Assembly: GCA_030066135.1 (NCBI GenBank)
Contig: JASJCD010000003.1
Span: 1-39,324, forward strand
Direction: 5' to 3'
Source: Desulfobacterales bacterium
GTDB lineage: Bacteria; Desulfobacterota; Desulfobacteria; Desulfobacterales; UBA5852
Length of the DNA stretch: 39,324 nt
The position numbers and the translations under genes were made by a program. How positions within the stretch are numbered: position 1 is the first letter of the stretch; every line of letters starts with the position of its first letter. Shown piece by piece: positions 1 to 39,324 of this stretch. The notes under the pieces are model-generated. The model ran no database searches. It was not told the DNA's origin and worked only from the letters and a program-made list of their open reading frames with translations.

Positions 1-2
1 CC

Positions 3-1034
3 GGTATCCAGCGGCAGACCCTTGATGCCATGTACGCCGCCGTGCGGGAATGCATCGATCTGCCCCGGGAATTTTTGAGGACCAAGGCGGCGGCCATGGG
101 GCGGCCGCATATCGCTTTTTTCGAACGCGAAGCGCCCCTGCCGATCGCCGTCGCCGGCCCCTTGAACTGGAAGCGGGCCGTCGAGCTGGTGGAAGGCGCC
201 TTTACGGACGTCTACCCTGCGTTGGGCAGGCATTTCCGCCGGATGCTCCAAAATTACTGGATCGAAAGCGAAGCCCGGCCCAACAAGCGCCCGGGCGCCT
301 TTTGCACCCGCTCCAAGCTCACCGGAGAGCAGCGTGTTTTTATGACGTTCAACGGGACCCTGGGCGATGTCACCACCCTGGCCCACGAAACAGGCCACGC
401 TTGGCACGGGCACCTGCTGTCGCGATCGCGCCCCTGGTCCCAAAACTATCCAATGACCCTGGCGGAGACGGCGTCCATCTTTGCGGAGCACGTCCTGGCC
501 GAGGGACTCTACGCCCGCCCCGAATTCGATGACGACCGGAAACTGGCCATGCTCGACGAAGATCTCAGCGGCATGGCCGTTCTCCTGCTGGACATCACCA
601 CGCGGTTTGACTTCGAGTCGGCTTTTTACGAAGAACGCCAGCAGGGTGAGCTTTCCGTTTCGCGTTTCAAGGAACTGATGGTGGCTTCCCAGCGGCGGAC
701 CTACGCCGACTGTCTGGCAGCGGGCGGCGAAGACCCCTATTTCTGGGCCTCCAAACTGCACTTCTATATCAGCGGTCTTTCTTTTTATAACTTTCCCTAT
801 ACCTTCGGCTATCTTCTCGCCCGAACCCTGGTAGCGCGCTTCCGGGAAGAAGGCCGGACCTTTCTGCCCCGCTACGAAGCACTTCTGGCGGCCTCGGGCG
901 GTGATACGGTCGAAGCGGTGGTGGCCCGGACCCTCGAAGCGGATATCACCCGCCCGGCATTCTGGCGGGCGGCGATTCAGGGCCTGGCGGTCGATCTCGA
1001 ACGCTATCGTGGACTTTTACCCGCCCGCACCTGA
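3..1034 (+). CDS. M3 family oligoendopeptidase (PepF-like), C-terminal part; 5' end outside window
   Basis: Reading frame is open from the window start; zinc-metallopeptidase motif HETGH (HExxH) in TLAHETGHAWHGHLL; C-terminal M3-like YFWASKLHFYISGLSFYNFPYTFGYLLA. Confidence 0.88.
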   Translation, partial: GIQRQTLDAMYAAVRECIDLPREFLRTKAAAMGRPHIAFFEREAPLPIAVAGPLNWKRAVELVEGAFTDVYPALGRHFRRMLQNYWIESEARPNKRPGAFCTRSKLTGEQRVFMTFNGTLGDVTTLAHETGHAWHGHLLSRSRPWSQNYPMTLAETASIFAEHVLAEGLYARPEFDDDRKLAMLDEDLSGMAVLLLDITTRFDFESAFYEERQQGELSVSRFKELMVASQRRTYADCLAAGGEDPYFWASKLHFYISGLSFYNFPYTFGYLLARTLVARFREEGRTFLPRYEALLAASGGDTVEAVVARTLEADITRPAFWRAAIQGLAVDLERYRGLLPART

Positions 1035-1256
1035 GTCATCCGGGACTAGAGGATTCGTCTGCTAAAACGGCCAGGGGCCTCGTCGGCCGGTTGTCATTCG
1101 CCGGAAGCCGTGGTAGGGAGCGAATTCAAAATGCCTAAAACACAAAAGGGTGTTTATTCGTTGCCGTTCCAAAGCCTGCCCCTGCGCTCGGAGGATCGGT
1201 TGCGCCTTGCGCGTCCGGCACATGGATAGCGGCCCAATGTCAACTGGAGGATTTTA

Positions 1257-2474
1257 ATGCCCGCAACACTCAACCATTTAAACTACTACCGCCTTCCCTG
1301 GAACTACAGCGACAACGGCATATCCTGGCTGGAGCCGACCACGGACTGCAACCTGCGCTGCGAAGGCTGCTACCGCGATCCCAGCGGTCCCGGGCACAAA
1401 ACGCTGGAGGAGGTTCGCGCCGATCTGGAGGTTTTCAAACGCCTGCGCAAGAGCGATTGCATGAGCATCGCCGGGGGGGACCCATTGGTCTATCCGCACA
1501 TCGTCGAGACGGTGCGGATGATCCGGGAGATGGGTTGGAAGCCGGTGGTCAACACCAACGGTCTGGCCCTGGACAAACCCATGCTCAAGGCGCTCAAGGA
1601 GGCCGGGGTGTTCGGCTTCACCTTTCACATCGATACCAGCCAGAAACGCCCCAAGGTCAAGGCCACCACCGAGCGCGAGCTCAACGAACTGCGACTTCAC
1701 TTTGCCCGCATGCTGGACGAAGCGGGCGGGATCAGCTGCTCGTTCAACGCCACCATCACGGACCGCACCGTCCGTGAAATTCCAGACATGGTGCGCTGGT
1801 CCCAGCAGCATGCCGACATCGTGCACACCATGGTCTTCATCCTTTTCCGCTCCCCTGATCTGACCGGCGAGTTTGACCTGGTGGTCAACGGCGAGAAGGT
1901 CAGCTTTGGCGAGACCTACAAGAATCCGGAATGGGGCGGCCAGCGCCCGCTGATGGCGGCGGACGCGGTGGAACAGATCCGCGGGGCCGATCCCCTCTAC
2001 GAACCCTGCGCCTATCTCAACGGCACGGCCCGGCCCGACTCGCTCAAATGGCTGCTGGCCAACCGGATCGTCCACCAAGGCGAGGTCCTGGGCTACATGA
2101 CCCCCCGCATCATGGAAATCATTCAAACCTTCACACACCTCTTCACAGGGACTTATCTGGCCTATGCCACGCCCAAAAGCACCTCCCGGGGCAAGTTGAC
2201 AGCTACGGTCGGCTCCCTGATCAGCACCGGCATGTGGCCCACCCTGTACCGACTGATCAAGAGTATCGTCAAAAATCCCAAGAGCATCGTGCGCCCGGCC
2301 TACGTTCAGAGCATGATGATCATCCAGCCGGTCAACTTCGAGCCCGACGGACGGCAGGACATGTGCGACAGCTGCCCCGACATCACCGTTCACGAAGGCC
2401 AGTTGGTCTGGAGCTGCCGTCTGGAAGAGCTGAACCAGTTCGGCGCTTTTGTGACCACCGTTCCCAAGAAATAA
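1257..2474 (+). CDS. radical SAM protein
   Basis: CNLRCEGC (CxxxCxxC) near the N-terminus, followed by a GGDP motif; extra C-terminal Cys motif CDSCPD...C; ggagg RBS upstream. Confidence 0.88.
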   Translation: MPATLNHLNYYRLPWNYSDNGISWLEPTTDCNLRCEGCYRDPSGPGHKTLEEVRADLEVFKRLRKSDCMSIAGGDPLVYPHIVETVRMIREMGWKPVVNTNGLALDKPMLKALKEAGVFGFTFHIDTSQKRPKVKATTERELNELRLHFARMLDEAGGISCSFNATITDRTVREIPDMVRWSQQHADIVHTMVFILFRSPDLTGEFDLVVNGEKVSFGETYKNPEWGGQRPLMAADAVEQIRGADPLYEPCAYLNGTARPDSLKWLLANRIVHQGEVLGYMTPRIMEIIQTFTHLFTGTYLAYATPKSTSRGKLTATVGSLISTGMWPTLYRLIKSIVKNPKSIVRPAYVQSMMIIQPVNFEPDGRQDMCDSCPDITVHEGQLVWSCRLEELNQFGAFVTTVPKK

Positions 2475-2495
2475 GCGCTCATAAAAAGGAGCCGG

Positions 2496-2534
2496 GGGCG
2501 CAGGCGCGATTTGGACGCCCTGCGCCCTTTTTTT
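2496..2534 (+). terminator. rho-independent terminator after the radical SAM gene
   Basis: gggcgcaggcg / cgccctgcgccc stem (one bulge) followed by TTTTTTT. Confidence 0.85.
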
Positions 2535-2619
2535 ATCCGGCCGGGCACCGCTTGGCCAATCACCATCCCGCCGCTTCAAGCTTCTCGCGCACCCGCATCA
2601 AAAATTATCAAAACATGTG

Positions 2620-2647
2620 TTGATTAATATCATTTCATTACTAAAAT
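2620..2647 (+). promoter_or_regulatory. possible sigma70-type promoter upstream of dnaK
   Basis: TTGATT (2620-2625), 16 nt, TAAAAT (2642-2647) in an AT-rich intergenic region. Confidence 0.4.
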
Positions 2648-2716
2648 ATAAAAATAATATTTAATAATATTTGTGATTGAGGAACGATGTCACTTCCATT
2701 AATCCGGGAGGAAATC

Positions 2717-4642
2717 ATGAGCAAAGTCATTGGAATCGATTTGGGTACGACCAATTCCTGCGTGGCGGTCATGGAGGGCGACGAACCGCGCGTCATCACC
2801 AACAGCGAAGGCGGGCGCACGACCCCGTCCATCGTGGCCGTCAGTGACGGAGGCGACCGCCTGGTGGGGCAGATTGCCAAGCGCCAGGCCGTCACCAATC
2901 CGGAACATACCGTTTTCGGTGTCAAGCGCCTTATCGGGCGTAAGTTCCAGGCCCCCGAGGTGCAAAAGGACAGGGTTAACCTGCCCTACCGCATCGAGGC
3001 GGCCGACAACGGCGACGTGCGCATCAACCTGAAGGGCCGCGCCCACAGCCCGGCCGAGATCTCCTCTTTCATTCTTGGGGCGATCCGCAAGGCGGCCGAG
3101 GACTATCTGGGCGAGAAAGTCACCGATGCGGTCATCACCGTGCCGGCTTATTTTGACGACAGCCAGCGCCAGGCCACCAAGGATGCCGGCAAGATCGCCG
3201 GTCTCAACGTGTTGCGGATCATCAACGAGCCCACGGCGGCGTCTCTGGCCTACGGGCTCGAAGGACAGAAAGACCGCAAAATCGCGGTCTTCGACCTGGG
3301 CGGGGGGACCTTTGACATCTCCGTCCTGGAGATCGGTGACGGCGTTTTCGAGGTCAAGGCCACCAACGGGGATACCCATCTGGGTGGGGAGGATTTTGAC
3401 CTGCGCCTGATCGACTACCTGGCCGAGGAATTCAAAAAGGACCAGGGGATCGACGTGCGTGGCGACAAGATGGCGTTGCAGCGGCTCAAGGAGGCGGCCG
3501 AAAAAGCCAAGATGGAGCTCTCCGCGGCCATGGAAACCGAGGTCAACCTGCCGTTTATCACCGCCGATGCCGGCGGCCCCAAACACATGAACGTCAAGAT
3601 CTCGCGGGCCAAGCTCGAAGCCCTGGTGGCCGACCTGCTGGACAAACTGGAAGGCCCCTGCCGCCGGGCGCTCAAGGACGCCGGCCTTGACGCCGGCACC
3701 ATCGACGAAGTCGTTATGGTGGGCGGGATGACCCGTATGCCCGCCGTTCAGGCACGCGTGAAAGAAATCTTCGGGCGCGAACCCCACAAGGGGGTCAATC
3801 CGGATGAAGTGGTGGCCATGGGCGCCGCCATCCAGGGTGCGGTGCTCAAGGGCGACATCAAAGATGTTCTCCTGCTGGACGTGACCCCGCTTTCGCTGGG
3901 CATCGAAACCCTGGGGGGCGTCATGACCCGCCTGATCGCGCGCAACACCACGATTCCGGCCCGTCAGAGCCAGATCTTCTCGACGGCCGAGGACAATCAG
4001 CCGGCCGTTAGCGTGCACGTTCTTCAGGGTGAGCGCGAGATGGCCACCGACAACAAGACCCTGGGACGCTTCGAGCTCACGGGGATTCCTCCGGCCCCGC
4101 GGGGAATCCCTCAGATCGAGGTGGCCTTCGATATCGACGCCAACGGCATCGTGAGTGTTGCGGCTAGGGACGTGGCCACCGGCAAGGAGCAGTCCATCCG
4201 AATCACGGCCTCAAGCGGCTTGGATTCGGCGGAAATCGACCGGCTCGTAATGGAAGCGGAGATGAATGCCGACAGCGACCGCCGCAAGAAGGGTCTGGTG
4301 GATGCGCGTAACGAGGCCGATGCCCTGGTCTACACCACCGGGCGAACCCTGTCCGAGCTGGGGGACAAGATCGATGCCGGCTCACGTCAGCAGGCCGAGG
4401 CGGCCATCGCCGGCCTGAAGCAGGCCATGGCCGGCGAGGACACCGCCGAGATCCGCCGCCTGTCGGACGAACTCAAGCACATCGCCCACCGTCTGGCCGA
4501 ATCGGTCTACGGCGCCGCCGGAGGTGCCGCGGGCGGTGGTCATGGTCAGGGCCAGACGCCCAGAGGGCCTCAGGCAGGGGCTTCGGACGGGTCCCCGGGA
4601 GCTGACAATGTGGTGGACGCCGAGTTCGAGGAAGTCGCCTGA
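2717..4642 (+). CDS. dnaK: molecular chaperone DnaK (Hsp70)
   Basis: [22 protein letters not shown]-terminus, [22 protein letters not shown]-terminal [18 protein letters not shown] before the 2717 ATG. Confidence 0.97.
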
Positions 4643-4715
4643 CGATCGGCCGGTTAACCGCCTCCCCACGGTCGGTATCAGGCCGGGGGGGCGGCGACCC
4701 GGCGCGCGATGGGCA

Positions 4716-5075
4716 CTAGTCGGTTTTAATGATCTTCAAGCGGCGAAGCAGCCAGGGAAGCAGATAGAACCATTGGAAATAGCCCAGGCTGGTCATCAAT
4801 ACCCACAGGGAAAGCGCCAAATAGTAGGTTCGGGTGCTCTCGTCTGCGCCCGCTTCCGGGAAAAACCAAACCAGCGCCTGGATGAGGTAGATCGCCAGGT
4901 AACCCGAAGGAAAACTGACAAGCGTCATCAGTCCCATGAAGCCGGCCAGGGATTCCCCGCTGAACGACCCCCGGCCGAAGAAGCTGAGACCAATGCCGAA
5001 GCAGGCCAGAAGCCATAAGGATTTGATGAGCTTGAACCGTTGTCGCCTGATTTGCATGCTATGACTTTCTGTCAA
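4716..5075 (-). CDS. small hypothetical membrane protein
   Basis: 119 aa with about three hydrophobic segments; minus-strand ORF between dnaK and the HD-domain gene; alternative start at 5057. Confidence 0.6.
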   Translation of the reverse strand: MTESHSMQIRRQRFKLIKSLWLLACFGIGLSFFGRGSFSGESLAGFMGLMTLVSFPSGYLAIYLIQALVWFFPEAGADESTRTYYLALSLWVLMTSLGYFQWFYLLPWLLRRLKIIKTD

Positions 5076-5082
5076 AGCGGCT

Positions 5083-5664
5083 TCAGGCTGTCGTGCCTTT
5101 GAGGCCGATGGCGTCAGCCACTTCCCGCATCCCCGTGATCGTATCGGTGATCAGTTCGCCCAGCTCCACATCCAGCATGGCCGCGCCCTTTTCGATGATG
5201 CCGCGGTCCACACCGGCGGCGAACCGTTTGTCCTTCCACTTTTTTTTCACCGATTTGGCCTTGAGATCCATGACGCTCTTAGAGGGGCGCACCAGGGCCG
5301 TGGTGGCCACCAGGCCGGTGAGCTCGTCCACGGCAAACAATACTTTTTCGAGCGCGGACAGCGGCTCGATGTCCGTGCAGATGCCGTAGCCGTGACTGAC
5401 CACCGCCCGGATGATAGATTCGGGCCAGCCGTTCTGCTTTAAGATTTCCTCGGTTTTGCGACAGTGCTGATCCGGGAACTGTTCATAGTCCAGATCGTGA
5501 ATCAGGCCGACAAGGCCCCACAAATCTTCGTCTTCGTCGTATTTGCGGGCCATGAAACGCATCACGCCCTCGACGGCCAGTGCGTGTTTGATCAGGCTTT
5601 CGCTCTTGTTATAGGTCGTGAGCAGTTCCCACGCCGCGGCGCGGCTCGGTATCGCGTCAGCCAT
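5083..5664 (-). CDS. HD/HDIG-domain metal-dependent phosphohydrolase-like protein
   Basis: IKHALAVEGVMRFMAR...LVGLIHDLDYEQFPDQH...IRAVVSHGYG: HD-type motif order; start at MADAIPS. Confidence 0.8.
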   Translation of the reverse strand: MADAIPSRAAAWELLTTYNKSESLIKHALAVEGVMRFMARKYDEDEDLWGLVGLIHDLDYEQFPDQHCRKTEEILKQNGWPESIIRAVVSHGYGICTDIEPLSALEKVLFAVDELTGLVATTALVRPSKSVMDLKAKSVKKKWKDKRFAAGVDRGIIEKGAAMLDVELGELITDTITGMREVADAIGLKGTTA

Positions 5665-5788
5665 GGCCATCTCCCTTCACGCGCCCTTCACACCAAGAAA
5701 TGTTTTTATTTAGCGCGAATTTTCTGATATTGGTTTAAATATCCGTGTGATATATCACCAACCCCTCTTCCCGGAGCGTTTGTAGACC

Positions 5789-6268
5789 ATGGACCCCAAT
5801 CTGTCAAAAGCGATTGTCGATTTTTTCCTGGGGATACCCATCTTCAGCCGCATGAACGCGGAGGAAGTCAAACTGGTGGCCAAACACATGAACGTGATCG
5901 AGCTGCAGCCGGGAGAGACGCTTTTCGAAGAATCCGACCGCGGCAGTTTTATGTGTTTCATCGCTCACGGCACCCTGGACGTCATCAAACAACCCGGTGT
6001 CGGCGACCAGGAAATCACCATTACCACCGTGCGCCAGGGGCAGTCCATCGGTGAAATGTCGGTCATCGAAGACCTTCCCCGTTCGGCCACCATAAAGGCC
6101 CGGGAAAACACCAAGCTTTTCATTCTCTCCCAAGCGGCCTTTGACCATGTACTTGCCAAGCATGCCCACATCGGCATCAAACTGCTCAAAGGCATCACGA
6201 TCCTGTTAAGCAACAACCTTCGCAAGACCTCCAGCCGCCTGGCCGACTACATGCTGCCCATCAGCTGA
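5789..6268 (+). CDS. single-domain cyclic nucleotide-binding protein
   Basis: cNMP-binding fold signatures LQPGETLFEESDRGSFMCFIAHGTLDVI...QGQSIGEMSVIEDLPRSATIKA; no HTH domain follows. Confidence 0.85.
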   Translation: MDPNLSKAIVDFFLGIPIFSRMNAEEVKLVAKHMNVIELQPGETLFEESDRGSFMCFIAHGTLDVIKQPGVGDQEITITTVRQGQSIGEMSVIEDLPRSATIKARENTKLFILSQAAFDHVLAKHAHIGIKLLKGITILLSNNLRKTSSRLADYMLPIS

Positions 6269-6357
6269 TCGGGTGTGCCCGCAGAACGATCAAGCGCCTG
6301 CTAAACCCGCACGTCGATTGGCCGATAACTTAAAGGTCGGTCATATCCCGAAAAATA

Positions 6358-6389
6358 CGCCCCGTCCCTTGATGGCCGGGCGATTTTTT
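6358..6389 (+). terminator. putative rho-independent terminator after the cNMP-binding gene
   Basis: cgccc...gggcg stem followed by TTTTTT. Confidence 0.55.
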
Positions 6390-6459
6390 ACTATAAAAAA
6401 GTTTAAGGCGTCAGCTTGATGCCAATCGTTTGGGTAGAGCGACAAGGGAGCGGCTTCGC

Positions 6460-7068
6460 ATGGGTATCAGGGGTAAAACGTATGGGCTTCAGCTCGTGGG
6501 CCTCGGTCTGCTGGCCGGGTTGATCCTGACGGCACTCGCACCCTTACCTGCCCACGCCGATATCTACATGTATCGCGACGCCAACGGTGTCCTGCATTTC
6601 ACCAACGTGCCCGCATCTTCCAAATATCGTCTCTATATCCGCAGCAGCAAACCCCGTTTCAATACCCCGCCCGGCAATAAAAAATACGACGGCATCATCA
6701 AGGATGCCGCCCGTCGTTACGGTGTCGATTTCTCCCTGCTCAAGGCCATCATCCGCGCGGAGTCCAGTTTCAACCCGCTGGCCATATCGCGCAAGGGCGC
6801 CCGCGGTCTGATGCAGATCATGCCGGAAAATTACAAGACCCTGGATATCCAGGATCCCTTCGACCCCCAGCAGAACATCATGGGTGGGGCACGCTATTTC
6901 CGCACCCTGCTCGACCGCTACCAGGGTAAAGTGGCCCTGACGCTGGCGGCCTACAACGCAGGCCCCACCGCGGTGGACCGCTATCGCCGTATCCCGCCCT
7001 ATGTCGAAACCCAGGACTACGTCGAGAAAGTCCTGCGCTACTACAAGCACTATAAAAACAACACCTGA
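6460..7068 (+). CDS. lytic transglycosylase (SLT domain) with N-terminal DUF4124-like segment
   Basis: Signal-like N-terminus; DIYMYRDANGVLHFTNVP (DUF4124-like); SLT motifs KAIIRAESSFNPLAISRKGARGLMQIMP and LTLAAYNAGPTAVDRY. Confidence 0.92.
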   Translation: MGIRGKTYGLQLVGLGLLAGLILTALAPLPAHADIYMYRDANGVLHFTNVPASSKYRLYIRSSKPRFNTPPGNKKYDGIIKDAARRYGVDFSLLKAIIRAESSFNPLAISRKGARGLMQIMPENYKTLDIQDPFDPQQNIMGGARYFRTLLDRYQGKVALTLAAYNAGPTAVDRYRRIPPYVETQDYVEKVLRYYKHYKNNT

Positions 7069-7122
7069 TCCCGCGCCATTTGTCCGTATTCATGGGCGGC
7101 CTTCGCAATTCGCAGGCCTTAA

Positions 7123-9171
7123 TCAATCGTCTTTCATAAGCACCAGGGCCGTACGGCTCGGCAGGTAGAGGCTCAGCCGGGCGGCTGAACGGCCGTCGGA
7201 TTCCGCGTCCGTCAAGGTCAGATGTTCCTGTTCCGGTGCCAGCCGGCCATGGCCGCCAAAGGCGGGATCGTCGCTGTTCAGGATCTGCCGGTATTTTCCG
7301 GGTGGCGCCGGGATAGCGTAGTTCGGTCGGGATTGCAGGGGATGGAAGTGAAACACGAAGATCAGCCCCTGGCGTTCGAAAGCCAGCACCTTATGCGCGT
7401 TGTGCTCGAACAGATGGTTGGCCCAGGGGGCCTGCATGAAGCGGTATTTTTTTTCCAGCGCCAGCATGGCCCCGTCGAATAGCGCCAACTGGCTGTATTT
7501 CAAATCCGGATTGTCCGCCAGATGCCACTGGCGGCGGGCATAGCGGTAGGACCATTGATTGCCCTCCCGGGGAAAATCGATCCACTCGGGATGGCCGAAT
7601 TCGTTGCCCATGAAGGTGAGATAGCCGTGCCCGGCCGTGGCCAGGGTCAACAGCCGGATCATCTTGTGCAGGGCCATGGCCCGGTCGATGGTGATGTCCG
7701 GATCGTCGCGGTGCATGTGGTCATACATGGCGGCATCGGCCATGCGGAAGATCAGGGTCTTGTCGCCCACCAGGGCCTGATCGTGACTTTCGGCATAGCT
7801 GATGGATTTTTCCTCGGCCCGCCGGTTGGTCAGTTCGTGCCAGAGGGCCCCCATGGACCATTCTTCGTCGGGGGTGTCCTTGGTCAGGCGAATCCAGTAG
7901 TCGGGAACCCCCATGGCAAAACGATAGTCGAAACCCACGCCGCCTTCGGCCGGGGCCAGCGCCAGACCGGGAAGACCGCTGATGTCTTCAGCGACGGTAA
8001 CGGCCGCCGGCCGGAGTTCATGGATAAGTTCATTGGCCAGGGCCAGATAGGCCACGGCGTCCTCATCCACGTTGGGGCTGAAATAGTCGTCGTAGCTGGT
8101 GAATGCTTTCTCGAGACCGTGGTCTAGGTAAAGCATGCTGGTGACGCCATCGAAGCGGAAACCGTCGAAATGGTATTCTTCCAGCCAGAAGCGGCAGTTG
8201 GACAGCAGAAATTGCCGGACAGGGATTTTGGCGTAGTCGAAGCAGCGTGAATCCCAGGCATGGTGGTGCCCCCGCGGACCGTCGTGAAAATACTGGTAAA
8301 GGGTGCCATCGAAACGGCTGAGCCCTTCCACCTCGTTGGCCACGCTGTGGGAGTGGACCAGGTCCATGATGATGCGCAGCCCCAGACCGTGAGCGGCATC
8401 CACGAGGTATTTGAGGTCTTCAGGGCTGCCGAAACGCGATGATGCCGCATAGAAGCTCGATACCTGATAGCCAAAGGACCCGTAGTAAGGGTGCTCCTGG
8501 ACGGCCATCAACTGTACCGTATTGTACCCGGCTTCGGCGATACGCGGCAGGATCCGGTCGGCGAATTCGCGGTAGGTACCGATGCCTTCCTGTTCCTGGG
8601 CCATCCCCACGTGGGATTCATAAATTAAAATCGGCGCCGGCGGCGGATTGAAATCCCTATGGCGCCATTGATACGGCTCCGGCGGGCACCAGATCTGGGC
8701 ATTGAAGATAAGGGTTTGCGCATCCTGGACCACGCGACGGGCGTAGGCGGGAATGCGGTCGCCCGCCCCTCCGGGCCAGTGGACCCGGAGCCGGTAGAGC
8801 ATGCCGTGTTCGAGGCGTTCCGCCGGCACCGTGATTTCCCACACCCCCTCCTGGTCCGCGGCAGGCGCAAGCCGCCACTCGGGCTGTTCCTCCCAGCGGG
8901 TGAAATCACCAACCAGATAAACGGCCGTGGCATTGGGTGCCCATTCCCTGAAGCGCCAGCTCGCCGGCGAGCGATGCAGCCCATAATAGTGATGCGCGCA
9001 GGCGGCCGTCGCCAGTTTTTCGCCGGGCGCAACCAGATCGTCCCGCCGCCGCCGCAGCAACCGCTGCCGGGCTTCCAGGCCCTGCTTGTAGGGTTGCAGC
9101 CAGGGATCGATCTGCAGAAGCTTTTGGATGCGGCGGTTTGTCGCGGAATTCGGGGCTGTTCCCATGGGCAT
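7123..9171 (-). CDS. glgB: 1,4-alpha-glucan branching enzyme (GH13, resembling the eukaryotic/GH13_8 type)
   Basis: GH13 signatures IIMDLVHSHSVANE, FDGFRFDGVTSMLY, VTVAEDISGLP, SYAESHDQALVGDKT; C-terminal FMGNEFGHPEWIDFPREGN. Confidence 0.88.
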   Translation of the reverse strand: MPMGTAPNSATNRRIQKLLQIDPWLQPYKQGLEARQRLLRRRRDDLVAPGEKLATAACAHHYYGLHRSPASWRFREWAPNATAVYLVGDFTRWEEQPEWRLAPAADQEGVWEITVPAERLEHGMLYRLRVHWPGGAGDRIPAYARRVVQDAQTLIFNAQIWCPPEPYQWRHRDFNPPPAPILIYESHVGMAQEQEGIGTYREFADRILPRIAEAGYNTVQLMAVQEHPYYGSFGYQVSSFYAASSRFGSPEDLKYLVDAAHGLGLRIIMDLVHSHSVANEVEGLSRFDGTLYQYFHDGPRGHHHAWDSRCFDYAKIPVRQFLLSNCRFWLEEYHFDGFRFDGVTSMLYLDHGLEKAFTSYDDYFSPNVDEDAVAYLALANELIHELRPAAVTVAEDISGLPGLALAPAEGGVGFDYRFAMGVPDYWIRLTKDTPDEEWSMGALWHELTNRRAEEKSISYAESHDQALVGDKTLIFRMADAAMYDHMHRDDPDITIDRAMALHKMIRLLTLATAGHGYLTFMGNEFGHPEWIDFPREGNQWSYRYARRQWHLADNPDLKYSQLALFDGAMLALEKKYRFMQAPWANHLFEHNAHKVLAFERQGLIFVFHFHPLQSRPNYAIPAPPGKYRQILNSDDPAFGGHGRLAPEQEHLTLTDAESDGRSAARLSLYLPSRTALVLMKDD

Positions 9172-9206
9172 TGATCCCGCCAGGTTGTCTTATGGCCGGC
9201 CAGGGA

Positions 9207-10736
9207 TCAACCCGGTGCGTGTCCGGAGACGATCAGGGGCCGCTGGAGCATTCTCTCGTATAGATCGATATAGTGACGCGCGGTCACGTCGTGGTTGAAG
9301 GTCGCACGGCTTTCCCGCATGATACGCTCGATCTGCTGATGGCGTTCCTCCCCCGGCCGGGAAAAAAAGGCCATGGCCTGATCGATGGCCCAGAAGAGGC
9401 CCTGGCTGTCGTAGATTTCGAATAGAAAACCGTTGCCGCTGTTGTTTGCTACGGACAGGCTGGTCACCGTATCGTGGATGCCGCCGGTGTCGTAGGCCAC
9501 GGGCAGGGTGCCGTAGAGGGGGCCGATCATCTGGGGCAGCCCGCAGGGCTCGAACCGCGAGGGCATCAGGATGAAATCGGCAGCGGCGTAAGCCTGGCGT
9601 GATAGGTTCTCATCGAAGTCACAAACCGCCACCCGGTTGTGAAGCGCATGGAAGTCAACGATATTATGAAAGACCGTCTTGTATTCACCGTTGGCCACGA
9701 AGACGACCTGGAGATGGTGCTCCCAGTACTTGGACACGACAACATACAGAATTTCAGCCAGGAGCTGGCAGCCTTTCTGAACCGGATCCAGGCGGTGGGG
9801 CCAGAAGAACAGCGGGGCCCGGTCGTCCTCCTCGAGTCCCAGGCGGCGTTGAAGATTGCGCTTGTTGGCCCGTTTGCCGGAAGCATGGTCCTCTGCGTCG
9901 TAGGCCTGCACCAGGGCGTCGTCGCTTTCCGGATGATAGGACGGATCCGGTGCGTTGAGGATGCCCGTGGCGCACTGGGCCCAGTATTTGTTGGAGAGCT
10001 CCTGGCGCAGGGGCGGCTCCACGAAGGCGTGACGCCCGTCAACAATTTCATGCAGAAATGTCGGGCTGACCGTATTGACGAAATGGGCCGCAAATACCCC
10101 GCTCACCAGAAAATCGACCGGGTTGGTATCGCGGACCTCTTCGTACTCAACGGCCATGTGCTTGTAGTACAGGTGATGCCAGAAATAGGCGCCGTCGATG
10201 CCGCGGTCCTCGATATAATCGAGCATGGTTTCGACCGTGTGGATGTTATGCACCGTAAACAGGCAGGGGATGCCCATCTGCCGGGCCGCCGCCGGAATCA
10301 GCCCGGTCATCCAGTCGTTGCAGTGGATCAGGTCGGGGCGCACATAGGGAATGATGTTGTTGATGATCTCACGCTGAAAGGCCAGGGCGATCTTGATGTT
10401 GTCCGTCCCGTAGTTGGAGTAGACGCTGTCGATATAGAAGAAGGCCCGGTCCTCGGCGAGATGGATACGCTCATCGGGCATCTTGTCCCGGATCCGGCGG
10501 ATTTCCTTTTTTAGTACCGGCGCCATATGGGCTGCGAATATCTCGCGGTAATCCGGCAGGGCCACATGAACATCGGCACCCTGATCGAACAGGGCACTGA
10601 TCAGGGCGGCGGAAACATCCGCCAACCCGCCGGCCTTGGCGACCAGATGATTGGCAATGTTGCCCATGCCCTGGGGCAGGTAGGTGACTTCGGGTGTTAC
10701 CACCAGGACGGTTGGGTTTTTTTCGAGTGCGGCCAT
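9207..10736 (-). CDS. glgA: glycogen/starch synthase-type glycosyltransferase (GT5)
   Basis: VVTPEVTYLP...AKAGGLADVSAAL; LIHCNDWMTGLIPA; ADFILMPSRFEPCGLPQMIGPLYGTLPVAYDTGGIHDTV. Confidence 0.9.
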   Translation of the reverse strand: MAALEKNPTVLVVTPEVTYLPQGMGNIANHLVAKAGGLADVSAALISALFDQGADVHVALPDYREIFAAHMAPVLKKEIRRIRDKMPDERIHLAEDRAFFYIDSVYSNYGTDNIKIALAFQREIINNIIPYVRPDLIHCNDWMTGLIPAAARQMGIPCLFTVHNIHTVETMLDYIEDRGIDGAYFWHHLYYKHMAVEYEEVRDTNPVDFLVSGVFAAHFVNTVSPTFLHEIVDGRHAFVEPPLRQELSNKYWAQCATGILNAPDPSYHPESDDALVQAYDAEDHASGKRANKRNLQRRLGLEEDDRAPLFFWPHRLDPVQKGCQLLAEILYVVVSKYWEHHLQVVFVANGEYKTVFHNIVDFHALHNRVAVCDFDENLSRQAYAAADFILMPSRFEPCGLPQMIGPLYGTLPVAYDTGGIHDTVTSLSVANNSGNGFLFEIYDSQGLFWAIDQAMAFFSRPGEERHQQIERIMRESRATFNHDVTARHYIDLYERMLQRPLIVSGHAPG

Positions 10737-10801
10737 GTAAGCCCCTTCTGTTTAAATGGTCCCGGCCCGCGTCATTGAACGCGGATGTCCGTCGGGAGGC
10801 A

Positions 10802-13348
10802 TTATGACCAAGCGATCAGCCCCGGTGTGTAGCGGGTCCAGATATCGCCCTTGGGCGTGACCCGGGCGGTAAACCCATAGCGGCCGGCGATATTGCAGGG
10901 CAGCTGACAGCTGTAGAGATAGCGTCCATCGCTGAGCGTTTCGGCCACCGTCATTTTCTGGTGATAGGTGACGTCCAGCCGGTCGACGGCGCGGGGGTGG
11001 CCGTAGCAGAGCTCCACCTCCACCTCGTCGGGGTGGATTTCCCCCAGGTTGACCATCACGCTAATTTCCAGCATGTCCCCCACCCGCAATGGCCCTTCGG
11101 CCTGGGTGACGGGGAAGTCAATCATGACCTGGGGCCAGAGTTTGCGCAGGCGTGCGCTGTTCTGGCTCCTGTGAACGGCTTCCGCGGCCTGGTCGTCCAG
11201 CAGATCATGGTAGCTCTCGGCCGCCGCCCTGTAAAAGAGCTGGTTGTAGTCGCTGACCATACGCTGGGCACTGAAACCCTGGATGGCCATCTTCATGGAG
11301 GCTTTCATCATGCCAAGCCAGCGCAAGGGCAGCCCACCGCTCTCGCGCTCATAAAAACAGGGTATGATTTCATTTTCAAGGACGTTGTAAAGGGCCTGGG
11401 CTTCGATGCGGTCCTGATAGTCGTAGTCTTCCAATTCTTCGCCCCGGCCGATGGGCCAGCCGCGTTCGGCATCGTAGCCTTCGCACCACCAGCCGTCGAG
11501 CACGCTCAGGTTGAGCACCCCATTGACGGCGGCTTTCATGCCTGACGTGCCGCAGGCCTCGAATGGCCGGCGGGGATTGTTGAGCCACACGTCCGCGCCC
11601 TGAAGGAGGCGGCGGGCCAGGTGCATGTCGTAGTCTTCGATAAAAATAAATCGATGCCGCAGGCTGGCCTTGCGCCCAAAGTCCACCAGGCGCCGGATGA
11701 GCTCCTTGCCCTCGTCGTCCTGGGGATGGGCCTTGCCGGCAAAGATAAACTGAACCGGCCGCTCGGGGTGATTGATCATGGCTTCGAGGCGTTCCGGATC
11801 CTGCAGCAGAAGATCAGCGCGTTTGTAAGTGGCAAACCGGCGCGCAAAGGCGATGGTCAGGATGTCCTGATCGAGAACGGCCTCCACCTCCTTCATGATC
11901 GTGATGGCGGCGTTGCGCCTTCCGTATTGTTTCGCCATCCGCCGCCGACAGGTGCGGATCAGACGGGCGCGGCTGATTTCGTGGGCGTGCCAGAGTTCCT
12001 CGTCATAAATGGTGTCCAGACGGCTGCCGGCGCTGGACTGGCGCGTGACCCGGTGCCAGTCGGGCCCGATGTAGCGCTCGAAGAGCAGTTTGTTTTCCGC
12101 CGAGGTCCAGGTGGCAATATGCACCCCGTTGGTCACATGGGTGATGGGGACTTCGTCTTCGTTGATCCCCGGCCAGAGATGGTGCCACATGCGGCGGGCG
12201 ACCGCGCCGTGCAGCTCGCTCACCCCGTTGCAATAGGCCGACATGCGCTTGCCCAGAATAAACATGGATAGCGGCGAATCGGGACCGGCCCCCTTGGGTT
12301 GTCCCCAGGCGACAATATTCTTCAGATCGGTCCCAAGTAGGTCGGCAAACGGCTTGAGGGCGGGCGTCACCATGTCCACCGGAAAATCATCATGACCGGC
12401 GGCCACCGGGGTGTGGGTGGTAAACACGGTGGTCCGCGGAATGATTTCAAGTGCGGTTTTCAGATCAATGCCGTGGGTGGCAACCATATGATGCAGACGC
12501 TCCAGGCTGGCGAAAGCGGAATGGCCTTCGTTCATGTGCACCACCCAAGGTACGCGATCCAGGGCCTCCAGAGTGCGCATGCCGCCGATGCCCAGCACCA
12601 GTTCCTGCGTCAGGCGCCGCCGGCTGCCGCCCGAATAGAGCCGGGCGGTGATGTCACGGCTTTCAGGCGGGTTTTCACGCACGTTGGTATCGAGCAGATA
12701 AAGGGGGATGCGGCCCACATGAATGCACCATACCATGGCGTGAATCGTTCCTTCGGGGCCCTCCACCGAGACCATGATTTCTTCTCCGGAGGCCCCGCGG
12801 GCCCGCTCGACGGGCAGCATATATATATCGCTCTCAGGATAGGCTTCCTGCTGCCAGCCGTCATCGTTCAGGTATTGGCGGAAGTAGCCCTGGCGATAAA
12901 AAAGCCCGATGCCCACCAGCGGAAGGTTGTGATCAGAGGCGGCCTTGAGATGGTCTCCGGCCAGGATGCCCAGACCGCCCGAATATAGCGGGACGCTTTC
13001 ATGCAGGCCGAACTCCATGGAAAAATAGGCGACGGTCGCATCGGCGGTGTAGGGAGGCTCCTGGGGCGGCGGATGGTCGACCTGGCGGTCGAAATTTTCA
13101 CGCACACGCTCCATGTGCGCTAGAAACCCATGGTCGCGGGCCAGTTCTTCGAGGCGCTCCTGGGGGATGCGGGTAAAGAAAAGGATCGGGTTGCCGTCGC
13201 ATTCGTTCCACATGCCGGGGTTGATGCGCCGGAACAGTTCGACGGCATCCCGCTGCCAGCACCACCAAACATTGCGGATCAGGGTTTCCAGAAAGGCCAG
13301 CGGTTCGGGAATGAAAGGAAAAACCTGAAAGGTTTGGATATTGCGCAT
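10802..13348 (-). CDS. glgP: alpha-glucan (glycogen) phosphorylase, DUF3417-containing GT35 type
   Basis: N-terminus MRNIQTFQVFPFIPEPLAFLETLIRNVWWCWQRDAVELF (DUF3417-like); FSMEFGLHESVPLYSGGLGILAGDHLKAASD; C-terminal NNPRRPFEACGTSGMKAAVNGVLNLSVLDGWW. Confidence 0.93.
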   Translation of the reverse strand: MRNIQTFQVFPFIPEPLAFLETLIRNVWWCWQRDAVELFRRINPGMWNECDGNPILFFTRIPQERLEELARDHGFLAHMERVRENFDRQVDHPPPQEPPYTADATVAYFSMEFGLHESVPLYSGGLGILAGDHLKAASDHNLPLVGIGLFYRQGYFRQYLNDDGWQQEAYPESDIYMLPVERARGASGEEIMVSVEGPEGTIHAMVWCIHVGRIPLYLLDTNVRENPPESRDITARLYSGGSRRRLTQELVLGIGGMRTLEALDRVPWVVHMNEGHSAFASLERLHHMVATHGIDLKTALEIIPRTTVFTTHTPVAAGHDDFPVDMVTPALKPFADLLGTDLKNIVAWGQPKGAGPDSPLSMFILGKRMSAYCNGVSELHGAVARRMWHHLWPGINEDEVPITHVTNGVHIATWTSAENKLLFERYIGPDWHRVTRQSSAGSRLDTIYDEELWHAHEISRARLIRTCRRRMAKQYGRRNAAITIMKEVEAVLDQDILTIAFARRFATYKRADLLLQDPERLEAMINHPERPVQFIFAGKAHPQDDEGKELIRRLVDFGRKASLRHRFIFIEDYDMHLARRLLQGADVWLNNPRRPFEACGTSGMKAAVNGVLNLSVLDGWWCEGYDAERGWPIGRGEELEDYDYQDRIEAQALYNVLENEIIPCFYERESGGLPLRWLGMMKASMKMAIQGFSAQRMVSDYNQLFYRAAAESYHDLLDDQAAEAVHRSQNSARLRKLWPQVMIDFPVTQAEGPLRVGDMLEISVMVNLGEIHPDEVEVELCYGHPRAVDRLDVTYHQKMTVAETLSDGRYLYSCQLPCNIAGRYGFTARVTPKGDIWTRYTPGLIAWS

Positions 13349-13471
13349 GCAACTGCCTCCGTATGATGTCGATTGGGTTACCGCCGTGTACCGAGCAAGT
13401 CGGCGATGCACGGCGGGATAAAATGGGGCATCGCCTTGAACAATAATCGTCCGGTGCGTTTTCGCAATCTT

Positions 13472-16400
13472 TTATCCATCCTTGGCGGCGGTGAGCAGAC
13501 GCCAGACCCGCAAGACTTCACTGGCCGACCAGGCCTGGGCGTCACAGCCGCGGGGGAGATGGGGCCGATCGCCGTCCAAGATTTCCGCGATATGGCCCAG
13601 GCAGCCGGTCTGCATCTGTTCGACGGCGGATCCCAGCCAGGCCAGCGCCGCCGCCCGCCCTGCCGGCCCGTAGACCCGAAACCAGGCTTCGCAGAAGGAT
13701 GGAAAGACCCAGGTCCAGGCCGTGCCGTTGTGGTAGGCGGGCTTGCGCCGGGTGTCTTCGTCGCCCGTGTAGCGGCCCCGGTAGGGGTTCTGCGGATCGC
13801 CCAGCAGTTGTCCCTGGTGATGGATTTCAAGCGGCAGGGAAACCGGGCCGTCGGCCAGGCTGCGAATGCCGCCGGGTACCAGTAGTTTTTCACAGGCCTG
13901 CAGGATCTGACGGCCGACGGCCGGCTGGGCAATGACACCCAATGTCAGCGCGAAAAGCTGGTTGGGGCGCAGGGCGTCGTCCACCCGGGCGTCGTCCGCC
14001 GGGCAGCCGGGCGGCCCGGTCAGTACATCTGCCAGATACCCCCGTTCTTGGATGAAATACCGCTCGCGGACAGCCGCGCGTACCTTTTGGGCGCGCTCGG
14101 CCCAGCGGTCCCTGTCCGCACCGGGGTCGATTACCGTCAGTAGGTCAAGGGCCGCATGCCACAGGGCCTGGATTTCGATGGGATAACCCTCCCGCGGCGT
14201 TCCGGCCGGGTGGTTGGTATCCATCCAGGTAAAATGCGAAGGGCTGAACAGCAGACCGGAGGCGGCATCCATGTGAACGCCGTTGGGTGTCCCGGCGCAC
14301 AGCGCATGGCCCATGGCGATCAGAATTTCACTAAGGCTTCGACGGCCGCAACGCATATCCAGAATATTCTTCTGCCCGGCATTCAAAAGATCGCGGCAGG
14401 CAGTGAAGAGCCAGAGCGGGGCGTCCGATGTGTTGCGATTGCGGGCATCCTCACCCCGGATCATGTTGGGCAGGGTGCCCTGGTCCTCGAAACGGGCAAA
14501 CTGACGGATGATGGTTTCTGCCAGTTCCGTCTCTTCTGCGGCGATCAGTCCGCGTACAAAAATCAGGGTGTCCCGCCCCCAGTCGAGAAACCAGGGATAG
14601 CCGGCAATCACCGTGGCCAGGTCGCCCCGTCGGACGATATAATGCTCCATGGCGGATCGCAGGGCTTTTTCGGGGCTCAGGCGTGAGGTCGCGGCTTCCG
14701 GTTGAGGCGTTGCCTCGCATGATGGCCGTAAACCTTCAGTGGATAGAACGGCGGCATCTAGACATGCCACGGCCTCTCCCTCGAGATCGAATTGGAAATA
14801 GCCCGGACTGAACAAATCCGAATGCGGGTCCAGGCCCCGCTCCGCTTCCAGCGGACGCGGCACCATGTAGGTCCATTCCGGTTCGATTACAAACTGACCG
14901 CGAGACAGGCGCATGTGGAGGCGGCGGGCGGTGTCCGGGGCAAAGTCAAATCCGCCCGGGGCGCTCGCGACCGCCGCTGGAAAGCTGTCTTCAGGCCCGG
15001 TAAATGCCTTGGTGGTTTCGTGAAAATTGCGATCCTCGATATCCGGGCGCAGGATCAGACGGACAGATTTATTGTCCGCCAGCGCATCGGCCCGGCTGCC
15101 GGCGCTCGAGCGTTTAATCGTCATCCGCAGAGCGTTTTCCCCGGCCCGCATGCCGAGGGCAATCTCGATGCAGACCGATTCGCCCTGGCCGGCGGGTACA
15201 CGAAACCGCCATCGAATGGTGTTATCGTCGTCGACGGCCACCCTTTCGAGCAGATCGTGACGCAATTCCTGGGAATAGCCCTGGAAGACGACCCAGGTGC
15301 GAATGCGTGTCAGCATCACCCAGCGGTCTTCGGGGACGTCCGGACTGAGATTGGCGGCCAGCAGCGCATCGTAGCGGCTGTAGAGCCGCCCCCAGTAGAT
15401 CGGCGTGTGGCACATGCCGCCGCGGCCGTTGGTGGCCAGAAAGATGCTGTCCCCCGCCGGCAGGGTCTCGCGGCGCCAACGCCGGCGGATTCGAACCCGG
15501 CCGGGATCGCCCAGGTAGCGCAAGGGGGTAAGACTGTGCTGCACATCCCCTTGCGGCGGATAGAGGGAAAGGTCAAGGTGGCGGTCCACCGAGGGCCGAG
15601 GGGTCAGCGGTCTGAAAACAGTGAAATGGGTGCCATCCCCGGCGGGCAGCGCGCTAGCGGTTTGAAGCACGCCATCCCCCGCTTTCAGGCGTGCCCGAAA
15701 AGGGTGCGGCGCCACGATCAGCAGCAGGTGACCGGGCGGCACCATGACCTGGCGTTTGAGGTCGTGCGGGTAGGTCCAGAGGGTGGTGCGCGGCGCACCT
15801 TCGACGGCACTCCAGTGCCGGCAGCTGCCGGCGGGATCGGCCTGCAGGTCGGCGGTTATTTGATCGATGTCGAGATCGGCGATATCACCCATCCCGCGCA
15901 GCGCCACCACGATGTCGAGTACGAGGGCGCGCACACTCTGGTTCACGGCGCGCGGTGGGCGGCCAATGCTCGCAGGTGTATGCTGCAGCTTTGGGAGATC
16001 TTCGGGATCGGCCGTCAGGCAAACCACTTGGCCGGCTTCGAGCGGGCATGCGATCATCCCTTCCGTCACTTTGAGGGGTATGTTCTTGCCCGAAAGAAGA
16101 TCCAGGCCCGGGCGGTCCCGGAAATCCAGGTGGTCGCGCGCCCACAGGGCCGAGGCAGGGTTCCGGTCATCTAAGTTGGCGGCGATCACCAGCGTGCGGC
16201 CCGAAGGGCGGTGGTGACGCCGCATGACGGCGACATTGCCGCCATTGGCCTGGATCAGGGTCAGCTCGGCCTGATCGTGGAAAGCCGGGTGGTGCTTGAG
16301 AAGGGCCGTCAGCCGGCCGATGGCGTCCACCTGGTTGGTCTCCGCCCCCCAGTTGAGGGATGGCGATTCGTGGACGACGATCTTTTCGCGGGCAAACCAT

Positions 16401-17740
16401 TCGACGCCATTGGCAAAGGCGAACGCCCCGTGCGGGGCCATGAGGGCGCAGAGGGCGGTGCGCATCCGGGCCCAGGCGCGGGAGCGGGCCGCCAGTCTCG
16501 GGTTGTCGTGGGTTTCGGCAAAATGCACCACCAGTCCGTCCGTGCGCGCGATTTCAAGCGCCCCGGGCAGATAGTCTTCGATCTGCCGGCGATCATAATT
16601 CTGGAAGAGCTCGGAGTAGGCCCAGTTGAAATTGGCGCGGTCAAGAATGTCGCGGGTCACGGAAATCTTACCGCCCAGCCCCTCGAGAAAAAACAGGGTA
16701 TCGGGAAACTGTTCGCGCACCTTGGCCACGATATAGCGCCAGGCTTCAAGTGGGATCATGTAACCGGCGTCGCAGCGGAAGCCGTCAGCGCCGCGGCGGC
16801 ACCAGGTTAAAAAGACGTCGGCCATATAAGTCCACAGGCCGCGCCGGCGATAGTCCAGGCGGGTCAGGTCTTCCCAGGTCACACCCCAGGCCCCGGGCCG
16901 TTCGATTTCTCCCTCCGGATCGCGCACCAGCCATTCCGGGTGCAATCCATGCAAGGCCGCCGCCCAGCCCGTATGGTTGATGGCGATATCCAAAAGCAGT
17001 TTGGCGTTGCGCCGATGGATGGCGTCCACGAGTTCGCCAAACTGCTCCAAGGGGGTCGCGGCCGGATCGAATTCGGCCAGCGCCGGGTCCACGGCGATGA
17101 AGCTAAGGGCGGCATAGGGGCTTCCGAATCGTCCCATGCGTGCGTAGGTCGTGGGGGTCGGATGAATCGGCAGCAGTTGAATGTGGGTGCACCCCAGCTT
17201 GCCGATGATGAAATCCAGCTGGCCCACCAAATCCCGGAAGGTGCCGGACGGTGGAATGACGGCAAAACCCTGGTTGTCGAGCTCACCAAGGGCCGGGTGA
17301 CCCCAGTCGTCGGTCCGGTCACCGCTGCGGTTGGGACCGAACTGACGGACGAACGCGTTGTAGATGACATTGGCGCAGCAGGTTTCAGCCGGCTCGACAT
17401 TGATGACGGTGTTCTGGCCCGGGGGCCACATGGGGTCGGACTGGCCCTCGCCGAGGAAATAGCATTTGGCCTCGAAATGACCCACCTGGTGGAGGGACAG
17501 AACAATCTCGAAACGCCCCTCGTCCACGCGTCGCATGGGCAGATCGTGCCAGTCGTGGGCCAGGGGGGCCTGCTGGCGCTCAACGGCCATGATGATCTCT
17601 CTACGCGTGGTGCCAACCCGGCCTAAGTTTGTGCGCACCCAGGCACTGCCCCGGTCGGGCCGTGGCAGGGTCAGCTCGAAGCGGATGCTGTCACCGCAAA
17701 GCAACAGCTGGCGGCTTCCGGTGGCGGGGGTCTGTTCCAT
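13472..17740 (-). CDS. large (about 1420 aa) glycogen debranching enzyme: N-terminal GH13-like domain plus C-terminal amylo-alpha-1,6-glucosidase (GDE_C-like) domain
   Basis: GH13-like GADGFRCDAGYMIP, LFFLEGLGG, VVHFAETHDNPRLAARS in the N-terminal half; GDE-like GYPWFLDWGRDTLIFVRGLIAAE, RNTSDAPLWLF, YHNGTAWTWVFPSFCEAW in the C-terminal half; single uninterrupted frame. Confidence 0.88.
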   Translation of the reverse strand: MEQTPATGSRQLLLCGDSIRFELTLPRPDRGSAWVRTNLGRVGTTRREIIMAVERQQAPLAHDWHDLPMRRVDEGRFEIVLSLHQVGHFEAKCYFLGEGQSDPMWPPGQNTVINVEPAETCCANVIYNAFVRQFGPNRSGDRTDDWGHPALGELDNQGFAVIPPSGTFRDLVGQLDFIIGKLGCTHIQLLPIHPTPTTYARMGRFGSPYAALSFIAVDPALAEFDPAATPLEQFGELVDAIHRRNAKLLLDIAINHTGWAAALHGLHPEWLVRDPEGEIERPGAWGVTWEDLTRLDYRRRGLWTYMADVFLTWCRRGADGFRCDAGYMIPLEAWRYIVAKVREQFPDTLFFLEGLGGKISVTRDILDRANFNWAYSELFQNYDRRQIEDYLPGALEIARTDGLVVHFAETHDNPRLAARSRAWARMRTALCALMAPHGAFAFANGVEWFAREKIVVHESPSLNWGAETNQVDAIGRLTALLKHHPAFHDQAELTLIQANGGNVAVMRRHHRPSGRTLVIAANLDDRNPASALWARDHLDFRDRPGLDLLSGKNIPLKVTEGMIACPLEAGQVVCLTADPEDLPKLQHTPASIGRPPRAVNQSVRALVLDIVVALRGMGDIADLDIDQITADLQADPAGSCRHWSAVEGAPRTTLWTYPHDLKRQVMVPPGHLLLIVAPHPFRARLKAGDGVLQTASALPAGDGTHFTVFRPLTPRPSVDRHLDLSLYPPQGDVQHSLTPLRYLGDPGRVRIRRRWRRETLPAGDSIFLATNGRGGMCHTPIYWGRLYSRYDALLAANLSPDVPEDRWVMLTRIRTWVVFQGYSQELRHDLLERVAVDDDNTIRWRFRVPAGQGESVCIEIALGMRAGENALRMTIKRSSAGSRADALADNKSVRLILRPDIEDRNFHETTKAFTGPEDSFPAAVASAPGGFDFAPDTARRLHMRLSRGQFVIEPEWTYMVPRPLEAERGLDPHSDLFSPGYFQFDLEGEAVACLDAAVLSTEGLRPSCEATPQPEAATSRLSPEKALRSAMEHYIVRRGDLATVIAGYPWFLDWGRDTLIFVRGLIAAEETELAETIIRQFARFEDQGTLPNMIRGEDARNRNTSDAPLWLFTACRDLLNAGQKNILDMRCGRRSLSEILIAMGHALCAGTPNGVHMDAASGLLFSPSHFTWMDTNHPAGTPREGYPIEIQALWHAALDLLTVIDPGADRDRWAERAQKVRAAVRERYFIQERGYLADVLTGPPGCPADDARVDDALRPNQLFALTLGVIAQPAVGRQILQACEKLLVPGGIRSLADGPVSLPLEIHHQGQLLGDPQNPYRGRYTGDEDTRRKPAYHNGTAWTWVFPSFCEAWFRVYGPAGRAAALAWLGSAVEQMQTGCLGHIAEILDGDRPHLPRGCDAQAWSASEVLRVWRLLTAAKDG

Positions 17741-17903
17741 GGCTGTGAGGGGGGGCTCCTTCTGAAATCCGTCGGCAATTGCAGGCCGTTTCGGGGCTAT
17801 GAAAACGTCGCGCCGGCGCCACTTCAACATCGTGTCATCGCGTGGCGGCCGAACCGATAAGGTGTGTGCCCCGGCTCAGAACGGCCGCCCAGGCCACAGG
17901 GAC

Positions 17904-19283
17904 TTAAAAGGTCATGTCGGCGCTCAGTATGCTGCCGGCGCGGATCACCTTCTGGTCTCTACCGGAATTGGTCAGGCGAACCTGTCCCTTGACCGCAACC
18001 GAACTTTCAAAGCGAATATCGCCCTGGATGCGCAACGCTTCACATTCCAGCAGGGACGGTATGCCATCCGGGAAACGGGCCTCGAACTGGTCGATGCGGC
18101 TGTAGAATTCGGGGTCCAGGCTGATCAGCGGGTCTGCCGCTGTACATTGGGGATGCCGTTCCAGCTGGAATTGGTCGTTGAGCTGGAAGCGGTCCGAGCG
18201 CACGATCAATAGATCATTGCATTTTTTGACCGGGAAAAACCGGCCGCGCGGCACGAGGACGGCGCGGGCCCTCTCAAACAACCCAATGGCGGCACCCATG
18301 GCGGATTCGAGCTGATATACCGGCGGACTGTCAGGATCCCGCGGATCGAGGGTTTTGGGATTGACGATGAGGGGCAGCTTGATCGTGGCCTGCTGCGCAA
18401 TGAGATCCTTCAGGTCGACCAGGTTGACCCAGAGATTGTTGGTGTTGAAATAGGCGTAGCGATCGATATCACCACCGTCGCTTCCGGTGGGAAACTGGGC
18501 CGATTCCCGCAGAATCAGACCGCCTTCGGAGCGGACGGCCAGATGGCCGCCCTTGGCGTCGGCCGGTGTCCGGCGGGCGACCTCCATCATAAATGGTACG
18601 GCCTTGGCCGCCATAAACCCCAGCAACGCTGGATCCAGGGTGGCACCCAGATTGTCGGAATTGCAGATGAGGGCATAGCGGCAGCCCTCCGCGAGCAGGC
18701 GGTCGAGCAGCCCGGACGTTTGAATGGCCGTATAGATGTCGCCATGCCCCGGAGGATTCCACTCGAGGGCGGGTGCCAGGGGCCATTGGGCCGGCTTGAG
18801 ATCGGACTGTAAAATCTTGGGAAATTTATTCTGCATAAATGACAGGGGCGCCGTGCCGTGGGGAATGGCCGCCAGCGCCTTCAGGGTCTCGGTGTGGGTG
18901 TTGAAGCTGTTCATGAAAACCTGCCGAATGCCGCCGCTGGCAGCCTGCCGCATAATGATTTCCAGAAACGTCATGTTGTCCTTGAGCGGCAGAAGGGATT
19001 TGGGGCCCCTAAGGCCCATGCTGGTCCCCAGTCCGCCATTTAGCGTAATGCGGACCGCCCGCGGCATGGCCTGGCGGCCAGCTTCTACATACTGATCCAG
19101 AACGGCCGCGGCGATAACTTCGTCTTCGGACGGCGGTCGAATGGCCTCGTCACGGATAATGCCCGTGGCGCCCTCGACCACTTCACAGTAGTAGCCCCTG
19201 AAAGTTTCAATCACCATGGCGTCCAGTCCATCGGCCGTCATTTTGGCTGTAAATCGATCCAGGTGGGGATAGCGGTTTTGCAT
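17904..19283 (-). CDS. UTP--glucose-1-phosphate uridylyltransferase, eukaryotic-type UDPGP family
   Basis: LNGGLGTSMGLRGPKSLLPLKDNMTFLEIIMRQ nucleotide-binding motif; ALICNSDNLGATLDPALLGF; KSTPLIVNPKTLDPRD-like KLPLIVNPKTLDPRD segment; start at MQNRYPHLDRF. Confidence 0.88.
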   Translation of the reverse strand: MQNRYPHLDRFTAKMTADGLDAMVIETFRGYYCEVVEGATGIIRDEAIRPPSEDEVIAAAVLDQYVEAGRQAMPRAVRITLNGGLGTSMGLRGPKSLLPLKDNMTFLEIIMRQAASGGIRQVFMNSFNTHTETLKALAAIPHGTAPLSFMQNKFPKILQSDLKPAQWPLAPALEWNPPGHGDIYTAIQTSGLLDRLLAEGCRYALICNSDNLGATLDPALLGFMAAKAVPFMMEVARRTPADAKGGHLAVRSEGGLILRESAQFPTGSDGGDIDRYAYFNTNNLWVNLVDLKDLIAQQATIKLPLIVNPKTLDPRDPDSPPVYQLESAMGAAIGLFERARAVLVPRGRFFPVKKCNDLLIVRSDRFQLNDQFQLERHPQCTAADPLISLDPEFYSRIDQFEARFPDGIPSLLECEALRIQGDIRFESSVAVKGQVRLTNSGRDQKVIRAGSILSADMTF

Positions 19284-19437
19284 ATGCACTCCTGAATTAG
19301 CGTGTGGGCAGGCGGCAGTGGATAGCGGTTCGGATATTGACGACGGTTGACCCTGGCGCCGGCGGGCTGTGCGTCGGTTGAGGCTGCGGCACCGGGAGAT
19401 CAAGCCGGTTACGATGCTCCCGGTGCCGTCGTGGTGA

Positions 19438-20499
19438 TTATACCGGTTCTACCCAGCCCATGGGGTCGTCGGCTTTTCCATACTGGATCGCCGTGATGGC
19501 ATCGAAGAGCTTCTGGGCCATGGGGCCCACCTTTCCGTCGCCGATCTGGAAGACCTGATCCCCAAAGCACAGTTCACCAACCGGCGAGATCACGGCCGCC
19601 GTGCCCGAACCGAAAATTTCCTGCAGGCGACCGGCGGCGTGGGCGCGGATTACATCGTCGATGGTGATCTGCCTTTCAGTGACCGGCAGTCCCCATTGTT
19701 TTCCCAGGGCCAGAACGGAGTCCCGGGTGATGCCGGGCAGAATGCTGCCGTTGAGGGCGGGGGTGATCAATTCGTCGTCGATCATAAAGAAGATGTTCAT
19801 GGAGCCCACTTCTTCGATGTACTGCTGCTCGACGCCGTCCAGCCAGAGGACCTGGGTGTAGCCGGCCTGGTGCGCCTTGTCACCCGCCAGCAGGCTGGCG
19901 GCATAGTTGCCCAGGGTCTTGGCCTCACCGACCCCGCCACGCACGGCGCGGACGTGTTCCTTGGTGACCATGATTTTGATCGGATTGAAACCCTCGGCAT
20001 AATAGGCACCCACCGGCGAAAGAATGATGAAGAAGCGGTACGTGTGCGATGCCCGGACACCCAGAAAAGGGTCCATGGCCAGAATGGTCGGACGAATGTA
20101 AAGCGAGGTCTCGGGCGCCGTGGGCACCCAATCGCGTTCGACCTGCAGCAAGGTTTTTAAGGCCTTCAACATGAATGCTTCATCGAATTCGGGGATGCAC
20201 AGCAGACGGCAGGATTTGTTCAGGCGCTTCATATTCTCCTGGGGACGGAAGAGCTGAATCACCCCGCCGGTCGTGTGGTAGGCTTTGAGGCCTTCGAAGA
20301 CGCCCTGCCCGTAGTGGAGAACCATGGTGGACGGATCCATCGTAATGGGACCATAGGGCTCGATGCGTGGATTGTGCCATCCCCTTTCCGGATCGTAGTC
20401 CATGTTGAACATGTGGTCTGTAAAAAGGGTTCCGAATCCAAGGTTGCTGTCGTCCGGTTTGGGTTTCGGGGATGCGGCCTTGGTTATGGTGATCTCCAT
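19438..20499 (-). CDS. ilvE: branched-chain amino acid aminotransferase
   Basis: HYGQGVFEGLKAYHTTGGVIQLFRPQENMKRLNKSC; EQQYIEEVGSMNIFFMIDDELITPALNGSILPGITRDSVL; EIFGSGTAAVISPVG. Confidence 0.95.
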   Translation of the reverse strand: MEITITKAASPKPKPDDSNLGFGTLFTDHMFNMDYDPERGWHNPRIEPYGPITMDPSTMVLHYGQGVFEGLKAYHTTGGVIQLFRPQENMKRLNKSCRLLCIPEFDEAFMLKALKTLLQVERDWVPTAPETSLYIRPTILAMDPFLGVRASHTYRFFIILSPVGAYYAEGFNPIKIMVTKEHVRAVRGGVGEAKTLGNYAASLLAGDKAHQAGYTQVLWLDGVEQQYIEEVGSMNIFFMIDDELITPALNGSILPGITRDSVLALGKQWGLPVTERQITIDDVIRAHAAGRLQEIFGSGTAAVISPVGELCFGDQVFQIGDGKVGPMAQKLFDAITAIQYGKADDPMGWVEPV

Positions 20500-20810
20500 A
20501 ACATCCTCCTGCTGTGCAAGGTTGGGGCTGTGAACCCGCGGTAGGCGATAGGGATCACGGCTTTTCAATTATCAGGGGCAGCATGTCTCGCCCATCGGGT
20601 CGACGGCCGCAGCAATTCGAATTGAGAAATAAAATTTCATAGCATGCTGGTTGGGTAAATCAAGCCAAATCCAGTGTTTGCCCTAAAATGGTTCGGGGGC
20701 GTTTGACTTGGGGTGGGTTTCCGGATAATGAAAGGGCTCCCGAATTCCGGGGAATCCGGCGCAAACCGGGAAAATATACCGAATATACACCTGGAGGCTT
20801 TAGCCATAAG

Positions 20811-21608
20811 ATGACCGAGAACGATCAGAAAGACGCCATGGCCCAGATCACCCCAGAACGCGTGGGGCTCAAGAGCCAGTTTAAATTCAAATGCCACCCC
20901 GAGGTTTCGTGCTTCACCAAGTGCTGCCGGGGCATCAACATCACCCTGACCCCTTATGACATCATTCGTCTGAAAAACCGGTTGGGACTTGAATCCGAGG
21001 AGTTTCTGGCGATCTACACCGAGCCGCATATCATGGAGAAAACCGATCTGCCGATCGTGACCCTCAAGCTTCTCGACGACGAACAGCAGTCCTGCCCCTT
21101 TGTGCGCGATGACGGCTGCATCGTCTACGAGGACCGCCCCACCACTTGCCGCTACTACCCTTTGGGTGTGGCCTCGCTGATGCACAAAGAGGGTGCCGAC
21201 GACGAAGGGTTCTACTTCTTCGTGGAAGAGCCGCATTGCAAAGGTTTTGAGGAAGACCAGGAGTGGTCGGTGGCCGATTGGCGCCGGGACCAGGGGGTGG
21301 ACCACCACGACGAGATCAACGCCGAATGGACCGATCTGGTGGTGCGCAAGCGCTCCTTCCCTCCGAATATCAAGCTCACCGACCAAAGCAAACAGATGTT
21401 CTTCCTGTCGAGCTACAACCTGGACAAGTTTCGTAAATTCGTTTTCGAGAGCTCTTTTCTGGAGCGCTATGAGATCGACGCGGAAACGCTGGAGAAAATC
21501 AAGGCGGACGAAGTTGAACTGCTCAATTTCGGTATGCGCTGGCTCAAGTTCATTCTCTTCAAGCGCGGTGAGTTCAAACTCAAATCAGCGGAATCCCCGT
21601 CCACCTAA
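20811..21608 (+). CDS. YkgJ-family cysteine cluster protein
   Basis: CHPEVSCFTKCCRG...CPFVRDDGCIVYEDRPTTCRYYPLG, the Cys pattern of YkgJ/CxxCxxCC family proteins; start at MTENDQKD. Confidence 0.85.
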   Translation: MTENDQKDAMAQITPERVGLKSQFKFKCHPEVSCFTKCCRGINITLTPYDIIRLKNRLGLESEEFLAIYTEPHIMEKTDLPIVTLKLLDDEQQSCPFVRDDGCIVYEDRPTTCRYYPLGVASLMHKEGADDEGFYFFVEEPHCKGFEEDQEWSVADWRRDQGVDHHDEINAEWTDLVVRKRSFPPNIKLTDQSKQMFFLSSYNLDKFRKFVFESSFLERYEIDAETLEKIKADEVELLNFGMRWLKFILFKRGEFKLKSAESPST

Positions 21609-21854
21609 AATCAGCGATTGCCGTCTGGCGATACCGCTGCGGGGCGGCTGACAGGGGTCGCGCTTTTCCGGATGCAGGCCGGGCTTCCCTGCCAAAGGCG
21701 TGCGCCACGGCTTGGCGCCATTCGCTGCGGCGGGCGGCTTCGCACGTACTTGCCGCCATACCCGGTGGCCAGGAGTAGCATCCCGATCCATTGCTTTGCA
21801 ATTCATCCCGGCAGGACCAGTCGCCCGGCGCCGTTTTCCGTGATGATGCGATAC

Positions 21855-22712
21855 CTATACAAGGGGGTTCAGGGGGCCGTCGCCAAGACCCAGTTCGGTC
21901 GCCGGTAACCCCATGGCCCGGCCCAACAGCTGGATATAGAGGATCGCCGGCAGATCAGAACGGTCGAGTGGTTCAGCATCCGGGTTGTCATCGGCGGCGC
22001 CGAACTGCATCTGGCAATAGGTGCAGGCCGTGGCCAGCACCTGGGCACCGGCCTGGCGGGCATCCTCGGTTTTGCGCTGCATGAGCCGGCGCGCCAGGCG
22101 ATCGTTTTTACCCCTCAAGGGGTAGCCGCAGCATTCCAGACGCAGCGGCCAGTCAACGGCGCTGGCCCCGGTGACCGCCACGAGGTTTTCAAACAGGGTT
22201 GGTGCCAGGGGGTTGTCAAACTGCATCACATGGCCGGGGCGCAGGGCATGACAGCCATAGTGGGCGGCGACGTCGAGACCCGCAAGCGGCTGCCGGATGG
22301 CGGGCCGGATCGCTTCCAGACCGATTTCCACGGCCAGCACCTGGAGCAGATGGTAAATCCCAACTGCCGCCGACCAAACCAGTCCCTCCGCCTTCAGGAC
22401 GCCATTGACGTAACAGGCCAGGTCTTCCCGCTGGCGCAGCCAGTAGTCTGCATGCCTTAGCTGACCATAGCAGCATTGGCAGGGGGTCATCAGATCGAGC
22501 CCCTCCCGGGCGGCCAGCGCCAGATTGCGGGCGGCCGCCAGCACGGATGCGGCCAGGTCCTGATCGCGCACGGGGTAACCACAGCAGTTCAGTTCGCAAT
22601 CCACCAGCTCAACACCCAGGGCCGCCGTTACGGCACGCGTGGCCCGGTCGTAATCGGGAAGAAACGGACCCATTTTACAGCCGGGAAAATAAAGATAGCG
22701 CAGCCTTTTCAT
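21855..22712 (-). CDS. HdrB-like protein with two cysteine-rich (CCG) domains
   Basis: CCG-type patterns FPGCKMGPF...DCELNCCGYPV...TPCQCCYGQL and HYGCHALRP...RLECCGYPLRG...ATACTYCQMQF; start overlaps the stop of the upstream gene, implying translational coupling. Confidence 0.88.
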   Translation of the reverse strand: MKRLRYLYFPGCKMGPFLPDYDRATRAVTAALGVELVDCELNCCGYPVRDQDLAASVLAAARNLALAAREGLDLMTPCQCCYGQLRHADYWLRQREDLACYVNGVLKAEGLVWSAAVGIYHLLQVLAVEIGLEAIRPAIRQPLAGLDVAAHYGCHALRPGHVMQFDNPLAPTLFENLVAVTGASAVDWPLRLECCGYPLRGKNDRLARRLMQRKTEDARQAGAQVLATACTYCQMQFGAADDNPDAEPLDRSDLPAILYIQLLGRAMGLPATELGLGDGPLNPLV

Positions 22713-22713
22713 T

Positions 22714-24411
22714 TCATGCCTTTGAGACGATTTCATCCGGCGCACCCAACGGGTAGTCTGGCTTTAGCCGCTGGTGGGCCTCGTTGCGCAGCTCATAGAG
22801 AATATCGGCCACTCTGACCCCCTGGGGGCAGTGCTCCTGGCATTGGTAGCAGGTCGCACAATCCCAGACCATGCGGGCGCCCAAAGCCAACTCCCGGAGC
22901 TGAAGCCGCATCATGTTCATGACCTGCTGGGGGGTCAGATCCAGATCCCGGCGGGGATCGTCGCTCACCGCGACCACCGGGCATACGCTGGTACAGGTGG
23001 TGCACTGGACACAGGACCAGAAGGTCTCCGGGTTTGCGGAGAGGTCTAATGTGGCCGGCGCGCCGGCGGCCTTGGCTGACGCGGATGGTATCGTTGCGGC
23101 CCGCGCAGCCCACTGAGCCGGTCGATGCGACCGGATCCATCCATGGGCCGACGGATAACCCTTCTGAACCAGTTCGCGCTGCGAGGCGCGCCACAAATCC
23201 TGCAAATCGATGCCGGAAGGACACCATTGTGTGCAGCGGCCGCAGGCGGTGCAGATGAAGCTGCCTTCGGCCAGGGAGACGCACTGGGTTCCGGTAGCCC
23301 CGGATATCCAGCGCATCAGGGCGCCGAGTTTTTCAGACGGCAGGATGGCAGGGTTGGGAATGGCGCGGTAGATGACAGCCACGGCGCAGTGCTGGTTGCA
23401 GACGCCGCAATGGGTGCAGGCGTCCAGTCCCATGGCGCGCCGCACCGGGCGCAGGCCGGCATCGGCATCCGCCGCCGTGCCCCCGGCGCGTACCAGCAGA
23501 GACAGGGGGGTGGCCACCAGATGAAAAAATTTCGTGAAGGGCAGCAGGGCCAACCCCAGACAGGAGACCAGGAAATGAAGATGCCAAAGGAGCGTATCGA
23601 AATTTGCTTTTTCCAGCGCGTTGGCCAGCGGTTTCATCAGACGTGACAGCGGGTAGGACAAAAGGGCGGACTGGGGGCCGTCATGGCAGGCGGCGCAGAA
23701 ATCCGCATGCAGGTCCCGCCCGAGCGCCAATGTGTCTGCACCGGTCTTCGGCGGTGCCGTTGTCGCGGCGCCGAATTCGGCCTGCCAGTAAGCCTGAAGG
23801 GCTTCGAACTCGGCGTCATCTTCAATAAACGCATATTCTGCGACCATGGTACGAAACATCTCCGGCGAGACGATCTGGTGGCTTTCAAGCAGGATGCCGG
23901 AGAAAACGATGATCGCCAGAAGCGCCAGGGCGAGCTGATCGGCCATATGCCGGGTAGCCCGCAGCAAGGGGTCCGAGCGCCGCCGCAGGGCGGCGAAAGC
24001 AACCCCCAGAAGGATCAGGGCCGCTGCCAGATTGCGTAGCAGCCGCCAGGGGTTGAGGGTGGGGGCATAGTCCCCCCAAAGCCGGGCGCTGGTAAATTCA
24101 TCCAGGGCGTGAAAGATAACCAGAAAAAAGAACCCATAGAACAGCCCCAGGTGCATGATGCCACGCCGCCAGTCCTGCCGCAGGACATGGCCTTGAAGCA
24201 GCACTTCCCAAACGAGCGCTTTGGCGAGACGGGTAACGCGCGGGCCGAAGACGGCCCGGCCGACCGCCCTTGCCGTCTGGGACCAGAGGCCGGTGAGCGT
24301 TGGCGGCTGGCATTCGGCACCGATGGGAAGGCGGAACCAGCGCCCGATACGCCACAGGGTCCCAATCAGCCCGATACCCAGGGCGCTGTATGCGATAAAA
24401 GTGGTGTCCAT
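22714..24411 (-). CDS. HdrC/HdrE-like membrane Fe-S protein: NarI/DsrM-like cytochrome b domain, CxxCH motif, then four ferredoxin-type cluster motifs
   Basis: About five hydrophobic helices with conserved-type His (MHLGLFYGFFFLVIFHALDEF, LLWHLHFLVSC...KFFHLVATPL); FCAACHDG; CTHCGVCNQHC, CTACGRCTQWCP, CVQCTTCTSVCP, CATCYQCQEHCP. Confidence 0.87.
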   Translation of the reverse strand: MDTTFIAYSALGIGLIGTLWRIGRWFRLPIGAECQPPTLTGLWSQTARAVGRAVFGPRVTRLAKALVWEVLLQGHVLRQDWRRGIMHLGLFYGFFFLVIFHALDEFTSARLWGDYAPTLNPWRLLRNLAAALILLGVAFAALRRRSDPLLRATRHMADQLALALLAIIVFSGILLESHQIVSPEMFRTMVAEYAFIEDDAEFEALQAYWQAEFGAATTAPPKTGADTLALGRDLHADFCAACHDGPQSALLSYPLSRLMKPLANALEKANFDTLLWHLHFLVSCLGLALLPFTKFFHLVATPLSLLVRAGGTAADADAGLRPVRRAMGLDACTHCGVCNQHCAVAVIYRAIPNPAILPSEKLGALMRWISGATGTQCVSLAEGSFICTACGRCTQWCPSGIDLQDLWRASQRELVQKGYPSAHGWIRSHRPAQWAARAATIPSASAKAAGAPATLDLSANPETFWSCVQCTTCTSVCPVVAVSDDPRRDLDLTPQQVMNMMRLQLRELALGARMVWDCATCYQCQEHCPQGVRVADILYELRNEAHQRLKPDYPLGAPDEIVSKA

Positions 24412-24417
24412 TCCGAT

Positions 24418-25698
24418 TCAGCCCAAGAGCCGTTCACATGCGCGAACGGCAGCGTATGCGCTGCCAATGGCCAGTCCGCTGCCGCTTTTTTCCCGAACCC
24501 AGTCCTGATGGGCCAGTATCGAGCCGGCTGCAAAAAGGCGGGCATATACCCGCCGTCCGTTCACGTCCACGGGGCGGAAGCAGTCATCCACGGCCAGTCC
24601 GGCGCGATTGATGGCGTGTCCCGCGGGATGCAACAGATCCTTGTGGTGCCATTCATCCCGTTGCGGCGGTTGATCGACGGGCAGGTCAAACAGTGTTTCC
24701 CGGATCGCGGTGCGGTCGGCGTGCAGGCCTTTGCCAAAAAAGCGGCCGGTGGCCAGGATGACGGCCTGGGTGCGGGCCCGGAATCCATCGGCATCGCGGC
24801 CGATGCCGATCCGGAATTCATTTGCGCGGCGGGCCTCTACCGCCGTAACGCGATGCTGATACCAGGCACGCACGCCGAGCCGTGGCAAGTGCTGTTCAAA
24901 GGTTTCGCGCAGCCGCAGGCCGGGGACACTGGGCAGCAGGGTCGGGATTTCAAACAAAGGTACCCCCAGGATTTGCTGCATCGCCTCAAAATTGGGCCGC
25001 GTGCGATGCACGCCGACGACGGCCGGCAGACCCACGGCACGGGCACCATCCAGCCGGCGGTGGATGGTGGCCGCTATTTGGCGGCAGTGTTCACCGTTTT
25101 CCAGGAACCGGCCCAGCCGTTCCGGCTGCAGTTCCCCCTGCATCCGGGGTACTGCCAGGCGCACCGCGCGCAAATCAGGCCAGCTTGCTCCCAGTGTGGC
25201 GGCGATCTGCCGGGCACTGAAACCTTTTAGGCCGGCAAAATCGACCAGCAGGCAGGGCGGTCGCCGCACAAGGGCATCGTCGGCGGCCGCCATTGTGTGG
25301 GGAACGGCGTAGGTGGTCTTAACCGTACCCACCGGTGTAATGACCTGCATGTTGCGCTCGGCCTGCGATACATAGGGTTGACCGGCTTCGGCCAGAAATC
25401 CCAGGCACTGGCGCCAGGCCGCTTGCATGTCCTGGTTGCCGATGCGTGTATATGGGTGCGCGGGAGACACCCGGCGCAGACGGGCCATCCCTTCCCAGGG
25501 ATCGGTCAAGATCTGGCCCGCGGGCACCGGATACACACCGAGAAGATCCAGAAGTCCGCTGGCAAAAGGGATCGTGCCCCCGAGCCCCACCTGAACGGTA
25601 TCGATGCCGCGGCGGGCGGCAAATAGGCTGGCCGCCATACCGGCCATGCCCGCGCCGATGACGAGCAGCTGGCAGGTGATATCACGATGTTTCGACAT
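24418..25698 (-). CDS. glpB: anaerobic glycerol-3-phosphate dehydrogenase subunit B
   Basis: N-terminal QLLVIGAGMAGMAASLFAARRG (FAD fold); GLLDLLGVYPV; C-terminal LFAAGSILAHQDWVREKSGSGLAIGSAYAA typical of GlpB; overlaps the glpA 3' end. Confidence 0.9.
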   Translation of the reverse strand: MSKHRDITCQLLVIGAGMAGMAASLFAARRGIDTVQVGLGGTIPFASGLLDLLGVYPVPAGQILTDPWEGMARLRRVSPAHPYTRIGNQDMQAAWRQCLGFLAEAGQPYVSQAERNMQVITPVGTVKTTYAVPHTMAAADDALVRRPPCLLVDFAGLKGFSARQIAATLGASWPDLRAVRLAVPRMQGELQPERLGRFLENGEHCRQIAATIHRRLDGARAVGLPAVVGVHRTRPNFEAMQQILGVPLFEIPTLLPSVPGLRLRETFEQHLPRLGVRAWYQHRVTAVEARRANEFRIGIGRDADGFRARTQAVILATGRFFGKGLHADRTAIRETLFDLPVDQPPQRDEWHHKDLLHPAGHAINRAGLAVDDCFRPVDVNGRRVYARLFAAGSILAHQDWVREKSGSGLAIGSAYAAVRACERLLG

Positions 25699-27307
25699 GC
25701 TGGATTTCCACGGCCGGGCCGCCGCGGCCGCACGCTCTGTCCGCTGATGAGGACGGCGTGAGTTCAAGGCCGAACACGCCGCAATGGGTGGCTTCCAGGA
25801 GTTCCGCCTGGGCCAGCGAAATATCCCAAAGCAACGGTTCCTGCCCCCGCCAGCGTTCCTTTAGAAAGGCCTGTAATTCGAAGATGCCCCGATCGGCGTG
25901 CCAAACCCCCTGGTCGTAAAGGTAAGCGGCCACCCGTTGGCTGCAAAAAGTCCCCTGGCAAGGGCCCTTGCCGATACGGCTGCGCAGTCCAATGGCTTTG
26001 AGGCCGGGCGTGTCACCGTGGTCATTGAGGGTTTGAACCAGGTCGTCGACCACGGCCTGCGGCACCATTTCACATTCGCACAGCAGAAGATCGTCGGGCC
26101 GTCCCCGCTCCATCCATGTTCGCGGTGCAAGGCCGGGTTCGGTCCAGCGGGCCGCCACCATATTGGGCAGGGGTTCGGTGCGCGTGCGGCAGGGCGCCGT
26201 GCTGCCAAGCAGGCGGCAGACCAGATCGGCCGTCTTTTCGGCCATCAGGCGGTAGGTGGTGAGCTTGCCGCCGGTGATGGTGATGAGGTTTTCGACAATG
26301 TCGGCCTCGCCCCGGCCATGATCGATGAGGGCGAACCCGCGGCTGACGCTGCGGTCGTCGCAGGCGTCCTCGCAGCTGACCAGCGGCCGCACGCCGCAAT
26401 AGGCGCGGATATAGCGGGTGCTGGCCAGAACCGGCACCATGGCGGCGCCCTGTTCGATGATGTGGTCCACTTCATGGATTTTGGGGTAGATGACATCTGG
26501 TGACGCACTACGCTCGGAGGTGGTTCCCAAGATGGAAACCGTGCCGCCCGGCACCAGGATGTCCCCGTCAGTGGGTGGTCGCAGGCGGTTGATGACGCGG
26601 CGGCTGATGCGCTCGCTGGTCACCAGCAGGCTGCCCTTGGAATACACCATTGGGATCCGGGCGCCTGCCAGGGCGGCCACCTCGCCCGCCCAGGCCCCGG
26701 AGGCGTTTACCACCACATCGGCTTCGATGGTCGTTTTTTCACCTGTGGTTTGGTTTTTGACGGTGACCCTGCGAATGCGATGGTTAGCGAGGTCGAATCC
26801 AACCACGGCGGTAAAACGCAACAATCGGGCACCGTGCGCCTCGGCATGGGCCATATTGTCAAGCGAGAGTTTAAATGGGTCGATGGTGGCGTCTTCCACC
26901 TGATAGGCGGCGATCAACCGGTTGGACAGGGTGGGCTCCATTTCCCGGGCGATTTCCTTGTCCAGCATCTGGACGGGAATGCCACTGCGGGCACAAATTC
27001 CGGGAAAATCGGCGATATAGTTTTCTTCATCACCGGCAACGGCCACGAAGAGTCCGCCCGTGTCCTCGATGCAGTGGGGGGCCAGTTGCTTGAGCAATTC
27101 GCCCTCGGCACGGCACTCGGTGGCGGCGGCTGGATCCGAGGCGACATACCGGGCGCCGCTGTGGAGCAGGCCGTGGTTACCGCCTGAAGCCCCGGCGTTG
27201 ATATCTTTCTTTTCGATCACGGTGCAGGCAATGCCGCGCAGGGCCAGATCGCGCGCCAGACCGGTGCCGGTTACACCGCCGCCGATGATGAGAACCTCTG
27301 TCTTCAT
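25682..27307 (-). CDS. glpA: anaerobic glycerol-3-phosphate dehydrogenase subunit A (FAD-dependent, BFD-like C-terminus)
   Basis: KTEVLIIGGGVTGTGLARDLALRGIACTVIEKKDINAGASGGNHGLLHSGARYV; BFD-like LLCECEMVPQAVVDDLV...RIGKGPCQGTFCSQRV. A GTG start at 27319 is also possible. Confidence 0.94.
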   Translation of the reverse strand: MKTEVLIIGGGVTGTGLARDLALRGIACTVIEKKDINAGASGGNHGLLHSGARYVASDPAAATECRAEGELLKQLAPHCIEDTGGLFVAVAGDEENYIADFPGICARSGIPVQMLDKEIAREMEPTLSNRLIAAYQVEDATIDPFKLSLDNMAHAEAHGARLLRFTAVVGFDLANHRIRRVTVKNQTTGEKTTIEADVVVNASGAWAGEVAALAGARIPMVYSKGSLLVTSERISRRVINRLRPPTDGDILVPGGTVSILGTTSERSASPDVIYPKIHEVDHIIEQGAAMVPVLASTRYIRAYCGVRPLVSCEDACDDRSVSRGFALIDHGRGEADIVENLITITGGKLTTYRLMAEKTADLVCRLLGSTAPCRTRTEPLPNMVAARWTEPGLAPRTWMERGRPDDLLLCECEMVPQAVVDDLVQTLNDHGDTPGLKAIGLRSRIGKGPCQGTFCSQRVAAYLYDQGVWHADRGIFELQAFLKERWRGQEPLLWDISLAQAELLEATHCGVFGLELTPSSSADRACGRGGPAVEIQHVETS

Positions 27308-27367
27308 TGAAAGTTTCACGGTAAACCCTCAATTGCGGCATCAGGGTAAAAGTTGGAAGCTATTCAA

Positions 27368-27397
27368 CATTTTATTTTCACTTGCGAAAATAAAATG
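27368..27397. promoter_or_regulatory. candidate GlpR operator upstream of the glpA operon
   Basis: Perfect 12-bp inverted repeat CATTTTATTTTC-ACTTGC-GAAAATAAAATG; core TTTTCACTTGCGAAAA is nearly identical to the site at 28490-28505. Confidence 0.65.
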
Positions 27398-27520
27398 GCG
27401 ATGTTACGTTGCCTTGACGCCGAATCTAAAGGCTCTTAACCCATCTCACTATCCGTCTATTTATCACAGCTGTTATTTTGTGTCATGTGGATTTTCATAT
27501 ATCAACATTTATATTTCAAT

Positions 27521-27538
27521 ATTTTCTAAATAGAAAAT
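27521..27538. promoter_or_regulatory. candidate palindromic regulatory site just upstream of glpR
   Basis: Perfect palindrome ATTTTCTA-AA-TAGAAAAT. Confidence 0.35.
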
Positions 27539-27552
27539 TTGTTAGGGGCTGA

Positions 27553-28452
27553 ATGCCCAGGTTAAGATGCAGGTGGTGGCCAATGGCTGAAAGCCGGTGG
27601 GAAGATCGCAGACAGGAAAACGGAGAGTCGTCTTCAACCATGGCCGGCGCCAAGACCGGCCCCGTGCGCGATCGGCATGAAAAAATCAGACAGCGGGTCA
27701 ACGCCAAGGGCTTTGTCACCATCGAGCAGCTGGCGGCGGAATTCGGGGTTACGCCCCAGACGATTCGGCGCGACATCAACCTGCTCAGCCAGGAAGGCAG
27801 TATTCATCGCTACCATGGCGGTGCAGGGGTTTCAGCCAGCACCGAAAATGTGGCTTACACCCAGCGCAAGGTGTTGTGCTTGAGTGAAAAACAGCAGATC
27901 GCCCAGATGGTGGCGGCGCAGATCCCGGACCATGCATCACTGTTCATCAACATTGGCACGACCACCGAGGAAATTGCCAAATGCCTTGGCGATCACGACC
28001 GGCTGCGGGTCATCACCAACAGTCTCAACGTGGCATCGATTATGGCCGGCAACGAGAACTTTGAAGTCATTGTGGCCGGTGGCCTGGTCCGGCCTCGGGA
28101 CGGCGGTATTGTCGGTCCGCTGACGATTGACTTTATCCAGCAGTTTCGGGTGGATTTCGGCATCATCGGCATCAGCGGAATTGATCTGGACGGCACCCTG
28201 CTCGACTTTGACTACCGTGAGGTGCGTGCGGCCCGGGCCATCATCGACAATTCGCGCAAGGTCTTTCTGGCGGCGGACCATACCAAATTCGGGCGCAATG
28301 CCATGGTCCGACTGGGCAGCATCGGTGAAATCGATGCCCTTTTTACGGATTTACCGCCCGTGGAATCGGTCATGGAAGCCCTGAGCGCCTCCGAAGTAAC
28401 GTTGCATGTGGCCGCCGAGGCACCGCACGGAGGCAATGATCGGCCGAAATAA
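27553..28452 (+). CDS. glpR: DeoR-family transcriptional regulator, probable glycerol-3-phosphate regulon repressor
   Basis: HEKIRQRVNAKGFVTIEQLAAEFGVTPQTIRRDINLLSQEGSIHRYHGGA (DeoR HTH); LFINIGTTTEEIAKCL; located between the glpAB and glpSTPQV operons. Start uncertain (27583 or 27640 possible). Confidence 0.9.
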   Translation: MPRLRCRWWPMAESRWEDRRQENGESSSTMAGAKTGPVRDRHEKIRQRVNAKGFVTIEQLAAEFGVTPQTIRRDINLLSQEGSIHRYHGGAGVSASTENVAYTQRKVLCLSEKQQIAQMVAAQIPDHASLFINIGTTTEEIAKCLGDHDRLRVITNSLNVASIMAGNENFEVIVAGGLVRPRDGGIVGPLTIDFIQQFRVDFGIIGISGIDLDGTLLDFDYREVRAARAIIDNSRKVFLAADHTKFGRNAMVRLGSIGEIDALFTDLPPVESVMEALSASEVTLHVAAEAPHGGNDRPK

Positions 28453-28489
28453 AACCAGGGTGTAAAATAGCGAAACATTATTGATGCTA

Positions 28490-28505
28490 TTTTCGCTTGC
28501 GAAAA
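28490..28505. promoter_or_regulatory. candidate GlpR operator upstream of glpS
   Basis: Perfect palindrome TTTTCGC-TT-GCGAAAA; overlaps a possible -35 TTGCGA (28497-28502) spaced 17 nt from TATGCG (28520-28525). Confidence 0.6.
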
Positions 28506-28517
28506 ACAATACCGGAT

Positions 28518-28549
28518 GTTATGCGCATTGATTGATCGACACGCATAAC
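28518..28549 (+). repeat. inverted repeat in the glpR-glpS intergenic region
   Basis: GTTATGCG (28518-28525) / CGCATAAC (28542-28549), perfect 8-bp arms. Confidence 0.5.
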
Positions 28550-28619
28550 TTTCCTACCCCTAGTCCAAACGGTTCACTGCAGGTAAGCTCACAATCTGGC
28601 GGGAGATGGGAGACGGCTC

Positions 28620-29720
28620 ATGGGGCTGGTGCTTGAGAAGGTTGACAAGGTTGTCAGCGGTGAAACACATCTTAGCGGCATCAATCTTGAGTTCCCGGCC
28701 GGTTCCCGCAATGTGCTCCTGGGACGCACGCTCGCCGGTAAAACCTCGCTGCTGCGCATCCTGGCCGGTCTGGACAAGCCCACCCGGGGACGCATCCTCA
28801 TCGATGGGCGTGACGTCACCGGCGTCTCGGTGCGCAAGCGCAGCGTGGCGATGGTCTACCAGCTCTTTATCAACTACCCCTCGCTAACGGTCTACGACAA
28901 CATTGCCTCACCGCTCAAGACCAGCGGCATTGCCAAATCCGAAATCGATCGTCAGGTGCGCGAGATCGCCGCAATGCTGCGGATCGACGATCTGTTGGAC
29001 CGGCTGCCGGCTGAATTGTCCGGCGGTCAGCAGCAGCGGACCGCCATTGCGCGGGCCATGGTCAAGAACGCCGAACTGTTGCTGATGGACGAGCCGCTGG
29101 TCAACCTGGACTATAAGCTCCGGGAAGAGCTGCGGGTCGAGCTTCAGGAAATCTTCGCCCAGCGCAAGGCCATCGTCGTCTACACCACCACCGAGCCGAC
29201 CGAAGCCCTGATGCTGGGCGGCAACATCACCGTCCTCGACGAGGGCCGCATTCTGCAGACGGGTGCCACCCATGAGACTTACCGCAATCCGGCCACCGTC
29301 AAGGTGGCGGAAGTATTCAGTGATCCCCCGATCAATTTCCTGCGCGGCCGTATCCAGGGGGCAAAGGCACGTATCGGCGAGGGAATCCAGGTCCCGCTGA
29401 ATGGTGCCATGCAGTCCCTGGGAGACGGCGAGTATGACTTCGGCATCCGCTCCAACCATTTTTTTCTGGCGCGCACGGGAGAGAACGACTGCCAGGTCGA
29501 GGCACAGGTGGAACTGGCCGAAATCAACGGCTCCGAAACCTTTATTCACTTCCACCACGGCGATGCCCGGCTCGTGGCCCAGGAAGACGGTATCTATCCC
29601 CATCGGATTGGTTCGGCCATCACCCTCTATGTCAACCCGCGCTGTCTATTTGTCTTCGATTTGAAGGGCAACCTGGTTGCCGCTCCTGCCCTTGACAGCA
29701 TTCACGAACGGTCCGCTTAG
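28620..29720 (+). CDS. glpS: glycerol ABC transporter ATP-binding protein GlpS-like
   Basis: Walker A GRTLAGKTS, signature LSGGQQQR, Walker B LLLMDEP; context with the two permeases, second ATPase and large SBP matches the glpSTPQV layout. Confidence 0.88.
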   Translation: MGLVLEKVDKVVSGETHLSGINLEFPAGSRNVLLGRTLAGKTSLLRILAGLDKPTRGRILIDGRDVTGVSVRKRSVAMVYQLFINYPSLTVYDNIASPLKTSGIAKSEIDRQVREIAAMLRIDDLLDRLPAELSGGQQQRTAIARAMVKNAELLLMDEPLVNLDYKLREELRVELQEIFAQRKAIVVYTTTEPTEALMLGGNITVLDEGRILQTGATHETYRNPATVKVAEVFSDPPINFLRGRIQGAKARIGEGIQVPLNGAMQSLGDGEYDFGIRSNHFFLARTGENDCQVEAQVELAEINGSETFIHFHHGDARLVAQEDGIYPHRIGSAITLYVNPRCLFVFDLKGNLVAAPALDSIHERSA

Positions 29721-29729
29721 GAAACCGCC

Positions 29730-30815
29730 ATGGCGCGCATCGAACTCAATGAAATTGCCCACAGTTATCGCCCCAAACCGGCGAGCGAATCGGATTTTGC
29801 CCTGAAGCGCATCCACCACATGTGGGAGGATGGCGGTGCCTATGCCCTGCTGGGACCGTCGGGTTGCGGGAAGACCACCTTGCTGAACATCATTTCGGGC
29901 CTGCTGACGCCCACCCGCGGCAAGATTTTATACGACGGCGAGGACGTCACCGACCTGCCGCCGGAAAAACGCAACATCGCCCAGGTTTTCCAGTTCCCGG
30001 TCCTCTACGACACCATGACGGTCTTCGACAACCTGGCCTTCCCCCTGCGGAATCGGGGACATGACAGCGCCGATGTCGACCGCCGCGTCCACGAGGTCGC
30101 CGAAATTCTGGAATTGACCCCCTATCTTAAAAAGCGGGCCGCCGGACTGGCGGCCGATGCCAAGCAGAAAATATCCCTGGGCCGGGGGCTGGTGCGCAGC
30201 GATGTGGCCGCCATTCTTTTCGATGAACCCCTGACGGTCATCGACCCCCATCTCAAATGGAACCTGCGGCGCAAACTCAAGGATATTCATGAACAGCTCA
30301 AACTGACCTTTGTCTATGTGACCCACGACCAGGTGGAGGCCCTCACATTCGCCGATAAAGTCGTCGTCATGTACGAGGGCGAAATCGTACAGATCGGCTC
30401 ACCCCAGGATCTCTTTGAAAATCCGGAGCATACTTTCGTCGGATATTTCATCGGCAGCCCCGGCATGAATTTTTTAGACTGCACGCTGGAGGGCGATGTG
30501 GCACGTTGCAATGGTGCCCGCATCAGGATCGACGATGCCGTGGCGGCAAAGGGGCGTGGCATTCAGGGCAAACTGGAACTCGGTATTCGGCCGATGCACC
30601 TTAAATTGTCGAGCGAGGCGGTTGAGGGCGGCGTACCGGCCGATGTCAGGGGGATCGAAGACCAGGGCAGCTGCCGGATCGTCAAGGTCGCCCTGGCAGG
30701 CAAAACCTTGCGGGCCCGGCTGCCTGAGGGCGCATCCATTCCCGAAGGCCAGGCCTGGCTTGTTTTTCCCCCGGCGTGGACCCGGCTGTTTGCCGACGGA
30801 CGACTGGTGAAATAG
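29730..30815 (+). CDS. glycerol ABC transporter ATP-binding protein GlpT-like
   Basis: Walker A GPSGCGKTT, Walker B AILFDEP, H-loop VTHD; degenerate signature LAADAKQKISLGRGLVR. Symbol left blank because E. coli glpT denotes the unrelated G3P antiporter. Confidence 0.88.
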   Translation: MARIELNEIAHSYRPKPASESDFALKRIHHMWEDGGAYALLGPSGCGKTTLLNIISGLLTPTRGKILYDGEDVTDLPPEKRNIAQVFQFPVLYDTMTVFDNLAFPLRNRGHDSADVDRRVHEVAEILELTPYLKKRAAGLAADAKQKISLGRGLVRSDVAAILFDEPLTVIDPHLKWNLRRKLKDIHEQLKLTFVYVTHDQVEALTFADKVVVMYEGEIVQIGSPQDLFENPEHTFVGYFIGSPGMNFLDCTLEGDVARCNGARIRIDDAVAAKGRGIQGKLELGIRPMHLKLSSEAVEGGVPADVRGIEDQGSCRIVKVALAGKTLRARLPEGASIPEGQAWLVFPPAWTRLFADGRLVK

Positions 30816-31012
30816 TGTCCATCCGGAAATGGTAGATTTTGGTTCAGGCGCCCGCTTTGCGGCGGGATTTCACATCGATATTTTATCGACGGTCGGTGTT
30901 CAACCAACCGCAGCGATTTTGAAACCACAGGCCTAGTGGCGCCACGTCGAGGATTTCAAATGAGCGAGAACGCCGGCCGGGGCCGAAAGATGCCTTTTAA
31001 GGATGGGCACTA
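30813..31012. mobile_element. candidate 200-bp MITE-like element between glpT-like and glpP-like genes
   Basis: Imperfect terminal inverted repeats TAGTGTCCATCCGGAAA (30813-30829) and TTTAAGGATGGGCACTA (30996-31012), 14/17 complementary; outermost TA on both sides; no ORF inside. Confidence 0.5.
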
Positions 31013-31029
31013 AGCAGTAAGGAGCGGCT

Positions 31030-31911
31030 ATGGAAAAATGGGAAGACAACAAGGCCTGGTTTCTGGTGCTGCCGGCCTTTGTCATTGTCGCCTTCAGCGG
31101 GATCATCCCGTTGATGACCGTGGTCAATTATTCCCTCCAGGACATCTTTGGTCCGGGCCAGGCGGTTTTTGTCGGCACCGAGTGGTTTAAAGAGATGTTG
31201 AGCAACCACCGTTTGCACGACGCGCTGTGGCGCCAGTTCATATTCTCCGGGCTCGTCCTGCTGATCGAGATACCCCTCGGGATCATCATCGCCCTGGCCA
31301 TGCCCAAGCGTGGCTGGGGGGTCTCGGCATCGCTGGTCATTCTGGCGTTGCCCCTGGTCATTCCATGGAATGTGATCGGTACCATCTGGATCATCTTCAC
31401 CCGGCCGGACATCGGCCTGTTCGGTGTGGGCATCAACAGCCTGGATTTGCTGGAGGTGCCCTTCGATCACACGGCCAAACCGATCTATGCATGGATTACG
31501 CTGCTGGCCATGGAGGTCTGGCACTGGACGCCCCTGGTGGCCCTGCTGGCCTATGCCGGGCTGCGGGCCATCCCCGAGGCCTATTATCAGGCGGCCAAAA
31601 TCGACGGCGCCTCGCCCTGGGCCACATTCGTGTATATCCAACTGCCCAAAATGCGCGGTGTGCTGACCATCGCCGTATTGCTGCGCTGGATGGACAGCTT
31701 TCTGATCTACGCCGAACCGTTCGCCCTCACCGGCGGCGGGCCGGGCAATACTACCACCTTCCTGTCGATTTATCTGGTCAAACTGGCCACCATGCAGTTC
31801 GACCTCGGACCGGCGGCGGCTTTTTCCATCATTTATTTTCTGATTGTGCTGCTCTTCAGTTTCGCATTCTATCAGGCCCTGCTGAACGTCGGCCGGGGAG
31901 ACAAGGCATGA
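31030..31911 (+). CDS. glycerol ABC transporter permease GlpP-like
   Basis: Multi-TM MalF-type permease; EAYYQAAKIDGASPWATFVYIQLPKMRGVLTIAVLLR (EAA loop). Confidence 0.87.
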   Translation: MEKWEDNKAWFLVLPAFVIVAFSGIIPLMTVVNYSLQDIFGPGQAVFVGTEWFKEMLSNHRLHDALWRQFIFSGLVLLIEIPLGIIIALAMPKRGWGVSASLVILALPLVIPWNVIGTIWIIFTRPDIGLFGVGINSLDLLEVPFDHTAKPIYAWITLLAMEVWHWTPLVALLAYAGLRAIPEAYYQAAKIDGASPWATFVYIQLPKMRGVLTIAVLLRWMDSFLIYAEPFALTGGGPGNTTTFLSIYLVKLATMQFDLGPAAAFSIIYFLIVLLFSFAFYQALLNVGRGDKA

Positions 31912-32711
31912 AAATCCAGAAACGCACCATTGCGCTGTGTCTTTATTTCGGCATTCTCATTCTTCCGATCTACTGGATGCTCAACATGTCGCTCAGGACC
32001 AATGCCGACATCCTGGGCAATTTCGCCCTTTACCCGGCTGATATCACTTTTCGCAATTATATCAAGATCTTCACAGATCCGACCTGGTATACGGCTTATA
32101 TCAACGCCATCCTCTACGTCAGCATGAATACGGTGATGTCACTGGCCTTTGCCCTGCCGGCGGCCTATGCGTTTTCACGCTATAAATTCATCGGCGACGG
32201 GCAGATGTTTTTCTGGCTGCTGACCAACCGCATGGCCCCCCCGGCGGTCTTTCTGCTGCCTTATCTTCAACTTTATTCGACCTTCAACCTGATGGACACG
32301 CATATTGCGGTGGCTTTGGCCCATTGCCTGTTCAACGTACCCCTGTCCGTCTGGATCCTGGAAGGTTTCATGTCCGGGGTCCCCAAGGAAATCGACGAGA
32401 CGGCCTTTATCGACGGATACAGCTTCCCACGGTTTTTTCTCACCATCTTTATTCCGCTGATTCGCGCCGGGGTCGGTGTGACCGCCTTCTTCTGTTTCAT
32501 GTTCAGCTGGGTCGAACTGCTTTTCGCCCGCACCCTGACAATCACCGAGGCCAAACCGATCGTGGCCACCATGACCCGTACGATCAGTGCCACGGGTCTG
32601 GACTGGGGCCTGCTGGCCGCCGCCGGCGTGCTCACCATCGTGCCGGGCGGTCTGGTGATCTGGTTTGTACGCAACCACCTGGCCAAGGGTTTCGCCCTGG
32701 GCCGCGTTTAA
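31908..32711 (+). CDS. glycerol ABC transporter permease GlpQ-like
   Basis: Starts MKIQKRTIALCLYFGILILPIYWML with ATGA overlap; EIDETAFIDGYSFPRFFLTIFIPLIRAGV (EAA loop). Symbol blank because E. coli glpQ is a phosphodiesterase. Confidence 0.88.
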   Translation: MKIQKRTIALCLYFGILILPIYWMLNMSLRTNADILGNFALYPADITFRNYIKIFTDPTWYTAYINAILYVSMNTVMSLAFALPAAYAFSRYKFIGDGQMFFWLLTNRMAPPAVFLLPYLQLYSTFNLMDTHIAVALAHCLFNVPLSVWILEGFMSGVPKEIDETAFIDGYSFPRFFLTIFIPLIRAGVGVTAFFCFMFSWVELLFARTLTITEAKPIVATMTRTISATGLDWGLLAAAGVLTIVPGGLVIWFVRNHLAKGFALGRV

Positions 32712-32723
32712 AAGGGAATAGCG

Positions 32724-33002
32724 ATGGGTCTCGAATGGATGTACTGGACCAAGCCGACGGCGATCTTTTTCTCGAGTATCTTCCTGATGCTCTGCGGCAT
32801 GCTGATCTGGGAGCTGGTCTCCCCAACCATCGAGCGCCGCGGTTTCCTGATGATCCCGACGACACGCGGAACGCGTTTTTTTCTGGGGCTTCTGGGAAGC
32901 GCCTATATCCATCTGGCTTGGCTGGGGCTCACCGATCTGTTGCTGTGGTATGGAACGGCACTCTCGGTGGCCTGGATTATCATCGTCATGCGCTGGGGGT
33001 AG
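32724..33002 (+). CDS. small membrane protein of the glycerol transport operon (DUF2160-like)
   Basis: 92 aa MGLEWMYWTKPTAIFFSSIFLMLCGMLIWELVSPTIERRGFL...; hydrophobic; position between permease and SBP. Confidence 0.8.
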   Translation: MGLEWMYWTKPTAIFFSSIFLMLCGMLIWELVSPTIERRGFLMIPTTRGTRFFLGLLGSAYIHLAWLGLTDLLLWYGTALSVAWIIIVMRWG

Positions 33003-33139
33003 CCGCCATTTCTCCCCAGGGCCATGCCCTGCCGCCGGTCTGGCCGCCAGGGCGCATTGTAATTATCGCCACCACGACCTGATGTGTGCGGGCGGTAAGA
33101 CTTTCAGCTACCATCACAACAATCGGAGAGGAGGAAACG

Positions 33140-34897
33140 ATGCGACATTTGACCAACCGACGGTTCTGGTGCCGATCCATTCCCATATGGATCGTTTCCT
33201 TGGCATTCATTTTTTGCGGCAGCGCTGTATGGGCATCGAGCCATGGGGCCCAAATGAAAGCGGCCCAAAAATGGGTCGACGAAGAGTTTCAGCCCTCGAC
33301 CCTGAGTAAAAAAGAACAGATGAAGGAAATGGAATGGTTCATCAAAGCCGCCCAGCCCTTCAAGGGGATGAACATCAAGGTCGTGTCCGAAACCATCCCC
33401 ACACACGAATATGAAGCCAAGGTGCTGGCTAAAGCCTTCGAAGAGATCACCGGAATCAAAGTGTCGTTCGACCTGATCCAGGAAGGCGACGTGATTGAAA
33501 AACTCCAGTCCCAGTGGGCTTCAGGGGAAAATCTCTACGATGCCTACATCAACGATTCGGATCTTATCGGCACCCACATGCGCTATGGTCATGTGGTTCC
33601 GCTGACGGATTTTATGAAGGGTGAGGGCAAGGACGTGACCCTGCCCACCCTGGATGTCGATGATTTCATGGGCAAATCCTTTACCACCGGCCCGGATGGC
33701 AAGCTCTATCAGCTGCCCGACCAGCAGTTTGCCAACCTCTACTGGTTCCGCTACGACTGGTTCAACCGGGCGGATTTCAAAAAGAAATTCAAGGAGATCT
33801 ACGGTTACGAACTGGGTGTGCCGGTCAACTGGTCGGCCTACGAGGACATTGCCGAATTCTTCAGTGAACACATCGGCGAAGTCGACGGCAAGGCCATCTA
33901 CGGCCACAATGACTACGGCAAGAAAGCCCCGGATCTGGGCTGGCGCTTTACCGATGCCTGGCTCTCCATGGCCGGCGCCGGCGACAAGGGTATTCCCAAC
34001 GGTGTCCCGGTGGACGAATGGGGAATTCGGGTCGAAGGCTGCCGTCCGGTGGGCGCCAGTGTGGAGCGCGGCGGTGCCGCCAATGGCCCGGCCGCCAAGT
34101 ATGCCCTGCGCAAGTACATGGAGTGGCTGCGCAAATACGCCCCTCCGGGCTCTCTGGGGATGGATTTCTACACCTACCTGCCGGTGCTGGCCAAGGGGCA
34201 TGTGGCCCAGCAGATTTTCTGGTATACGGCCTTCACTTCGGACATGGTCAAGCCGGGCCCGACCGTCAACGCCGACGGCACCCCCAAATGGCGGATGGCC
34301 CCCTCCCCCCATGGCCCCTACTGGGAGGAAGGCATGAAGCTGGGATACCAGGACTGCGGTTCCTGGACCCTGATGAAGAGCACCCCGCTCGAACGCCGTA
34401 AGGCCGCCTGGCTCTTTGCCCAGTTCTGTGTGGCCAAGACCACTTCGCTCAAGAAAACCCACGTGGGCCTTACGCCGATCCGTGACAGTGATATCCGGCA
34501 CGAATCCTTTACCGAGCGGGCACCCAAGCTCGGCGGGCTGGTGGAATTCTACCGCAGCCCGGCCCGTGTGGCCTGGACTCCCACCGGCACGAACGTGCCC
34601 GACTACCCCAAGCTGGCCCAACTGTGGTGGCAGAATATCGGTGAGGCGGTTTCCGGTGAAGTGACCGTGAGCCGGGCCATGGACAACCTGGCGCGCGAGC
34701 AGGATCGGGTGCTGCAACGCATCCAGCGCGCGGGCGTTCAGGGCGAGTGCGGCCCCAAATTGAACGCCAAGAAAGACCCCGAATACTGGCTGAGCCAGCC
34801 CGGCTCACCCAAGGCCAAGGTCAACGAAAAGCCCAAGGGTGAAACGGTCGACTACGACGGGCTGATTCAGGCCTGGCGGGAAGGACGTGTAAAATAG
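33140..34897 (+). CDS. glpV: extracellular solute-binding protein, GlpV-like
   Basis: N-terminal signal-like segment; GMNIKVVSETIPTHEYEAKVLAKAFEEITGIKVSFDLIQEGDVIEKLQSQ; GAGGAGG RBS; last gene of the transport operon. Confidence 0.88.
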   Translation: MRHLTNRRFWCRSIPIWIVSLAFIFCGSAVWASSHGAQMKAAQKWVDEEFQPSTLSKKEQMKEMEWFIKAAQPFKGMNIKVVSETIPTHEYEAKVLAKAFEEITGIKVSFDLIQEGDVIEKLQSQWASGENLYDAYINDSDLIGTHMRYGHVVPLTDFMKGEGKDVTLPTLDVDDFMGKSFTTGPDGKLYQLPDQQFANLYWFRYDWFNRADFKKKFKEIYGYELGVPVNWSAYEDIAEFFSEHIGEVDGKAIYGHNDYGKKAPDLGWRFTDAWLSMAGAGDKGIPNGVPVDEWGIRVEGCRPVGASVERGGAANGPAAKYALRKYMEWLRKYAPPGSLGMDFYTYLPVLAKGHVAQQIFWYTAFTSDMVKPGPTVNADGTPKWRMAPSPHGPYWEEGMKLGYQDCGSWTLMKSTPLERRKAAWLFAQFCVAKTTSLKKTHVGLTPIRDSDIRHESFTERAPKLGGLVEFYRSPARVAWTPTGTNVPDYPKLAQLWWQNIGEAVSGEVTVSRAMDNLAREQDRVLQRIQRAGVQGECGPKLNAKKDPEYWLSQPGSPKAKVNEKPKGETVDYDGLIQAWREGRVK

Positions 34898-34937
34898 TGT
34901 CCATCCATTTCTGAATGAACACGAAATAAAAAGGCGC

Positions 34938-34979
34938 TTCCGGCTATGGATCTCATATCATAGCCGGAATAGGGTTTTT
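34938..34979 (+). terminator. hairpin/terminator after glpV
   Basis: Perfect 11-bp stem TTCCGGCTATG / CATAGCCGGAA, 10-nt loop, followed by tagggTTTTT. Confidence 0.65.
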
Positions 34980-35000
34980 CGCGTCATTGGTCCCAACAGG

Positions 35001-35038
35001 AAGGGGGAAGCGGCATTCATAACAGCCGCTTCCCCCTT
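35001..35038. repeat. strong 14-bp stem hairpin
   Basis: AAGGGGGAAGCGGC / GCCGCTTCCCCCTT perfect arms, 10-nt loop; no following T-tract on plus; may be a bidirectional terminator. Confidence 0.7.
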
Positions 35039-35054
35039 CTGCTGTCAGGCGTCG

Positions 35055-35258
35055 GGATTAGGCGCTTTCTCTAAATTGTCTTTTGGCCCAATCTCGGCGT
35101 TGGGCGCTCGGTTTCAATCCTCGAAATACCAGCGTATTCCTCCGGTTGCGCCCCACCAGATCAGAGCTATCGGATGGGAAGTCCCGCTTTGCGGGGAATC
35201 CTCACGGCCGCCTTGCCGTAACCAAAATCCTAATTTAGAAGACAGCCCCTAATAATCC
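35055..35258. repeat. approximately 204-bp imperfect inverted-repeat element overlapping the dapA stop codon
   Basis: GGATTA...ggcgctttctCTAAATTgtcTTTTGG at left mirrored by CCAAAATcctAATTTAGaagacagcccct...TAATCC at right; internal inverted repeats (e.g. cccgc-ttt-gcggg). Confidence 0.5.
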
Positions 35259-36283
35259 GTATAAATCAATGCATCCAGCGCACTGTCGTCATTCAGGCGC
35301 TGATCGATATCAATATTGAAAAATTCCGCGGCCGGGCCGAGGATCGCAGGGTTGGCGGCCTGGACCTTGCGGGCGGTCGCGCGCACAAAATCGATGCCCT
35401 TACGGGTCATTCGACCCAGAGGGCGACGGCATCCACCCGAGGGGAGCCCAAGAATGGACATCAGGGACTTGATGGCCACCGGGTTGCGGAAGCGGGCCGT
35501 GACTTCCCCGAAGGGCGTCTTCTCGGTCGTGCTCACCGTCACCAGGCCGAACAACGGTGACATGTCTTGGCATAGCTTTGCGGCCGCCTCGTGCTGCTTG
35601 TCGGCCAGCAGCGCCACCAGCTGGGTCATGGCCGCGGGCGCCACGTTGGACACCACCGATACGACGCCGGCGGCATCGATCGCGGCGTCCGTCATCATGT
35701 CAAGGGTCATACCGTCGTCTCCGGACAGAATGGTGAAATCCGGCCCGCAGCAGCTTCGGGTGCGCTTCATGTTCGTGAGGTTCCCCGTGGCCTCTTTAAC
35801 CGTGGAAACGTTTTTGAACTCTTGGCTCAGCAGCCCCAGATCTTCAGGCAACAGCTGGGTGCCGGTGCGGCCCGGGATGACGTAGGGGATGACATCCAGA
35901 TCCGGGAAAGCGGCTGCCACCGGCGCGATATATTCGCGCCTGATTTCCAGCGAGCTGGGACCGTTGTAATAGGGGTCCACCAGCAGTACGGCATCGACCC
36001 CGGCCTCGGCGGCGTGCGCCGTGGCTTCGAGGGACTCCTTGGTGTTGTTGCTGCCGGTCCCGGCGATGCACAGGCACTTGCCCCTGGTTTTGTTGGCCAC
36101 CCGTTCCACGACCTTGTTGTGTTCATCCCAGGACAAAGAGGGGCTTTCACCGGTGGTGCCGACGGCCAGAACCCCGGTGATGCCGCCGGCGATCTGGAAG
36201 TCCACCAGGCGATCGAGGCCCTCATAATCGACGGCATCGCCTGCAAAAGGCGTAATAATGGCGGTGTAGCATCCTGTTTTCAT
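35249..36283 (-). CDS. dapA: dihydrodipicolinate synthase family protein (4-hydroxy-tetrahydrodipicolinate synthase)
   Basis: MKTGCYTAIITPFAGDAVDYEGLDRLVDFQIAGGITGVLAVGTTGESPSLSWDEH; CIAGTGSNNTKESLEATAHAAEAGVDAVLLVDPYYN; aggagg RBS. Confidence 0.92.
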   Translation of the reverse strand: MKTGCYTAIITPFAGDAVDYEGLDRLVDFQIAGGITGVLAVGTTGESPSLSWDEHNKVVERVANKTRGKCLCIAGTGSNNTKESLEATAHAAEAGVDAVLLVDPYYNGPSSLEIRREYIAPVAAAFPDLDVIPYVIPGRTGTQLLPEDLGLLSQEFKNVSTVKEATGNLTNMKRTRSCCGPDFTILSGDDGMTLDMMTDAAIDAAGVVSVVSNVAPAAMTQLVALLADKQHEAAAKLCQDMSPLFGLVTVSTTEKTPFGEVTARFRNPVAIKSLMSILGLPSGGCRRPLGRMTRKGIDFVRATARKVQAANPAILGPAAEFFNIDIDQRLNDDSALDALIYTDY

Positions 36284-36412
36284 GAATTCCTCCTGTTGGG
36301 AATGGTGAAACAACAAGTCGTAATTCGGGTGTGGATTGTACTCTGGTAGATAAAAGGCCGGGGATCTGTCAAGGAAAATCAAGCAATTCTGAAGATCTAG
36401 GCGCAATTAATC

Positions 36413-36441
36413 TTGACAGCCGCCGGTGGGCATAATACGAA
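36413..36441 (+). promoter_or_regulatory. possible promoter of the TPR gene
   Basis: TTGACA (36413-36418), 17 nt, TACGAA (36436-36441). Confidence 0.35.
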
Positions 36442-36506
36442 GCATAGCTTTATCAATTGAAAACCATGTCGCCCGAAAATTACCGGGGAAGCGAGAGGTC
36501 ATACCC

Positions 36507-37133
36507 ATGAGTCAATTCAAAAATGCGGAAGAATTCATTGCCGCCCACCGCAAAATGCTGGCCGGCAATCCTGATTGCGGGACCACCCATTATAATCTGG
36601 CCGTGGCCCTGATGGGCCAGGGGAAAATTGAAGAAGCCGAAAAGGAATTGCTGGAGGCCATCGAATGCAGCCCCACACTGGCCGAAGCGTATGTCCAGAT
36701 GGGGGCCATCTGCCTCAAGCGCGGCGACCTCGAAGGCTGCCTGGACTGGAATCAGCGCGGCGTCAAGATGCGACCCGGGTTTTCAGAGGGGCACGGGAAT
36801 ATCGGCTTTGTGCAGCTCCAGCTGGGCAACCTGGATGAAGGCATCAAGTCCCTCGAGCGGGCCACGCATTTCAATTTCCGCTTCGTGCAGGCCTATGCCA
36901 CCCTGGGGAGCGCCTATCTCATGAAAGGCGAGGTTGATAAAAGTATCGCAGCCTGTGAAAGCGCGCTCAAAGTCGAGCCGGATTTTCCGATCGCCCATAA
37001 CAATATGGCCATTGCCTGCATGGAAAAGGGGGATTTCCAGAAGGCCATCCAGCATGCCGACCGGGCGGTCGAGCTGGGTTACGAAGTGGCCCCGCAGATC
37101 ATGGAAGAGCTGGCCGGGCACCGTTCCGGCTGA
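36507..37133 (+). CDS. tetratricopeptide repeat protein
   Basis: Tandem TPR-type repeats, e.g. AHYNLAVAL-like TTHYNLAVALMGQGKIEEAEKELLEAIECSPTLAEAYVQMGAICLKRGDLEGCLDWNQRGV. Confidence 0.88.
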   Translation: MSQFKNAEEFIAAHRKMLAGNPDCGTTHYNLAVALMGQGKIEEAEKELLEAIECSPTLAEAYVQMGAICLKRGDLEGCLDWNQRGVKMRPGFSEGHGNIGFVQLQLGNLDEGIKSLERATHFNFRFVQAYATLGSAYLMKGEVDKSIAACESALKVEPDFPIAHNNMAIACMEKGDFQKAIQHADRAVELGYEVAPQIMEELAGHRSG

Positions 37134-38293
37134 TGCCGAAGCCTCGGGCCCCGAAATTTTCTTTCGCCGTGGCCGGACGTGGCCGCGGCCTGGACGCAAC
37201 CCACCCGCTCTGGTCGGAGGCCCTGCCCCTGTCGGTGCGACACCCACCCACGGATGCCGCTCCCGCCGGGAAGATCTCCCATGGCGACTATTTTGAGGCC
37301 GTCCAGACCTATATTCTAAATGCCGGCGTCCAGCATCTGCAAGAAGCCCTGGCGCCGACCGGCGCCTTAGCCGCTCCCCCCCCCCGCCCTGAACGAATCG
37401 AGGTCGTCCTTGAAAAGCACGGTGAATTCTACCATCCGGCCCGCATCCGGGTCGTCGCCCCGGTGCCATCAAAAGCCTTTGTCCTGAACGTGGCCGCAAC
37501 ACCGGCGGGCTGTGAATGCTTGCGAAATGAAATCGAGGCCTTGCAGCAGGTGATCCCCAGACTACCGCCCGGAACCCTGCCTCAAATTTACGGTCAAGGC
37601 CAGGTTGAAAACCAAAACGCCCAGACCTTCAGCATGTTTCTGGCGGACTGGTTTGAAGACCACCACGAGTTCCATCTCTCGGTTGATCCTGCCAGCGGCC
37701 ATCGCCGGATCATCGTCTGGGATACGGGGAGCGCCCCTTTCTTCCTGCCGGATGACGCCACGGCTGATGTTTATACCCAGACCGCCTATTTGCTGACGCG
37801 CGCATATGATTTTAAAACCACCCGGCAGATTTATCCCTGGCACCATGCTTCGGGTGACTTTATCCTGCAACCGCTGAAAAGGGGGCCGGATATCAAGCTG
37901 ATCACCGTGCGCCAGTTCGCCCCCACCCTTGGGGGGGCTGACGACCAGGACCTGGATGCGGAATCGTGTCTGATGGCCGCCATGGTGTTTTTTGCCAATC
38001 TGACCCTGCGCAACCGTATCGACCGCCTGGATGGTACCGGTGAGCTGGCCTGGGCGGATGACGCCACCGTGGCGGCCACCGTTGCCGGCTTCAAACGCGC
38101 CATGGGTGAGGGGCCGCTGTCAGATCTGGTCCCCCTGCTGCGAAGCTACGACAAGGCAGACTGGGTCGCCCTTTTAAGCGCGGTGGCGGAACAATACCGG
38201 CTGATGCCGGCCGAGGAAGTCCTGATCGAGCGCCACATCGAAGGCCATGCCGTCAGCCTGCAGGCGGCTATCCGCTGGGCCTTCGGCGACTAA
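37133..38293 (+). CDS. protein of unknown function encoded between a TPR gene and dsrA
   Basis: 386 aa; start overlaps the TPR stop (TGATG), implying translational coupling; no family recognised with confidence. Confidence 0.75.
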   Translation: MPKPRAPKFSFAVAGRGRGLDATHPLWSEALPLSVRHPPTDAAPAGKISHGDYFEAVQTYILNAGVQHLQEALAPTGALAAPPPRPERIEVVLEKHGEFYHPARIRVVAPVPSKAFVLNVAATPAGCECLRNEIEALQQVIPRLPPGTLPQIYGQGQVENQNAQTFSMFLADWFEDHHEFHLSVDPASGHRRIIVWDTGSAPFFLPDDATADVYTQTAYLLTRAYDFKTTRQIYPWHHASGDFILQPLKRGPDIKLITVRQFAPTLGGADDQDLDAESCLMAAMVFFANLTLRNRIDRLDGTGELAWADDATVAATVAGFKRAMGEGPLSDLVPLLRSYDKADWVALLSAVAEQYRLMPAEEVLIERHIEGHAVSLQAAIRWAFGD

Positions 38294-38405
38294 CCCCGTT
38301 ATTGACATCCGGAACACAATATAGAGTGGTTTTTCTTACCTGCCTCACAACATATTTGGCTATCCGGCGTCCAAGGGACCGAACCGCCGCAACCAGCCTT
38401 TTTTA

Positions 38406-38434
38406 TTGACAAGAATGCCTTTTAATTCTATACC
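38406..38434 (+). promoter_or_regulatory. putative sigma70-type promoter of dsrA
   Basis: TTGACA (38406-38411), exactly 17 nt, TATACC (38429-38434). Confidence 0.55.
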
Positions 38435-38596
38435 AAACGACTTAATGGTCCGCCCAAATCAGCCCATAGAATCACGCTAAATAATACGTCAAATCGTTAT
38501 TGAGAGGAGGTGAAGGAGACAGGCTTTTAGGAGAAAAGGAAATCGATTTCGATTAAGTCGGGGTAGTTAATTAATTTTATCACTGGAGGAAAAACG

Positions 38597-39324
38597 ATGG
38601 CAAAACACGCAACGCCTTTGTTGGACCAGCTTGAGTCCGGGCCTTGGCCAAGCTTTGTGTCCGACATGAAGCAGCAGGCTGAAGTTCGCGCCAAAAACGC
38701 GGAAAACATTGAATTCCAGATTCCGCAAGATGTCGTGGAAGACCTGCTGGGGATCTTGGAACTTTCCTTTGCTGACGGCACCACCCACTGGAAGCACGGC
38801 GGTATCGTCGGCGTTTTCGGTTACGGTGGCGGCGTTATCGGTCGTTATTGCGACCAACCCGAAACTTTTCCGGGGGTTGCCCATTTCCACACCATGCGTG
38901 TGGCCCAGCCGGGCGCCAAATTCTACAAGACCGATTTTCTGCGCCAGCTCTGCGACCTGTGGGATTTCCGCGGCAGCGGGATCACCAACATGCACGGCTC
39001 CACCGGTGACATCATCCTGCTGGGTACCACTACCCCCCAGCTGGAAGAAATTTTCTACGAGCTGACCCACAACATGAACCAGGACCTGGGCGGCTCCGGC
39101 TCCAACCTGCGGACCCCGGCTGACTGTATCGGTATGGCCCGCTGCGAATACGCCTGTTACGACACCAATGAACTCTGCTACACGCTGACTCAGGAATACC
39201 AGGACGAACTCCATCGTCCGGCCTTTCCCTACAAGTTCAAGTTCAAGTTCGACGGCTGCCCCAACGGTTGCGTGGCCTCCATCGCCCGGGCCGACATGTC
39301 CTTCATCGGCACCTGGAAAGACAA
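38597..39324 (+). CDS. dsrA: dissimilatory sulfite reductase alpha subunit, 5' part (runs off window)
   Basis: [29 protein letters not shown]...[26 protein letters not shown]...[26 protein letters not shown]...[35 protein letters not shown]. Confidence 0.97.

Follow-up and report, generated by a model that had tools for sequence, protein, structure and literature searches.

In the anaerobic glycerol-3-phosphate (G3P) dehydrogenase GlpABC, GlpC (E. coli b2243) follows GlpAB as a single chain with a [4Fe-4S] pair and two CCG domains, lacks a membrane cytochrome domain, and is the presumed anchor and electron exit. A link between glpAB and a membrane Hdr-like protein is already known: in Desulfobacterium autotrophicum, hdrF1 and hdrF2 lie beside glpAB and hdrF3 beside etfAB, and in 2009 the authors proposed that either the quinone pool or Hdr receives the G3P electrons (PMC2702500). 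EtfD/EMO, a solved wire from ETF to menaquinone, combines five helices, one b heme, two cubane clusters and two CCG domains in one chain (PMC13083937).

We analyzed a window of 39,324 nucleotides from a Desulfobacterales bacterium (contig JASJCD010000003.1) in which glpA and glpB are followed by two genes, P0003 and P0004, whose products form the module described here. HdrF resembles this module in being membrane-bound, Hdr-like and encoded beside glpAB in a sulfate-reducing bacterium; by its description, however, HdrF joins transmembrane, HdrC and HdrB regions in a single protein, and heme c is not mentioned, whereas here HdrB is separate and the module has four cubane motifs and an invariant heme-c motif (PMC2702500). 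Added here are the split form, the heme-c site, a dedicated clade and a common operator. The HdrF precedent was absent from an earlier sequence-only reading of this DNA. The module and EtfD have in common a b-type membrane domain of five helices, cubane clusters and a pair of CCG domains. Unlike EtfD, the module is split; it carries four cubane motifs and a c-heme site, probably binds two b hemes, and retains a full HdrB ligand set, including both bridging cysteines that EtfD has lost. The separate CCG gene, the four cubane motifs and the bridging cysteines place it outside EtfD/EMO. As in archaeal HdrDE/HdrBC, there is a clear HdrB homologue (P0004), and the last P0003 cluster pair matches HdrC; unlike in those complexes, a single chain unites HdrE-like and HdrC-like parts with an extra cluster pair and a heme-c loop, the scores fall below the curated HdrB and HdrC cut-offs, and the partner is a G3P dehydrogenase.

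Gene order and regulation of the glp locus

The sequence-only reading described a tightly packed minus-strand run of glpA, glpB, a membrane protein joining a NarI-like domain to four ferredoxin-type motifs, and a separate HdrB-like protein with two CCG domains; all four genes were confirmed in position and domain content. The catalytic FAD subunit of anaerobic G3P dehydrogenase, GlpA (25682 to 27319, minus strand; TIGR03377, PF01266), scored 572.7 bits against TIGR03377 (cut-off 552.8), as expected of a GlpA equivalog, and carries a C-terminal CxC...CxxxxC motif of the [2Fe-2S] type. Its start is a GTG preceded by GAGGG (27319), where an ATG at 27307 had been read before. GlpB, the second flavoprotein subunit (24418 to 25698, minus strand), likewise scored as an equivalog against TIGR03378 (213.3 bits, cut-off 174.15) and matched NF003725 with 522 bits (cut-off 345). 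The ATG of glpB lies 17 nt within glpA, P0003 (22714 to 24411, minus strand) starts 6 nt downstream of glpB, and P0004 (longest frame 21855 to 22745, minus strand; likely start ATG 22736 or 22712) begins shortly 5' or 3' of the P0003 stop codon, according to which start is taken. An Rfam search gave no match, and promoter and terminator scans stayed at background level.

Upstream of glpA is a putative GlpR operator, TTTTCGCAAGTGAAAA (27375 to 27390, minus strand), which forms the core of a perfect inverted repeat of 12 bp; TTTTCKCAAGNGAAAA precedes glpA in 8 other loci. A second putative copy, TTTTCGCAAGCGAAAA (28490 to 28505, minus strand), precedes a transporter operon, and matches with at most two mismatches numbered 5 against 0.21 expected. 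Divergent from glpA is a gene for a GlpR-like DeoR regulator (27553 to 28452, plus strand; PF00455, PF08220), which scored 320.8 bits against NF008154, slightly under the cut-off of 331. The transporter (28620 to 34897, plus strand) is an ABC system of sugar/glycerol type with two ATPases, permeases and a solute-binding protein, and the common operator motif may place it in one putative regulon with the glp operon.

At 38597, 11.3 kb from glpA and in line with the distance of about 11 kb reported earlier, dsrA begins and then continues past the window end (366.7 bits against TIGR02064 over the first 225 of 402 positions). We rejected a single dsr-glp unit, since the divergent regulator, the ABC transporter and unrelated genes lie between. 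The glp operon itself contains no dsr gene, and its module does not classify as DsrMK.

An Hdr-type module in place of GlpC

The proposal that a module of Hdr/NarI type takes the place of GlpC was supported by the absence of any GlpC over the cut-off in a profile search of this genome (80% complete), by the conserved gene order and by the dedicated clade. Against TIGR03379 (GlpC, cut-off 279.9), P0003 scored 52.8 and P0004 had no match; against PRK11168 (cut-off 278) they scored 67.8 and 32.6. A canonical glpC elsewhere in this 80% complete genome was rejected on the same search, and the best GlpC-like match, C238, is an FAD-oxidase/CCG fusion. The two CCG domains do not set the module apart from GlpC, as had been supposed, because GlpC carries two as well. 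What does set it apart is that it is split, has a membrane domain and an extra cluster pair, and keeps the complete cysteine set: in 14 of 21 GlpCs one domain-1 ligand (a CCG-1 cysteine) is missing, whereas P0004 has them all.

We consider it reasonably probable that these four genes specify the subunits of one membrane-bound G3P dehydrogenase, a probable G3P:menaquinone oxidoreductase in which a split HdrDE-type wire replaces GlpC. This would be a second solution for the access of GlpAB to the respiratory chain.

The HdrB-like subunit P0004

P0004 contains two PF02754 domains and matched the solved HdrB 8rvv at 2e-48; with 179.1 bits against TIGR03288 it falls under the cut-off for an HdrB equivalog (345.15). 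Alignment to 8rvv and 9sfi indicated that all ten cluster cysteines of methanogen HdrB are present. C23, C54, C55, C89 and C92 in CCG domain 1 (22470 to 22679, minus strand) and C165, C205, C206, C241 and C244 in CCG domain 2 (22014 to 22253, minus strand) align to the cluster cysteines of the first and second domains, and both bridging cysteines, the equivalents of Cys81 and Cys234, are among them. No HdrB-like protein of the glpAB clade deviates from this set.

The full cysteine set makes disulfide chemistry possible, and P0004 could be a working disulfide reductase, supplied with electrons by G3P and/or by menaquinol or periplasmic cytochrome c and acting at its two noncubane clusters on a thiol/disulfide carrier such as DsrC trisulfide or some small disulfide. 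We regard this as unlikely. The bridging cysteines are those that make Hdr clusters catalytic, their loss from EtfD and the missing ligand in most GlpCs speak in its favor, the organism has dsrA, and others have proposed that a HotSeep-1 complex with heme c and a CCG domain feeds DsrC (PMC10553843). However, ligand conservation by itself is no proof of catalysis, the operon lacks DsrC or any other disulfide partner, and the same HdrB type adjoins very different oxidoreductases. All that GlpAB requires, moreover, is an acceptor, for which menaquinone is the simpler candidate. The module lets bacterial HdrB-like subunits outside HdrABC be probed as plain wires or disulfide reductases.

The membrane subunit P0003

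P0003 is a 565-residue HdrE/HdrC-like protein with PF02665 and Fer4 dicluster matches, and was compared in an alignment of 42 sequences. Its PF02665 (Nitrate_red_gam) score of 34.7 bits (threshold 22.9; 1.8e-8) identifies a NarI/HdrE-type cytochrome b. Invariant histidines, hydropathy peaks and loop charges support the NarI-like membrane domain at residues 1-305 (23497 to 24411, minus strand). H87, H101, H279 and H297, in the second and last helices, are kept in all 42 homologues and would fit two b hemes, possibly stacked.

The TM4-TM5 loop contains a CAACH heme-c attachment motif (residues 239-243; 23683 to 23697, minus strand). CxxCH is invariant (42/42), while the remaining loop columns average 0.52 conservation. 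The loop has a net charge of -7.3, and the positive-inside pattern puts it outside, so that P0003 is predicted to carry a c-type cytochrome site on the periplasmic side. The sequence-only reading mentioned neither this site nor the four invariant histidines, and the literature searched gave no earlier description of a heme-c site in such a module.

Four CxxCxxCxxxC motifs of [4Fe-4S] type follow, all on the minus strand: C332-C342 (23386 to 23418), present in 42/42; C387-C397 (23221 to 23253), with C393 replaced by Gly in 3/42; C467-C477 (22981 to 23013); and C518-C528 (22828 to 22860). The last two form an HdrC/GlpC-like pair that matches solved HdrC (8rvu, 5odc) and the GlpC N-terminus. An AlphaFold2 model of P0003, built from four sequences only, had a pLDDT of 36, too low to be usable.

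With a heme predicted to face outward, the module could pass electrons either to the quinone pool or to cytochromes of the periplasm. It might even be mainly a conduit between cytoplasm and periplasmic cytochromes, through which G3P electrons leave by way of the b hemes and the periplasmic c heme for a pool of c3 type, or electrons enter by that route. The invariant CxxCH and the four helix histidines fit this reading, yet we find it rather improbable: there is a single heme-c site, its loop has no invariant second axial histidine (H235 occurs in 31/42), the operon lacks a periplasmic cytochrome gene, and quinone is the normal reaction partner of NarI-type proteins.

Conservation and reuse of the module

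A survey of glpAB neighborhoods found the complete four-gene order in 11 further, distinct loci, which are spread over two orders of the phylum (three of the genomes belong to the other order), and a partial order in three more. In the phylogeny, the glpAB-linked membrane proteins formed one clade with 99/99 support. Its sole member without glpAB linkage is L187, whose genome carries glpAB on a different contig.

Relatives of P0003, nearly always with the same HdrB, also adjoin HdrA-, NuoEF- or NfnA-like proteins or a molybdopterin enzyme, which argues for a plug-in module, and some relatives of P0003 and P0004 stand alone. This reuse was not noted in the sequence-only reading. The membrane module, with its predicted heme-c site, is thereby recognized as widespread and interchangeable. 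A chance neighborhood, with P0003 and P0004 serving another enzyme, is very improbable: such relatives and the many glpAB pairs without the two genes would fit it, but the kept order, the dedicated clade and the near-overlapping genes do not, and two of the same genomes (G054 and G128) have second modules, of the other clade, that are unlinked to glpAB. A scan of named genomes with P0003 returned three loci.

A proposed path from G3P to menaquinone

The G3P:menaquinone oxidoreductase is the best explanation because GlpA and GlpB exceed curated cut-offs and no GlpC does, the four-gene order recurs, the clade is well supported, the heme motifs are invariant and the cluster motifs nearly so, the architecture matches EtfD, and the operator is common to the transporter operon. 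The potentials also agree: G3P/DHAP lies at about -190 mV and menaquinone at about -75 mV, so that transfer is downhill. In the path that we infer, GlpA would oxidize G3P to dihydroxyacetone phosphate, and electrons would pass from its FAD to GlpB and on to the HdrB-like clusters and/or the cubane clusters of P0003. From there they would cross two b hemes to reduce menaquinone, and menaquinol would feed the quinol-dependent steps of sulfate reduction. The periplasmic-side c heme may be a second exit to, or a point of exchange with, periplasmic c-type cytochromes. Of the two destinations first suggested for G3P electrons, menaquinone is thus the best reading, by analogy with EtfD; for a thiol/disulfide partner, no tie to DsrC was found.

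Two features sit uneasily with this explanation: G3P-to-menaquinone transfer needs no c heme, and a complete HdrB site exceeds the needs of a plain wire. Speculatively, and in our judgment improbably, the complex could be a redox hub in which G3P and menaquinone are wired together with a periplasmic cytochrome c, by way of the heme-c loop, and with a cytoplasmic disulfide, by way of an HdrB complete for catalysis. G3P oxidation would then drive, or be driven by, thiol/disulfide chemistry at the membrane, and this hub would serve HdrA-like, molybdopterin and NADH-linked modules as well.

Also against the menaquinone oxidoreductase, 52 of 84 rows in the GlpB survey had no recognized adjacent electron-transfer subunit; most glpAB in this order lack the two extra genes. 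All but one of these (51/52) fall in the window's own GlpB lineage, which therefore evidently can work without a linked module. The survey brings to light a large GlpAB lineage in the order that has no adjacent electron-transfer subunit.

Organization of the glpAB-linked operon

The source genome is a draft (3.98 Mb, 344 contigs, about 80% complete), and the host is a Desulfobacterales-like sulfate reducer, its closest named relative found being a Desulfobacterales MAG; dsrA (TIGR02064) starts at 38597 and occupies 38597-39322, continuing beyond the window end. The sequence-only reading had described a tightly packed minus-strand set of glpA, glpB, a membrane protein gene and an HdrB-like gene, and this set proved to be real, as both coordinates and domain content agree. 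On the minus strand, glpA (25682-27319) and glpB (24418-25698), whose products each passed their curated cut-off, are followed by P0003 (22714-24411), encoding a 565-aa membrane protein with a Nitrate_red_gam domain and four CxxCxxCxxxC motifs, and by P0004 (start at 22712, 22736 or 22745, end at 21855), encoding an HdrB-like protein with two CCG domains. Neighboring genes overlap or are separated by only a few bases.

P0003 carries a conserved heme-c site

P0003 contains a CAACH motif (residues 239-243, window 23683-23697). The C, C and H of this CxxCH were invariant in 42/42 aligned sequences, and the remainder of its loop averaged a conservation of 0.52 per column. H87, H101, H279 and H297 were also invariant; by analogy with NarI, the four histidines would fit two b hemes held between the second and last helices. 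Loops 27-82 and 143-156 are K/R-rich; for the CxxCH loop, net charge averages -7.3. Because these charges obey the positive-inside rule, the heme-c site is predicted to lie on the periplasmic side and the clusters on the cytoplasmic side.

P0004 retains the HdrB cluster ligands

Profile searches against HdrB, HdrC and GlpC gave matches for both proteins below the curated cut-offs: the C-terminal cluster pair of P0003 resembles HdrC and the GlpC N-terminus, and P0004 scored 179 bits on TIGR03288 (cut-off 345). P0004 matched solved HdrB chains at 2e-48, clearly marking it as an HdrB relative by sequence, and its 33 bits against the GlpC profile (cut-off 278) point to remote kinship with GlpC. 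Alignment to solved HdrB indicated that ten of ten cluster cysteines are kept. Among them are the counterparts of Cys81 and Cys234, described in the EtfD paper as the bridging residues to which the Hdr clusters owe their catalytic character (PMC13083937). The set is complete in every member of the glpAB-linked clade; 14 of 21 GlpC proteins lack one domain-1 cysteine. Domain 1 also has a family-specific third cysteine, giving CxCC at C89-C92 (window 22470-22481; C91 in 39/40), where methanogen HdrB has CNGC. Some modules outside the glpAB clade (L203, L228, L229) carry Ser or Thr in place of C244, the second bridging cysteine, which suggests that part of the Hdr-type catalytic site was lost.

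The four-gene order recurs across glpAB loci

GlpB was found in 67 of the 146 genomes of the order, and neighborhoods were judged from fetched stretches, some of which end at contig ends. The full glpA-glpB-P0003-P0004 order recurs in 11 distinct loci in addition to the window: L118, L124, L126, L137, L157 and L165 within the order, the named loci L206 and L207, and, from another order, the genomes of L221, L222 and L223; L205 belongs to the L165 genome and does not add to the total. The operon is preceded by an ABC transporter ATPase-like gene in L221 and L222 and followed by a glycerol kinase-like gene in L223. Three loci hold partial versions: L141 and L119, which meet contig ends (glpA is divergent in L119), and L135, where no glpA was recognized beside glpB. 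Canonical GlpC adjoins glpAB in seven loci, and one locus has a soluble HdrC and HdrB pair; there (L145:3915-5332), glpAB precedes HdrC-like and HdrB-like proteins without a membrane cytochrome, possibly an intermediate or soluble variant. Most remaining glpAB loci had no recognized electron-transfer subunit within about 3.5 kb, some stretches stopping at contig ends.

GlpB itself forms two main sets. One holds the rows (survey entries) with GlpC; the other is a lineage of 65 rows that includes the window, none with an adjacent canonical GlpC. In 51 of these 65 rows (L111-L168 survey), glpAB has no adjoining GlpC or Hdr-type subunit, and glpK, another gene or an ABC transporter often comes next instead. 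A second, shorter GlpA-like protein is encoded downstream of glpAB at L129:5003-6217, L162:7019-8239 and L163:5401-6168. Outside the order, the protein encoded after one GlpAB (L173:3704-5029) is 442 aa long and has two cluster and two CCG motifs; BLAST with E. coli GlpC did not recognize it.

The P0003-P0004 module is reusable: further pairs adjoin HdrA-like, NuoEF-like or NfnA-like proteins or a molybdopterin oxidoreductase, or stand alone. The glpAB-linked version looks dedicated, because its P0003 proteins form one clade (support 99/99) and because two genomes, G054 and G128, carry both this module and a second, other-clade module beside an HdrA-like gene. The sole clade member unlinked to glpAB, L187, comes from a genome with glpAB on another contig. 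At L189, L191, L196, L202 and L203, the NarI/heme-c/HdrB module precedes an HdrA-like protein, about 500-950 aa long where some frames are truncated by the end of the stretch, possibly forming a membrane-linked bifurcating Hdr complex.

Proposed function and regulation

In the EtfD structure, the CCG clusters begin a chain that continues over the cubanes and heme b and ends at menaquinone (PMC13083937). By this analogy, the four-gene product is most likely a G3P:menaquinone oxidoreductase, in which electrons from GlpB would enter the P0003/P0004 module, with an inferred order of carriers. The sequence-only reading had proposed that electrons could reach menaquinone or a thiol/disulfide partner; this interpretation is correct in part, its menaquinone route being the favored one, and it had overlooked the heme-c site. 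Unlike EtfD, P0003/P0004 have an additional pair of clusters, a c-heme site and all of the HdrB ligands, features that may leave room for exit to a periplasmic cytochrome or for disulfide chemistry. In D. autotrophicum, membrane HdrF genes were reported to cluster with glpAB, with the quinone pool or Hdr as the proposed electron acceptor (PMC2702500); for HotSeep-1, a complex that combines heme c with a CCG domain has been noted (PMC10553843). In the open-access papers covered by our search, we found neither the split module nor the heme-c site in its NarI-like loop nor the dedicated clade described. The interest of the locus lies chiefly in its conserved heme-c site and in the full set of HdrB ligands.

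Upstream of glpA lies a perfect 12-bp inverted repeat with the core TTTTCGCAAGTGAAAA, and the motif recurs, as TTTTCGCAAGCGAAAA, between glpR and the ABC transporter. Allowing up to two mismatches, the window has five matches over both strands together against 0.21 expected, and in eight other loci TTTTCKCAAGNGAAAA likewise precedes glpA (L165 and L205 being the same genome). glpK is located elsewhere in the genome. Since they share this operator motif, the glp operon and the ABC transporter would belong to one putative GlpR regulon.
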